A stretch of DNA of 64,000 bases from an uncultured Rubrobacteraceae bacterium (GTDB lineage Bacteria > Actinomycetota > Rubrobacteria > Rubrobacterales > Rubrobacteraceae): the NCBI GenBank assembly GCA_902806065.1, contig CADCVE010000054.1, positions 26,503 to 90,502 of the forward strand, in the 5' to 3' direction. The notes beneath the pieces are model-generated. The model saw only the letters and a program-made list of their open reading frames with translations, searched no databases and had not been told where the DNA came from. How positions within the stretch are numbered: position 1 is the stretch's first letter; every line of letters begins with the position of its first letter. Both the position numbers and the translations under genes were made by a program. Below, piece after piece: positions 1 through 64,000 of this stretch.

Positions 1-328
1 CTATTACGGGATCGGTAACGGCACATCCGAATGACGAATCCGCGGCGAATGGAACGATGAGATTCCCATAGAGGTGGTGCAGGACATCCCAGCCAGTATG
101 CAAAAGCCATCCAACGCCTATGAAACCATACGATCGTAGTCCTTTGTACGCACAGTAGGTGAGCACGGCGGTGAAGGCAAATTCCCATACGCCGAACCCT
201 CCATTCAGGTACGCCGCGCCTGCTCCCGTAATAAAGATCGCGTTGAAGTTTCGTCTGCTCGGCTCTTCTAACAAGGAAGTGAGCGAAATATAGATAAACG
301 CGATAAGGATCGGCGCGAGTATAGTCAT
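1..328 (-). CDS. DUF6010-like multi-pass membrane protein (partial, runs off window edge)
   Basis: Manual minus-strand translation MTILAPILIAFIYISLTSLLEEPSRRNFNAIFITGAGAAYLNGGFGVWEFAFTAVLTYCAYKGLRSYGFIGVGWLLHTGWDVLHHLYGNLIVPF...; absent from ORF track because truncated. Confidence 0.65.
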   Translation of the reverse strand, partial: MTILAPILIAFIYISLTSLLEEPSRRNFNAIFITGAGAAYLNGGFGVWEFAFTAVLTYCAYKGLRSYGFIGVGWLLHTGWDVLHHLYGNLIVPFAADSSFGCAVTDPVI

Positions 329-370
329 GATGGGCTGGGCCTGGATTCCCTCAACAACATTGTTCCCCTT

Positions 371-500
371 TCATGGAGCGATCCCGTGCAAGAGTTTGAA
401 CTCGGAATCCTTGACGAGAACCGTCGCGGGATCGGCGTTCGTCATGATTTCGTAGACGCGTACACTTTCAAGCCCTTCTTCTGCCTAGTCCAGTAGTAGC
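371..500 (-). pseudogene. Possible decayed CDS remnant, C-terminal fragment ...AEEGLESVRVYEIMTNADPATVLVKDSEFKLLHGIAP*
   Basis: Protein-like minus-strand reading frame ending at 371-373, interrupted upstream by in-frame TAG at 485-487. Confidence 0.3.
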
Positions 501-786
501 CGCCCTGTTGTTACGGTTGCCTGCCTGCGTCGGACGACGAATCGGCGACTAATCCTCGCACGCGAACGTGAGCCATCTCCACAACCTCCCGATGGGTGTC
601 TCGACTTTGTCGACCTCATACTAAGCTGCCGACGCGACACCGGAAAGTGGCACGATTGACAAGTACCAACGAGTTTTCGCCATTAGGCTAAAGATCCCGC
701 TTTTGCTGCTCACGAGAAGGCAATATCACCGTGGGCAAGCAATAGCTGAGGTTGGAAAGATATGTTCGAGCGGGTATGTTGCTGCT

Positions 787-1737
787 ATGCACACGGTCGC
801 TGTTCTGGCTCTGGATGGGGTGCTGGCCTTTGATCTGTCTACCCCGGTCGAGGTCTTCGGTCGCGTCCGGCTGCCCAACGGGCGGGCGCCGTACCAGGTG
901 CGCGTCTGCGCCCCGACGGACGAGGTCGATGTGGGGGCGTTCTCCATGCGTGCCCCTTGGGGGGTGGACGCGCTCGCAGGGGCCGACACGATCATCCTTC
1001 CCGGACTGGCCGACCCTACGGTGTCGATCTCCGAGGACGTTCTGGATGCGTTGCGAGCCGCGGCGGAGGGTGGCACCCGGGTCGCGTCGATCTGCGTGGG
1101 CGCGTTCACCTTGGCCGCCACCGGGCTTCTAAACGGTTTGCGCGCGACGACGCACTGGGCCGCGGCGAAAGAGCTCTCTCGCTTGTACCCGGATGTTGAT
1201 GTAGACGCAGACGTCCTTTTCGTAGACAACGGGCGGATCCTGACTTCTGCCGGTGCCGCCGCCGGGCTAGACCTTTGTTTGCATATGGTCCGTCAGGATC
1301 ACGGCGCTGCTGTGGCAGCCGACGCTGCCCGGATAGCCGTGATGCCCCTGGAGCGGGATGGCGGGCAGGCCCAATACATCGTGCACGAGCAACCAGGCGC
1401 GGATGGGGCCAGCCTCGAACCACTGTTACGGTGGATGGAAGAGAACGCTCACCGGGAACTCACCCTCGACTGCATCGCGACCCGGGCGATGATGAGTACC
1501 CGCACCTTAAACCGGCGCTTCCGCGAGCAGACCGGCACGACCCCGCTGCAATGGCTACACAGGTCCCGAATCCGCCAGGCGCAATACCTGCTCGAAACCA
1601 CGGGGCATTCCGTCGAGCGGATCGCTATCCGCGTCGGATTTGGCTCCCAGACGACCTTCCGTGATCGCTTTAAGAGGCTCGTGGGCACCAGCCCACAGGT
1701 TTACAGGCGTACGTTTCAAGGCCCACCGGCATGCTGA
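787..1737 (+). CDS. GlxA family transcriptional regulator (DJ-1/PfpI domain + AraC HTH)
   Basis: MHTVAVLALDGVLAFDLSTPVEVF... N-terminal DJ-1/PfpI-like domain; C-terminal AraC HTH (STRTLNRRFREQTGTTPLQWLHRSRIRQAQYLLE). ORF extends to 703; ATG at 787 fits family start. Confidence 0.85.
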   Translation: MHTVAVLALDGVLAFDLSTPVEVFGRVRLPNGRAPYQVRVCAPTDEVDVGAFSMRAPWGVDALAGADTIILPGLADPTVSISEDVLDALRAAAEGGTRVASICVGAFTLAATGLLNGLRATTHWAAAKELSRLYPDVDVDADVLFVDNGRILTSAGAAAGLDLCLHMVRQDHGAAVAADAARIAVMPLERDGGQAQYIVHEQPGADGASLEPLLRWMEENAHRELTLDCIATRAMMSTRTLNRRFREQTGTTPLQWLHRSRIRQAQYLLETTGHSVERIAIRVGFGSQTTFRDRFKRLVGTSPQVYRRTFQGPPAC

Positions 1738-2167
1738 CCGTGCGATTCGTTCTGCGCAGCGACAACGAGTCCCGCACCCATTCTGCTTTGCACCAGGGGC
1801 CAGCTACGCAAGGAGTAGACCTGGAAGAAGGTTATCGCCCTGACCATTCACTAGCTCCTTAGCAATCAAAACGGCGCATTCATGCAGAACAAAGTAAACA
1901 AAAGCGCCGAACGAGAGAGAGGAGAGCGAAAACGGAGGAAGCGCGTGTAAGATTAGGTTATCCCTGTTCCTCTGAACTCTGTCCAAGCGCTCAAACCGGA
2001 ACTCGTGAAGGGACTGGGTAAGGGCTTCTTGCGAAGCGACGCTTGGGCGGTACGGCTCTTCTGGGCCGGGTCGTTTGCGGTCATACCGCTAAGCGGCGTT
2101 TAGGGTTGCTAGTAGTGGTTTAATTAGCGTGCAATGCTGGGGTTTACCATAGTCATTTAGAGAGGAC

Positions 2168-3352
2168 GTGTTTTCGGGCGTGAGGTTTGATTTTGCAACG
2201 GCGGGTGAGTCGCACGGGCCTGGGGAGGTGACCCTGGTAAGCGGGGTGCCGGCGGGTCTCGGGCTCCTCTCGGGAGATGTCAACGGCGATCTGGCGCGCA
2301 GGCAGCGGGGCTACGGGCGCGGCGGCCGCCAGAAGATAGAGAAGGATGAGATCGAGTTCCTAGGCGGCGTGCGCCACGGGTACACCCTCGGGTCCCCGAT
2401 CGCGATGCTCGTACGCAACAACGACTACGCTAACTGGGAGGCCCGGATGACCCCGGACCCACCAGAAGAGACTCCAAAGAAGGTCACGCTCCCGCGCCCC
2501 GGCCACGCGGACCTCGCCGGGATGCAGAAGTACGCCTTCGACGATTTGAGGAACGTCCTCGAACGCTCCAGCGCCCGCGAGACGACCGCCCGGGTCGCCG
2601 CTGGCGGCGTGGCCAGGAAGCTTCTCTCCGAGTTCGGCGTCACCATAAACAGCGCGGTGTACCGTATAGGAGAGGCCGCCATCGAGAAGGAGCAGGCTGC
2701 GCTCCTGGCCGCGAAGGCTGATGACTCGGATGTGCGCTGCCCGGACGAGGACGCGACCGAGAGGATGAAGGCGGAGATCGACGCCGCCCGCTACGCTCGC
2801 GATGCCCTCGGCGGCGAGTTCGTCGTGGTCGCCGAAGGGTGTCCGCCGGGGCTCGGGTCTTATGTGGACTGGCGCGACAAGCTCGATGCGAAGCTGGCTC
2901 AGGCGGTCATGTCTATCAACGCCATAAAAGGTGTGGAGATCGGGCTGGGCTTCGGGGTCGCCAGCCGCCGCTCAAGCGAGGTCCAGGATGAGATCCTGCT
3001 GGAAAACGGCGAGCTCGTCCGGTCTAGCAACCGGTTGGGTGGCTTTGAAGGCGGTATGACGAACGGCGAGCCGGTGGTTGTCGCCGCCGCGATGAAGCCG
3101 ATCTCCACGATAGCCAAGGCGCTACGCACCGTCGACCTCTCGACCTACGAGCCCGCGCGGGCGTTCCGCGAGCGTGCCGACTCCTGCGCCGTGCCCGCCG
3201 CCGCCGTGGTCGGCGAGTCGATGGTCGCGATCATACTAGCCGAAGCGTTCCTGGAGAAGTTCGGCGCGGATAACATGACCGACATCCACGCCTCCTACGA
3301 CTCCTACATGGCTCGCCTCCGCGCCGCCGGCAAACCGGCCCCCGGCAGGTAA
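2168..3352 (+). CDS. aroC: Chorismate synthase
   Basis: ATAGESHGPG, RQRGYGRGGRQKIEKDEIEFLGGVRHG and SSARETTARVAAGGVARKLL signatures. Confidence 0.97.
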   Translation: MFSGVRFDFATAGESHGPGEVTLVSGVPAGLGLLSGDVNGDLARRQRGYGRGGRQKIEKDEIEFLGGVRHGYTLGSPIAMLVRNNDYANWEARMTPDPPEETPKKVTLPRPGHADLAGMQKYAFDDLRNVLERSSARETTARVAAGGVARKLLSEFGVTINSAVYRIGEAAIEKEQAALLAAKADDSDVRCPDEDATERMKAEIDAARYARDALGGEFVVVAEGCPPGLGSYVDWRDKLDAKLAQAVMSINAIKGVEIGLGFGVASRRSSEVQDEILLENGELVRSSNRLGGFEGGMTNGEPVVVAAAMKPISTIAKALRTVDLSTYEPARAFRERADSCAVPAAAVVGESMVAIILAEAFLEKFGADNMTDIHASYDSYMARLRAAGKPAPGR

Positions 3353-3355
3353 ATC

Positions 3356-3859
3356 TTGGAGGGGCCATTGGCCATAGTCGGGTATATGGGTAGCGGCAAG
3401 ACCACGGTCGGACGAGTCCTTGCCGAAGAACTCCACTGGAAGTTCTTGGACCTGGACTGGGTCGTGGCTGAGAAGGCGGGGCGGTCTATACCGGAGATCT
3501 TTGAATCCTCCGGGGAGCCTTTCTTCCGCAACCTCGAACGCCTCACGCTACTCGAAGTCCTCGATGGACCCCGGGAGCGCGTGCTCGCCTGCGGAGGCGG
3601 CGTGGTGATAGATCCCCGTAACCGCGCCCGCCTCGCGCAAGTCCCAACAGTCTTTCTGTGGGAGGACGCGGATGTCCTCTTTCGCAGGACACGCGGTCCG
3701 GCGCGCCCCCTGCGCGGCACTAACTTCGAGGACTTCGCCCGCCGCTACGCGGAGCGCCTCCCCTACTACCTGGAGGTGGCTGCCCTCCAAATAAACCCCA
3801 ACGACCGCCCACCCCGCAGCGTCGCCGACGACATCCTGGAATGGATGCAAGGCGAATGA
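3356..3859 (+). CDS. aroK: Shikimate kinase
   Basis: GYMGSGKTTVGRVLAEEL Walker A; FLDLDWVVAEKAGRSIPEIF; CGGGVV. Confidence 0.95.
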   Translation: MEGPLAIVGYMGSGKTTVGRVLAEELHWKFLDLDWVVAEKAGRSIPEIFESSGEPFFRNLERLTLLEVLDGPRERVLACGGGVVIDPRNRARLAQVPTVFLWEDADVLFRRTRGPARPLRGTNFEDFARRYAERLPYYLEVAALQINPNDRPPRSVADDILEWMQGE

Positions 3860-4953
3860 GAGGGAGCGTTAACGTCGCGGCGTCTACCCCTTACGAAGTC
3901 CTTGTGGAACCAGCCCTCGACCTCGCCGATGCCGTCTCCGCTATCTCCCCCGGAGCATCCGGAGAAACGGCCATACTCCTCACCGACTCCACCGTTGGTC
4001 CACTCCACGCCCCCGCCGTCGTCGCGGCAATCCAACGAGCCGGATGGGACGTGCTCGACACCGTAACCGTCCCCGCCGGTGAGGCCTCCAAGAGCCTCTC
4101 TGTCTACGAAGGGGCCGTGCGCGGTCTGGCGGACGCGGGGCTACCTCGCGGCGGTACGCTCTTCGCGCTCGGCGGCGGGGTGGTCGGCGACCTCGGCGGT
4201 TTTATTGCGAGTAGCTATATGCGTGGTATCGGTTTCGTCCAGCTTCCGACCTCCCTGCTCGCAATGGTAGATAGCTCCGTCGGTGGCAAGGTCGGTCTGG
4301 ACCTCCCCGAAGGCAAGAACCTCCTGGGAGCCTTTCTACAACCTCGCCTCGTCGCCGCGAACCTCGACTGGCTGGAGACCCTCCCCGCCAGCGAGGTCTC
4401 TCACGGTCTCGCCGAGGTTATCAAGATGGGCCTCCTCGCTGGCGGAGAGTTCTTCGAGGATCTTCAGCGCCTCCTGGAGGCCGCGCGCGTGGGAGACTCT
4501 GAGGCCCTGCAAGCCCTGATCCTGCACTCCGTCCGCTACAAAGCCTTCATCGTCTCCGAAGACGAACGCGAGGCCGGCCCACGCGCCGTCCTCAACTACG
4601 GTCACACCATCGGCCACGGTCTCGAAGCCGCCGCGAGCTACGACCTCCCCCACGGTCAGGCTATCGCCCTCGGCATGCTCGCCGCCGCCCGGCTAAGTAG
4701 AGAGAAGTTCGACGTAGACCTCATCGGTCTCCACGAAGACCTCCTACGCGCCGCCGGCCTCCCACTAAAGGCGCCCATGACCGCCGTGCAGCCCGTCCTC
4801 GCCGCGATGGGCCGGGACAAAAAGCGCCGCGGCTCTGACCAGGCCGGAACACACCGCTTCATTCTCCTGAACGACGTCGGCCAACCACAGCGTGACGTGC
4901 CGGTCAGCTCCGCCGAAGCCCGCCGCGCAATAGAGGCTACCATTGCCTCCTAG
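3856..4953 (+). CDS. aroB: 3-dehydroquinate synthase
   Basis: LFALGGGVVGDLGGFIASSYMRGIGFVQLPTSLLAMVDSSVGGKVGLDLPEGKNLLGAF; overlaps aroK stop. Confidence 0.96.
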   Translation: MRGSVNVAASTPYEVLVEPALDLADAVSAISPGASGETAILLTDSTVGPLHAPAVVAAIQRAGWDVLDTVTVPAGEASKSLSVYEGAVRGLADAGLPRGGTLFALGGGVVGDLGGFIASSYMRGIGFVQLPTSLLAMVDSSVGGKVGLDLPEGKNLLGAFLQPRLVAANLDWLETLPASEVSHGLAEVIKMGLLAGGEFFEDLQRLLEAARVGDSEALQALILHSVRYKAFIVSEDEREAGPRAVLNYGHTIGHGLEAAASYDLPHGQAIALGMLAAARLSREKFDVDLIGLHEDLLRAAGLPLKAPMTAVQPVLAAMGRDKKRRGSDQAGTHRFILLNDVGQPQRDVPVSSAEARRAIEATIAS

Positions 4954-5386
4954 GATCTTCGTCCTCAACGGGGTCAACCTCGGAACCCTCGGACAACGCC
5001 GCCCGGAAGTTTACGGAACCCTAACCTTGAACGATATCGAGAGTCTCTTGAAGACCGAGTTCCCTGTTGTGGAGTTCGAGTTCAGGCAGACGGACTACGA
5101 GGGAGAGATGGTGGGCTTTGTGCGGGAGGCGGGGGGAGCGGCGGGTCTGGCAATAAATCCCGGGGCGTGGACACACTACTCGTATGCTCTGCACGATGCC
5201 CTGGAGGCCTTGGATGTACCGAAGGTAGAGGTTCACTTGTCAAACGTTCACAAGAGAGAGGAATGGCGGCGGCGTTCGGTCGTGTCACCGGCGGTGGACG
5301 CGGTGGTGGCGGGGATGGGGGCGCATGGTTACGCGGCTGCGGTTCGGTACGTGCTCGAGCGTGGAGAAGGTCAAGTCAGCGGGTGA
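4943..5386 (+). CDS. aroQ: 3-dehydroquinate dehydratase, type II
   Basis: FVLNGVNLGTLGQRRPEVYG, AINPGAWTHYSYALHDAL, EVHLSNVHKREEWRRRSVVSP. Confidence 0.96.
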   Translation: MPPRIFVLNGVNLGTLGQRRPEVYGTLTLNDIESLLKTEFPVVEFEFRQTDYEGEMVGFVREAGGAAGLAINPGAWTHYSYALHDALEALDVPKVEVHLSNVHKREEWRRRSVVSPAVDAVVAGMGAHGYAAAVRYVLERGEGQVSG

Positions 5387-5540
5387 GGAAACGCGTATTG
5401 GTGTGTAGAGCCATGTGTGAAAGGGTGCTCGCCTCGTTCGAGGCTTGGTGGGGGCGACCGTAAATCGAGCAAATTGTGCAATAATGGACCGGCATTTTAG
5501 AGTAACGAGTCTAGTGTCTTTTGAGGAGTAGCAAGCAGGG

Positions 5541-6098
5541 ATGATCTCCACGAACCAGTTCAGGAACGGAGCGGCTATCCGGGTGGATGGCAAGCGCTTC
5601 ACCATTTTGTACTTCCAGCACGTCAAGCCCGGCAAGGGCGGGGCCTTTGTCAGGACTCGGTTACGGAACCTCGACACGGGGGCCATTATCGAGAAGACCT
5701 TCCGGGCCAGCGAGAAGCTAGAGAGTGTGAGGACCGAGTCGCGGGTTATGCAGTTCCTGTACCGCGATGGGGACCTCTACTACTTTATGGACTCCGAGAA
5801 CTACGAGCAGACCGCTGTCCCGGTCGAGGTCATAGGCGAGTCTGCGGGCTTTATCGTCCCGAACGGGGAGGTAAAGGTACTCTCGGCGGATGGTGGGGTC
5901 GTGAGCATCGAGCCTCCGGCGCACGTAGACCTGGAGGTGGTCGAGACCGACCCGGGCCTGAAGGGTGATACCGCTACCGGAGGCAGCAAGCCCGCGACGC
6001 TGGAGACGGGGCTCGTGGTACAGGTGCCGCTCTTCGTCAATATCGGGGAGAGGGTGCGGGTGGACACACGCACCAATGAATACCTGACGAGGGTTTAG
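5541..6098 (+). CDS. efp: Elongation factor P
   Basis: [43 protein letters not shown]... Confidence 0.97.
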
Positions 6099-6110
6099 AG
6101 AGGCTTCTTT

Positions 6111-6557
6111 TTGAGCAGCCGGCGCACCGCCCGCAAGAACGCCTTTCTCACGCTGTACCAGAGTGACGTCACGTCCAGGCCCGTAAGTGAGACTTTGAGA
6201 CTCTGGCGTGCGTATCGCGGTGAGATTGATCCTCATGCGGAGATGCTTGCTCGCGGGGTCGAGGAGGAGCGCGAAGACCTCGATGAGAGGCTCGGCGAGG
6301 TCTCCGTCGGGTGGCCGGTACATCGCATGAGCGCAATAGACCGTACTATCTTGCGTCTCGCGCTCTACGAGATGTTGCACGTAGAGGATCTGCCCGCCGA
6401 GGTGGCTATCAACGAGGCTGAGGAGCTCGCGCAGGGTTTCTCCAGCGAAGAGGCGCCCCAGTTCGTCGGCGGCGTTCTGCGCGGGGCGAAGGACGCCTGG
6501 CTCGGGGAATTCGAACAGGAGATCGAGAGCCAAGACCACCCGGTAGAGCATGGATAA
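6111..6557 (+). CDS. nusB: Transcription antitermination factor NusB
   Basis: SSRRTARKNAFLTLYQSD...IDRTILRLALYEMLHVEDLPAEVAINEAEELAQGF. Confidence 0.93.
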   Translation: MSSRRTARKNAFLTLYQSDVTSRPVSETLRLWRAYRGEIDPHAEMLARGVEEEREDLDERLGEVSVGWPVHRMSAIDRTILRLALYEMLHVEDLPAEVAINEAEELAQGFSSEEAPQFVGGVLRGAKDAWLGEFEQEIESQDHPVEHG

Positions 6558-7482
6558 GGGCATCGATAGAACGCGCGGCGCTTCACGGAGCGCCGCGCGT
6601 GGCTCGTCGCGGTGGGAGGAGCATCGGGTGCGGTTCGAGGAGTATCTGGAGGGGCTGGTGTTCTCGGAGGAGCCCCGGCTCGCGGGGCTTGTGGAGGTCA
6701 TGCGCTACTCGATGCTCGGCGGGGGCAAAAGGGTGCGTCCGACGTTGTGCATGGAGGTTGCGGGCGTCTTTGGGGCCGATCCGGGGCTCGTGTTACCGAG
6801 TGCGGCGGCGGTGGAGTTGATCCACACGTATTCTCTGATCCACGACGACTTGCCGGCAATGGATGATGACGATTACAGGCGTGGCAGACCGACGGCCCAC
6901 AAGAAGTACGGAGAGGCGATGGCTATTCTGGCGGGCGACGCCTTTTTTGGGGAGTCGTTGACCCTTATCACCTTGCATCAGGAGGGGTCGGCGGAGCAAG
7001 TTCTGGAGGTCGTGCGCGAGCTCGCTGGTTCGACCGGCGTGAACGGGATGGTTGGGGGGCAAGTCATAGACATGAATCAGACCGGGGTGGGGGAGGCGAC
7101 GGACCCCGAGACCCTCTGTATGATCCACACGTTCAAGACCGGCGCGCTGATCCGGTCAAGCGCGAGGATAGGCGCGATCCTCGCGGGCGCCGATGAGCGC
7201 GGGCAGGCGGCCATCTCGGAGTACGCGATGGAGCTTGGCCTGTGCTTCCAGATCGTGGACGACGTACTCGACGCTACCTCCACCCGAGAGGTCCTGGGCA
7301 AGAGTGCCGGGAGCGACGCCGAGCAAGGCAAGGCGACCTTTGTCGGCGTTTACGGTCTCGATGGCGCCCGGAAAGAGGCGGACACGGCCGCTGAGAAGGC
7401 GCTCGCGGCCCTCTCGACGATAGACGGCGACACCTCGGGCCTCGGAGAGCTGGTCCTCTTCGTCCGCCACCGGGGTTTCTAG
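6550..7482 (+). CDS. ispA: Polyprenyl (farnesyl/geranylgeranyl) diphosphate synthase
   Basis: GGGKRVRPTL, LIHDDLPAMDDDDYRRGRPTAHKKYGEAMAILAGD, FQIVDDVLD. Confidence 0.92.
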   Translation: MDKGIDRTRGASRSAARGSSRWEEHRVRFEEYLEGLVFSEEPRLAGLVEVMRYSMLGGGKRVRPTLCMEVAGVFGADPGLVLPSAAAVELIHTYSLIHDDLPAMDDDDYRRGRPTAHKKYGEAMAILAGDAFFGESLTLITLHQEGSAEQVLEVVRELAGSTGVNGMVGGQVIDMNQTGVGEATDPETLCMIHTFKTGALIRSSARIGAILAGADERGQAAISEYAMELGLCFQIVDDVLDATSTREVLGKSAGSDAEQGKATFVGVYGLDGARKEADTAAEKALAALSTIDGDTSGLGELVLFVRHRGF

Positions 7483-7498
7483 CGGCCCGGCAGAAGCA

Positions 7499-8368
7499 GT
7501 GAAAGGGACGGGGAAACCCCCCAGCGTACCCGAAAACGCCTCGCGAAAGAACACTACCCGAAGCAGCAAACGCAAAGCCGCGCTACGCTTGGACGCCTTG
7601 CTCGTAGAGAGGGGTTTCGTGGAGAGTCGAACGAGGGCGCAAGCATTAGTCATGTCAGGCGCCGTGCGGATCGGCGGCGAGGTCGTTACCAAAGCTGGTC
7701 TGAGTGTCCCGCCCGGCTCGGACCTCCAGGTAGAGGCGCCACGGGGAAGCTCATTCGTTTCCCGAGCCGGGGAGAAGCTGGACCACGCCCTCGACGCGTT
7801 CGGAGTCGAGGTCGAAGGCCGCGATTGCCTGGACGCGGGGGCCTCCACCGGCGGTTTCACAGACGTGCTGCTGCGCCGCGGCGCTGGCAGGGTCGTCGCG
7901 GTGGATGTCGGCTACGGACAGCTTGACTGGGCCCTCCGGCAAGACCAGCGCGTCGCGGTTATGGAGCGCACCAACGCCCGCTACCTCTCCGGAGAAGACC
8001 TGCCATTCGCGCCTGACTTGCTGGTCGCCGACCTCTCCTTTATCTCTCTGGTGGTCGCTCTCTCGAATCTGTTGGCTACCGCGCCGTCCATCCGCGAGGC
8101 GATAGTGCTCGTCAAGCCACAGTTCGAGGCTGGTCCGAAGCAGGTGGGACGTGGCGGGCTCGTGCGGGACGCGGCGGTGCGCGCGGCGGTGATCCGCAAG
8201 GTGGCCGGGGCGTTCGAGGGTCTGGGGTTCGGGGCCGTGGACGTGACGCGTTCGCCGGTCGCGGGGAGGCGGGCTGGTAACGTGGAGTACCCTCTGCGGC
8301 TCTTGCGCGGCGTGGAGGCGACGCTGGACGAGGGACGCATCCTCGCGGTAGTAGGGGAAGAGGTTTGA
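7499..8368 (+). CDS. tlyA: TlyA family rRNA (cytidine-2'-O)-methyltransferase
   Basis: S4-like N-terminus (RLDALLVERGFVESRTRAQALVMSGAVRIGG) + FtsJ-type MTase DAGASTGGFTDVLLRRGA. Confidence 0.92.
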   Translation: MKGTGKPPSVPENASRKNTTRSSKRKAALRLDALLVERGFVESRTRAQALVMSGAVRIGGEVVTKAGLSVPPGSDLQVEAPRGSSFVSRAGEKLDHALDAFGVEVEGRDCLDAGASTGGFTDVLLRRGAGRVVAVDVGYGQLDWALRQDQRVAVMERTNARYLSGEDLPFAPDLLVADLSFISLVVALSNLLATAPSIREAIVLVKPQFEAGPKQVGRGGLVRDAAVRAAVIRKVAGAFEGLGFGAVDVTRSPVAGRRAGNVEYPLRLLRGVEATLDEGRILAVVGEEV

Positions 8369-9180
8369 GCGAGGCCGTCGGGAAGATCCGGAAGGTCGGG
8401 ATCGTCGCGAACCCCAAGGTCGACGATGGACACTCCGAGCGTCTGGTTCGTATTCTGGAGGAGAGAGGAGTCGAGGTCCAGCGTCTGGAGAAGCCTGCGG
8501 AGCCCACGGGAGACCGGAAGGATGGGAGTACTGACCTCGTATTCGTGCTCGGCGGAGATGGGACGATGCTAAGGGCGTCGAGGATGTATCCGGGGCGGGT
8601 GTTGCTCGGGGTCAACCTCGGCACGGTCGGCTTCATGAGCGGGATGCGGCCGGAGGATTTGGAGTCAGGGGTGGAGAAAGTCCTCAACGGGGCGTTGCAC
8701 ATCCAGGATTACCGGATGCTGGAGATCCGCATGAAGGGCGAGGAAAAAGTCCGCCTGGCGGCGAACGACGCCGTGCTACTCAAGGAGAAGCCACACCAGA
8801 TCGCTGCGGTAGACGTAGCCGTCAACGGGGAGGACCTGGTCTCCTACCAGTGCGACGGGCTGATAGCCGCGACCCCTTTAGGTTCGACTGCCTACGCCCT
8901 CTCTGCTGGAGGGCCTTTGATCTCCGGCGACATCGCCTGCTTCGTGCTCGTACCAATTGCCCCGCATTCTCTGGTGAGCCGTCCGCTCGTGCTGGGCGAG
9001 GACCAAGTCGTGGAACTGCGCATAAAGGAGCGGGATGCGTTGCTCTCGCTAGATGGGGGGGACCCGGAGGTGATCCCCGCTGGCGAGAACCTCTCCGTGG
9101 GCCTCTCGCACGAAAGCGTTAAAATAGGCAGGACCGACGAGTGGAGCTGGTGGCGGGCCGTGCGGAGGACTTTCCTGTAG
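8365..9180 (+). CDS. nadK: NAD kinase
   Basis: VLGGDGTMLRASR, GVNLGTVGFMS, DGLIAATPLGSTAYALSAGGPLI. Confidence 0.95.
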   Translation: MSEAVGKIRKVGIVANPKVDDGHSERLVRILEERGVEVQRLEKPAEPTGDRKDGSTDLVFVLGGDGTMLRASRMYPGRVLLGVNLGTVGFMSGMRPEDLESGVEKVLNGALHIQDYRMLEIRMKGEEKVRLAANDAVLLKEKPHQIAAVDVAVNGEDLVSYQCDGLIAATPLGSTAYALSAGGPLISGDIACFVLVPIAPHSLVSRPLVLGEDQVVELRIKERDALLSLDGGDPEVIPAGENLSVGLSHESVKIGRTDEWSWWRAVRRTFL

Positions 9181-9210
9181 GGTTCCGCGAAAAGGGGGCT
9201 TGAAAGAATA

Positions 9211-10878
9211 GTGCTCGCGGAGATCTCCGTAGAAAACATAGCCCTGATCGAGGAAGCCACCCTCGAACTCGCCTCCGGCCTGAACGCCATCACCGGCGAG
9301 ACGGGCGCGGGCAAGACCCTTCTCGCCACCGCCCTCCAGATGCTCCTCGGCGGCCGTGCCCGCGCCGAATCCGTCCGCGCGGGCGCCAAAAGAGCTACCA
9401 TCGAAGGCACGTTCGTGCTCCCCAACGATATCTCGGAGAAGATGCTCCACGAGACTCTGGGCGACCTCGCCGAAGAGGTGGACGGCGACGAGGAGATCGT
9501 GCTGCGGCGCACCCTCACAGAGGAGGGCCGCTCCCGCTGCTATGTAGGTGGAGTGAGCGTCCCGGTAAAGGCTATGGCTTCTTTGGGCGAACGCCTCGTC
9601 TCCTACCACGGCCAGAGAGAACAAGCCCGACTCACCGACCCCGGAGAACAACTCGGCATCCTCGACGATTTCCTGAACGAGGACGCGTTGCAAGCGAAGG
9701 TATCACTGGGCGAGCTGTGGAGCCGGGTAGAGAAAGACCGGCGGGAGCTTGCCGAACTCAAAGGGTCGGCGGAGGCGCGTATAAGGGAGGTCGAGTTCTT
9801 GCGCTATCAGGTGGCGGAACTCGAGGAAGCGGACTACAGCGCCTCCGAGTACGGCGACCTCACCCGCGAGCGCGACCGCCTGCGCAACATCACGGACCTC
9901 CTGGATGCCGCCTCTACCGCGACGGTGTCCCTCTCCAACGAAGAGGGAGGCGCGGCTGATGCCGTCGCTCGTGCCGAGTCGGAGCTGGACCGGGCGGCCC
10001 GCTATGACGAGGGCCTGCAGAGCTTGCTCACCCGCGTCCAGGGGCTCTCGGCGGAGCTTGGGGACATCGTCTACGAGCTCCAGGCTTACCTCGATGAGCT
10101 TGAGGCCGACCCGAACCGCCTTGAAACTATCGAGGACCGGCTGCAAGCCCTACGAGCGCTGGAGCGCAAATACGGCGAGGACGTGGAAGGTTACCTGGCG
10201 GAGGCAAAGGCCCGTCTCGCACGCATCGAGAACTTCGAGGAAGAGACGGCGGAGCTGGAAGAGCGCATACGAGAGGGCGAAGCGGATCTGGAGAAGCTCG
10301 GTGACGCGCTCTCTGCCGGCCGAGAGAGAGCCGCTGAGGAGCTTTCGGGTAAGGTGCAGGCGAACCTGGGGGACCTGAACCTGGGGAGGACGACGTTTCG
10401 GGCAAACCTCGTCGAGGGTACGTTGGGACCGAATGGCAAGGAGCGGGTGGAGTTCGTAATCCGGCCGAACCCCGGAGAACCCGAGCTGCCGGTACGGCGT
10501 TACGCCTCGGGCGGGGAGCTGAGCCGCATCATGCTCGCCATCCGACTCTCCCAGGAGCGCATCGAGCCCGGAGCCACATACGTCTTCGATGAGGTAGACG
10601 CAGGCATAGGCGGCGAGACGGCCACAGCGGTTGGGGCGAAGCTCAAGGAGCTAGGACAGCGCAACCAGGTACTTACTATAACCCACCTCCCCCAGATAGC
10701 CTCCGAAGCCTCCTCCCACGTCGTCGTCGCCAAAGCCACCGCCGAGGGCCGCACGCTAACCAAGATCCAAAAAGTCGAAGGCGAAGAACGCCGCCGGGAA
10801 CTCGCCCGCATGCTCTCCGGCAGAATAGACGAGGCCTCCCTAGCCCACGCCCGCGAGCTACTCGTCGGAGAACGCTGA
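9211..10878 (+). CDS. recN: DNA repair protein RecN
   Basis: ITGETGAGKTLLATALQMLLGGRA; ASGGELSRIMLAIRL; TYVFDEVDAGIGGETA. Confidence 0.95.
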   Translation: MLAEISVENIALIEEATLELASGLNAITGETGAGKTLLATALQMLLGGRARAESVRAGAKRATIEGTFVLPNDISEKMLHETLGDLAEEVDGDEEIVLRRTLTEEGRSRCYVGGVSVPVKAMASLGERLVSYHGQREQARLTDPGEQLGILDDFLNEDALQAKVSLGELWSRVEKDRRELAELKGSAEARIREVEFLRYQVAELEEADYSASEYGDLTRERDRLRNITDLLDAASTATVSLSNEEGGAADAVARAESELDRAARYDEGLQSLLTRVQGLSAELGDIVYELQAYLDELEADPNRLETIEDRLQALRALERKYGEDVEGYLAEAKARLARIENFEEETAELEERIREGEADLEKLGDALSAGRERAAEELSGKVQANLGDLNLGRTTFRANLVEGTLGPNGKERVEFVIRPNPGEPELPVRRYASGGELSRIMLAIRLSQERIEPGATYVFDEVDAGIGGETATAVGAKLKELGQRNQVLTITHLPQIASEASSHVVVAKATAEGRTLTKIQKVEGEERRRELARMLSGRIDEASLAHARELLVGER

Positions 10879-10906
10879 GATACACTGATTAGTCCATTTC
10901 ACAACT

Positions 10907-10912
10907 TATAAT
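10907..10912 (+). promoter_or_regulatory. TATAAT -10-like element in recN-nuclease intergenic region
   Basis: Exact TATAAT in an AT-rich intergenic patch; no convincing -35. Confidence 0.35.
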
Positions 10913-11017
10913 ACTACTGACACCATCTAAGGTTTCACATCTTTATGCTTCAGGAATAAAGGCAACCCTGCACCTCTTGCAACCGTGGGAACCGATGGGT
11001 TAGTGTGTAGCGACTAG

Positions 11018-11033
11018 GATCCCACGTGGGGTC
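11018..11033. promoter_or_regulatory. Operator-like dyad GATCCCACGTGGGGTC upstream of the nuclease gene
   Basis: Inverted repeat centred on CACGTG, 7/8 arm positions complementary plus one G-T. Confidence 0.35.
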
Positions 11034-11059
11034 TTCGAGGGGCAAAGGAGAGATGATAA

Positions 11060-11896
11060 ATGCCAGGCATACTGCGTCTGATGTCACTTGGCATAACTGC
11101 CATGCTGGTGTTTACCACGGGGGCCACAGCCCAAGAGGATGAAGAAGTCGAGTACGATGAGACTGTAACGGTCGAGAGAATAGTGGATGGGGACACGATC
11201 AGGATTGATCCTGCCGTCGACGGCATCGATGAGGTCAGGCTCATAGGTATAGACACCCCAGAAACAAAGGATCCTGATTGCGACGTGCAACCCTACGGCC
11301 CGGAAGCCTTGATTTTCACCCGCGATGAACTCTTGGATGAGGAGGTCGATTTAGAGTTCGACGAAGATAGAGAGGACCAATACGACCGCCTCCTGGCATA
11401 CGTCTATTTGGACGATGAGATGTTCAATGAGACGCTTCTTGAGGAGGGTTATGCTCAGGTTTACACTGTCTCCCCAAACGACAAGCACGAGGACCGCTTT
11501 GAGGAGGCTCAGGAAGCTGCCCAGGAGGAGGAACTTGGGATCTGGGGGTTGTCATACTCTGAGCAGGATCTACTGGCGGACCGGGAAAACGGGATTGGTG
11601 GCGAAGAGTGCAGCCCAATCTCGACCCCGACGCCACCTCCCACGCCAGATGTACCAGAGGTAGATGTCTCAGAGCCAGACGTGCCAGACCCAGATGTGCT
11701 ACCTGTACCTACCCCCACGCCTGTTGTGCCAGACCCTGATATACCGCCCGCTCCTACCCCTATACCAGACGTGCCAGAGTTTGACGTGCCCACGCGTATT
11801 GGTGGTGCAGATTGCTCGACAGGCGTGAAAGACGTACTGGTCGTGCCAGGAAGTAAGGGGGACCGTGACGGCGACGGGGTAGCGTGCGAAAGTTGA
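11060..11896 (+). CDS. Secreted thermonuclease (SNase-like) with Pro/Asp-Val-rich linker and C-terminal Excalibur-like domain
   Basis: Signal peptide MPGILRLMSLGITAMLVFTTGATAQ; VERIVDGDTIRID...VRLIGIDTPETKDP; ...DRDGDGVACES terminus. Confidence 0.88.
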   Translation: MPGILRLMSLGITAMLVFTTGATAQEDEEVEYDETVTVERIVDGDTIRIDPAVDGIDEVRLIGIDTPETKDPDCDVQPYGPEALIFTRDELLDEEVDLEFDEDREDQYDRLLAYVYLDDEMFNETLLEEGYAQVYTVSPNDKHEDRFEEAQEAAQEEELGIWGLSYSEQDLLADRENGIGGEECSPISTPTPPPTPDVPEVDVSEPDVPDPDVLPVPTPTPVVPDPDIPPAPTPIPDVPEFDVPTRIGGADCSTGVKDVLVVPGSKGDRDGDGVACES

Positions 11897-12041
11897 TTAC
11901 GATAGTGACGCCAAGAGGCTCATCGAGGGTGCCAAGCGGATCAAGACAGTACTGAACTGCTAGTAAGGTTTTCCTAGTTCATCGGGCAGGGCGGCAGCAA
12001 AAGGAAGATCCTCGCCATAAAGCTCCTCGCGTAGAAGAAGC

Positions 12042-12068
12042 AGAGGGGCTGCTGCGCCCCGCCCCTCT
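12042..12068. terminator. GC-rich hairpin AGAGGGGC...GCCCCTCT, terminator-like
   Basis: Perfect 8-bp stem, 11-nt loop, no strong T tract. Confidence 0.45.
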
Positions 12069-12289
12069 CAGACTATAGTAGGTCCTTAAGTAGTATCTAA
12101 AGAAACGCTTAACTTATACGAACTTCGTAGCCTTCTAGCTTCCGATAAGGTGCCTCCTGGAGCATCAAGACAGCAGGCTCACTGTCTGTAGCGCCTATAA
12201 GAGCGTTCCTGAAGCTGTGTCGGTGGTTGGGGCGCGGCGAGGTATTTTATTTCGTCCTTGAGAGGCGTATCATCTCGGGGATGCCGTGA

Positions 12290-14035
<1,746 letters not shown>

Positions 14036-14038
<3 letters not shown>

Positions 14039-14651
14039 ATTCACCGGAAGCTCCAGGAAGCACGCCACCAGGTATCGCGAGGGGGCCCTGGTAGTGCACG
14101 AAGAGACTACCGGCAAGAGCCACGATAGGCGTACCCTGGCGCTGCTCTCGGGGGAACCGGCGGGTAGGATCTCCACCAGAAGAGCCGGTGTGGTGTACTT
14201 CGAGGCCACTCTTACCATGCGCCCCGGTGAGACGATACCGTCCGGACCAATTCTCGGAGAGCCCACACCCGGCACCAGGTTTTATTCCCTCACCCGATCC
14301 AACGACTCCGCCTCTGGGGCCTGCAAAATCTCCTGCGAAATACGCGCTCTCCATCACGACCCTCTAGCCACCGCCTTAAACACGGTTCTCCGCTCCGTTA
14401 CCGCCCACGCCGCCCTTGCCGAGGCCGTTCTCGAAACCCGCGCTCTCCGCCTCGCCGAACCGTCGGTAACTCCGGCCTACCTCGTGGAGAAGCTTGCGCG
14501 GCAGCTTCAGCAACACGGTCTGCACCCGACCTTTGGCCCCTTCTGGACCCCTGTAGCTGGCGCGGACGTAGCCGTCGGGAGCCGTGGTCGCGAGGAGGAT
14601 ATTCAGGCCCTTCTGTATTCGTATCCTGGCTGGAAGCTGCTCGGCTGTTAG
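14036..14651 (+). CDS. Hypothetical protein (start uncertain; ORF opens at 13977 inside pyrG)
   Basis: Open frame with strong GC3-type codon pattern (gcc gcc ctt gcc gag gcc gtt ctc) between pyrG and ald; no recognised domain. Confidence 0.6.
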
Positions 14652-14697
14652 CTCCATGCGGCATTTTTCTCGTTGGGTGCTGGATCACGGGCCGCGT

Positions 14698-14712
14698 TCA
14701 AGGTAACCTTGA
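14698..14712. promoter_or_regulatory. Perfect palindrome TCAAGGTAACCTTGA upstream of ald
   Basis: 7+1+7 exact dyad 93 nt before ald start. Confidence 0.5.
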
Positions 14713-14751
14713 GGAATGACGTATGATGCTGTGTACGATGCTATACCTCTC

Positions 14752-14765
14752 GTCGCGAACGCGAC
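14752..14765. promoter_or_regulatory. Second dyad GTCGCGAACGCGAC upstream of ald
   Basis: 6+2+6 exact dyad 39 nt before ald start. Confidence 0.35.
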
Positions 14766-14804
14766 CTTTGTGTTCGTGATGCGAGGACGCTCCGGGGAGG
14801 CTCC

Positions 14805-15950
14805 GTGAGGATTGGGATTGTGCGTGAGTTGACGCCTGCGGAGGGGCGGGTAGCTCTCACGCCCTACGCGGTGTATGAGCTTACAAAGGCCGGGCACAGA
14901 GTCTCCGTCGAGACCGGGGCCGGGGCTGAGGCCGCGCTAACAGACGACGAGTACACCGCGGCGGGGGCGAGGCTCGCCAGGGACGCCGCGGCGGTGTGGC
15001 GCGACTCCGAACTCATCGCCAAGGTATTTGGCCCGGTGGATGGAGAGTACAGACATCTGAGGGAGGGTTTGATCGTCTTGGCCTTCCTCTCTCTCTCCGT
15101 AAACCGCCGCCTCGTGAGCGCGCTGATCGAGTCGCGCTGCGCGGCGTTCTCTATGGAGACCGTCCGGGACGAGAGAGGCGGTCTCCCTGTCCTGACCCCG
15201 ATGAGCGAGATCGCCGGCAGCCTCGTCCCGCAGATCGGAGCCCATTATCTCCAGCGCCCGGCCGGGGGACGCGGCATCCTGCTCGGAGGCGCGACCGGCG
15301 TCCGTCCGGGCCGCGTCGTCGTCCTGGGCGCGGGTATTGTCGGCTCGGGCGCGGCCCGCGTCGCCAGCGGTCTCGGCGCCGAAGTTCTGGTCATCGACCG
15401 CGACCTCGACCGCTTGAGACGTATCGAGGTGATGCGCCTCGGCGGTAGTCTCGGCGGGGTTAAGACGCTGGCGGCGAGCAGCATGGGCATCCGCGACGCT
15501 GTTCTCTGGGCGGACCTCCTCATCAGCGCGGTTCAGGTCGTTAGCTCCAGAACTCCGCACCTCGTGGACCGTGAGACCGTCAAGGAGATGAAGGCGGGCA
15601 GCGTCATAGTAGACGCTGACGTGGACCAGGGTGGCTCCATCGAGACCAGCAGGGCAACTACTCTGCACGACCCCGTCTTCGTCGAACACGACGTGATCCA
15701 CTACTGCGTGAAGAACCTGCCCGCCTCCGTCCCCGTGACCGCCACACGGGCTCTCTCCAACGCCCTTCTACCCTACGTGCGCAAGATAGCGGGCCACGGC
15801 CTCGTGGACGCCCTGAACTCGGACGCGGGCCTCGCGCGTGGGGCCACCGTGATCGAGGGACGTATGATCGACGAAGACCTTGCCCACGAGTACGCAATGG
15901 ACCACCATCTCCTCCAGTCCGTACTCCCCCTCCACAAGGAGGCCCGGTGA
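14805..15950 (+). CDS. ald: Alanine dehydrogenase
   Basis: MRIGIVRELTPAEGRVALTPYAVYELTKAGH; VVVLGAGIVGSGAARVASGLGAEVLVIDRDLDRLR. Confidence 0.92.
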   Translation: MRIGIVRELTPAEGRVALTPYAVYELTKAGHRVSVETGAGAEAALTDDEYTAAGARLARDAAAVWRDSELIAKVFGPVDGEYRHLREGLIVLAFLSLSVNRRLVSALIESRCAAFSMETVRDERGGLPVLTPMSEIAGSLVPQIGAHYLQRPAGGRGILLGGATGVRPGRVVVLGAGIVGSGAARVASGLGAEVLVIDRDLDRLRRIEVMRLGGSLGGVKTLAASSMGIRDAVLWADLLISAVQVVSSRTPHLVDRETVKEMKAGSVIVDADVDQGGSIETSRATTLHDPVFVEHDVIHYCVKNLPASVPVTATRALSNALLPYVRKIAGHGLVDALNSDAGLARGATVIEGRMIDEDLAHEYAMDHHLLQSVLPLHKEAR

Positions 15951-16696
15951 GCACGATACAGCCCGGAGGCCGCGCCACGGGACGCGCCCTCTCAGCCTTT
16001 ACGATAGATCTGGATGTTTACTCCGGACCCTACGAGGGCCTGCTCGCTTTGATACTGAAGGACGAGCTGGAGATCTTCGAGGTCCCCCTGCGCGAGCTGG
16101 TAACCCTGTACCGGAACACAAATCCCCCAACCCCCCCCGGAGAGACCCCCGGTGTTCTGGAGCGCGACACCGATTTCGTGGACTCCGCGACCTCTCTCGT
16201 TCTCCTCAAGGGCCGCGCTCTCGCCCCGGCACACGAACCCGATGGGGAGGAGGACGATGAAGGACCCTCCGCCCAGGACCTCGAAGAACGCCTCGTCACC
16301 TACCTGAAGATAAAGCGGGGCGCGGACGCCCTGGCGGAGCGCCTCGCGCATAACGCCTGTCTCTACCCCTCGGCGCATGCTTTGCCTCCCCGCCCGGGAA
16401 GTCTCCGGCTGAGCAAAGACCGCCTCGCCAAGAGCCTGCGCCGTGCCATTGCACGCACGGCCGAACCCGGAGTGTCTCATCTCGGCCAGATCACCGTGAC
16501 CGTCCAGGAGCTTGCCGCCTTGATCCGCGCCTCTCTACTCCATGGACCTCTCTCTTTCGAGGACCTCATCCGGGACATGGACCGCCTCCGCTCCGCTGTC
16601 GCCTTCTCCGCCGCCCTCTCTTTGGCCGCCGAGGGCCGCCTCACCCTCTCTCAAACAGAGCCTTTCGGCCCCTTGACCCTAACGCCCGGAAAATGA
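15947..16696 (+). CDS. scpA: Segregation and condensation protein A
   Basis: FTIDLDVYSGPYEGLLALILKDELEIFEVPLRELVTLY. Confidence 0.92.
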   Translation: MSTIQPGGRATGRALSAFTIDLDVYSGPYEGLLALILKDELEIFEVPLRELVTLYRNTNPPTPPGETPGVLERDTDFVDSATSLVLLKGRALAPAHEPDGEEDDEGPSAQDLEERLVTYLKIKRGADALAERLAHNACLYPSAHALPPRPGSLRLSKDRLAKSLRRAIARTAEPGVSHLGQITVTVQELAALIRASLLHGPLSFEDLIRDMDRLRSAVAFSAALSLAAEGRLTLSQTEPFGPLTLTPGK

Positions 16697-17353
16697 ATGA
16701 CAGACGGTAACGGATACGAAAGCACCTCCCAACCTGACGCCGCTACGCCATCCGCGGTCTTCTGTATAGAGGCCGTTCTCTTCTTGAGCCCCCGTCCCGT
16801 GGCCCTGTCAACCATCCTCCAGGTTACCGCGCTCTCTGAAGAGGAAGCGCGAGCAGCGATCTCCGAACTGAAAGAGCGCTACTCGCCTCGGTACTGCGGC
16901 ATCGTGTTACGCGAGGTCGCTGGAGGCTTGCAGTTCGTGACGAACTCGCTCTGCTCCGCTCTCGTGGAGCGGTTCCGCGAGGAGGCCCGTCCGGCCCCAC
17001 TATCGGGGGCGGCGCACGAGGTTCTCTCCTGTGTTCTCTACCTGGGTCCGCTCACCCGCGCCGCCATCAACGCTGCTCGCGGCGTTAACTCCGACGCCGT
17101 GGTCCGCAATCTCCTCGACCGCAACCTTCTCACCGAGGCCGGCCGCGACCAGACGAGCCCCGGCGCGCCCGCTCTCCTCGATGTCACCGAGGACTTCTTA
17201 CTCGCCGCCGGCGCCCGGGACCGCGAAGACTTCCCCACCCTCGAAGAGATCGTGGAACCCGCGGAGATCTCGCGCGTCCGCGAGCGTATCAAAGGACAAG
17301 AGAGCGAACATCCAAGAATGGATGAACCAATCCGTGACCCGGAGGGTGGGTAA
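16697..17353 (+). CDS. scpB: Segregation and condensation protein B
   Basis: IEAVLFLSPRPVALSTILQVTALSEEEARAAISELKERY; YLGPLTRAAINAARGVNSDAVVRNLLDRNLL. Confidence 0.9.
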   Translation: MTDGNGYESTSQPDAATPSAVFCIEAVLFLSPRPVALSTILQVTALSEEEARAAISELKERYSPRYCGIVLREVAGGLQFVTNSLCSALVERFREEARPAPLSGAAHEVLSCVLYLGPLTRAAINAARGVNSDAVVRNLLDRNLLTEAGRDQTSPGAPALLDVTEDFLLAAGARDREDFPTLEEIVEPAEISRVRERIKGQESEHPRMDEPIRDPEGG

Positions 17354-17357
17354 AAAG

Positions 17358-18089
17358 ATGCGCCTCCAGGCCTTTCTGGCTCGTAGCGGCGCGGCTCCTT
17401 CGAGGCGCAAGGCGGAGATCCTGATCTCCGCCGGTCGCGTCCTCGTAAACGGCGACACCGCCAACCTCGGAGAGAGCGTCGCCCTTACCGACGACATTCT
17501 CCTCGATGGTGAGCCCGTAAGCCTCCCCGAAACTCACGCCTACCTCGCCCTGAACAAGCCCGCAGGCTATCTCACTACCCTCAAAGACGACCGAAACCGC
17601 CGCACCGTCGCGGATCTCATGCCAGAGAACGTTCCCGGACTCGTCCCTATAGGCCGCCTCGACGTCGGAACCACCGGACTCCTCCTCCTCACTAACGACG
17701 GACCCCTGGCCCATCATATCGCCCACCCCTCCTCCGAGATAGAGAAGGAGTACGAGTTGATCCTGAAGACCCCCGAAGCGGATCTCGAAGAACGCCTGGC
17801 CGCCCTCGCCCAAGGCCCACAGCTCGAAGACGGCAAGATGCTCCCTCCAAGGCTCCAAAACCTCCGCCAAACTCCCAAGAGACTCACTTTAAACCTGACG
17901 ATCCACGAGGGCCGTAACCGCATAATACGTCGAGCCTGTGCGGCGATAGGGCTGGTCCTGCTCTCCCTCAAGCGCGTACGCGTTGGCCCCGTAAGCTTGG
18001 GTAGCCTCCCGGAAGGCCGGTACCGTAAACTCACCGAACAGGAGATAAACATCTTCGAAAAGAGCATGGGAAGAAGAACTAATGGATAA
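17358..18089 (+). CDS. rluB: 23S rRNA pseudouridine synthase (RluB/RsuA family)
   Basis: MRLQAFLARSGAAPSRRKAEILISAGRVLVNG (S4) ... GRLDVGTTGLLLLTNDG; ATG at 17358, ORF extends artefactually to 17031. Confidence 0.93.
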   Translation: MRLQAFLARSGAAPSRRKAEILISAGRVLVNGDTANLGESVALTDDILLDGEPVSLPETHAYLALNKPAGYLTTLKDDRNRRTVADLMPENVPGLVPIGRLDVGTTGLLLLTNDGPLAHHIAHPSSEIEKEYELILKTPEADLEERLAALAQGPQLEDGKMLPPRLQNLRQTPKRLTLNLTIHEGRNRIIRRACAAIGLVLLSLKRVRVGPVSLGSLPEGRYRKLTEQEINIFEKSMGRRTNG

Positions 18090-19425
18090 AAGAGACAGTA
18101 TCCTCGCCGCGACTCGTATCGCACCCGCAAGTCCTCTGCGCGCGGAGATCTCAGTCCCTTCGGACAAGTCGCTCTCGCATCGGGCCGCCCTCGTCTCACT
18201 CCTCGCCGAACACCCGGTAACCATCCGCAACTACCTCCCCGCCGAAGATACGCTGGCAACCCTGAACGCCATAAGCACCTTTGGGGCTCGCGTGGAACGT
18301 AAAGAGATCACCGTCCAAATCACCGGCGCCGGCATGAAAAACATCCCGGAACCCTCGAACGTCATAGACGCCAGCAACTCCGGTACTCTTATACGCATAA
18401 TATTGGGAATAGCGGCAGGATTGGGACGGTTTTCTTGTTTCACGGGGGATGCTTCGTTGCGGGGGCGGCCGATGGGGCGGGTGGTACAGCCGTTGAGGGA
18501 GATGGGAGCAGAGATCGTGGGTGTCGGTGGGGGCGAGATGTTGCCGATCGCGGTTCTTGAGAACGGTGGAGGGTTGCGGGGCTCCGAGCATGTCTTGCCG
18601 GTGGCGAGCGCGCAGGTGAAGAGTTGCCTTCTCTTCGCCGGGCTGTTCGCTGACGGGGTAGTGAGTGTCACAGAGCCGGGGAGAAGCAGGGACCATACCG
18701 AGCGGTTGCTGCAGGCGTGTAGCGTGATGGTCGGGATAGAGGAGATGTCCTCGGGGGGGCGAAAGGTGAGCGTAGAGCCCCCGGGTTCTTTACGGGTTCC
18801 TGGTGAAATCGAGATCCCGGGGGACTTCTCATCGGCGGCTTTCTGGATCGCGGCGGCGCTGGTCGTGCCGGGCAGTGAGGTGCTGGTCCGCAAGGTCGGG
18901 CTCAACCCGACCCGGACGCGGTTCTTGGATATACTGCGCGGAATGGGTGCGGACTTGGAGATACGCGGCGCGGGTGAGGACGCCATCGGTGAGCCGGTCG
19001 GCGAGGTCGTGGCGCGACACTCGCCTTTGAAGGCGACTACGGTCAATCCAGAGGACGTACCGGGTGCCGTGGACGAGTTGCCGCTGCTGGCTCTGCTGGG
19101 AGCATTCGCCGAGGGGGAGACCGTGGTACGGGGCGCGGAGGAGCTACGCGTCAAGGAGACAGATCGGATACAGGCCGTCTGCGAGGAGTTTCGCAAGGTG
19201 GGCGTGGAGATTGAAGAACGCCCGGACGGTTTTACTGTTACAGGTGACCCGGATCGAGGTATCCGGGGTGGACGCGCGAGCAGCCGGGGCGACCACCGCA
19301 TCGGGATGGGTCTGGCCGTCGCCGGGCTTGCGTCGAAGGAAGGGGTCGAAGTGGAAGACCTTGAGGCGGCATCCGTCTCCTACCCCGGTTTCCTGCGAGA
19401 CCTTGCGAGCATTTCTTGCCGGTAA
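18082..19425 (+). CDS. aroA: 3-phosphoshikimate 1-carboxyvinyltransferase (EPSP synthase)
   Basis: PSDKSLSHRAAL, NSGTLIRIILGIAAG, RVKETDRI. Confidence 0.96.
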   Translation: MDKRDSILAATRIAPASPLRAEISVPSDKSLSHRAALVSLLAEHPVTIRNYLPAEDTLATLNAISTFGARVERKEITVQITGAGMKNIPEPSNVIDASNSGTLIRIILGIAAGLGRFSCFTGDASLRGRPMGRVVQPLREMGAEIVGVGGGEMLPIAVLENGGGLRGSEHVLPVASAQVKSCLLFAGLFADGVVSVTEPGRSRDHTERLLQACSVMVGIEEMSSGGRKVSVEPPGSLRVPGEIEIPGDFSSAAFWIAAALVVPGSEVLVRKVGLNPTRTRFLDILRGMGADLEIRGAGEDAIGEPVGEVVARHSPLKATTVNPEDVPGAVDELPLLALLGAFAEGETVVRGAEELRVKETDRIQAVCEEFRKVGVEIEERPDGFTVTGDPDRGIRGGRASSRGDHRIGMGLAVAGLASKEGVEVEDLEAASVSYPGFLRDLASISCR

Positions 19426-19444
19426 CACAACCTGCGGGATCACC

Positions 19445-20116
19445 GTGCTCGTAGCGATAGACGGTCCCGCCGGGAGTGGGAAGAGCTCGGCCGCCCAGGC
19501 TATCGCCGGGCGCCTGGGGCTCGTCAACCTGAACACGGGCGCGACCTACCGGGCTGTAGCACTCGTGGCGTTGCGAGAGGAGATGGATCTGGGGAACGAG
19601 GGCGCTCTTATTGCTGTCGCGGCTCGCATGGAGCTTTCGGCTGATGGTGTCTCCTATGGGGGAGCCCATATCCTGGAGGATGCCCTGCGCTCTCCCGAGG
19701 TCTCCGCGGCAGCCTCCAAAGTCAGCGCGCATCCGGGACTCCGCCGCGTCCTCGTCGAGAGACAGCGGGACGCGGCCCGGAAGGCGGAGGTGTCGGGAGG
19801 CGGCGCCGTCGTCGAGGGGCGCGACATCGGGACGGTCGTCCTGCCGGAGGCGGACCTCAAGATCTTTTTGTCGGCCTCGGCCGAAGAGCGAGCTCGCCGC
19901 CGCGCCCTGCAGACCGGCCGCGAATCAGAGCTGGAACGCATAAGTAAGGCCATGCACAACCGCGACAAACGTGATTCAGAGCGCGAAGCCTCCCCCCTGA
20001 AGCCCGCTCCCGATGCCGTCGTCCTGGATACCACGAGCCTCTCCCTTGAGAGCGTCGTCTCACGTGTCGTCGAGCTGGCCAACGAACGCCGGAACAATGT
20101 GAGGAAGTCGTCTTGA
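19445..20116 (+). CDS. cmk: Cytidylate kinase
   Basis: VAIDGPAGSGKSSAAQAIAGRLGLVNLNTGATYRAVA; GTG start at 19445 in the frame of the longer ORF. Confidence 0.93.
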   Translation: MLVAIDGPAGSGKSSAAQAIAGRLGLVNLNTGATYRAVALVALREEMDLGNEGALIAVAARMELSADGVSYGGAHILEDALRSPEVSAAASKVSAHPGLRRVLVERQRDAARKAEVSGGGAVVEGRDIGTVVLPEADLKIFLSASAEERARRRALQTGRESELERISKAMHNRDKRDSEREASPLKPAPDAVVLDTTSLSLESVVSRVVELANERRNNVRKSS

Positions 20117-20772
20117 AGGTTGGTATACAGCGGCCCCCGGGTAGGGTGCGGGAGGTTTCGCGAAATATGTCGCCGCGGTACCGTCTCTTCAGGCGCGTCA
20201 TGCGCGCGCTCGGCTGGCTATTGTTTGGCTTTACGGTGCATGGCGCGCAGAGAGTTCCCAAGGAGGGGCCCCTGATCCTGGCCTCCAACCACCATCGCTA
20301 CGCGGACCCGGTCCTGGTGTGCATGGCCGTGCCCCGTAGAATACAGTGGATGGCGAAGAAAGAGGTCTTCGTCCCCCCGTTCGACAAGTTCTTCTACTTC
20401 ATCGGTTCCTTCCCCGTGGACCGCAGTAAAGGTGGCCGTACAGCACTCAAAACCTCCCTCGAACTCCTCACCGAGGGCTGGACTCTAGGCATCTTCCCCG
20501 AAGGCACCCGCCGCAAAGCCGGCCGCCCCGAAGACGCCCCGAAGCACGGAGTAGCCATGCTCGCCGCTCGCGGTGGCGCGCCAATACTCCCCGTATTCGT
20601 CAGCGACATCCCCAGCCCACTCCAACGCCTCCGTGGCAAGAGACTCCGAATATTTATCGGTGACCCTATTAATACCGATAATACTAAGAACAGTAAGCAG
20701 GCACGTGCGGAGGTTGCGGGGGAGGTCTTGCGCGAGATCTACGCGCTCGGCGAAGGGTCGGGGGCGTTATGA
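20113..20772 (+). CDS. plsC: 1-acyl-sn-glycerol-3-phosphate acyltransferase
   Basis: ILASNHHRYADPVLV (HX4D), GIFPEGTRR. Confidence 0.92.
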   Translation: MKVGIQRPPGRVREVSRNMSPRYRLFRRVMRALGWLLFGFTVHGAQRVPKEGPLILASNHHRYADPVLVCMAVPRRIQWMAKKEVFVPPFDKFFYFIGSFPVDRSKGGRTALKTSLELLTEGWTLGIFPEGTRRKAGRPEDAPKHGVAMLAARGGAPILPVFVSDIPSPLQRLRGKRLRIFIGDPINTDNTKNSKQARAEVAGEVLREIYALGEGSGAL

Positions 20773-22094
20773 CGTCTCTACCAGTCGTGGCGATAGTGGG
20801 GGCGCCTAACGTCGGGAAGAGTACGTTTGTAAACCGGGTCCTCGGACGGCGGCAGGCGGTGGTCGCCGATGAGCCAGGCACGACGCGCGACCGGTCGTAT
20901 AACCGCGCTGAGTGGAGCGGGCGGGAGTTCATGCTGGTGGATACCGGTGGGATGGAGCCAACTGCCAGGGGTGGATTGGAGGCGCTGGTCACCTTGCAGG
21001 CGCGGGTCGCGGTCGAGGAGGCCGACGCTATCATACATATCGCTGATGCGCGTCTCGGGATAACCGAAGCAGACGCCGCGATAGCAAGGGAGCTACGCCG
21101 CGGAGACAAGAAGGTCGTGCTCGCCGCCAACAAGCTGGACAACCCGGTTGATGACTCTGGACGCTACCTCTTCTACTCACTTGGGGAGGGTGAGCCGTAT
21201 GCTATCAGCGCGAGTCACGGGCTCGGGATGGGGGACCTGCTGGACGCCATCGTTTCGCTGCTGCCGGAGGCCGAGCCGGCCGAAGAGAGCCAACTGCCCC
21301 GCGTCGCGGTAATCGGACGTCCAAACGTAGGCAAGAGTACGCTGCTAAACCGCCTGCTCGGCTCTGAGAGATCGGTCGTCTCCGAAGTCGCGGGCACCAC
21401 CACCGATGCCGTGGCGCACGAGATCGAGGTCGTCCCGGGTCGCGGCGCTCCGGATGCTGGCGTAACGCCGGAGCGTTTCGTACTGCTGGATACGGCCGGG
21501 GTAAACAGAGGCGCGCGGCGTGCGGATGGTGTGCCATACTACTCTACGCTCAAGACGGATGGTGCGATCCGGCGCGCGGACGTCTCACTTCTTCTGGTAG
21601 ATGCCGTCGATGGGCTCTTCGGTGAGGATCTCCGGCTGGCGCGCCGCGTAGAGGAAGCGGGGCGGGCGTGTGGCGTCCTGATCAACAAACGCGACCTCGT
21701 CCCGCCTGAGCGGCTGCAAGAGATCGAAGATACCCTGACCTCCCGAATGACGGACCTCAGGCCCCCCGCCCTCCCTATCTCCGCTCTTACAGGCGCGGGC
21801 GTGGAGGGTGTCATGCCGCTCGCGGCACGCCTGTATTCGTCCTACAATATGAGGGTGAGCACACACGAGATCGCAGAGTTCATCAACGCCCTCGTCGAGA
21901 GAAGCGCCCCGCCAAGGGGCGTGAAAATACGCTTCTCCACCCAGACCGGCACGGCTCCTCCCCGCTTCACCCTCTTCGCCAACCGTCCCAAGGACGTCCC
22001 CGACGGATACCTGCGCTATGTAGAGAACTCCCTGCGCCAACGCTATAACCTGTACGGCGTTAGCGTGCGCATCAGGCTCAAGAGCAGCCGTTGA
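20769..22094 (+). CDS. der: GTPase Der/EngA (two G domains)
   Basis: VAIVGAPNVGKSTFVNRVLG and VAVIGRPNVGKSTLLNRLLG; KH domain at C-terminus. Confidence 0.96.
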   Translation: MTSLPVVAIVGAPNVGKSTFVNRVLGRRQAVVADEPGTTRDRSYNRAEWSGREFMLVDTGGMEPTARGGLEALVTLQARVAVEEADAIIHIADARLGITEADAAIARELRRGDKKVVLAANKLDNPVDDSGRYLFYSLGEGEPYAISASHGLGMGDLLDAIVSLLPEAEPAEESQLPRVAVIGRPNVGKSTLLNRLLGSERSVVSEVAGTTTDAVAHEIEVVPGRGAPDAGVTPERFVLLDTAGVNRGARRADGVPYYSTLKTDGAIRRADVSLLLVDAVDGLFGEDLRLARRVEEAGRACGVLINKRDLVPPERLQEIEDTLTSRMTDLRPPALPISALTGAGVEGVMPLAARLYSSYNMRVSTHEIAEFINALVERSAPPRGVKIRFSTQTGTAPPRFTLFANRPKDVPDGYLRYVENSLRQRYNLYGVSVRIRLKSSR

Positions 22095-22148
22095 GAGGAC
22101 CGCATAAACCTCTCTACGGCAAAGCCTGATCAGTAAGCTCTGAGAATC

Positions 22149-22171
22149 CTCTTCGCGACCAGCGCGAAGAG
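22149..22171 (+). terminator. Hairpin CTCTTCGCG-accag-CGCGAAGAG followed by cggtgTTTT
   Basis: Perfect 9-bp stem, 5-nt loop, short T run, 55 nt after der stop. Confidence 0.65.
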
Positions 22172-22300
22172 CGGTGTTTTGGGGAGAATATTCCCGCCGC
22201 GATGGTCTTTGTGGATGCACTAGCCGTATGATGGCTTCTCGCTTTTTTTGGAGAGTGACGCTTTTCGGGTTAAGATACGAGTCGATAAGGGGGGCAAGGT

Positions 22301-22312
22301 GACGGTACCGTC
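22301..22312. promoter_or_regulatory. Perfect 12-bp palindrome GACGGTACCGTC
   Basis: Exact self-complementary sequence in the long intergenic region upstream of rsiG. Confidence 0.35.
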
Positions 22313-22553
22313 TTGAATGGTGCCGGACGCGGTTGTTGTTTACAACGCGAGGGGCTGTGGGAGAGGTAGTGTTTTGTGCGTGGTTCCGGGGCGCTCGCTT
22401 GTGACGGGCGCCTTGGATGTTGGGCAGATAGAGGGACGTTTTCGGGGTTGCTCGGGGTACGGGAGCTGAAGACGATGATCAAATCGGGGCTCCGGCTTTG
22501 GATACAGATCTGCTTCGACGACTCCACCTACGGCTCTGTAAGGCGTCTAAGAC

Positions 22554-22582
22554 TGTACTTCAGGTTCAGGGGAGGGTATACT
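22554..22582 (+). promoter_or_regulatory. Candidate rsiG promoter (TGTACT-N17-TATACT), implying leaderless mRNA
   Basis: TATACT at 22577-22582; ATG at 22590 sits where the +1 is expected. Confidence 0.45.
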
Positions 22583-22589
22583 TCAGCGT

Positions 22590-22937
22590 ATGACGGATGA
22601 GAATATTTTTAGAGGCGCTGGAGGGCGTGAGGATGAGATGTATGAGTGGGAGGGGGAGCCGGATCTCACGTCCATCTCCGAGGATGAGTTGAGGGTTCGT
22701 CTACGGGAGCTCGCCGTGGAGGAGCGCGAAATCAGCTATCGTAGGCGCGTTATACAGGGCAGAATAGACCTCATAAGGTCTGAGCTCGTTCGGCGTGGTG
22801 GCGTTGCGCTCTCCCCCGAGGAGTTGGTTCGTGTACTCCTTGGTGACGAGAGACAAGCTCGAGGCCATCATGAGACCCGGTATGAGGACCAGGAGGGGCC
22901 TAATTCCGGGCCTTCCAGGCGGGAGGAGGGTAGTTGA
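22590..22937 (+). CDS. rsiG: RsiG-like c-di-GMP-responsive anti-sigma factor, single-motif type
   Basis: ELAVEEREISYRRRVIQGRIDLIRSEL contains exactly one E(X)3S(X)2R(X)3Q(X)3D, the c-di-GMP motif described for RsiG proteins. Confidence 0.82.
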   Translation: MTDENIFRGAGGREDEMYEWEGEPDLTSISEDELRVRLRELAVEEREISYRRRVIQGRIDLIRSELVRRGGVALSPEELVRVLLGDERQARGHHETRYEDQEGPNSGPSRREEGS

Positions 22938-23407
22938 GCAACTGCCCCGAGTGTGGCGCCGAAGTTACCCCGCAGATGAAGTTCTGCGCGGAGTGCGGGA
23001 TACGGTTGGTCCACGCGCAATCTACCGTCTCCTACGCGCCAAGCTTCGAGGAAGACGACAACGGTGCGACAGGCACTGGGCGTGACAATGCTCCCGAGGG
23101 AGCGGCGCTCATTGAACTAGATCAGGTCGAGGGCACGGCAGGCAGAAGGATGCACGATATCGGTGATGAGATGGTGACTGTCGGGCGCAGCCCCGAGAGC
23201 GCCATCTTCCTCGATGACGTGACGGTCAGCAGGCAGCACGCGGAGGTATTCCGGCGGGAGCGCCCCGAAGAGAAGGGGTTCAGGATCCGGGACGCCGGTT
23301 CACTAAACGGCACCTATGTAAACCGGGTGCGTGTAGACTCCGTGGACCTCAGAAACGGCGACGAGATACAGATAGGCAAATATCGCTTCAAGTTCGTATA
23401 CACCTGA
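22934..23407 (+). CDS. Zinc-ribbon + FHA domain protein (GarA-like)
   Basis: NCPECGAEVTPQMKFCAECG zinc ribbon; VGRSPESAIFLDDVTVSRQHAEVF...DAGSLNGTYVNRVRV FHA. Confidence 0.88.
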   Translation: MSNCPECGAEVTPQMKFCAECGIRLVHAQSTVSYAPSFEEDDNGATGTGRDNAPEGAALIELDQVEGTAGRRMHDIGDEMVTVGRSPESAIFLDDVTVSRQHAEVFRRERPEEKGFRIRDAGSLNGTYVNRVRVDSVDLRNGDEIQIGKYRFKFVYT

Positions 23408-23456
23408 AATAAAGTACATGTGGGAGAGATGCAAGCGAGGATGGGAGTAGAACGGT

Positions 23457-24131
23457 TTGGATATGACGGAGAACGGCGGCCAGAAAGACCATTACACTAT
23501 AGGAGAGGTCGTGGCTCGGCTACGCAAGGAGTTCCCAACCCTTAGTGTAAGCAAGGTACGTTACCTGGAGCGCCGGCGCTTGATAACCTTGACCCGTACC
23601 CGCGGTGGGTACCGCCTTTTCTCCCCCAAAGACGTGGAGATGCTTCACTACATCCTGACCCTTCAAGACAAGGAATACCTCCCTCTCAAGGTCATAAAGA
23701 AGCGCATCGAGGGCGGAATGCCCGTCGCGGCAGGCGATACGGGTGGGGGCCTCTCAAGAGTCCTCGAGAACAGGACTTACACCAAGGAAGAGCTCGCCGA
23801 CGCTATAGAAACCGAGACGCGCTTCGTCGAGGAGCTCGGCGCTGTTGGCGTCATAGGACGCGGTGGAGAGTTGACTCAGAGGGACGTCGAGATAGCGCGC
23901 ATGGCCCTCGAGATGGCCAAGTACTCCATCCAACCCCGCCACCTGCGCGGCATCATGGCCGCCGTCGAGCGCGAAGCCGCTATGTTCAAGCAGATCCTCA
24001 ACCCTGAGCTCCGCAGCGGCGACGAGCAACGCGTCCAGGATGCCGTCAACAAAGCTCGCCACCTCGCCGCCGTAGACTCCAAGCTCAAAGAGCTCATCAT
24101 GGACAACGTCATAGACGGCTTCGCCTCGTGA
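23457..24131 (+). CDS. MerR family regulator (FtsR-like)
   Basis: YTIGEVVARLRKEFPTLSVSKVRYLERRRLITLTRTRGGYRLFSPKDVEMLHYIL; follows FHA gene as in the garA-ftsR order of other actinobacteria. Confidence 0.82.
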   Translation: MDMTENGGQKDHYTIGEVVARLRKEFPTLSVSKVRYLERRRLITLTRTRGGYRLFSPKDVEMLHYILTLQDKEYLPLKVIKKRIEGGMPVAAGDTGGGLSRVLENRTYTKEELADAIETETRFVEELGAVGVIGRGGELTQRDVEIARMALEMAKYSIQPRHLRGIMAAVEREAAMFKQILNPELRSGDEQRVQDAVNKARHLAAVDSKLKELIMDNVIDGFAS

Positions 24132-24682
24132 CGGCTCCTAGCCCAAGTGAGCCCTCGCCCGAGGAGACGATAGCGCGCTACATCCGGGAAGTCCCCGACT
24201 TCCCGCAGCCAGGCATCTCCTTCAAAGACATAACCCCCCTTATTGAGAATGGTCCCGCCTTCCACACTGCCGTGGACGAAATGGCCCGTGCCATCAACGG
24301 TATAGACTACTCGCTTATCTTATCCGCCGAGGCCCGCGGCTTTGTCTTTGGAACGGCCCTCGCATACCGCGCCCGCAAAGGACTCATCCTCGCCCGCAAG
24401 CCGAACAAGCTCCCGCGCCAGACCATCTCCGCCGCCTACGAACTCGAGTATGGTCAGAACACCCTGGAAATCCACAGTGACGCAGTCACCAAAGGAGTCC
24501 GTGTCCTCGTCGTAGACGATCTGCTCGCCACCGGTGGCACCGCCCGTGCGATGTGCCAGCTCGTCGAAAACGCCGGCGGCATAGTGGCAGGTGTCGCCTT
24601 TCTGCTAGAGCTTCAATTCCTCAACGGCCGCAAGCGTCTCGCCCCATATCCTGTCACCTCCCTTATCTCCTACAAAGACTGA
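24128..24682 (+). CDS. apt: Adenine phosphoribosyltransferase
   Basis: IREVPDFPQPGISFKDITPLI; EARGFVFGTALAY; VLVVDDLLATGGTARA. Confidence 0.95.
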   Translation: MTAPSPSEPSPEETIARYIREVPDFPQPGISFKDITPLIENGPAFHTAVDEMARAINGIDYSLILSAEARGFVFGTALAYRARKGLILARKPNKLPRQTISAAYELEYGQNTLEIHSDAVTKGVRVLVVDDLLATGGTARAMCQLVENAGGIVAGVAFLLELQFLNGRKRLAPYPVTSLISYKD

Positions 24683-24693
24683 GCACCCGGCCA

Positions 24694-25680
24694 ATGAACC
24701 AGGCGGACCATACCCTCCCGGCCATCCAAGAACACCACTCCACAATAGAGCCACCGGCCCTACAACAACCCGAGATACAACGCCTCATCGACGTATACCT
24801 GCGCACCCTCACCAGCCCCCAAACTACAAGAACCTATAATACCGAAATACGCATGTTCGTATCATTTGCTTTTGACGCAAATGGGGGATTAGGGCGTTCT
24901 TCGCTAGCGGAGTTAACGGTGGAGGATATCTCCTTGTACAGGGAGCACTTGTTGAAGGCGTATGCGCAGGCGACGGTAGCCAAAAAGCTGGCAACGCTTC
25001 GCAGGTTTCTGACTTTCGCATACATGGGTGGCGCGGCTAGTATCAATCCGGAAGCGCTACGATTCTTCGCCAAGAGCCCAAAAGTAACCCAGGATCCCTC
25101 CTACAACGTGCTCACGGAAGAGGAACTGGGGCGCATGCTCGTGGCGGCGCGCGCAGCGAACCACCGGGACTACGTACTATTGGCAGTGTTAGCTGGCGCG
25201 GGACTCAGGGAGGCGGAGGTGGTGGGGCTGAAGATCGGGGACTTCCAGGATTCGGGAGAAGGTCAGGTGCTCCTGCGCATTATGGGTAAGGGCGCCAAGA
25301 TCCGCTCGGTCCCTATCTCCCCGGAGCTGTGGCAGCTCGTCCAGCGCCACGTCCTTCTTACCGGACGCAGTCTCGTCTCCCACTCGGACGCCCGCAAGCC
25401 CCTGCTATTCTCTCGAGAAGGGGGAGGAAACAAACCCCTGACTACGCGCTCCGTTCGATACATCGTCAAAAAGTACGCAAACGCCGCTAGGATAACCAAG
25501 GCCATATCTCCACACTCCATACGCCACACGGTCGGTACTAACATGGCCGTAAACCAGGCTCCACTCCTGATCATCCAACAATTCCTCGGCCACTCCGACC
25601 CCAAAACCACTATGCGTTATATTAGACGCGCAGAGCAACTCGCTAACAAAGCGTATACGTATAATACGCTTCCGCTGTAA
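24694..25680 (+). CDS. Tyrosine recombinase / integrase
   Basis: SAM-like N-terminus; catalytic GAGLREAEVVGL, HSIRHTVGTNMA, LGHSDPKTTMRYIR; ATG at 24694 in frame with the longer ORF. Confidence 0.88.
   Translation: MNQADHTLPAIQEHHSTIEPPALQQPEIQRLIDVYLRTLTSPQTTRTYNTEIRMFVSFAFDANGGLGRSSLAELTVEDISLYREHLLKAYAQATVAKKLATLRRFLTFAYMGGAASINPEALRFFAKSPKVTQDPSYNVLTEEELGRMLVAARAANHRDYVLLAVLAGAGLREAEVVGLKIGDFQDSGEGQVLLRIMGKGAKIRSVPISPELWQLVQRHVLLTGRSLVSHSDARKPLLFSREGGGNKPLTTRSVRYIVKKYANAARITKAISPHSIRHTVGTNMAVNQAPLLIIQQFLGHSDPKTTMRYIRRAEQLANKAYTYNTLPL
25649..25671. promoter_or_regulatory. Inverted repeat AAGCGTAT-acgtata-ATACGCTT at integrase 3' end
   Basis: Perfect 8-bp arms overlapping the last codons; includes TATAAT. 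Confidence 0.45.
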
Positions 25681-25712
25681 AGCTAGTTATAGGGGTGGTA
25701 GAGCTTACGAAG

Positions 25713-26177
25713 TTACGAAGGGTAGCAGGCTGTGTCTTTCTGAAGCGGGTACTCTTTCGGGCAGGCACCAGTTGGCATCAGGGGCACAGGGCCGTCCTCC
25801 GGACCGCCGGCTTCAAGCAGATCGTCTCCCTGGCTTGTTCTGCCAAAGAAGTCGCCTTCGTCGCAAGCCGTACTGTTAAAGTCTGGGTCAAGAGCGTCGC
25901 CGAAGAGGATCTGGTCCAGTTCAAAGACTTCCTGTGCCTGCTGCTTATTATCGAAGTCTGAGCACTGTACATCCCCGTAGCGGTCGAGGAGTTGCTGAAT
26001 CTGCTGATCTACATCCGCGGAAGACTGCGCCGTAGCACGAAAGCCAGATAAGATACCCGCTTTCTCAGCGATGTTCTCTCCCTCCCAAACAAGCCTTGCC
26101 CCTAGAAGGAAGAGCACGATAATTCCTACCAGTACGCAGTAAGTTGACGCCTTAAAGGCTACCTGCCCAGACCGCAC
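25713..26177 (-). CDS. Membrane-anchored small protein with diverged Excalibur-like segment and C-terminal EAGGP/CPxEYP motif
   Basis: N-terminal TM (YCVLVGIIVLFLLGARLVW); DVQCSDFDNKQQAQEVFELDQILFGDALDPDFNSTACDE; ends EAGGPEDGPVPLMPTGACPKEYPLQKDTACYPS. Confidence 0.7.
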   Translation of the reverse strand: MRSGQVAFKASTYCVLVGIIVLFLLGARLVWEGENIAEKAGILSGFRATAQSSADVDQQIQQLLDRYGDVQCSDFDNKQQAQEVFELDQILFGDALDPDFNSTACDEGDFFGRTSQGDDLLEAGGPEDGPVPLMPTGACPKEYPLQKDTACYPS

Positions 26178-26215
26178 AAACCCTCCTTGTAAGCGCTACA
26201 AACTCTTGATCGCGA

Positions 26216-26674
26216 CTAGTATCCCTCGACGTAGCAGCCATCACTCTTCTCCACCGGGAACTCCTCGGGACAACCACCACCCGGCATCGTAGGCAAGGGA
26301 CCAGCCGAAGGACCGCCAGCTTCCATCAGCGTACCCGGATTAGGTGCCGGAGGCGGAGGAGGAGGAGGAGGAGGTGGTGGTGGTGGTGGCGTCTTTGGCG
26401 CTCCTGGAGGGGTTGGTGGTGGTGTCTTCGGTGTGCCCGGGGGTGTGGCAGAAGGGCTCTTCTCTGCTTCTTTAGGCTGGTTGGTGGATGGCGGTGAAGA
26501 ACCCGGCTTGGGTTGAGCTCCGCCATTGTACTGTTGAGCGGCTGCGTTCTTTGTGGAATCAGCCTGAAATCCGGCCTGCCCGCCCGAGAAGACAGCGCCC
26601 AATACTGCCAAACCACAAACCGCTACAAACCCCAAAATCGCCGCTTTTGCCGGTAAACCTACTCCGCGCAACAC
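26216..26674 (-). CDS. Membrane-anchored proline-rich small protein with the same C-terminal EAGGP/CPxEFP motif
   Basis: TM AAILGFVAVCGLAVLGAVF, long poly-Pro, ends EAGGPSAGPLPTMPGGGCPEEFPVEKSDGCYVEGY. Confidence 0.7.
   Translation of the reverse strand: MLRGVGLPAKAAILGFVAVCGLAVLGAVFSGGQAGFQADSTKNAAAQQYNGGAQPKPGSSPPSTNQPKEAEKSPSATPPGTPKTPPPTPPGAPKTPPPPPPPPPPPPPPAPNPGTLMEAGGPSAGPLPTMPGGGCPEEFPVEKSDGCYVEGY
26349..26391. repeat. GGA/GGT triplet microsatellite encoding poly-proline on - strand
   Basis: ggaggcggaggaggaggaggaggaggtggtggtggtggtggc. Confidence 0.9.
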
Positions 26675-26709
26675 AAAACCCCCCGCAAATCTTCGCCATG
26701 TTAAGGTTT

Positions 26710-26739
26710 ATTATAGCCAGATTTGCAAGCTCGGGTCAA
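26710..26739 (-). promoter_or_regulatory. Promoter TTGACC-N18-TATAAT driving the 26216-26674 gene
   Basis: On - strand TTGACC (26739-26734), 18-nt spacer, TATAAT (26715-26710). Confidence 0.7.
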
Positions 26740-26907
26740 AGGTAGGCTCGGCAACACCTGACCCACAACCACAAACCGTCAGCTTCGAATCCAAACCGCG
26801 CAATAGATACTGAGCTTCACTCATATGTCTCAATATTACGCCTCACAGGTTATCAGAGAAAACAGAGAAAAAGCGAGAGCGTGAAATGATGAAGGTCACA
26901 CGCTATA

Positions 26908-26943
26908 GATCATACTTTTGGTCGGCGACGATCCTACTTTTGG
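26908..26943 (+). repeat. Direct repeat GATC[A/C]TACTTTTGG x2, 22-bp period, upstream of Trp-rich peptide gene
   Basis: GATCATACTTTTGG (26908-26921) and GATCCTACTTTTGG (26930-26943), 13/14 identical. Confidence 0.7.
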
Positions 26944-27033
26944 GGGATGCGGCCCTGTGATGAACATGTTTTTGTTATGAAAGATGCAAAAGCGATCAAG
27001 GGGGAGGTCGCCGAAGGAAGGGAGGCGGTCTCT

Positions 27034-27261
27034 ATGAGACGCGTCAAGATCATTCTGGCGGTGCTGGCGATGATGATGGTGATGGTAGCGAGCGCCGCTC
27101 CCGCCATGGCCCGCCACAACAACGACGGCTGGTGGGACGACTGCGATTGGATCTTCAACCCGTGGTGGGGTTGGTTCGTCGTTTGCCAGGTCGATGATGA
27201 CTGGTGGGACAATGACAACCACCGGCATGGCAACGACTGGGAGTGGAACAACTGGTGGTAG
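27034..27261 (+). CDS. Secreted Trp/Asp/Asn-rich miniprotein
   Basis: GGGAGG RBS before ATG 27034; signal peptide MRRVKIILAVLAMMMVMVASAAPAMA; 12 Trp in the 49 residues RHNNDGWW...NNWW; two Cys. Confidence 0.7.
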   Translation: MRRVKIILAVLAMMMVMVASAAPAMARHNNDGWWDDCDWIFNPWWGWFVVCQVDDDWWDNDNHRHGNDWEWNNWW

Positions 27262-27295
27262 GTAGCTTCCGTAGGCTCGGTGAGTAACACAAATC

Positions 27296-27319
27296 GGGGT
27301 AGGTCCAATAGCCTACCCC
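27296..27319 (+). terminator. Hairpin GGGGTAGG-tccaatag-CCTACCCC after miniprotein gene
   Basis: Perfect 8-bp stem followed by aatctctcttt. Confidence 0.6.
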
Positions 27320-27328
27320 AATCTCTCT

Positions 27329-27364
27329 TTCAGTTTCCGAGAATTGTACTTATCGGAAACTGAA
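27329..27364. promoter_or_regulatory. Second hairpin TTCAGTTTCCGA-N12-TCGGAAACTGAA
   Basis: Perfect 12-bp inverted repeat immediately after the first hairpin. Confidence 0.6.
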
Positions 27365-27521
27365 TATCGAGTTTGGTGGAATGAGGCTTTACGAGAGTAA
27401 TGTCTCAGGGAGTCATCTACACAGCCTTTCGAGGTCTCTGTAGGGAAAGCCACCGTTCTGCTCCTGAGCAGCTTTGCAGGGCAGTGCCGTTCGGGCTTTG
27501 TTATCACGGCGGTCAGCATGG

Positions 27522-28217
27522 CTAACTATTTGGGTCTGTTTTGAGATTTTTGAGATGGTAGCGGAGAAAAAGTTCGCCATGTGCAGCGTGTATTGAGAGC
27601 AGGTCTGCCGAAAAGTCTGTTCCGGGTGGGAGGGCTGGACCATGAAGGATTCCGGGTGATGATGGTCCTTGGCCACCAGTTAGCTTAGGAGCTAGGGTAA
27701 GGAAGATCTCGTCGACGAGGCCACCGCGGACGAGTGAGTAGTTCAGGGAGGGGCCACCTTCTACAAGGAGCACGGTTACTCCGTGTCGAGCCTTGAGCAC
27801 GTGCAGGGCTATACGAAGATCTATTGAATCACCTTCTACAGGCAGGGTCTCGACCAACGCCAGTTGCGAGAGCGTGGCAAGGCACTCTCCCGGGATACCG
27901 GGAACGGTGAAGACGAGCCGGTCCTTGGGGGACGGACCCAGCAAGTTCTCTTTCAACGGCAGGTCCCCGCTCGCGCTTACGAGAACGGCCAAAGGTTGCG
28001 GCTCGCGGCCCTGGCTGACCCGAGTGCGACTGAGGTCCTCAGGGACAGACAGGTTGAGCTTCTCTGCACGCAAGGTAGAGGCGCCGATCATTACAGCATC
28101 AACCCGGGAACGCAGAGAGCGCATTATGAGTCGATCGACCGGGCTACCGATGCTGCCGGCCTTTCCACTATTGGTAGTCACCTTTCCATCGAGCGAAGAG
28201 ACCATGTTGATGACCAC
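27522..28217 (-). CDS. RibD C-terminal / dihydrofolate-reductase-like pyrimidine reductase
   Basis: VINMVSSLDGKVTTNSGKAGSIGSPVDRLIMRSLRSRVDAVMIGASTLRAE...VLLVEGGPSLNYSLVRGGLVDEIFLTLAP; true N-terminus likely further upstream. Confidence 0.85.
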   Translation of the reverse strand: MVINMVSSLDGKVTTNSGKAGSIGSPVDRLIMRSLRSRVDAVMIGASTLRAEKLNLSVPEDLSRTRVSQGREPQPLAVLVSASGDLPLKENLLGPSPKDRLVFTVPGIPGECLATLSQLALVETLPVEGDSIDLRIALHVLKARHGVTVLLVEGGPSLNYSLVRGGLVDEIFLTLAPKLTGGQGPSSPGILHGPALPPGTDFSADLLSIHAAHGELFLRYHLKNLKTDPNS

Positions 28218-28329
28218 ATAGGGCCTGTCGGGAGGGTTGACGGGGAAGGATAGTTCTCCGTAGACCTCTCCGACGGTGCGCGTTACGCTAGGTTCGGGAA
28301 AGAGCCGGGTGACCTCTGGCTCTTCAGGG

Positions 28330-29637
28330 TCAAGGGGAACGGTAATGCGCGTACCTGCGAGCTTGAGGTTTTGGTAGCGTGACTTCTAGCTCAAGACCCT
28401 CATTCGTGTCCTCGCGAGTATGTATCTCCGCCCGTCCGTAGAGGCCGTTTATTGCGCCGTACTCGGCGTGCGGAATGAGTAGACGCATACGCACACGGCT
28501 GCTGGCCAGAGCCTCGTTTATCGCGTCGAGTAAGGGAGTAGCATCCTGCCTGGCGCTTATCAAAACGGCCTTGGGGTACGCATCCAAAAGCTGCCGGCGG
28601 CGCTCCGCGGAGAGCATATCTGCCTTATTGAGGCACAATACGGACTCCTTCACGATATCGGAATTACCATGATCCGCTCCTGATAAAGCGTCTGCCAGTG
28701 TGTCTTCGACGGTGAGAATCTCCTCCCCAAGCTTCTCACTTGCGGCATCAGCGCACAGGATGATCACGCTGGCGTCTCTCGCGGCTTCAAGGGTGCTGGC
28801 GAAAGAATAAACAAGCTGGGTGGGCAGCTTCCTTATAAATCCAACTGTATCGGTCAATACGAAGTCGGGACGTGCGACAGCGCCGACGCGGTCTCTCCCT
28901 TGAGCATCGTCCGCTGGTACGGTGTTGTTTACGATCCTGCTCGTGGTCTCCAGGGTTTCGAATAGTCTGTCGGCGGTGGAGCGTCGCTCGCCGCTCAGGG
29001 CATTTAGGATCGTGGTCTTACCCGCGTTGGTGTACCCGACTAGAGCGACGCTCGGTGGACCTTCTTTTTTCAGGCGAGCACCCTGGGTCTTTCTTGCGGA
29101 CCTCTCCTCCGCGAGGCGCTTGCGGATTCTCTCCATCCGCTGCCGTATGACGCGCCGGTCGTACTCCAGTTGCTGCTCGCCCGGCCCCCTGGTGACAACG
29201 CCACCGCCACCGAGCCGGCTCAGGGCCTTGTAGCCTCCCCTTACCCTGGGTAACCGGTAGCTCAACTCCGCGAGCTCGACCTCGAGGCGGCTGGCGGCAT
29301 CCCTGGCATGAGCCTCGAAGATGCGAATGATCAGAAGCGTCCGGTCCACGACCTGTACTCCTGCCGCCTTCTCCAACACTCTTGCCTGTGAAGGCGCGAG
29401 CTCATCGTCGGTCACGACGACTCCAGCTCCAACACTTCCTACGAGTTCCCCTAGCTCCTCGCGCTTACCACGCCCCAGATATCCGACACCATCACGCCTA
29501 CCCTGCTCTAAAAGCCCAACAACCTCAAGCCCTAGCGTCTCGGAAAGCCGGCCAAGCTCCGCTACCTGCCGATCCTCCCCCGCGCTCACTAATACCGCCC
29601 GACTCTCTAACTCCTGCTCGTTCACGCCCTTATTCAT
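28330..29637 (-). CDS. hflX: GTPase HflX
   Basis: RVRGGYKALSRLGGGGVVTRGPGEQQLEYDRR; VALVGYTNAGKTTILNALSG. Confidence 0.95.
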   Translation of the reverse strand: MNKGVNEQELESRAVLVSAGEDRQVAELGRLSETLGLEVVGLLEQGRRDGVGYLGRGKREELGELVGSVGAGVVVTDDELAPSQARVLEKAAGVQVVDRTLLIIRIFEAHARDAASRLEVELAELSYRLPRVRGGYKALSRLGGGGVVTRGPGEQQLEYDRRVIRQRMERIRKRLAEERSARKTQGARLKKEGPPSVALVGYTNAGKTTILNALSGERRSTADRLFETLETTSRIVNNTVPADDAQGRDRVGAVARPDFVLTDTVGFIRKLPTQLVYSFASTLEAARDASVIILCADAASEKLGEEILTVEDTLADALSGADHGNSDIVKESVLCLNKADMLSAERRRQLLDAYPKAVLISARQDATPLLDAINEALASSRVRMRLLIPHAEYGAINGLYGRAEIHTREDTNEGLELEVTLPKPQARRYAHYRSP

Positions 29638-30488
29638 CCTTCTAGTATATCATGCACTATATGCTTAATATGCGGAGCGCTCGCTTCTTTCGGGGTATCC
29701 AGGACGATGTGTGGGGTTGTATCGGGTAGGTTGCGGATGAGTTTGTCGAACCAGCGTATCTGCCTGCGGGCGAGTCTGCGGGTGCGGATGGCTATCTGCT
29801 CTTCGGCCTGGTTGGAGTGAAGTTCTCCGGAGGCGACGAGGAGCATCTCCTTTATGCCTATTGCCGTGCGTGCGGAGGGGTTTGGCAAGGTACCGGATCC
29901 TATAAGACGCTTCGCTTCCCACAGTCCGTCGCGTGAGATCCTGGATGAGCGGACAGCTATGTTTCTGTCTAATTCCGATCTCTCCGGGCGCAGGTACAAG
30001 AAGGTAGCATCGCATGTCATCTGGCTTTTGCGGGTGCCCCAGATCGAACCGCGCTCCGGGGCACCGGTGAGATCTAGCTCAAGTCTCCTGGCTTCTCGCC
30101 TTGGGTTCGTGGCGTTAACCGCGAGGTTTGCGGCATTTGCCCGGACTTCGGCAGGAGCCTTGGGAGCTAGTGGTATATCCAGCAACATAGCATTCAGGTA
30201 CATGCCGGTGCCAGCATCTAGCACGAATGGAAGATCGGCAGACAGAGAAGATATTATCGACTCAGAGTGGTCCTTATGGTGGGCTACGGTCCATTCATCA
30301 GCCACGGAGACTATTCCTACCATCTCGGCCGCACGCGTGCGCCCCTGGTTGGTTAGCAGTGGGACCTCCCGGTATACCTGCATGGAATCCACTACTAAGG
30401 TTGTCGCCCATTCCCCGAACTTCTCGGAGATAGTCTCCGCTAACACATCCGCGAGGGCACTCTTGCCAGCGGCTGTCGGGCCGCACAC
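29634..30488 (-). CDS. miaA: tRNA dimethylallyltransferase
   Basis: CGPTAAGKSALADVLAE; VVDSMQVYREVPLLTNQ; follows miaB. Confidence 0.9.
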   Translation of the reverse strand: MCGPTAAGKSALADVLAETISEKFGEWATTLVVDSMQVYREVPLLTNQGRTRAAEMVGIVSVADEWTVAHHKDHSESIISSLSADLPFVLDAGTGMYLNAMLLDIPLAPKAPAEVRANAANLAVNATNPRREARRLELDLTGAPERGSIWGTRKSQMTCDATFLYLRPERSELDRNIAVRSSRISRDGLWEAKRLIGSGTLPNPSARTAIGIKEMLLVASGELHSNQAEEQIAIRTRRLARRQIRWFDKLIRNLPDTTPHIVLDTPKEASAPHIKHIVHDILEG

Positions 30489-30523
30489 GACGACGGCCTT
30501 ACGGTTTCTCTCGCCAGGTTTCG

Positions 30524-31975
30524 TCAGCGCGGTCTCTCCCTGGGTGCTCTATCCCCAGAGTTAGCTTCTGCTGGGTCCGCGTATAGAACGTGCGGACCCG
30601 CGGAGCCTATCCTCGCGGTGACGTATGTTCCGGGTGGGGCATTGGTCTGAACGTGTACGGCATGGCCGCTCCAGGTCTCGCCGATGGCGTTACCCTCCTC
30701 AGGGTTACGTCCATATCGAATGTAGATTTCCTCGGTCGAGCCGATCTTCTTCTGGTTATTCTCGAAGGCGTTTTGCTCCACGGCTCGCAGTACTTCCACG
30801 AACCTTCTCTGGACGACCCTCTCCGGCGGCGTCCCCGGTAGTTCGGCCGCCTCTGTACCGCGACGAGGGGAGAACTTGAAGATGTAGGCGGAATCGAAAC
30901 GGCAGTCCTCGACCAGCCTCAAGGTTTCTTCGTGGTCGTGCTCGGTCTCTCCAGGGTGCCCTACTATAATATCGGTGCTTAGAGTTCCATCCGGGACGGC
31001 CTTGCGGAAGACCTCTATCTTCCGGCGGTACCTCTCGGATTTATACCCCCGGTGCATGATCTTCAGCATCCGATCCGAGCCCGACTGCACTGGTAGGTGC
31101 AACTTCTTCACCAGCGTCTTCTTCTCCCCGATCAACCTGAGCGTCCTGTCTTCCATGTTGGACGGGTGACTGGTCGTGAACCATACTCGCGGCGCCTCCT
31201 CCGCTATCCTCTCCAAGAGATCACAGAACCTCTTGCCACTCTCACGCCAGGCATCCACCGTCTGGCCTAACAAAGTCACGTATCGCGTCCCCGTAGAAAC
31301 CAGCCCATGAACCTCGTCTACTATGTTCTCCATCGGCCGGCATGACATCCTGCCCCGAACGGACGGCACTACACAATAGCTGCATTTGTAGTTGCAACCA
31401 GTCATTATGGTAACGAACGCCGAGTGCTCGCCCTCTGTTCCTGGTAGCTCCGGTGTATGTGTTTCTTCCATACCTGGCAGACCCACGAATTCAGCCAGCT
31501 CGTAAGTATTATGAGTACCCAATACGAGGTCTATCCCAAATTGTCGTTGTAGATCTCTTGACTCACCGGAAGCGCCGATGCAGCCGGTCAGGGCGAACTT
31601 CTTGACGCGGCCTTCTCTCTTGAGACGACTGAGTTCACCGAGGTGGCCGCGTACGCGGTCCACAGCATTCTCCCGGACGTAGCAGGTATTGAGGACTACA
31701 ATGTCAGCGTCTTCGTAGCGGTTCACCTCGGCGTATCCAGCGTCCAGAATCATGCGACGCATCCGGTCAGAGTCGTGGACGTTCATCTGGCAACCAAAGG
31801 TTCGTATGCAAGCCGTCTTTGACGCGCCCTGCCCGCTACGCGTCCACGAGTTCTCGGGGTCTTCTGGGGCGCCAAAAGAGGGTTTGCTGGAGAGCGGGAT
31901 CGGGGTTATGCTCTTTGCTGTTTGGTTTGCGTACTGAACGTGATCAGTGCTACTCATATTCTTCCTCCGGTTCAT
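30524..31975 (-). CDS. miaB: tRNA-2-methylthio-N6-dimethylallyladenosine synthase
   Basis: TFGCQMNVHDSDRM; MTGCNYKCSYCVVPSVRG radical SAM; C-terminal TRAM. Confidence 0.95.
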   Translation of the reverse strand: MNRRKNMSSTDHVQYANQTAKSITPIPLSSKPSFGAPEDPENSWTRSGQGASKTACIRTFGCQMNVHDSDRMRRMILDAGYAEVNRYEDADIVVLNTCYVRENAVDRVRGHLGELSRLKREGRVKKFALTGCIGASGESRDLQRQFGIDLVLGTHNTYELAEFVGLPGMEETHTPELPGTEGEHSAFVTIMTGCNYKCSYCVVPSVRGRMSCRPMENIVDEVHGLVSTGTRYVTLLGQTVDAWRESGKRFCDLLERIAEEAPRVWFTTSHPSNMEDRTLRLIGEKKTLVKKLHLPVQSGSDRMLKIMHRGYKSERYRRKIEVFRKAVPDGTLSTDIIVGHPGETEHDHEETLRLVEDCRFDSAYIFKFSPRRGTEAAELPGTPPERVVQRRFVEVLRAVEQNAFENNQKKIGSTEEIYIRYGRNPEEGNAIGETWSGHAVHVQTNAPPGTYVTARIGSAGPHVLYADPAEANSGDRAPRERPR

Positions 31976-32918
31976 AAACGCGGCCTCTTATGATTACCTC
32001 TCCGGGGCGCGCATCGAAGTCTAACCCCGCGAGCTCCAGGTAACTCGCCGCCGCCGCCCTCCGCAGGACGCCGCGGATCTCCGCAAGGTCGTCGTTGCCA
32101 ATGGAGAGTATAGGCCCTCCAGGACTCTCCGACCTCGCCTCACGAGAGCCCACACGGCTACCGCCTCTCACAGCGCTCCCCGAACTCGAGGATATATCCT
32201 TCGCGGCCGTAACCTCCCCCGCGACAACCCTCTGAACTGTCCTCAGTGATACCTCTAAACCTAAAGCCAAAGCCGCCTCCCTTATCCCCTGCGCTTGCGA
32301 GTGGTCCCCTTGTGTGTCCCTGACAAGTCCTTGTATTATGTGGTTTTGTAGCAGGCGGGCGAGGATGCTAGCGGGCGAGGCTTGGTAGATGCGGGGCTGG
32401 AGGATGGAGGGGATGGAGGGGCTAGCAGCGAATCTGGTTATGGTAGCGAGGAGGTTGGTTTTGGAGGGGCGGGAGCCCGCCTGGAGGGTCTTCTCGGGGA
32501 GGGTGTGAGTATCGAAGACTAGTTTTATAGCGGTTGGTGAAGTCGTGGAGAGGACTTCGGCGTAGAGTGCGGCGTTCTTTACATGGTAGAGGGAGAGGCC
32601 CGCGCCATGCGGGAGGTCTTCTTCGGTTCCGGGGAGTATGGGATCGAGGTGGCGGGTGGTTACGCCAGGCTCGAAGATAAGGTGTCTGTGAGTTTCGGGG
32701 ATGCCCTGTCCGTCATCCAAAACTACAAGGGTACGATATCGGCGAGCGCGGAGCGAGGAGGCGACGTAGATGTTACGGGCGCCGGCATCGCGAGAGTTAC
32801 GGAGAAGCTCGTGGAGGGCGTCCTCGACGTAGAGGATACGCCCCGGACTGCGGCGGGCGCCTTCGGCTCCAAGTAGCCGGGCGAAGCCGTTCCCGAGATC
32901 CCTGTATGGTCCTTGCAC
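31950..32918 (-). CDS. Stand-alone GHKL (Bergerat) ATPase with HTH-like C-terminal region
   Basis: HELLRNSRDAGA (N box), VLDDGQGI (G1), PHGAGLSLYHVKNAA (G2); no TM or DHp domain; GIREAALALGLEVSLRTVQRVVAGEV HTH-like. Confidence 0.75.
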   Translation of the reverse strand: MQGPYRDLGNGFARLLGAEGARRSPGRILYVEDALHELLRNSRDAGARNIYVASSLRARRYRTLVVLDDGQGIPETHRHLIFEPGVTTRHLDPILPGTEEDLPHGAGLSLYHVKNAALYAEVLSTTSPTAIKLVFDTHTLPEKTLQAGSRPSKTNLLATITRFAASPSIPSILQPRIYQASPASILARLLQNHIIQGLVRDTQGDHSQAQGIREAALALGLEVSLRTVQRVVAGEVTAAKDISSSSGSAVRGGSRVGSREARSESPGGPILSIGNDDLAEIRGVLRRAAAASYLELAGLDFDARPGEVIIRGRVYEPEEEYE

Positions 32919-32941
32919 GGGCTTTCTGACCTCTGTACTTT

Positions 32942-34501
32942 TTAGCGGGCGACCTCGGTAACGCGGCTCTCGCGGATGACGGTGACCCGGATCTGGCCGG
33001 GGTATTCGAGATCGCTCTCGATCTGTTTGGAGATGTCGAAGGCGAGCTTGGCGGCGATGCGGTCGTCCACCTCACTCGGTTGGACCATTACCCGGATCTC
33101 ACGTCCAGCCTGGATGGCGTAAGCTTTGTCTACACCGCGGTGGCCTAGAGCGATGTCCTCCAACGAGCGCAACCTTTCGATGTAGGTTTCCGTGGTCTCG
33201 CGCCTCGCGCCTGGACGGGCAGCCGAGACGGCGTCGGCGGTGGCTACCAGCACATCCTCGACGGTCTGCATCTCGATCTCGTGGTGGTGGGCGGAGACGG
33301 CACGCACGACATCGTCGACCTCGCCGGCTTTCTTGGCCAACCTTCCACCGATAAGGGCGTGGGTGCCTTCCACTTCGTGATCCACGGCCTTTCCAATATC
33401 GTGCAGGAGAGCGCCGCGGCGAGCAATCTTCACGTTTGCACCTAGCTCGGCAGCCATCATTCCACAGAGGTTCGCGACCTCTATAGAGTGGGCGAGGACA
33501 TTCTGGCCGTAAGAAGTGCGGTACTTCAGGGCACCGAGCAAACGGAGCAAATCGCCGTGCATGCCGCCGGAGATCTTGGCGTCGTAAAGCGCCTGGCGTC
33601 CGGCGTTTTTTATCTCTTTTTCGACGTCTTTTCGGGCTTTTGCAACGACCTGCTCTATGCGGCCCGGATGGATGCGTCCGTCCTTCACCAACTGCTGCAT
33701 CGCGATCCGGCCGATCTCCCGCCGCACCGGATCGAAACTAGAAACAACCACCGTCTCCGGCGTATCGTCGATGATCACATCAACCCCCGTCGCCGCCTCG
33801 AACGCCCGGATGTTCCTACCCTCGCGCCCGATCACACGCCCCTTCATGTCATCAGACGTGAGCGTGACAGCCTTGACCGTGGACTCAGCGGTTATATCCG
33901 AAGCAAGCCGCTCCATTGTAGCGGCCGTGATGCGCCGTGCCTCCGCGTCAGCCCTCTCATCCGCCTCTAGCGTCCTGTCGCGAACCATGCGCCCGAGCCT
34001 GTCCTCTAGCTCCACTTCAAGGTTATCGAAGAGCCTGCGCTCGGCCTCGGCTCTCGTTAACCCTGCAACCTCTTCCAGAGCTTTAACCTGGTCAAGTTCG
34101 CGTGTTTCGAGTTCGGTGGTGCGTTTCCGCAGCTCCTCTTCCCTGCGAGCGAGGTCACGACGTTCGCGGTCGATCTCGGAGTCTCGTCTGTCGAGAGCGG
34201 CGTCACGGTTATCGAGCCTCTCCTCGACACGGCCCAACTCGGCGCGCCGCGCCCGGATCTCCGTCTCGGCCTCGGCCTTGAGCGCGAGAGCAGCCTCCTT
34301 GGCTGAGAGTTCGGCCTCGCGACGGGCATTCTCCGCTGAGCGCTGAGCCTCTTCGACAATGGAGCGGGCATCGGATCTAGCCTCGGCCTGGCGAGCCACC
34401 ATCCTTGATTTGCTAAACAAGTAGCCTGCGATGAGGCCAACCGCGAGGCTAGCGACAAGCCCCAGGACCAGCAATAAAACGTTCACTAAACTTTCCTCCA
34501 A
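32942..34501 (-). CDS. rny: Ribonuclease Y
   Basis: N-terminal TM, coiled coil, KH (GRVIGREGRNIRAFEAATGVDVIIDDTPE), HD (LLHDIGKAVDHEVEG). Confidence 0.96.
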   Translation of the reverse strand: MEESLVNVLLLVLGLVASLAVGLIAGYLFSKSRMVARQAEARSDARSIVEEAQRSAENARREAELSAKEAALALKAEAETEIRARRAELGRVEERLDNRDAALDRRDSEIDRERRDLARREEELRKRTTELETRELDQVKALEEVAGLTRAEAERRLFDNLEVELEDRLGRMVRDRTLEADERADAEARRITAATMERLASDITAESTVKAVTLTSDDMKGRVIGREGRNIRAFEAATGVDVIIDDTPETVVVSSFDPVRREIGRIAMQQLVKDGRIHPGRIEQVVAKARKDVEKEIKNAGRQALYDAKISGGMHGDLLRLLGALKYRTSYGQNVLAHSIEVANLCGMMAAELGANVKIARRGALLHDIGKAVDHEVEGTHALIGGRLAKKAGEVDDVVRAVSAHHHEIEMQTVEDVLVATADAVSAARPGARRETTETYIERLRSLEDIALGHRGVDKAYAIQAGREIRVMVQPSEVDDRIAAKLAFDISKQIESDLEYPGQIRVTVIRESRVTEVAR

Positions 34502-34509
34502 AACGTCGC

Positions 34510-34551
34510 CCGCCGCGGCGACCGGGTCGTAGGACCCCGTCGCCGCGGCGG
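34510..34551 (-). terminator. Strong GC hairpin between recX and rny
   Basis: About 19-bp stem with one mismatch (CCGCCGCGGCGACCGGGTC gtag GACCCCGTCGCCGCGGCGG), followed on - strand by ...GACGTTTTGG. Confidence 0.65.
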
Positions 34552-34574
34552 CGGTCGGTATACTCCGGTCGTTA

Positions 34575-35189
34575 CTAGTCGGCTTCCCCGCGGTAATCGC
34601 GGGCTACCTCCGCACAGATGTCAGCAGAATAGCCCCGCCGCATAAGGAAGCCATGGACCCGGCGCGCCTGCGCGCCAGACCCTCCACCGGTATTATAACG
34701 CCGCCGCGCGGCCTCGCGGGCCGCCTCGCTCTCGGAGCCCTCCGTAAATGCTTCCTCAATGATCTCCCGCGCGATCTCTTCATCCACCCCAGCCCGCCTG
34801 AGGTCCCCGTAGATCCTGCGCGGCCCATACTTTCTGGCCTCGGCGCGGACGAGCTCTCGCGCGAACCCTTCATCGTCGATATAGCCCATCTCTTCCAGAC
34901 GCTCGACCACGACGTCTACAGTACCCTCAGCATAGCCCACCCGGTGAAGCCTCTCATTAATCTCCCCGCGTGAACGAGCCCGGTACCCCAAGATGTTCAG
35001 GGCCTTGTTCATCGCCAGCGGCCTCTCCCCCGCGATCCTGACCTCCGCAAGCTCCTCCACAGAGAACGTGGCACCCTCACGCAAGCCGCGCTCGGTAGCA
35101 ACACCCGCGTCCAACTCCGCCCAAAACTCACCGTCGACCTGGACCCTGATCCTGCCACGCCGCTCATGAGCGCCGGTTATGATCGGCAC
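34575..35189 (-). CDS. recX: Regulatory protein RecX
   Basis: ALNILGYRARSRGEINERLHRVGYAEGTVDVVVERLEEMGYIDDEGFARELV; downstream of recA. Confidence 0.92.
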   Translation of the reverse strand: MPIITGAHERRGRIRVQVDGEFWAELDAGVATERGLREGATFSVEELAEVRIAGERPLAMNKALNILGYRARSRGEINERLHRVGYAEGTVDVVVERLEEMGYIDDEGFARELVRAEARKYGPRRIYGDLRRAGVDEEIAREIIEEAFTEGSESEAAREAARRRYNTGGGSGAQARRVHGFLMRRGYSADICAEVARDYRGEAD

Positions 35190-35229
35190 CCGGCCCCCTT
35201 GAATTCCCTACCACAAATAGCCGGAGTCC

Positions 35230-36312
35230 CTACGCCAGACGCCCAGAGGATGCCTCAGCGCCCTGGCGCTCAGTGCCCGAAGCCTCTTCCTGGCCGTCAA
35301 GGGGGGGTGCGGGACTGGTGAATCCTAGCTTCTCGTGGATGTCGGCGAGGATACGTGCGCGCACGTCGTCGTTCTCCTTCAGGAACTGCTTGGAGTTCTC
35401 CCGGCCCTGCCCGAGCCTCTCATCCCCGTAGGCGAACCAGGCACCCGACTTCTGCACCACGTTGTGGAGGATGCCCACGTCGAGCAGACTCCCCTCCTTG
35501 GAGATACCTTCGCCGTACATAATGTCGAACTCCACGACCTTGAACGGCGGCGCTACCTTGTTCTTGGCAATCTTGACCTTCGTCTGGTTGCCTACCGTAT
35601 CGTTGCCTACCTTGAGAGCCCCGATGCGCCTTATGTCCAGCCTGACGCTCGAATAAAACTTGAGCGCCCGTCCGCCCGGCGTCGTCTCGGGAGACCCGAA
35701 CATCACCCCAATCTTCTCCCTCAACTGGTTGATAAAGATGGCCGTCGTGTTGGAACGGCTCAACGACCCCGAGAGCTTCCTCAAAGCCTGGCTCATTAGT
35801 CGAGCCTGCAGCCCTACGTGCGAGTCTCCCATCTCACCCTCGATCTCAGCTCTAGGCACGAGGGCGGCGACGGAGTCGATCACGACGATGTCGAGAGCGC
35901 CGGAGCGGATGAGGGTATCGGCTATCTCGAGGGCCTGCTCACCATTGTCGGGCTGGGAAAAGTACAGGTTTTCGAGGTCCACGCCTATGGCTTCGGCGTA
36001 GGTGGGGTCGAGGGCATGTTCGGCGTCTATGAACGCGGCGAGACCACCCGTCTTTTGGGCCTCCGCGATGATGTGTAGGGCGAGAGTAGTCTTGCCGCTA
36101 GATTCAGGACCGTAAATCTCCACGATACGGCCCTTGGGGACGCCGCCGACACCAAGCGCCAGGTCCAGCGCCAGGGCGCCCGTGGAGATCGAAGCGACCT
36201 TACGCGGCGGTTCGTCGCCCATGCGCATGATCGCACCCTTACCAAACTGCTTCTCTATATGAGAGACGGCGGCGCCCATAGCCTTCGTCTTGTCCATCTT
36301 CTCGTCCTCCAA
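35230..36312 (-). CDS. recA: Recombinase RecA
   Basis: [56 protein letters not shown]; no intein. Confidence 0.98.
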
Positions 36313-36351
36313 AAAGGTTGCTTAGCACTGATTCTTGCTTGGAACAACCAG

Positions 36352-36380
36352 ATTATACTGCAGGCCGCGACGCCTCCCAA
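36352..36380 (-). promoter_or_regulatory. recA promoter TTGGGA-N17-TATAAT
   Basis: - strand TTGGGA (36380-36375), 17-nt spacer, TATAAT (36357-36352), about 40 nt before recA start. Confidence 0.65.
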
Positions 36381-36403
36381 TACTAATCAGGAAGCGACGT
36401 ATA

Positions 36404-37318
36404 TCAACCTGCGGGCTGCACCGGGAAGTCGCGGGTGACGGGTTGGCCGGGGTTTCCGGCGCGGCCAAGGTTCCGCCCGTCCGCCTCGACCTCGATAATA
36501 CCGCCGTTTCTGGCGGAGACGGTAAGCACCCGCCGCGCCTCAAAGGTCTGCGAGAAACCTGTTTGCGCGACGCCATCGTAAACGACCACCCCATCTACAG
36601 AAAGCGTCATTCCTGTGGAGCCGCCGCTTACACTCACCGTCATGGGTACCGTCTCGGTAGCGGCAGCTTGTTCGTCGGAGCCGTCTTCGTCGTCCGCGGG
36701 GCTGGAGCTACCGGTGTCGTTGACCCCCGTGCCGTTCGTGGTCTCCGTAGCGGGCTCTTCGCCTTGCGAGGGGGTCGGATCTGGGGGCTCTTCTTGCTCG
36801 GCTACAGGTCCTTGGACGGCGTCGTCACCGCCGCTGCCTACCGATCTGGAGCCGACATAATACAGGCTCCCAATCACACCCGCGAGTACGAGCGCGGCGA
36901 GTGCGAAGATGAGGACGGTGGCCCCGGAGATCCTTCGGCGCTCGACCCCACCTACGCCACCGGGAGTTATGAGGGGTGCGTCGGCTTCGCTTACCCGGGA
37001 GGAACTCTGGTAGTCGAACTGCCGCTCCCGGCGTGGCGCCCGGCGGTCTTTGAGCTCCCTGCTCAGACTTTCGCCGTCGAGGCCGAGGAAGTTCGCGTAG
37101 GTCTTGAGAAACCCGCGAGCATAGATCGGGTCGGGGAGCACGGTCGGATCCTCGCGCTCCAGCCCCTCGAGGTAGCGAGTCCGTATCTTGGTCGCATGCT
37201 CGACCTCTTTGAGAGAGAGACCTTTTTCGAGGCGTTTTCTCTCCAGGATCTGGCCTATCTGCCCCGCGAACTGCCCGTTGTCCTGGTCCCCTACGCTCAT
37301 GTTCGGAGAGTACCACAA
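36404..37318 (-). CDS. RodZ-like HTH/DUF4115 membrane protein
   Basis: GQILERKRLEKGLSLKEVEHATKIRTRYLEGLEREDPTVLPDPIYARGFLKTYANFLGLD; TM; C-terminal DUF4115-like beta domain. Confidence 0.88.
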   Translation of the reverse strand: MWYSPNMSVGDQDNGQFAGQIGQILERKRLEKGLSLKEVEHATKIRTRYLEGLEREDPTVLPDPIYARGFLKTYANFLGLDGESLSRELKDRRAPRRERQFDYQSSSRVSEADAPLITPGGVGGVERRRISGATVLIFALAALVLAGVIGSLYYVGSRSVGSGGDDAVQGPVAEQEEPPDPTPSQGEEPATETTNGTGVNDTGSSSPADDEDGSDEQAAATETVPMTVSVSGGSTGMTLSVDGVVVYDGVAQTGFSQTFEARRVLTVSARNGGIIEVEADGRNLGRAGNPGQPVTRDFPVQPAG

Positions 37319-37344
37319 AGAAAGGAGCCGCCGCGAGGCTCCCC

Positions 37345-39711
37345 CTAAACGCCGCCATCCGGCGGTCTGCGTGACTCTCTTTGCTCATCTCCGCCAGATG
37401 GTGGCTGCCCCCCGTCCCCGTCGAAGATGTGGGTCAGGTCTAGCTCGGTGGCGACAACCGAGCGGCTCTTTGAGCCTTCGTAGGGACCGACGATGCTCTT
37501 ACGTTCGAGCGCGTCGATGATGCGGCCAGCCCGTGAGTAGCCAACCCGGAAGCGTCGCTGCACCGCGCTCACGGAGGCCTGCTGCGTGGCCACCACGAAG
37601 CTCGCCGCCTCCGGCAAGAGGTCGTCCTCGGGCTCGGCAGACTCTTCGCTACCCTGTTTCACCTCGGTTACCTCCTCGATATAGCGAGCCTGAGAGCCGG
37701 CGGCGCAGGCGGAGACGATGCGCTCCACCTCCGGCTCGGAGATATAGGCGCCCTGGACCCGGGAGGAGCGAAGGGCCGAAACCGGTTTGAAGAGCATGTC
37801 ACCCTGACCGAGGAGAGCCTCCGCGCCGGGAGAGTCCAGGATCACGCGGGAGTCCACCTGGCTGGAGACGGCGAAGGCGATGCGGCTGGGGACGTTGGCT
37901 TTGATCATGCCGGTAATGACATCCACGCTGGGCCGCTGGGTAGCCACGACGAGGTGGATACCAACCGCACGCGCCTTCTGGGCGAGCCGTATAACCGCAT
38001 CCTCTACCTTTGCCGCCGCCGTCATCATAAGGTCCGCGAGCTCGTCTATGACTATGACCACGTACGGTAACTGCTTCTCGCCGCGTTCGTTGTAGCCATC
38101 GAGCGAACGTACCCCCGCCTTCTCCAGAACCTCGTAGCGCCGCTCCATCTCCGCGACGGCCCACGAGAGGGCGTTCGCCGCCTTCTTCACGTCCGTGACG
38201 ACCGGGGTGATAAGATGCGGCACACGGGCGAACTGCGAGAGTTCGACTCGTTTCGGGTCTATAAGCACCATCTTCACCTGCCGGGGATCTGTGGTAAGCA
38301 ACAGCGATGTCAACAGGCCGTTAAGCATCACGCTCTTGCCGCTGCCAGTGGTACCCGCCACCAAAAGGTGCGGCATCTCCGCGAGATCGAAGAAGACCGC
38401 CCGCCCGGAGATGTCTTTCCCGAGGCCGACCGGCAGACTCCAATCATTAGCCTCCGGGTACTCCCGAAAGACGTCTCCCAGAGTAACCTGAGCTGGTTTG
38501 GTATTCGGCACCTCGACCCCGACCGCGCTCTTGCCGGGGATTGGGGCCAGGATCCGAACCTCCGTCGCCGCCAGAGCATAGGCTATGTCTTGCTGCAGGT
38601 TGCTGACCTTGCTAACCTTGACGCCGCTCCCGAGCCTGAGCTCGTACCGGGTAACGCGCGGTCCGACGACCGCCCGCACCACGTGCGCCTCCACCCCTAG
38701 CTCCGCCAGGGCGCGCGTCAGCCTGCGGCTCGTCCCCTCGGCGTCGTGCTGCGGATCGCTGCGCCCAAGCTTCAAGAGCGACAGCGGGGGCGGGGCATAC
38801 TCTCCAGGCACCGATGGCTCCCGCAACTCGTCAAAACCCAGAGCCTGCGGCGGCTCCGGCAACACCACCTCGAACGGCTCCCGGTCTTCATTCTCGGAAC
38901 CGTACTCCTCGAACTTTTCCTCCTCACCCACGGGTTCTTCCACCAGTTCTTCCGAGGGCTCGGTAGAGGGCGGCGGAGGGTCCCGTCGCACAGAATTCCG
39001 GCCTGCGGGTCGTTCCTTCTCCGCAGGCTGGACACGCTCTCGTTTCTCACGGAGCTTGGCGCCGATCTCACGCACCATCGAAGAGAGGGCGCGGTAGAGG
39101 TAACGCACGACGTCGCCTATCGTTCGACCGGCCGTTTCCGGGCTGATATCTGCCAGGAGCAAGATACCGGCAGCGTAGAGAGCAGCTAGCACGATGGCTG
39201 CGCCAACGGCTCCTCCGGCAGCGTGGACGGCGGCGTAGACAGAGCTTCCAAGAAGGCCACCCGCGTTAGGGTACGCCCAGGCGTCAAAGCGCAACTCCGG
39301 GGAGAGCTTGATCGCCAGAGTAGTGGCGGCGGCCAGCAGGATCAGGGCCGTTCCAAGGCTTCTCCCCAAAGGAAAGCGCTTGAGTAGCAAGAGTAGTCCG
39401 GCGAGCGCCGCTAGTGGAGGCAATGCGTACCCGGCCAACCCCAGAAGGCCAGTGACGGCGGCGCGGCCCGCCTCGCCCAGGAAAGCTCCTCCGCTCGTGA
39501 GGAACGCTATCGTAAAGAACAGTCCGGCGACTATCAGGATGGAGCTTACTACCTCGCGGGAGAGAGCGAGCCGCAGTCCGGCGAACGCCCCCTTCTCGCC
39601 CTTCTTCCGGGAGGCGGGGGCGCGCTTCTTCGTACTCGAGAACCTGGTTGTCGTACCACTGCTGGAGGTCTTCCCGGAGCCTCTCCGCGTGGCCCGTTTC
39701 TTGGCAGCCAT
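37345..39711 (-). CDS. ftsK: DNA translocase FtsK/SpoIIIE
   Basis: MPHLLVAGTTGSGKSVMLNGLLTSLLL; VIVIDELADLMMTA; gamma winged helix RRFRVGYSRAGRIIDALER. Confidence 0.96.
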   Translation of the reverse strand: MAAKKRATRRGSGKTSSSGTTTRFSSTKKRAPASRKKGEKGAFAGLRLALSREVVSSILIVAGLFFTIAFLTSGGAFLGEAGRAAVTGLLGLAGYALPPLAALAGLLLLLKRFPLGRSLGTALILLAAATTLAIKLSPELRFDAWAYPNAGGLLGSSVYAAVHAAGGAVGAAIVLAALYAAGILLLADISPETAGRTIGDVVRYLYRALSSMVREIGAKLREKRERVQPAEKERPAGRNSVRRDPPPPSTEPSEELVEEPVGEEEKFEEYGSENEDREPFEVVLPEPPQALGFDELREPSVPGEYAPPPLSLLKLGRSDPQHDAEGTSRRLTRALAELGVEAHVVRAVVGPRVTRYELRLGSGVKVSKVSNLQQDIAYALAATEVRILAPIPGKSAVGVEVPNTKPAQVTLGDVFREYPEANDWSLPVGLGKDISGRAVFFDLAEMPHLLVAGTTGSGKSVMLNGLLTSLLLTTDPRQVKMVLIDPKRVELSQFARVPHLITPVVTDVKKAANALSWAVAEMERRYEVLEKAGVRSLDGYNERGEKQLPYVVIVIDELADLMMTAAAKVEDAVIRLAQKARAVGIHLVVATQRPSVDVITGMIKANVPSRIAFAVSSQVDSRVILDSPGAEALLGQGDMLFKPVSALRSSRVQGAYISEPEVERIVSACAAGSQARYIEEVTEVKQGSEESAEPEDDLLPEAASFVVATQQASVSAVQRRFRVGYSRAGRIIDALERKSIVGPYEGSKSRSVVATELDLTHIFDGDGGQPPSGGDEQRESRRPPDGGV

Positions 39712-39777
39712 GTACTCTAGTCTATCGCAGAGGCCGGGAGCTCAGAGGCGGGTACGTTATGTGGTGTTGTGGGTCTG

Positions 39778-41421
39778 CTAGACCTCTACGATTAGGGGAA
39801 GGATGATCGGTCGCTTACGCGTCTTCTGGGTGAGGAAGGCCGAGAGATCCTTGCGGATTGCCTTTTTCAGCTCGCTCCAATCAGTGACTTGTCGGCTGGC
39901 GGTGCGCTGAAGTGTCTTCGTCACCACGTCTATGGACTCGCCAACGAGGCCGTTCTGAGACTGCGGATCGACGAAGCCGCGGCTGATTACATCCGGCGGG
40001 CCGAGAAGCTCGCCGCTCTGGGCGTTGATGCGCGCCACGACGATGAACATCCCCTCCTCCGAGAGCTGCTGACGCTCGCGCATGATCGACTCCGAGTTGT
40101 CCGCGACGCTCCCGGCGTCCACGAGGAACATGCCGGAGGAGACCGGATCCAGCCTCTTCGCCGAGCCGCTCTTGAATTCGATGGGCTCGCCGTTCTCCAG
40201 AATAAAGATGTTCTCCTCTGGGATTCCCATGGACATGGCCGTGCCCGCGTGGTGCTTCTGCATCCTGTACTCGCCGTGGACGGGGACGAGGTACTTCGGC
40301 TTCAGCAGGGAGAGTACCATCTTCTGCTCCTCCTGCGCCGCGTGGCCCGAGACGTGAACGGCGCTCAGCGGCGTATACAGAACCTCCGCGCCCCGCTTCA
40401 TCAAGCTGTTGATGGTACGGGAGACACCTCGCTCGTTGCCGGGGATGGGATGAGCCGAGACGATCACGACGTCTCCGGGTCCCGCCTCGATGGTCCGGTG
40501 GGTGCCAGCGGCGACCCTGGAGAGGGCCGCCATCGGCTCGCCCTGCGAGCCTGTCATCAGGATCGCGATGTCAGAATCCGGGACCTTGTTGATGTCCCGC
40601 TGGTCCACGTACATCGACTGCGGCAGGTCCATGTAGCCCAGTTCGCGCGCAATCTGCACGTTACGGATCATGGACCGTCCAGTGACCCCCACGAGCCGTC
40701 CGTGCGCCTTGGCCGCCTCGACGACCTGATTAACCCGGTGGATGTGCGAAGCGAAGGAGGCGACGATGATGCGCCCCTTGGCCTTCTCGAAAACGTCGTT
40801 GAAGGTCGCGTTGACGACGCGTTCCGAGGGCACGAAGCCAGGCCGCTCAGAGTTGGTCGAGTCGCCGAAGTACGCGAGCACGCCTTCCTCCCCCAGAGAC
40901 GCGTAACGCGCCAGGTCCATAGGCGCGCCCTCGATGGGCGTCAGATCTATCTTATAGTCGCCTGAGAACACGATGGTCCCGGCCCGTGTACGCAGCGCTA
41001 TCGCCACCGCGTCCGGGATAGAGTGATTGACGTTGATGAACTCTAGGCCGAAACCTCCGAGCTTCATCTTTTCGCCCGCCTTGACCTCCCGGAGATCACC
41101 CTTCTTTATGCCGAACTCGGCGAGCTTCGGGCGTACGAGCCCCAATGTCAATCTGGTCCCGTACACCGGGACGTTGAACTCGCGTAAGAGGTACGGCAGA
41201 GCACCAACGTGGTCTTCGTGACCGTGGGTGAGCACTATGCCTCTAAGTTCGTTTTGGTGTTCTCTGAGGTAAGAGAAGTCGGGCAGGACAAGGTCTATGC
41301 CCGGCATCTCTTCGTCCGGGAAGGACATACCGGCGTCGATAAGGACTATACCGCTGTCTTGCCGTACGGCGGTCATATTTTTGCCGATCTCCCCCAGTCC
41401 GCCCAGGGGAATGACCTGCAA
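39778..41421 (-). CDS. rnj: Ribonuclease J
   Basis: VIPLGGLGEIGKNMT; LTHGHEDHVGALPYLL; PVHGEYRMQKHH. Confidence 0.96.
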   Translation of the reverse strand: MQVIPLGGLGEIGKNMTAVRQDSGIVLIDAGMSFPDEEMPGIDLVLPDFSYLREHQNELRGIVLTHGHEDHVGALPYLLREFNVPVYGTRLTLGLVRPKLAEFGIKKGDLREVKAGEKMKLGGFGLEFINVNHSIPDAVAIALRTRAGTIVFSGDYKIDLTPIEGAPMDLARYASLGEEGVLAYFGDSTNSERPGFVPSERVVNATFNDVFEKAKGRIIVASFASHIHRVNQVVEAAKAHGRLVGVTGRSMIRNVQIARELGYMDLPQSMYVDQRDINKVPDSDIAILMTGSQGEPMAALSRVAAGTHRTIEAGPGDVVIVSAHPIPGNERGVSRTINSLMKRGAEVLYTPLSAVHVSGHAAQEEQKMVLSLLKPKYLVPVHGEYRMQKHHAGTAMSMGIPEENIFILENGEPIEFKSGSAKRLDPVSSGMFLVDAGSVADNSESIMRERQQLSEEGMFIVVARINAQSGELLGPPDVISRGFVDPQSQNGLVGESIDVVTKTLQRTASRQVTDWSELKKAIRKDLSAFLTQKTRKRPIILPLIVEV

Positions 41422-41491
41422 AGTTTTGCCATCTAACAGTTTGATTTACCTCCTTTGAAAGGCTGTCGGCGAGCGGCTCGAGCGGAGCCGG

Positions 41492-42751
41492 TCACGCAGC
41501 CAGGTACCTCCCGAGGTCGAGCTCCTTGGGGCCGACGGCGGCGAGGTACATGTTGTCTAGTTTCAGGTGTTCGTTTGCGAGGCGTTGCAAGTCTTCGGCG
41601 GTGACCGCGTCGATATGCGCCGCTATCTCATCCGGCGTTAAGATCTCCGAGCCGGTGATTATGCTGCGGCCGATGCGGCTCATCCTCGCGGCGGTGCTCT
41701 CCAGGGCGAGGATGGTCGAGCTTTTGAGCTGCTGCTTGGTACGCTCCAGCTCCTCCCCGGTTACGGGCTCCGCGCGTATCCTGTCAAGCTGACCTGCGAT
41801 GACCTGAACGGCCTCCTGAACGTTTCCGGTCGTAGAGCCGACATACATCTTCACGGCGCCAGCGTCGGAGTATCCCTGGTGATAAGAGTACACAGCGTAG
41901 GCGAGGCCACGCTTCTCCCGGATCTCCTGGAAGAGCCGGCTACTCATACCCCCGCCTAGAACGTTATTCAACGCGATCATCGGGTAGCGGTCGTCGCTGT
42001 TGGCCGGGACACCTAGAGAGCCCATTGCGACGTGGTACTGCTCCGTCTCCTTGAACTTGTAGTAGAAGCGATCCTCCGGGACCTTGGGCCGCGCCTTCCG
42101 GACGAACGGCTCGCCGGCGGGTAGATTCCCGAGCTTCTCCTCGACCATGCGCTCGAGTTCGGCGCTGTCGAGCTTGCCGGCGCCCACGACGAAGACGTTC
42201 GGGGCGGTGTAGGTGTTGCCGTGAAAGTTTCTCAGGGTGTCGGTGTTTACACCGCGGACGGTCTCCGCCGATCCGATAATCGGGCGGCCAAGCGTGTCAC
42301 CATGGAAGATCAAACCGGAGAGGTACTCGTCGGCCATCTGGTCGGGCCGGTCTTCGTACATCTTGATCTCCTCGACGATGACCTCGCGCTCGCGCTCCAG
42401 GTCCGCGAACGTCGGTTGCGTAATCATCTCGCTCATTATGTCCAGAGCCCTCTCTAGATGCTCTGGTAGGAAACGAGCGAAGAGGATAGTGTACTCCTCA
42501 CCAGTCGCCGCGTTGTCCTGAGCGCCGATGCTCTCGAAGGCCTCAGCTATGCCCAGGGCGTTCATGGAAGGTGTGCCCTTGAAGAGCATGTGCTCCATGA
42601 GATGGGTGATGCCGGCGACCTCGTCACGCTCGTCGCGGCTGCCGGCGCGGATCCAGATTCCAAGAGAGACGCTCGTCGCCTCTTTCAAAGGCTCGGAGAA
42701 AACCTGCAGTCCCCCGGGGAACTCCTTGACTCTGACGTTGCTCTCGCTCAA
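41492..42751 (-). CDS. M16 family zinc peptidase
   Basis: GITHLMEHMLFKGT (HXXEH), downstream of pnp. Confidence 0.93.
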   Translation of the reverse strand: MSESNVRVKEFPGGLQVFSEPLKEATSVSLGIWIRAGSRDERDEVAGITHLMEHMLFKGTPSMNALGIAEAFESIGAQDNAATGEEYTILFARFLPEHLERALDIMSEMITQPTFADLEREREVIVEEIKMYEDRPDQMADEYLSGLIFHGDTLGRPIIGSAETVRGVNTDTLRNFHGNTYTAPNVFVVGAGKLDSAELERMVEEKLGNLPAGEPFVRKARPKVPEDRFYYKFKETEQYHVAMGSLGVPANSDDRYPMIALNNVLGGGMSSRLFQEIREKRGLAYAVYSYHQGYSDAGAVKMYVGSTTGNVQEAVQVIAGQLDRIRAEPVTGEELERTKQQLKSSTILALESTAARMSRIGRSIITGSEILTPDEIAAHIDAVTAEDLQRLANEHLKLDNMYLAAVGPKELDLGRYLAA

Positions 42752-42755
42752 AGGA

Positions 42756-44840
42756 CTAGTCCTCCAGCTTCTCTAGGGAGATGCGCTTCTGCTTGTCTAT
42801 CTCCAGGACGCGCACCTTGATCCGATCACCCTCGGTAACCACGTCTTCGACGCGTTCCACCCGCTGCTTACCAGGTGCGAGGCGCGAGATATGTACCAAC
42901 CCGTCGCGCCCGGGAGTGAGCTCTACAAAGGCTCCGAAGTTCGTGGTCTTGACGACCTTGCCGTTGTAGATCTCACCGGCCTCCACGTCGCGGGTCATGC
43001 CGGAGATAGCGGCGGCGGCTTCCTTGGCCGCTACACCCTCGCCCGCGACGTAGACCTGACCGTCATCCTCGACGGAGATGTTCACACCGAACTGCTCCTG
43101 CAACGCGTTGATGGTCTTACCACCGGGGCCTATGAGCATCCCTATCTTGTCGGTCGGTATCTTCAGAGCCTCGACCCGCGGCGCGAACTCGGAGACCTCA
43201 TCCCTTGCCTCCGCGATAACCGAGCGCATGATGTCCAGTAGTTCGAGTCGCCCGCTCCGGGCCTGTTCGAGGGCCTCCCGCAACAGCTCGGCGGAGACGC
43301 CGGTGATCTTCATATCCATCTGCAGCGCGGTGATGCCATCGCGCGTGCCCGCTACCTTGAAGTCCATGTCGCCGTTGTGGTCCTCGAGGCCCTGGATGTC
43401 CGAGAGGATCACGTAATCTTCTCCCTCCTTGACGAGCCCCATAGCAACCCCCGCAACGGGCGACTTGATCGGCACGCCGCCGTCCATGAGGGCGAGAGTA
43501 GAGCCACACACGCTCGCCATCGATGAGGAGCCGTTGGACTCAAGAACATCGGAGACGATACGCAAAGCGTATGGGAAGTTCTCCTCGGAGGGGAGCACGG
43601 GGAGGATAGCGCGCTCCGCAAGGGCGCCGTGCCCGATCTCTCGCCGTCTCGGCGACCCTACCCGGCCGGTCTCGCCGGTGGAGTAGGGCGGGAAGTTATA
43701 GTGGTGCATGTAGCGCTTGCCGGTCTGCGGATCTATCGTGTCCAGCCTCTGGGCGAGCCCGAGGTCCGCTAGCGCGAGCGAGGAGAGGACCTGCGTCTCG
43801 CCGCGGGTAAACAACCCGGTGCCGTGGACCCGCGGGATAATCCCAACCTCCGAGGTAGTCGGGCGTATCTCATCCATCCTCCGGAGGTCAGTCCTCTTGC
43901 GGTCCGTAATGTACAGCTTGCGGAACGCCTCTTTTTGCAGGGTGGAGATCGCCGGTTTGAGCAGCGCGGCGGCTTCCTCCGCGGTCTCCACGGAGAGGCT
44001 CGGCATCATGTGCTCGGTAATCTCCAGGATTACCTCTTCTTGAGCGCGGCTCCTGCTCCTCCGATCCGGATTGATGATAGCTTCCTTCATCCGATCAAGG
44101 TACTTCTCCCGAAGGTCGGCCAGAAACGGGCTCTCGTCGCTTGCAACGACGACCTCCTGCTTCTCCTTACCGTGCTCGGTGGCCCATTCCTCTATGGCCT
44201 CTGCCTGTCGACGGATAGCCTCCTGCGCATGGAGCATGGCGTCTACCATCACGTCTTCGGGGACCTCGTTGGCACCGGCTTCGACCATCGTGATGGCATT
44301 TTTGGTCCCGGCCACCACCAAGTCGAGGTCGCTCTCGGAGATCTGAGCATACGTCGGGTTCAAGATGAAGTCCCCATCGAGCGAGCGCGCCACGCGCACG
44401 GCCCCGATAGGCCCATCAAAGGGTATGTCGGAGATTGACAGTGCCGCCGAAGTTCCAACCATGCTAAGCGTGTCGTACGGCGTCTCCTGGTCGGCTCCCA
44501 AAACGGTGCTAACGACCTGTATCTCGTTGCGGTACCCCTTTGGAAAGAGCGGCCTCAAGGGTCTGTCTGTAAGACGGGCGGTAAGGATGGCCCTCTCGGA
44601 AGGTCTCCCCTCACGCTTGATAAAGCCGCCGGGAATCTTTCCGGCGGCGAACATCCGCTCTTCGATGTCTACGCTCAACGGTAGGAAGTCCACCCCGGGC
44701 CTCGGTGCTTGCGAGCGCGTCGCGGTCGCGAGCACGACAGTATCGCCGAGCCGGGCCGTGACAGCCCCTCCGGCCTGGCGTGCGAGCTTCCCGGTTTCGA
44801 GCACGATCGAGCGCTCGCCTACGGGTATCTCTAGATGCAT
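42756..44840 (-). CDS. pnp: Polyribonucleotide nucleotidyltransferase
   Basis: PNPase core, KH ([35 protein letters not shown]) and S1 domain. Confidence 0.97.
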
Positions 44841-44893
44841 ATTCTTTTTCTCCTCTTTATTCTTATGCAGCGAAAGGCTGATAGAAGCGCGTT

Positions 44894-45160
44894 TTATCTG
44901 CGCAGCCCAAGCCTGCCTATCAGCGTCCGGTAGCGCTCGACGTCCTTCTTCTGCAGGTACTTGAGCAGACGGCGCCGCTGGCCGACCATCTGCAAGAGAC
45001 CTCGTCGTGAATGGAAATCGTGCTTGTGCTCGCGCATGTGCTCCGTAAGATGCCGGATACGCGTCGTGAGTACCGCGACCTGAACCTCCGGAGAACCCGT
45101 GTCACCGTCGTGGGTCGCATATTCCTGCATTATCTGCTCTTTATTCTCTACTACCGCCAA
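44894..45160 (-). CDS. rpsO: 30S ribosomal protein S15
   Basis: [53 protein letters not shown]. Confidence 0.97.
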
Positions 45161-45232
45161 CTTCTTTCTTCTCCTCTTGGATCCGATTCTCTGAACTTAT
45201 TTATTTAGTTGCATATATGCTACCACATGAGA

Positions 45233-46138
45233 TCAAGCCCCCTCCCCAACCAACCGCCGCGTCTCCGCCACGTCCCGCGCTATCTGCTCCTTTAACTCTA
45301 CGAGCCCTGAGAATCGCTTCTCCGGACGCAATGCCTCCACAAACGCAACATCCACGACCTTCCCGTAAAGGTCCCCTTCGTATCCGAGCAAATACGCCTC
45401 CACCTTGCTCTCCAGCCTCTCGAAGGTCGGTGCCGTACCGACGTTGGTGCAAGCTCCGAACCACTCCTCTCCCACACGTACATACCCTGCATATACTCCG
45501 TTGCCGGGCACCAGAACACGCTCGTCCGGGAGCACGTTCGCGGTCGGGAAGCCAAGCTGCCGGCCACGTTTGTCTCCCTCTACGACCTGTCCCCGCAGCA
45601 GGTAAGGCCTGCCCAGGAGTCTGGCAGCCTCGCACGCATCGCCGTCGCGGAGGAGGTTACGAATACGTGTCGAACTAATATCCTCCCCAAGCGCATGCGA
45701 GATCGGAACGGCATATGCTTCGCCCCCGGCCTGCCGCATACACCGCTCAAGTTCCTTGACATCACCCGACGCCCGGTATCCAAACCGGAAGGTCTCTCCG
45801 ACTACCACTACCGCCGCGCCTAGCTCCCCGATAAGGATTTCCCGCACGAACTCCCACGGGCTCTTCCGCGAGACCTCCCGGTCGAAGCGGATCGCGCGTA
45901 CCCCATCTACCCCACACCCTAGCAGCAACTCCCGTCGCACCTCCAGCGTAGTCAACAGCTTTGGCTCGTTCCCCGGCCACAGAACGGCCCGCGGATGGGG
46001 ATCAAAGGTAGCAGCGAGAGTCCTCAAACCTCTCTCGCGCCCAACCTCCACCGCACGCCGTATCACGGCCTGATGACCGAGGTGTACACCATCAAAGTTC
46101 CCAAGAGCCACGACTACTGGAGATACTACGGAGCGCAC
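45233..46138 (-). CDS. ribF: Bifunctional riboflavin kinase/FAD synthetase
   Basis: VVALGNFDGVHLGHQAVIRRA; STRIRNLLRDGDACEAARLLGRPY; probable GTG start 46138 overlapping truB (long ORF to 46264). Confidence 0.93.
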   Translation of the reverse strand: MRSVVSPVVVALGNFDGVHLGHQAVIRRAVEVGRERGLRTLAATFDPHPRAVLWPGNEPKLLTTLEVRRELLLGCGVDGVRAIRFDREVSRKSPWEFVREILIGELGAAVVVVGETFRFGYRASGDVKELERCMRQAGGEAYAVPISHALGEDISSTRIRNLLRDGDACEAARLLGRPYLLRGQVVEGDKRGRQLGFPTANVLPDERVLVPGNGVYAGYVRVGEEWFGACTNVGTAPTFERLESKVEAYLLGYEGDLYGKVVDVAFVEALRPEKRFSGLVELKEQIARDVAETRRLVGEGA

Positions 46139-46995
46139 AACACGACCTCCGCCCTCGCCCCCCCACCTTCGCCATCGTCCCGGTAGATCGCCAACAACTC
46201 CCCCCCAACCTCCACCCGGAAGATCCCGCGTCTCCCAACCTCTCCCAAACGCCGCCCATTGCACACCGAAGATCGCTCCTCCTCCGAAACCTCTATCCCC
46301 GGCACGTGCGACACGACGACCGTTGGTTGTATTATGCGTTTAAATAGGGCTTCTGGGGTGAGATCGTCGGGTTGGATGGCGGTTTCGGTGGAGATGTTTC
46401 CGACTGAGGTGCGGCGGAGGGCGGTGAGGTAGGCGCCGGTGTCGAGGGACAGGGCGAGGTCGGAGATCAGGGTCCGTACGTAGGTTCCGCTGCTGCAAGA
46501 GACGTGAAAGGTAGCGGTGTCTCCTACCATGGAGATTAGCTCGAAAGCGTGTACCGTTACGGGGCGGCTCTCGCGCTCGACAGTCTCGCCGCGCCGGTGG
46601 GCTTTGTACAGGCGTTCGCCTTTGACCTTGACGGCGGAAGCCATCGGCGGGGTCTGGAGGATATCGCCGGTGAGATGCCCGGCGGCTTCGCGTAGTGCGG
46701 GTTCGTCGGGCATTGGGGTATTTTGGAGGGGAGTAATATTACCGTCCGCGTCCAGGGTGTCGGAGACTGCACCGAAGCGAGCGGTTGCGGTGTAGGTCTT
46801 GTCCAGCCCGGTGACGTAGCGTGAGAGGCGAGTTGCGCGTCCGGTCAGAAGTATGAGCAGGCCGGAGGCTAGAGGGTCGAGAGTGCCGGTGTGCCCGATC
46901 CTGGTGCCTTTTGGTAGAAGGCGTTTGACCCTGGCGACCGCCCGGGCGCTAGTGATGCCAGACGGTTTGTCCAGCAGCAGCGCGCCGGATGGCAC
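46126..46995 (-). CDS. truB: tRNA pseudouridine synthase B
   Basis: GALLLDKPSGITSARAVARVKRLLPKGTRIGHTGTLDPLASGLL. Confidence 0.96.
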   Translation of the reverse strand: MPSGALLLDKPSGITSARAVARVKRLLPKGTRIGHTGTLDPLASGLLILLTGRATRLSRYVTGLDKTYTATARFGAVSDTLDADGNITPLQNTPMPDEPALREAAGHLTGDILQTPPMASAVKVKGERLYKAHRRGETVERESRPVTVHAFELISMVGDTATFHVSCSSGTYVRTLISDLALSLDTGAYLTALRRTSVGNISTETAIQPDDLTPEALFKRIIQPTVVVSHVPGIEVSEEERSSVCNGRRLGEVGRRGIFRVEVGGELLAIYRDDGEGGGARAEVVLCAP

Positions 46996-47030
46996 CCGGA
47001 CAGGCGCACCGGCAGTGCTGGCGGAACTGG

Positions 47031-48017
47031 CTATCCGGCGCTCCCGGTATTATCGAGGTCGCCGAGGTTCACTAAGCCTTTCAGTACTTGTAGTAGTTCT
47101 TCTTTCGCCTCTTGGGGAGTCTTTTGATGAGTGGTGTAGCCGGCCGCGAGGCGATGGCCGCCGCCGCCGAATCCCCGTGCTATCTCCCCGACGTCCACGC
47201 TCTCCGAGCGTAACGAAGCCTTCGTGCCACCCTCTATCTCCCTCAAGTGCGCTACCACCTCGACGCCGGCCACGTTCCTGAGACGGTCTATAGATTCCTT
47301 CGAGTCGATCTCCGTCGCGCCGGTACGCTGGTAGTCGTTCTTATCCACCGTGGAGACGATAGCCTCACCGTACCGGTCGGCGTTTGCCATCGAGGCCCCG
47401 ACTATGTTCAATTGCTGCACGGTCCCGGTGCGGTTTATGCGGTCGTTGACCTCGGCGGGAACGACGCCTGCCCGGAGGAGGTCGGCGACCAGTTCGTGGG
47501 CCTCGGGGGATACGTTACGGAAACGGAAACCGCCCGTGTCGGTCGAGACGCCCGTGTAGATCGCCTGCGCCGCCTGCTTATCGAGGGCTACTTTGAGCTC
47601 GGCGTAGAGGGCGGCAACGATCTGGGCGCTCGCGGCGGCCTTTGCGTCCACGAGGTTGAACTCACCATAGAGTGGGTTGTCCTCGTGATGGTCGAGGTTC
47701 AGGCGCACCGGATGAACGTCCTCGTGCGGCACCCCGACCCGGTCCGATCTGGAGGTATCCACCACCAGCAGGTCGTGGTCCGGCGGGCACTCGGTCAGAG
47801 GCTCGTTGGGCAACAGCCACCTCAAGTAGTTCGGCACCGGCTCCGAATGGCAGAATACGGCCTCGGCGCCGAGAGAGCGCACGAGGTAAACGAGCGCGAC
47901 AGCGGAGCCTATAGCATCTCCGTCGGCCCCGGTGTGAGTCGTCACCGCGGCTCTTTCGAGCCCTTTCAGGAAGTCCGCCACTTCGCGGGTAGTGTTGTTC
48001 TTAGCTTTCGCTTGCAT
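47031..48017 (-). CDS. DHH-DHHA1 phosphoesterase (NrnA-like)
   Basis: VTTHTGADGDAIGSAVAL; LVVDTSRSDR; LNLDHHEDNP; GFGGGGHRLAAG. Confidence 0.93.
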   Translation of the reverse strand: MQAKAKNNTTREVADFLKGLERAAVTTHTGADGDAIGSAVALVYLVRSLGAEAVFCHSEPVPNYLRWLLPNEPLTECPPDHDLLVVDTSRSDRVGVPHEDVHPVRLNLDHHEDNPLYGEFNLVDAKAAASAQIVAALYAELKVALDKQAAQAIYTGVSTDTGGFRFRNVSPEAHELVADLLRAGVVPAEVNDRINRTGTVQQLNIVGASMANADRYGEAIVSTVDKNDYQRTGATEIDSKESIDRLRNVAGVEVVAHLREIEGGTKASLRSESVDVGEIARGFGGGGHRLAAGYTTHQKTPQEAKEELLQVLKGLVNLGDLDNTGSAG

Positions 48018-48360
48018 CGTCTCCCGTCTCTCTAATATCTCTCAGGGCTGCCTGAATCCTATCCACATTATCCACTACCGGGTCGGGTTCGAAGTGCAGC
48101 CGCGGCGTGCGCTTCATGCGCGTCTGAGCGCCAACGATAGCCTGGATGCGCCCGGCGGCACTCTGCAATCCCTCCCGCGCACCTTCCAGATCCTCTCCGG
48201 CGAGGACACTATAAAAGACCGTAGCCTGCGCCAGATCCGGGCTCACTCGTACGCCGGTGACCGTAACGAGACCCTGAATGCGCGGGTCAGAGAGAGCCGT
48301 CACCTCCTCGCCGACGATCTCCTTGAGCTGGGACTCGACCTTGCGGGTGCGCCCGCTCAT
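48001..48360 (-). CDS. rbfA: Ribosome-binding factor A
   Basis: RTRKVESQLKEIVGEEVTALSDPRIQGLVTVTGVRVSPDLAQATVFYSVL. Confidence 0.92.
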   Translation of the reverse strand: MSGRTRKVESQLKEIVGEEVTALSDPRIQGLVTVTGVRVSPDLAQATVFYSVLAGEDLEGAREGLQSAAGRIQAIVGAQTRMKRTPRLHFEPDPVVDNVDRIQAALRDIRETGDDASES

Positions 48361-48373
48361 ATTAGTGTATCGC

Positions 48374-48655
48374 TCATAGCTTGACGATCTCCTCCCGCCA
48401 TTCGAGTATGGCGAGTTCCTCGTAATTAAGAAGCGCTCGCCGGACCTCATCGCGTTTCTCATCAACCGCCCGCCGGTCTATAGCGGCGAGGGCGAACTCG
48501 ACCGTGGCCCGTTGCCAGAAGTCCTGGTTGTCGGCCTCCACCACTGAGACGTTCTTGCGCCGCAGCCGGTCTTTCAGGGACCGCAAGACCTGGCGTTTAT
48601 CCTTGAGGCTCGTCGCGAACGGCAACTCTAGCTCCAGCCTGACGGCGCAGAACAA
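48374..48655 (-). CDS. YlxP-like DUF503 protein
   Basis: VRLELELPFATSLKDKRQVLRSLKDRLRRKNVSVVEADNQDFWQRATVEFA; between infB and rbfA. Confidence 0.9.
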   Translation of the reverse strand: MFCAVRLELELPFATSLKDKRQVLRSLKDRLRRKNVSVVEADNQDFWQRATVEFALAAIDRRAVDEKRDEVRRALLNYEELAILEWREEIVKL

Positions 48656-48664
48656 GGAGCCCGG

Positions 48665-50797
48665 CTACCTCGGTACCTCTACGACCTCGAAGAACTCCAG
48701 GACGTCGCCCTCCTTGATGTCGTTGAAGTTCTCGACACCGATGCCGCACTCAAAGCCGGCCCGGACGGAGCGCGCGTCGTCCTTGAAGCGCCTCAACGAG
48801 GCAATGTTGCCCTCGTATATCACCGTACCATCCCGCACCACGCGTACACGGTTGCCGCGGAACACCTCCCCGGTGGTTACGTAAGACCCTGCGATGACGC
48901 CGATGTTGGGGACCCGGAAGAGCGCACGCACCTCCGCCGTGGCCGTCTCGCGTTCCTCGCTTCCAGGAGTGAGCATTCCGCGCATGGCGGCCTCTATCTC
49001 CTCAAGAGCCTTGTAGATCACGTCATAAGTCCGTATCTCGATGCCCTCACGCTCGGCAACCTGCTTGGCGGTGTTGGTCGGCCGTACGTTGAACCCGAGC
49101 ACGATACCGCCACTCGCCGTACCGAGCATGACGTCGGAGTCCGTTATAGCCCCGACCCCCGAACGCACGATGTTGACCCGTACCTCTTCGTTGGAGAGCT
49201 TCGCGAGGGCCTCCTTCAGAGCCTCGACGCTCCCGGCTACATCCGCCTTGACGACGAGGTTGAGGTCCTGGACGCCGCCCTCACCGAGGAGCTGCTCCAG
49301 CGTACGCCTGGTACCGCCCTGCGCCAACTCCTGTCGCCGAAGCGCGGCTTCAGCCTGCTGCGCCCGATCGCGGGCGGTTCGCTCGTGGTCCATTACCTCA
49401 AAGCGCGTCCCGGCCTCGGGGACACCCGAGAGACCGAGTATCTCCACCGGATCACCGGGGACAGCTTCCTTGATCCTCTTGCCCGTATAGTCGAGCATGG
49501 CCCTGACGCGCCCGTAGGCCGTGCCGGCGAGCACCACGTCGCCCTTGTGCAGCGTGCCGCGGCTCACGAGCAGCGTCGCTACGGGACCCCGGCCCGGGTC
49601 ACGCTCGCTCTCGATCACGTACCCGCTCGCCGGAGCGTTCGGGTTCGCCTTCAACTCTTCGAGTTCGGTGACGATGAGGACGTTCTCCAGAAGCTCATCT
49701 ATGCCCTCGCCGGTCTTGGCCGAGACCGGCACGGTGACCGTCTCACCGCCATACAACTCCGGCATGAGCCCGCGCTCAGAGAGCTGACCCAGAACCCGGT
49801 CGGGATTGGCGTTGGAGACGTCTATCTTGTTCAGAGCGACCACGAGCGGGACACCAGCGGCCCGGGCATGCTCGATAGCCTCGTCGGTCTGGGGCATTAC
49901 CCCGTCGTCGGCGGCAACCACGAGGATGACAACGTTCGTCACCTTCGCCCCGCGAGCCCGCATCTCGGTAAACGCCTCATGACCGGGGGTGTCTATAAAG
50001 GTGATCTTCCTGTCCCCGCTCTTCACCTGATAGGCACCCATGTGCTGCGTAATGCCACCCGCCTCCCCGGACTGCACGTTCGCCTTGCGGATGCGGTCCA
50101 AGAGGGAGGTCTTCCCGTGGTCCACGTGGCCCATCACCGTAACCACCGGCGGCTTCTCGACGAGGTCCTCCGCCGCGTCTACGGGCAGCTCCTCGACGGG
50201 CTCCTCGACGGCCACGACCTCGACCTCGGCCCCCATCTCCTCGGCGATGAGCTCTATCTCCTCTGTCGAGAGCGTCTGTGTAACGGTCTTCATCTCGCCA
50301 AGACCCATAAGGACCTTGATGATCGTAGTCGGCGCAACCTCCAAGGCGTCCGCCAAATCCTTGACTGTCGCCCCGGGCTCGACCCTGGCCGTCTTCTTCT
50401 CTACCTGTGTCTCCTCCTCCTCGGCCACCTCAGCAACCGGGAGAGACTCCCTGGGCGCCGGAGTTTCCCCCACGGCAACCGGACGAGGCCCCCTGTTCGT
50501 AGCGCTTGCGTCTATCACTACCCGGCGCCGCTTGCGATTGCCCTTCTTGCGGGATTCAGACCCCTCGGCGGGAGACGGGCTGGCCGCTCCAGCCTCGGCC
50601 TGCCCATTGCCGGCGCCTTCTGCTATGCCATCGGCAGTAGCGTTGGCCTGGCCGTTATCAAAGACCCGTTTGTAAATAGGGTCTTCGACGACGGCGAAGT
50701 GATTCTTCACCTCGACGCCGGCGTCTTTCAGGCGCTCCATGACCTCTTTGGTTTCCAGTGACCGCTCGCGGGCGATCTCGTATACGCGCTTACTCAT
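48665..50797 (-). CDS. infB: Translation initiation factor IF-2
   Basis: [52 protein letters not shown]. Confidence 0.97.
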
Positions 50798-50806
50798 CTA
50801 AACCCC

Positions 50807-51931
50807 CTAAGAACCTTCTTCTATCATGCCCTCGAACTCCGCGGCCTGTGCCTGGTGCGAGGGGATGCCACAGAACAAGGACCCCGCCAGCGCCGTGTTC
50901 GGGCACCTGCGGCCGTTTGCGAGGACGGCTCGGCAGCGGTGCAGCGCCGAGTCCTCCTCGAGCTCCCATCCCTCTTCCTCGTCCTCGAACTCCGTCGCCT
51001 CGCTCTCGGGCTTTATGTCGATTTTCCAGTCAGTAAGTTTCACGGCGAGACGGGCATTCTGGCCCTCCCGCCCGATAGCCAGAGAGAGTTGGTCGTCGGG
51101 CACTATGACCTCGGCCTGCTTCTCGTCGTCATCCAGGTAGACCTCCCGCACCCGCGCCGGAGAGAGCGCCTTCGCGATAAACCGCGCCGGATCCGGGTCC
51201 CACTGGATAATGTCTATCTTCTCGTTGCGTAGCTCGGAGACTACCGCTCTGACGCGGCTCCCCCGCGGCCCGACACAGGCACCGACGGGATCTATGCCCT
51301 GCTCCTTGGACCATACGGCTACCTTGGACCGTAGCCCCGCCTCTCTCGCCACGGCCTTTATCTCGACGAAGCCATCGTAGATCTCCGGTACTTCGAGCTC
51401 GAAGAGGCCCTTCAACAGCCCCTCGTGACGGCGGCTGACCGTAAGGCTAGGACCGCGCCCGGGCTCCCGGATCTCCATGAGGTACACCTTGATCCTCTGC
51501 CCATTTTCGTAGCGTTCGTTGGGGACCTGCTCACTCGCCGGCAGCAGCGCCTCGACCCTCCCCAGGTCCACGAGCGTCATCCGCCGGTGCGCCTGCTGGA
51601 CGATACCGGTAACGACATCCCCCATCCGTCCCCCGTACTCTTCGAGGAGCTGGTCATTGTGGACCTCGTTGAGCCGCTGATAGAAGGTCTGGCGCATCGC
51701 CTGAGCGGCGATGCGGGTAAAGTCGTGAGGGGTTATGTCCTCCCCGTCCTTCATCACCCGCAGGTCACCGGTCACCTCATCGAGGACGACCTCGGCCCCC
51801 TCGACCGCACCCTCCCGGTTCTCATAAGCCGCGAGGAGCGACTCTTCAAGCACGCCTTTGACGGTCTCGAAGGAGATATTTTTCTCCAGCTCGATCTCGT
51901 GCAGTGCGGATAATAATGCTATTGCGTTCAT
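50807..51931 (-). CDS. nusA: Transcription termination/antitermination factor NusA with Cys/His C-terminal extension
   Basis: S1 and KH domains (VGACVGPRGSRVRAVVSELRNEKIDIIQW); C-terminus HRCRAVLANGRRCPNTALAGSLFCGIPSHQ. Confidence 0.95.
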   Translation of the reverse strand: MNAIALLSALHEIELEKNISFETVKGVLEESLLAAYENREGAVEGAEVVLDEVTGDLRVMKDGEDITPHDFTRIAAQAMRQTFYQRLNEVHNDQLLEEYGGRMGDVVTGIVQQAHRRMTLVDLGRVEALLPASEQVPNERYENGQRIKVYLMEIREPGRGPSLTVSRRHEGLLKGLFELEVPEIYDGFVEIKAVAREAGLRSKVAVWSKEQGIDPVGACVGPRGSRVRAVVSELRNEKIDIIQWDPDPARFIAKALSPARVREVYLDDDEKQAEVIVPDDQLSLAIGREGQNARLAVKLTDWKIDIKPESEATEFEDEEEGWELEEDSALHRCRAVLANGRRCPNTALAGSLFCGIPSHQAQAAEFEGMIEEGS

Positions 51932-51935
51932 CTGG

Positions 51936-52463
51936 TTATATGTCCTCCTTGAGGTTCGCGCGCAAGATAGAGCCGAACGGCAGCTCTATCTCCACTCCCC
52001 CCTCTAAGAGTTTTAATACGACGCTCGTCTCGGTCACGCTCTCGATGGTGCCGGTAAAATTCTGCCGCCCGTCATGGGGACCTCCGGCCATCGGCTCGTT
52101 CATGCGCACCTTTGCTTTGTGCCCAGCTTGCCGCTCGAAGTGCTCCGGCTTGGTCAGCGGGCGATCAAAGCCCGGCGAAGAGACCTCGACGAGGCCGTCA
52201 TAGCCCTCTTCCTCCAACATCGGGGAGACCCTGGCGGCGATTCCTGAGCAGAACTCGTGGTTTACCGGGCCGTCCTCCCGGTCCACGAGCAGCGTGAGAA
52301 GAGGCCCGCCGGAGAAGCGAGCCTCGATGAGCTCTGCCCCCTCCGGAAGCGCGCTCTCCACAACCTCCGTCAGCCTGTCTAACCTCGCCGTTTTAGTTAC
52401 TCCCCGTTTCGAGACGTTAAAAAAGCAACGAGTCTTTAGAGACCCCTTGCTCCAGTACAGCAA
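51936..52463 (-). CDS. rimP: Ribosome maturation factor RimP (start uncertain)
   Basis: LDRLTEVVESALPEGAELIEARF...[29 protein letters not shown]. Confidence 0.9.
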   Translation of the reverse strand: MLYWSKGSLKTRCFFNVSKRGVTKTARLDRLTEVVESALPEGAELIEARFSGGPLLTLLVDREDGPVNHEFCSGIAARVSPMLEEEGYDGLVEVSSPGFDRPLTKPEHFERQAGHKAKVRMNEPMAGGPHDGRQNFTGTIESVTETSVVLKLLEGGVEIELPFGSILRANLKEDI

Positions 52464-52468
52464 GAAGA

Positions 52469-52496
52469 ATTATACCTCAGAGTATGTAGGTTACAA
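52469..52496 (-). promoter_or_regulatory. rimP-nusA-infB operon promoter TTGTAA-N16-TATAAT
   Basis: - strand TTGTAA (52496-52491), TATAAT (52474-52469). Confidence 0.6.
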
Positions 52497-52588
52497 GGCG
52501 ACCGGCCCTGGTTCACTGGCGGTCATATCTGACTTGCTTTGAGGCAACGGGCTACCGTTTACAGTTGCAAGCTCTTCGACAAGCAGGC

Positions 52589-53368
52589 TTACGCGTCATT
52601 ATCTCGCTCGATTTTGTGCAGTACAAGCTCGAGTGCGTCTGGATGCACTCGTATATCACCGGTGAACGGAAACTGGATACGGTAGATCGTGTAGAGGAGG
52701 AGAACTACGATTACGGCAAGCGCAGCGGCCGACAACCTGTGTAACCACTGGCTCTCCATTCCGAAAAAGAAAGTGAAAGCTACCGTGAACAATCCTCCGG
52801 CCAGAATAACGACCCACAGGATCGGGGGTATGCCCTCACGGCTTTGGAGCAGGCGAAGCGTTCTGTTGTCCTGCAGGTCTTGAACCAGCGTAATGCCTTG
52901 AGCGTGAAGGTTCTGTTGGCCAGTGGTGGCGGGATCGAAGCTCTCGATGCGTTCCACGAGTTCGCTGGCGAGTTCTTCCGCGCGCGGGCTACCCTGGCTT
53001 GCCCGGCCCTGTCCTATTAGAGGCCACTCCTCATCTATAACGACACGGGCGTACGAGGAGGCGAGGGTCTGGATCTGGCCGCGATCCGGCTCGGGGAACT
53101 GCTTAGCAAGCTGGTAAAGATCCTCTACCCGGTTGGCTTCGCTTTCGGTTGTAGTCTGAGCAGCACTAAAATACTGCGAGACAAGGAAGAGCGAAAGAGC
53201 GAGCGTCACTCCGTACACGGTGTAAAGCGCCGCGTAGATCATGCCGATAGCAGAGTTGTGAGACTGGCGGAGTGGGACGGGCAACAGACGTTGTACTAGA
53301 ACCTGTCCCACGAACGCAAACAGCACAGCTGACAAAACCGCAACAACGCCCCCGAGAACGGTAGTCAT
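52589..53368 (-). CDS. DUF4239 family membrane protein
   Basis: N-terminal and two C-terminal TM segments; NSAIGMIYAALYTVYGVTLALSLFLVSQYF...SEANRVEDLYQLAKQFP. Confidence 0.75.
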   Translation of the reverse strand: MTTVLGGVVAVLSAVLFAFVGQVLVQRLLPVPLRQSHNSAIGMIYAALYTVYGVTLALSLFLVSQYFSAAQTTTESEANRVEDLYQLAKQFPEPDRGQIQTLASSYARVVIDEEWPLIGQGRASQGSPRAEELASELVERIESFDPATTGQQNLHAQGITLVQDLQDNRTLRLLQSREGIPPILWVVILAGGLFTVAFTFFFGMESQWLHRLSAAALAVIVVLLLYTIYRIQFPFTGDIRVHPDALELVLHKIERDNDA

Positions 53369-53530
53369 ATCGGTCCTCCCCCTTTGCCCCCTCGCACTCC
53401 TACAAAAGATCTAAACTAGCGAACGCGCGGTCGACGAGCAGGGTGTGCACCGATTACTCGTAGTCCTCCCAGGCCGCGTTCTTCGCGACTATAGAGTCGG
53501 AGGAGCTTCTGAGAAGCTACACAGCGGAAG

Positions 53531-54604
53531 CTACTTCCAGCCGTCCTTCTCTATCTCCTCGAAGAGGGCGTCGAAGATCTCGTCGCGACCGACCTTGCGC
53601 AACGGCTTGCCCCTGGAGAAGATCACACCATCGTCCTTACCACCTGCCACACCATAGTCTGCATCACGCGCCTCGCCGGGACCGTTGACGATGCAACCCA
53701 TCACGGCAACGGTGAAGTGGTCCTCGTAGTGCTTGAGCCTGTCCTCGACCTGTGCGGCCATGCCTATCACATCGAAGCCCAAAGTGCGGGCGCAGCTCGG
53801 GCAGGCGATGACGTTCGGACCGCGGTGGCGGAGGTTGAGGGCGGAGAGGATATGGTACGCCACCGGTATCTCTTCGACGGGGTCCTCGGCGAGCGAGATG
53901 CGTATGGTGTCTCCGATACCGTACGGTAGGAGTTGGCCCAGGGCGGCGGCGCTCTTAATCGCGCCGGGTAGCCTGGTACCGGCCTCGGTGACGCCGAGGT
54001 GCAGCGGGGCGTCGGAGTGGCGGCGAAACTCCTTGTTAGCCTCGACCATCTCCGGTACGTGACTGGCCTTGAGGGAGACCTTGAAGTTCTTGAAGCCCAT
54101 CTCTTCGGCGATCTCCACCTTATCAAGCGCGCTGGCTACCAGGGCCTCGGCTTTCGGAAGGTCCCAGAACCGCTTCTCGACGGAGCCGGAGTTGACCCCG
54201 ATACGCATGGCGGCACCCGTCTCCATGCACTTTTCGATCACGGCGCGGTAGCGGTCGTCGCCGCCGATGTTGCCCGGGTTGATGCGTATGCACGCAGCAC
54301 CCGCGTCAGCGGCCCCGAGCGCCATCCTGTAGTCGAAGTGGATGTCGGCGATCAGGGGCACTGGAGTACGCCACAGCACTTCTTTGAAGCCCGCGAGAGC
54401 TTTGGAGCCGTTGACGGAGACTCGCACGAGGTCGGCGCCGGCAGCGTTGAGGTCGTAGACCTGCTGCACGGTCGCATCGACATCGTTGGTCATGGTGTTG
54501 GTCATGGACTGCACGGCTACCACAGCGCCGCCGCCTATCGGCACTCCGCCGACTACTATCTGACGGCTGGTGATCGGGCGTTCCTGTACCGCTGCCTCTG
54601 TCAT
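53531..54604 (-). CDS. ispG: (E)-4-hydroxy-3-methylbut-2-enyl-diphosphate synthase
   Basis: VQSMTNTMTNDVDATVQQV; CPSCART; GCIVNGPGEARDADYGVAGG. Confidence 0.97.
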   Translation of the reverse strand: MTEAAVQERPITSRQIVVGGVPIGGGAVVAVQSMTNTMTNDVDATVQQVYDLNAAGADLVRVSVNGSKALAGFKEVLWRTPVPLIADIHFDYRMALGAADAGAACIRINPGNIGGDDRYRAVIEKCMETGAAMRIGVNSGSVEKRFWDLPKAEALVASALDKVEIAEEMGFKNFKVSLKASHVPEMVEANKEFRRHSDAPLHLGVTEAGTRLPGAIKSAAALGQLLPYGIGDTIRISLAEDPVEEIPVAYHILSALNLRHRGPNVIACPSCARTLGFDVIGMAAQVEDRLKHYEDHFTVAVMGCIVNGPGEARDADYGVAGGKDDGVIFSRGKPLRKVGRDEIFDALFEEIEKDGWK

Positions 54605-54621
54605 CTCACTCCCAAAGTTCT

Positions 54622-55677
54622 CTACGGACGTTGCTCGGGGATGAACGGTGTCCCCGTAAAGATTTTACTAAGGTCGGCGTAGATTGCGAACACCATGAGC
54701 ATTAGTACGAGCGCGACGCCAAAGGCGGCGACCTTGGCGAGGGTCTCGGTACTGACCGGCCTCCCCATTACCTTCTCAGCCGCTATAAAGAACAGATGCC
54801 CTCCATCTAGCGGAAGTATGGGGAGCAGGTTCATAACAGCGAGGTTAATGCTGATCAAGGCCAGAAGCGTCGCAAAGCTCTGCGTGCCTTGCGAGACTGC
54901 GTCGCTGCCCACCGACGTGATGCCCACGGGACCCGAAACGTTCTCCAGGAAGTTCATCTCTCCGGTCACGAGCTGTCCGATAAACCATCCGAAGAGCCCG
55001 ATGATCTCGACCGTCCTCTGAGTCCCGAGCCAAAGAGCCTCCAGCGGCCCGTAGCTGGTGTACTCGATAACCGGACGAACACCGACTATCGCCCTCTCCG
55101 GGTTCTCGGGGTCTGCCGCAAGCTCCCCGGAGAACTCTCTTTGCTCTCCGTCGCGATCCACGGCTAGCTCTATCGTATCCCCCGGCTGTTGTCCCTCCAG
55201 GGCCCCCTGAAACCCGGCCCAAGACTCTACCTCCTCACCGTTGACCGAGACCATCTGGTCCCCACTCTGAACGCCGACCTCGGCGGCCAGGGTATCGGGG
55301 ACTACCTCCTCGACCTGCGTAGTCGCGCCCGTTGGCACGCCCAACATATAGATAAAAGCCAGGATCAAAACCGCCGCCACCAGGTTGGCGAAGGGCCCCG
55401 CGAAGATGATGAGCGCGCGCTTCCAGGCGGCTTTCTCGGGGTAGGTGTCAGGCCCGGTCGCGTCGTCGTTCATCCCAGCTATCTTCACGAAGCCACCGAG
55501 CTGTACCAGGCGCAACGAGTACAAGGTCTTTCCGAACTTTTTCTTCAACAGCGTCGGCCCAAACCCGATCCCGAACTCCGGGACCCTGACGCCAAGGGCC
55601 TTTGCGGTGAGCATATGCCCCAGTTCATGAATCACGACCAGCGCTATCAACCCGAGAATAGCTACAAGTATCGTCAT
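54622..55677 (-). CDS. rseP: Site-2 protease RseP-like (M50 with PDZ)
   Basis: LVVIHELGHMLTAKALGVRVPEFGIGFGP; PDZ; LLPILPLDGGHLFFIAAEKV. Confidence 0.93.
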   Translation of the reverse strand: MTILVAILGLIALVVIHELGHMLTAKALGVRVPEFGIGFGPTLLKKKFGKTLYSLRLVQLGGFVKIAGMNDDATGPDTYPEKAAWKRALIIFAGPFANLVAAVLILAFIYMLGVPTGATTQVEEVVPDTLAAEVGVQSGDQMVSVNGEEVESWAGFQGALEGQQPGDTIELAVDRDGEQREFSGELAADPENPERAIVGVRPVIEYTSYGPLEALWLGTQRTVEIIGLFGWFIGQLVTGEMNFLENVSGPVGITSVGSDAVSQGTQSFATLLALISINLAVMNLLPILPLDGGHLFFIAAEKVMGRPVSTETLAKVAAFGVALVLMLMVFAIYADLSKIFTGTPFIPEQRP

Positions 55678-56819
55678 CGTGCCCTCCGGACGGCTCGCTC
55701 CGCCTCGTCCCGGCCCCAGCTATCTACGGCCACTATTGCTTCCATGCTCTGCATCGTCCCGAACTCCGGCACAGCTTCAAGGACCTCCTCTATGACTTCG
55801 GGTATACGTAGGAATTGTATCCGGCGGTCAAGGAACGCCCCCACCGCTACCTCGTTGGCCGCGTTGAGCGCTACCGGATACGGCCCACCGCCCCGTCCCG
55901 CTTCGACCGCCAGCGGCAGGCAACGGAACACGTCGTTGCGGGGCTCCTCGAAAGTCCAGGAGGCATTTGCGAAGGGAACCGGCTGCGCGCCGACGTCTAC
56001 CCTCTCAGGGTACAGGATAGCGTAGGAGATCGGCAGTCGCATGTCCGGGAGAGCGGCGTGCAGGATCGCCGAACCGTCCTCGAAGATGGCGCCCCCATGT
56101 ACGACCGACTGCCGATGCACGGCGACCCGGATATTGTCGAAAGAAACACCGAAGAGATGGTGCGCCTCGATCACCTCCAGCCCCTTGTTCATCATCGTGG
56201 CGGAATCTATCGTGATTTTGGGTCCCATCCGCCAGGTCGGATGCTTGAGCGCGCTCTCCGGCCCCACCTCGATAAGGTCCGCCTTTGCATACCCGAAGAA
56301 CGGCCCGCCAGAAGCGGTTACCAGAACCTCGCGCACCTCTCTACCATCCTTCCCCTCAAGGCACTGAAAGATCGCCGAATGCTCCGAATCCACAGGAATA
56401 ATGCGATTGTCCACGTCACCCGCGAGCCGCATTACCCACTCACCGCCCGCTACCAGGGACTCTTTATTGGCAAGGGCAACCATGTTACCGGCCTCCAAAG
56501 CTCCTACCGTGGCGGCTAATCCAGCGAAGCCGACAATGGCGTTGAGAACGACGTCCGCGGGGGCTTCGGCGAGCGATGCAGCGGCGCCTGGGCCGATGAT
56601 CTTGCGTGCCGCGAGGCCGTCGAGGAGGCCTGCCTCGTCTCCGCTTTCGAGGGCTACGTATTCAGGACGGAACTCCTCGGCTTGCTGTCTGAGCGTCTCC
56701 GCGTCCCTGTGAGCGGAGAGGCCAACAACCTCGAAGCGTTCTCTGTAAGAGCGGACGACGTCGAGTGTTTGGCGGCCTACGCTTCCGGTGCAGCCAAGGA
56801 CCGTGAGACGACGTTTCAT
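55674..56819 (-). CDS. dxr: 1-deoxy-D-xylulose 5-phosphate reductoisomerase
   Basis: LTVLGCTGSVGRQTLDVVRSY; ALANKESLVAGGEWV; PTWRMGPKITIDSATMMNKGLEVIEAHHLF. Confidence 0.97.
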   Translation of the reverse strand: MKRRLTVLGCTGSVGRQTLDVVRSYRERFEVVGLSAHRDAETLRQQAEEFRPEYVALESGDEAGLLDGLAARKIIGPGAAASLAEAPADVVLNAIVGFAGLAATVGALEAGNMVALANKESLVAGGEWVMRLAGDVDNRIIPVDSEHSAIFQCLEGKDGREVREVLVTASGGPFFGYAKADLIEVGPESALKHPTWRMGPKITIDSATMMNKGLEVIEAHHLFGVSFDNIRVAVHRQSVVHGGAIFEDGSAILHAALPDMRLPISYAILYPERVDVGAQPVPFANASWTFEEPRNDVFRCLPLAVEAGRGGGPYPVALNAANEVAVGAFLDRRIQFLRIPEVIEEVLEAVPEFGTMQSMEAIVAVDSWGRDEAERAVRRAR

Positions 56820-56844
56820 CTGAGCGAGTACGTTTGGGAGGTGT

Positions 56845-57621
56845 TCATATTACGGCTAGAGTATAAAGGTAGTAGACCGCCGGGGCTGTGAACAGAAGAC
56901 TATCTATACGGTCTAGTATGCCGCCGTGGCCGGGGAGGGCGCGACCGAGGTCCTTGAGGTCCAGGATGCGCTTGAGGATGGATTCGAAGAGGTCGCCGGC
57001 CTGGCTGAGGATGGAGATCGACAATCCCCAGAGGGCTGCGGTGAAGGGGATGAAATCCAGGAAGGCATACGTGAAGTATCCGACGGCGGCCGTAGTCAGC
57101 AGGAGACCTCCGATGCCGCCTTCGACGGTCTTTTTAGGGCTCAGGGTGGGGAAGATGGGGTGGCGACCGAAGAGACGCCCGGCGAAGTACGCACCGGAGT
57201 CGGAGATCCAGGGTCCAGCCACGGCTACGAGGATGAGGTACCTGCCGTCCGCCAACTCCCCGATGAGGGCGAGGTGGGCAAGAGGTGCGCCGACCCAGAG
57301 CGCCATCAGCAGGAGGGCGAGGATGGCTCTGAGCGTGCGGACTTCCGGTTGGCCGGTGAGCCAGATCAGGGACCACGGCAAACTGAGGAACACCCCCGCC
57401 AGGGCGCCGTTCGCGCCGTAGGGGATCGAGAGCAGGATGGGGAACGCCCCGGAGCCGAACGCGGCCGGGAACGGCAGCTTATCCAGGGCGCGGGCAAGCT
57501 CCTGGGCCGCGCGGGCGACGACGAGCAGGACCACGGCAAGAACCGCCCAGCGCTCGTACAGGATCGCGCCGAGTACTATCGGTACGAGGATAAGGGCTGT
57601 TACAAAGCGCCAGCGGAGCAC
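56845..57621 (-). CDS. cdsA: Phosphatidate cytidylyltransferase
   Basis: SPKKTVEGGIGGLL; SQAGDLFESILKRILDLKDLGRALPGHGGILDRIDSLLFTAP; likely GTG start 57621. Confidence 0.93.
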   Translation of the reverse strand: MLRWRFVTALILVPIVLGAILYERWAVLAVVLLVVARAAQELARALDKLPFPAAFGSGAFPILLSIPYGANGALAGVFLSLPWSLIWLTGQPEVRTLRAILALLLMALWVGAPLAHLALIGELADGRYLILVAVAGPWISDSGAYFAGRLFGRHPIFPTLSPKKTVEGGIGGLLLTTAAVGYFTYAFLDFIPFTAALWGLSISILSQAGDLFESILKRILDLKDLGRALPGHGGILDRIDSLLFTAPAVYYLYTLAVI

Positions 57622-57640
57622 GAACTTCTCGCCAGGGCCT

Positions 57641-58297
57641 TCAGACTCCGCCGCGACGCCTGGAACGGGCCGCGAAGGAGGAGATGGCCCGGCGAAACTC
57701 CTCCGGGGAGAAGTCCGGCCAGAGCGTGTCGGTAACGTAAAACTCAGCGTAAGCGACCTGCCATAGTAGGAAGTTGGAGATCCGTAGCTCCCCACTAGTG
57801 CGGATCACCAGGTCCACCTCCGGCACCTCGGGGGCATAGAGGTAGGAGGCAAAGGTCGCCTCGTCCACCTGCTCCGGCGTGAGTCCGTCCTCGATCATGC
57901 GCCGGGCAGCGTCCACTAGCTCGGCCCGCCCCCCGTAGTTGAGCGCGATATAGACGTTCAGCCGGTCGTTGTTCCTCGTCAACTCCTCGGCCTCCCCGAC
58001 GGCCGCCCGCACCGCCTCCGGCAAATGCCCCCGGCGGCCTACAAAGCGCAGACGAGCCCCGCGCTCGTTGAGCTCCGGCACCTTGCCCTTCGCGGTCTCC
58101 AGGAACAGCGCCATAAGCGAGTCGACCTCGGTCTCGGGACGCCCCCAGTTCTCTGTCGAGAAGGCATAGAGGGTAAGCGCACCCACGCCTGCCTCGCCCG
58201 CGGCTTCGATCAGCGGCGTGAGGACCGCAACCCCCGCGCGATGTCCGGCGGCGCGCGGGAGCCAGCGTTCCCTTGCCCAGCGACCGTTCCCATCCAT
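57641..58297 (-). CDS. uppS: Isoprenyl transferase (undecaprenyl diphosphate synthase family)
   Basis: MDGNGRWARERWLPRAAGHRAG; LTLYAFSTENWGRPETEV; DLVIRTSGELRISNFLLWQVAYAEFYVTDTLWPDF. Confidence 0.95.
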   Translation of the reverse strand: MDGNGRWARERWLPRAAGHRAGVAVLTPLIEAAGEAGVGALTLYAFSTENWGRPETEVDSLMALFLETAKGKVPELNERGARLRFVGRRGHLPEAVRAAVGEAEELTRNNDRLNVYIALNYGGRAELVDAARRMIEDGLTPEQVDEATFASYLYAPEVPEVDLVIRTSGELRISNFLLWQVAYAEFYVTDTLWPDFSPEEFRRAISSFAARSRRRGGV

Positions 58298-58411
58298 GAT
58301 TATGGCGACGTGACGAGGGAGCCTCTCCCGTTCTAATGGGGTTAACAGACGCTCCTTGCTGTCTTGAAGCGAGGGACCAAAGACTCTTTTTTGGGCGGGG
58401 TTTAGCAGGGC

Positions 58412-58972
58412 TCAGACCTCAAGAAGCTCTGCTTCCTTGTCGGTGAGCGCCTCGTCGATGCGCTTGACGTAGGTGCCGGTCATCTGTTGCAGTTCGGCCT
58501 CCGCCCGGCGCTCGTCATCCTCGGAGATCTCACCCATCTTCTTCAACTCCTGCAGGTCGCGCATCTCGTCGCGCCTGATGTTGCGCACGGAGACACGGCC
58601 ATCCTCGGCCATACCGCGAGCCCGCTTTATGAACTGCTTCCTGCGATCCTCGGTCAATTCGGGGATGGGGAGACGGATAATTTTGCCGTCGTTCTGCGGG
58701 TTGAGCCCGACGTCGGAGGTCTCTATAGCCCGCTCGATGGCCTTCAAAGTCCCGGGATCGAACGGCGTTACTGTGAGCAGCCGGGCCTCCGGAACGCTAA
58801 TGTTTGCGACGCTCTTAAGCGGCATTCTCGATCCATAAGCCTCGACCTCGACGCGGTCCAGGATGGCGGGGCTCGCCCTCCCGGTGCGTATGCTCGAAAA
58901 TTCGCGACGCACGGCGTCTACCGCCCCCTGCATCCGGCGGTCGGCGGCTGTCAGGTCAACGATTTCGGACAT
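58412..58972 (-). CDS. frr: Ribosome recycling factor
   Basis: SIRTGRASPAILDRVEVEAYGSRMPLKSVANISVPEARLLTVTPFDPG. Confidence 0.97.
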   Translation of the reverse strand: MSEIVDLTAADRRMQGAVDAVRREFSSIRTGRASPAILDRVEVEAYGSRMPLKSVANISVPEARLLTVTPFDPGTLKAIERAIETSDVGLNPQNDGKIIRLPIPELTEDRRKQFIKRARGMAEDGRVSVRNIRRDEMRDLQELKKMGEISEDDERRAEAELQQMTGTYVKRIDEALTDKEAELLEV

Positions 58973-58974
58973 AT

Positions 58975-59817
<843 letters not shown>

Positions 59818-60405
59818 TTAGAGCTCGTAGCGGACGAACCTGCGCACGACGATGTTCTCGCCGAGCCTCTGGATCGTCTCCTGTAACAGGTCCCCTACGG
59901 TCTTGTCCGGCTCCTTCACGAAGTCCTGGGTGAGAAGCGCCTTCTCGCTGACGAACTTCTTCATCCGGCCCTCCACTATCTTAGCCACGATGTTCTCGGG
60001 CTTACCTTCCTCGGCGGCCTGCTTCTCAACGATACCGCGCTCCTCGTCCATCGCATCCTGAGGGATGTCCTCCGGAGATACGGTTAGCGGGTTCATGGAC
60101 GCCACATGCAGCGCGATATTGCGGGCGAACGCCTTGAACTCCGGCGTCCGGGCCACAAAGTCCGTCTCGCAGTTGACCTCCACGAGAACCCCGACCCGGC
60201 CGTTGAAGTGTATGTAAGCCTCGATCAGGCCCTCGTGCGTCTCCCGCGAACTCTTCTTGGCCGCGATGGCCTGTCCGCGCTCCCTCAAGACGCGCCGAGC
60301 CCCCTCTACGTCTCCGTCGGAGGCTTCGAGGGCGCGCTTCACGTCCATCATACCGGCCGCGGTCTCCTCCCGGAGCTGCTTGATTTTCTCGATGGTGCTC
60401 GCCAA
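59818..60405 (-). CDS. tsf: Elongation factor Ts
   Basis: IKQLREETAAGMMDVKRALEASDGD; VLVEVNCETDFVAR. Confidence 0.97.
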   Translation of the reverse strand: MASTIEKIKQLREETAAGMMDVKRALEASDGDVEGARRVLRERGQAIAAKKSSRETHEGLIEAYIHFNGRVGVLVEVNCETDFVARTPEFKAFARNIALHVASMNPLTVSPEDIPQDAMDEERGIVEKQAAEEGKPENIVAKIVEGRMKKFVSEKALLTQDFVKEPDKTVGDLLQETIQRLGENIVVRRFVRYEL

Positions 60406-60410
60406 AACTC

Positions 60411-61592
60411 TTAGTTCTCCCCTACTCGTTCGTTGTCTCGCTCTTCGTCACCGTCCGCATCCGCCGGCGTGGCGTCGCTACCCTCGGGCGCTTCACCAAC
60501 CGGAGCATCTTCATCGGTCCCTTCCCGCAATGCGGTCTCCTCGCCCGGCCTCAGTTGTCCGCCGCCCGGAACACCCTCGGCGTCCCCGCTAGAGGCGCGG
60601 CCAGCCTCGGGTACGCCCGGTTCGTCCGCGGTAGTCGCGTCGGCGGCGGGAGCGTCGACAGCCCGGTCGCGTGCCCGTTCTTGCCTGTTCTCGGCGCCCC
60701 GGTAACTCGTGGTTGGGTCTTCCTCTGGCGCGATCTCACCGGCGGACTCGACCGGGTCTGCGAGGCCGTGAGTGTTGTTCTCGGAGACGCCACCCTCCGT
60801 GGCCGCCTCGGATAAAGGCTCCGTCGCTAACTCCTCGGCGACCATGGCCTCCTCAACCGCGGGAGGCATCGGGCGATCCACGGCTGGAGTGGGCTCTTCG
60901 CCCAGACCCTCGAAGATAGCGTCGGCTATCAGCTGCGATATCAGGTTGATCGCCCGTATCGCGTCGTCGTTGCCCGGGATAACGTAGTCCACGACATCCG
61001 GGTCACAGTTTGTGTCGGTCAGGGCGACAACCGGTATCTTGAGCCGGTTGGCCTCCTTGACGAGAAGTTCTTCTCGCTTGGGGTCGATCACGAACACCGC
61101 GCCCGGCAGCCGCTCCATCTCGGTGAGGCCGGCGAAGTTGCGCCGGAGCTTCTGGAACTCCCGGTAGAGCGCGAACCACTCCCTGCCGGTCCTCTCCTCC
61201 TCGGGCGTCTCCTCGACGGTCTGAACTAGCGTCTTGAAGTGCTGAATGCGAGGCTGGATGGTCTGAAAGTTGGTGAGCATCCCGCCTATATATCGCTCGA
61301 CCACGTATGGTTGCCCCGAGCGCACGGCCTGCTCGGCAACCGTAAACTGAGCCTGCTTCTTGGTCCCCACAAAGAGAACCTCGCGCCCAGCCTCAGCTAC
61401 CCCCCGGATAAACTTCCGCGACCGATCCAGGAGGGTCAGTGTCTGATCCAGGTCTATAATATGCACTCCGGCACGCTGGGCGAAGATGTACTTTTTCATC
61501 TTCGGATTCCACCGCTTGGCCTGGTGACCGAAATGTACCCCGGCCTCCAGCAGCTCTCTAACGCCTATATCCTGTCCTACTGTACTCTGCAA
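60411..61592 (-). CDS. rpsB: 30S ribosomal protein S2 with long acidic low-complexity C-terminal extension
   Basis: RELLEAGVHFGHQAKRWNPKMKKYIFAQRAGVHIIDLDQT...; core ends near DAIFEGLG, then about 160 extra residues; TTG start. Confidence 0.96.
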   Translation of the reverse strand: MQSTVGQDIGVRELLEAGVHFGHQAKRWNPKMKKYIFAQRAGVHIIDLDQTLTLLDRSRKFIRGVAEAGREVLFVGTKKQAQFTVAEQAVRSGQPYVVERYIGGMLTNFQTIQPRIQHFKTLVQTVEETPEEERTGREWFALYREFQKLRRNFAGLTEMERLPGAVFVIDPKREELLVKEANRLKIPVVALTDTNCDPDVVDYVIPGNDDAIRAINLISQLIADAIFEGLGEEPTPAVDRPMPPAVEEAMVAEELATEPLSEAATEGGVSENNTHGLADPVESAGEIAPEEDPTTSYRGAENRQERARDRAVDAPAADATTADEPGVPEAGRASSGDAEGVPGGGQLRPGEETALREGTDEDAPVGEAPEGSDATPADADGDEERDNERVGEN

Positions 61593-61611
61593 GTTACCGC
61601 TTCTCCTTTTT

Positions 61612-61693
61612 CAGGTGGTTAGACCTCCGCCCGCGCCTCGCAACCCACGGAAGTTGATTCGATGTAACTTCCGCAGACCACCACCTGGGTTGC
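61612..61693 (-). ncRNA. Candidate structured rpsB (S2) 5' leader: bulged hairpin plus potential pseudoknot
   Basis: Arms GCAACCCA/TGGGTTGC and CGGAAGTT/AACTTCCG stack with a 12-nt one-sided bulge; CAGGTGGT (+ 61612-61619) is complementary to ACCACCTG (+ 61680-61687). Confidence 0.65.
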
Positions 61694-61794
61694 ATTTAGC
61701 GAACCCTCTGGCGAGCGTGTGTAATAAGACCCGCAGATACTAGCATAGAGGCGCATGGGCTTCTAGCCGGCCCCGTACACTTTTATCAGAGGGT

Positions 61795-62663
61795 TTAGCC
61801 GAAGTTCTGTTGCCAGTCTCCATGTGCCAGCGGCGAGCCTTTCAGATGCTCCCGCAGTTTGGTCAGGGCGCGACGCAGGATCTGGCTGACACGACCCTCG
61901 GTCAGGTCTAGCGCTTTGCCGATCTCTTTGAGGGTAAGCCCCTCGTAGAAATAAAAGGTCGCGACGACCCGTTCGCGCTCCTCGAGCTCGCCTATAGCCG
62001 CGATGAGGTGGGCACGCAAGTCCCCGTTGTCGGCCTGCGATTGCGGGTCAGCGACCGACACGTCTCTAACAAGCGCCCCGTACTCGACGCCGCTCCGACC
62101 CTCGACATCCAGGCGCGCCTCCAGCGAGACGACCTGAGCGCGGGAGTACTGGTCGAGAAAGTTCCGATACTCCTCGACCTTTATGCCTACCTGCTCGGCG
62201 ATCTCGCCCTCCGTTGGCGCGCGCCTGAGTTCCTGGGACAGCCAGGCGGTAGCGGTCTCGACCTCCTTGGCACGCACTCGCACGCGGCGCGGAACCCAGT
62301 CCTGGCTACGCAGATGGTCGAGGATAGACCACCGAACCTTGGATATCGCATATGACTCGAACTTTGCCTTCTTGCCGGTACGATCCGGGTCGTAGGTCTC
62401 AACGGCATCTAGTAGGTCCAGGACACCCCCGGGGAGATCATATCCTCCTGCTCGACCAGCCCGGGCACCCGCGCCCCAACCCTGCTGGCGACATACTTGA
62501 CGAGCGGGGAGTAGTTGGTAACGAGACGGTCCCTGAGCCGACCAGCCTCGCGCTCCATCTCCAGCCATTCCTCGCTCTTCTCACCCTCGCTGGCGCTTTG
62601 CAAAAGCTCGCCGCGCACGTTCAGGTACCTGGCCCACAGACGCCCGACGGTCCTGTCCGTCAT
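61795..62663 (-). pseudogene. whiG: WhiG/FliA family sigma factor, split by a frameshift near 62420-62435
   Basis: Frame 1 MTDRTVGRLWARYLNVRGE...LVTNYSPLVKYVASRVGARVPGLVEQEDMISPG| (62409-62663); frame 2 VLDLLDAVETYDPDRTGKKAKFESYAISKVRWSILDHLRSQDWVPRRVR... (61795-about 62430). Confidence 0.85.
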
Positions 62664-63823
62664 CGCGCCGCCCTCCCGGACCCTAAGGTATACGCGGCCG
62701 GGTTCCGCACGAAGGCACCACTTGCATCCCGCGTGACGTAGCCCTTGAGTTCCAGTAGTGCCAGCGCGGACAGGATCTCGTGCATCTCCACGCCGCTGCC
62801 AGAAAGCCGCTGAGCGACCACATCAACGCCCGTGGGCTCGAAGCCGATTCCCGTAAGCACTGAGGCCTCTCTCTCCGGTAGCCCGGCCGGTACCGGCGCG
62901 GCCTCCGGCTCCCTGGCCGCGTCCCTCGCCAGGGTCAGGATTTGCGGGGTCGTCTCGGGGACGACGGCCTCCACGAAGCACTCGATGTCCCACAGCACCC
63001 CCGCGCCGTCCGCGAGGAGCGCGTTCGAGCCGCGGCACTCGGGGAAGCCGAAAGGCCCCGGCACGGCCCACACGTCTCGCCCGGCATCCAGGGCATGCCG
63101 CGCGGTGATCAAAGCGCCACTCTTCTCGGCCGCTTCGACGACGACCACCACGTCGCTAAGGCCCACGATGATCCTGTTGCGAGCCGGAAATCGCCACGCG
63201 AGAGGCGCCTCCCCCAGGTAATACTCGGAAACGACGGCCCCACCGGTCGCGACCCGCCCGAACAGCCCCCGATTGCTCTTCGGATACACCACGTCTATTC
63301 CGCAACCGAGCACTCCGACGGTCGGCCCACCGGCTTCCAGTGCCCCCTCGTGAGCGGCGGCGTCTATGCCGAGCGCGAGCCCGCTCACCACGCACACCCC
63401 CCGCTCCCCGAGCGCACGCCCCAGAGCCCGCGCCGCCAAAATGCCCGTAGTAGAAGCCTTGCGCGAACCGACCATTGCGACCGCTGGACCATTGGGGATC
63501 TCGCCGTTGACGAAGAGCGCGGGCGGCGAGTCCGGTATTTCAGCGAGCCTCTCCGGATAGCCCTCGTCAGCAAGGGTAACGGCGTACAGTCCCTTATCAG
63601 TGAGACGCTCCCGAGTCTCCTCAGCATCGAAACTCGTTTTGAGATCTTCGAATGCCCTCTGCCCCTTCTCGGTGAGCCTCACGCGCGAAGAGACTTCACC
63701 GGCTGACATCTCGAATATTCCGGCGGGATCCGTATCTCCCAACCTGGAGATAACGCTCGCCCCGACCCTGGCTTGTAGCAAGGAGAGGAACAGATAAGCG
63801 GCCTTGTCGTCTCTAGCGGTCAA
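62660..63823 (-). CDS. dprA: DNA processing protein DprA
   Basis: AMVGSRKASTTGILAARALGRALGERGVCVVSGLALGIDAAAHEGALEAGGPTVGVLGCGIDVVYPKSNRGLF. Confidence 0.95.
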   Translation of the reverse strand: MTARDDKAAYLFLSLLQARVGASVISRLGDTDPAGIFEMSAGEVSSRVRLTEKGQRAFEDLKTSFDAEETRERLTDKGLYAVTLADEGYPERLAEIPDSPPALFVNGEIPNGPAVAMVGSRKASTTGILAARALGRALGERGVCVVSGLALGIDAAAHEGALEAGGPTVGVLGCGIDVVYPKSNRGLFGRVATGGAVVSEYYLGEAPLAWRFPARNRIIVGLSDVVVVVEAAEKSGALITARHALDAGRDVWAVPGPFGFPECRGSNALLADGAGVLWDIECFVEAVVPETTPQILTLARDAAREPEAAPVPAGLPEREASVLTGIGFEPTGVDVVAQRLSGSGVEMHEILSALALLELKGYVTRDASGAFVRNPAAYTLGSGRAAR

Positions 63824-64000
63824 CGGCGGCCGCCCTCCGGTAGTTGAGAGCTTCAGCGACGTGCTCGACGGCTATATACTCCTCGCCCGCGAGGTCCGCG
63901 ATGGTGCGCGCCACCCGCAAGACCCGGTCGTGAGCCCTACCCGAGAGCCCCATCCTATCTATGGCTCGGGAGAAGAGCATCTCGGCGTCGCTTCCAAGAG
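63813..64000 (-). CDS. comM: YifB/ComM family Mg-chelatase-like ATPase, C-terminal fragment (partial)
   Basis: Manual translation ...GLSGRAHDRVLRVARTIADLAGEEYIAVEHVAEALNYRRAAAVDR*; typical C-terminus, upstream of dprA. Confidence 0.85.
   Translation of the reverse strand, partial: LGSDAEMLFSRAIDRMGLSGRAHDRVLRVARTIADLAGEEYIAVEHVAEALNYRRAAAVDR

Follow-up and report, generated by a model that had tools for sequence, protein, structure and literature searches.

Known leaders of rpsB

The leaders of ribosomal-protein mRNAs are believed to have, for the most part, a narrow distribution. In E. coli, excess ribosomal protein S2 represses the translation of rpsB-tsf through the mRNA leader (PMC10931766, PMC2704228). 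S1 assists in this control, and deleting a conserved bulge of the leader can abolish regulation (PMC10931766). This S2 operator corresponds to the t44 RNA (RF00127). The rpsB motif described by Meyer et al. (2009; RF01815) is listed there for Proteobacteria, Cyanobacteria, and some Firmicutes, Actinobacteria not being included, and an actinobacterial S2 leader is absent from a survey of ribosomal-protein leaders (PMC7247131). The actinobacterial L31 and L17 leader motifs (PMC7247131) are, like the element presented here, candidate autoregulatory 5' UTRs from the same phylum, but they belong to other genes and display other structures. No description of an actinobacterial rpsB leader was found in the open papers searched; the survey of Fu et al. 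(2013) may include one.

The leader considered here is located in a 64,000-nucleotide window, the whole stretch of DNA analysed, from an uncultured Rubrobacteraceae bacterium. It shares with the rpsB motif its position upstream of rpsB within the 5' UTR, a P1 stem ending in a junction that bears variable P2 and P3 (a three-stem form as in Rubrobacteraceae), a pseudoknot between J2-3 and the strand that follows P1, and the CACA and GNGG-N-UAACC flanks. In contrast, the Rubrobacteraceae pseudoknot is 7-8 bp long instead of ~5, and the junction between P3 and P1 (J3/1, UUGCGAGGC, 61635..61643, minus strand), conserved in the family alignment, is a feature of the window leader. With t44 RNA it has in common CACA-P1, the GGU strand, P3, GAGG, and UAACC. 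However, E. coli and most other Actinomycetota possess a nested P1b, with GGU in a 5' bulge, whereas Rubrobacteraceae possess a separate P2. Furthermore, the strand of the E. coli pseudoknot (GGGGU/ACCCC) lies further from the Shine-Dalgarno (SD) sequence than in the window.

The rpsB-tsf locus and its promoter

The rpsB and tsf genes lie on the minus strand at the right end of the window; the source assembly, a draft, totals 3.75 Mb over 112 contigs. rpsB (60411..61592), with a UUG start at 61592, encodes ribosomal protein S2 (Pfam PF00318, E 2.9e-88), and the next gene of the operon, tsf (59818..60405), encodes elongation factor Ts (Pfam PF00889, E 7e-40). The SD region, AAAAAGGAG, is read directly at 61603..61611 (minus strand), with ACCACCUG (61612-61619) directly 5' of it. 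Upstream, the minus strand displays in order GCAACCCA (61686-61693), a bulge, CGGAAGUU...AACUUCCG, and UGGGUUGC (61640-61647). A sequence-only reading had proposed from these letters an S2-controlled hairpin, and its quotation of them matches exactly the minus strand upstream of rpsB-tsf.

A consensus promoter scan found nothing; it was conservation that revealed the promoter. The extended -10 element, TGCTAGTAT (61737..61745, minus strand), follows the TGnTAnnAT motif, which is present in 26/26 family upstreams and in 0/260 control windows, and stands 19-75 nt before P1 in all 26. A -35-like TAGAAG (61760..61765, minus strand) precedes it by 17 nt and occupies the same position in nearly all of the 26 family members, with a spacing of ~17 nt in most. 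Transcription is predicted to start near 61730, so that the element would form the 5' end of the mRNA. The possibility of a start site downstream of the hairpin had been raised beforehand; the predicted promoter, kept in all 26 relatives, precedes the entire element.

Upstream of the leader, a sigma-factor gene (61795-62663, minus strand) with Sigma70 r3/r4 domains, WhiG/FliA-like by context, is split at ~62425-62435 by a frameshift of 1 nt within a run of GGGGG. Relatives read through this point uninterrupted, as EDMISWGVLGLLDA. The frameshift may stem from misassembly or may be a genuine lesion. The closest relative (L003) has an in-frame stop (FLD*YS) in its own copy of this rpsB-upstream sigma gene.

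Architecture of the leader in Rubrobacteraceae

The leader element spans 61612 to ~61721, just 3' of the promoter; this extent follows from the location of P1 between the CACA and GAGG flanks. All features below are on the minus strand. The conserved CACA (61718..61721), found in the family and phylum alignments, flanks P1 on its 5' side. P1 pairs CGCUCGC (61711..61717) with GCGGGCG (61628..61634), and P2 pairs GGGUU (61702..61706) with AACCC (61687..61691). J2/3 contains the 5' strand of the pseudoknot, AGGUGGU (61680..61686). The extended P3, of 12 bp, pairs UCUGCGGAAGUU (61666..61677) with AACUUCCGUGGG (61644..61655), the latter strand being also supported by the ensemble fold. P1 is followed by the conserved GAGG (61624..61627), found after P1 in E. 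coli too, and by the 3' strand of the pseudoknot, ACCACCU (61613..61619), which ends beside the SD.

Comparisons within the family, taken as the window's own family within the genome set, used an alignment (A1) of the rpsB-upstream leaders of 26 genomes. P1 is 7/7 paired in 26/26 leaders, with a compensatory change in one of them (L019, CACCCGC/GCGGGUG). P3 (UCYG.../...CRGA) covaries, with double changes at 5/6 pairs, its first 6 bp being 88.7% paired. The three stems of RF01815 are thus all present on A1, P2 being the weaker one: it is variable yet mostly paired (76.6%), with double changes at 3/5 pairs. Over the whole structure, 92.5% of the cells are paired, against 88.1% in shuffled alignments and at most 47% when the structure is slid, and double-change cells number 31 versus 11.8 in shuffles. 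Single-sequence folding gives the region an ordinary energy (z -1.64) and was uninformative; the evidence for structure is comparative. Covariation had been set in advance as the check for the hairpin; it is present in the family, in P1 and P3, and in the phylum, in P1 and the flanks of the pseudoknot.

The fold recovered differs from the hairpin first drawn, a 16-bp stem with a 5' bulge placed at 61612-61693. This interval overlooked the main helix, P1 (61711-61717 with 61628-61634). Although such a stem can be drawn, the ensemble probability of the outer half, GCAACCCA/UGGGUUGC, is 0.00. This half forms all 8 of its pairs only in the window, with 3-6/8 in the 25 relatives, and 58.0% of its cells are paired in Rubrobacteraceae leaders as compared with 56.9% in shuffles. 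As a conserved helix it was dropped, the relatives' pairing equalling that of shuffled controls, with no covariation signal. In the conserved alternative, its letters belong to P2 (GGGUU/AACCC) and to the extended P3. It might be argued that the drawn outer stem and bulge function in the source species as a switch that competes with the pseudoknot. The fold energies are equal when P1 is present (-30.1 vs -30.0 kcal/mol), and other Actinomycetota, like t44 RNA, do have a nested stem whose 5' bulge bears GGU. Such a switch is nevertheless very unlikely, in view of the null ensemble probability, of a stem complete in the window only, and of the conserved P2 and P3 that take up the same letters. 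The likeness of the drawn hairpin to the t44 topology in the window genome is probably a coincidence.

Distribution across Actinomycetota

S2 was found in all 199 of the 199 Actinomycetota genomes sampled. A descriptor composed of CRCA, a helix of 5 bp or more and, after its 3' strand, GAGG (or close), N, and ACC matches 102/146 Actinomycetota rpsB upstreams, against 0.7% of dinucleotide shuffles. Antisense copies yield 2 matches under the most permissive threshold and none under stricter settings. The letters of P1 vary freely while its pairing is kept, as in CGUUGGU/GCCAACG, GCGCGCG/CGCGCGC, CGCGUGA/UCACGCG, CCCCGGC/GCCGGGG, and CACCGCA/UGCGGUG. Among 49 phylum-wide core blocks, both-sided changes occur at 7/7 P1 pairs, and the P1 covariation score is 0.614 versus 0.156 in shuffled and at most 0.15 in slid alignments. 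Pairing over 5 bp or more was among the criteria by which these blocks were selected, which inflates the percentage paired; the fair phylum evidence is the covariation together with the descriptor control. The block of the window carries one extra base in this alignment, which costs one P1 pair and leaves the other 48 unaffected.

The ordinary single-sequence fold energy would suit a reading in which chance or DNA-level inverted repeats near the promoter, devoid of RNA function, account for the pairing. The signal, however, is strand-specific, and P1 and P3 show compensatory changes with G-U pairs kept. This reading is strongly disfavoured by the covariation and can be considered extremely improbable.

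Judged from these comparisons of sequence, a structured leader occurs across much of Actinomycetota. RNAalifold, unaided, folds 30 non-Rubrobacter leaders into P1a, P1b, and P3, with 15/18 pairs covarying and GGU in a 5' bulge, whereas Rubrobacteraceae leaders display no conserved P1b and a P2 hairpin instead. Several of the 44/146 upstreams that fail the descriptor are divergent variants. Some rpsB upstreams (L097, L118, L130, L055, L084, and L124) seem to be devoid of the element, which suggests lineage-specific loss or replacement. In one group of Actinomycetota (L072, L081, L089, L030, L103, L140, and L151), and likewise in Streptomyces-like L057-L061, an extra hairpin, GC-rich in the former, is inserted between the post-P1 GAGG and the AACC pseudoknot strand.

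The pseudoknot

The 8-bp complementarity between CAGGUGGU and ACCACCUG pointed out by the sequence-only reading is real, with a helix ensemble probability of 0.84-0.92. In Rubrobacteraceae, AGGUGGU/ACCACCU is paired at 6-7 of 7 positions in 26/26 leaders (98.3% paired). The GGUGGU/ACCACC core is invariant within the family, and covariation in support of the pseudoknot is supplied only by other families. Phylum-wide, GGU/ACC is invariant and its flanks covary, giving variants such as UCUGGU/ACCAGA, CGCGGU/ACCGCG, and UAAGGU/ACCUUA, as well as UCUCGGU/ACCGAGA in Streptomyces-like genomes; outside the family, the three flanking pairs hold in ~43-67% of the sequences.

GGU is found in the P1 loop at 102/102 descriptor-positive loci. 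The GGU/ACC extension within the same locus averages 2.37, as compared with 1.16 ± 0.11 between loci (maximum 1.52, 200 permutations), and outside the family 1.70 versus 0.89 (maximum 1.18, 500 permutations). When GGU is picked by position only, flanking pairs 1 and 2 beat all 2000 permutations while the third does not (p 0.22). At the 44 descriptor-negative loci, pseudoknot pairing reaches 3.02 versus 2.10 between loci (0/300 permutations). In the thermodynamic ensemble of the window leader, nearly isoenergetic folds lacking the pseudoknot exist; these modelled alternatives would fit the expectation for a switch, a weak indication in its favour.

Kinship with the E. coli leader

An Rfam search of the window at gathering cut-offs returns no match. 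Taken alone, this empty search would suggest novelty; a permissive search revealed kinship with RF01815, which matches the window leader over its full length with 25.4 bits (E 0.0018), below its gathering score of 40. Permissive matches of Actino-pnp and gyrA in the window are at chance level and were discarded. At or above the cut-offs, RF01815 is found in 0/150 and RF00127 in 0/61 Actinomycetota genomes, the best score of the latter being 37.2 versus 44. The four best RF00127 matches in these 61 genomes (29.5-37.2 bits) nevertheless lie directly upstream of rpsB; a further weak match was obtained besides them.

The reverse search used a covariance model (R2) of 30 actinobacterial leaders, built without Rubrobacteraceae or Proteobacteria. 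Within the 1-kb rpsB region of E. coli K-12, R2 finds the leader over its full length (L157 371-454; 38.3 bits, E 2.8e-8), a match that overlaps the T44 RNA annotation. It also finds the window leader (61611-61728; 24.6 bits, E 1.8e-4), the next match in the window scoring 8.5 bits. R2 matches 98/398 genomes of the phylum (E <= 0.1, strict filters), so that the coverage by a single model is partial. A model of the Rubrobacteraceae leaders alone (R1) matches 22/22 complete family genomes and, in the source genome, identifies one strong site, at rpsB (82.8 bits, the next reaching 18.1). R1 finds most tested leaders of other families; the E. coli leader is not found. Two genomes each display two separate strong leader matches, on contigs C55 and C156 of G219, which score identically, and on C71 and C81 of G199, a genome with two S2 matches. 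These pairs are probably duplicated or contaminant contigs, or possibly a second rpsB copy.

The structure had initially been described as looking independent of that of E. coli. This view is contradicted by the arrangement CACA-P1...GGU...P1'-GAGG-N-AACC with a J2/3 pseudoknot, common to rpsB/t44 RNA, and by covariance models that recover homology both ways, from Rfam to actinobacterial leaders and from R2 to E. coli. Sequence comparison thereby indicates that the element and the validated E. coli S2 operator have a common origin or follow the same design. The suggestion that the element might be undescribed applies to its actinobacterial form only, the rpsB/t44 type being known. The window element is a variant of the S2-leader kind, outside RF01815 and RF00127 as those models stand.

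Proposed function of the leader

The leader can most probably be classed with the rpsB/t44 type, as a divergent form that serves S2 autoregulation and whose SD-abutting pseudoknot S2 would stabilise. Comparative analysis shows its location, its promoter, the helices P1 and P3, the pseudoknot, and the homology with the S2 operator of E. coli. A role of the window leader in S2 autoregulation is likely, and we infer S2 binding, translational repression, and SD blocking in Rubrobacteraceae. What is retained from the original S2-leader idea is a structured, pseudoknotted rpsB-tsf leader whose 3' strand touches the SD; its outer stem and its independence are not.

In the proposed mechanism, the first ~120 nt of the rpsB-tsf mRNA would fold into a divergent Rubrobacteraceae form of the rpsB/t44-type leader. 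P1 would close a junction bearing hairpins P2 and P3, with AGGUGGU of J2/3 paired to ACCACCU next to the SD. Free S2, possibly together with S1 as in E. coli, would bind and stabilise the folded junction and pseudoknot. Since the SD region lies immediately 3' of the pseudoknot strand, stabilisation of the pseudoknot by a ligand would directly impede the loading of 30S subunits there. The synthesis of S2 and, by coupling, of EF-Ts would then fall, matching S2 output to the 16S rRNA supply. A terminator scan found no intrinsic terminator in the leader, and transcription attenuation is therefore not favoured.

Two other readings can be envisaged. S2 is thought to stabilise the SD helix on the ribosome. 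The leader might thus be a distinct Rubrobacteraceae operator, in which P2 replaces P1b and the longer SD-abutting pseudoknot acts as an on/off switch, with the nearly invariant GGAGG and the SD-like AGGUGGU serving as decoy or standby sites for the 30S anti-SD and S2 recognising the imitation of an SD helix; this is unlikely. Alternatively, a structured 5' UTR might serve mRNA stability or standby ribosome binding without S2 sensing, as the element begins at the predicted mRNA 5' end and its nearly invariant GGAGG, upstream of the true SD, could bind the anti-SD. This is quite unlikely for an element that is rpsB-specific, with one strong match per genome, and whose architecture is common to the E. 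coli S2 operator, for which S2-dependent repression has been reported (PMC10931766).

Significance

With the S2 autoregulatory leader as the preferred reading, the core CACA-P1-GGU-P1'-GAGG-AACC links E. coli to Actinomycetota, including genomes tentatively named Streptomyces-like and Mycobacterium-like. It fills a gap in RNA annotation, all tested actinobacterial examples falling below the Rfam cut-offs, and adds independent sequences from which the features recognised by S2 could be worked out. S2 autoregulation thus becomes testable in a second phylum.
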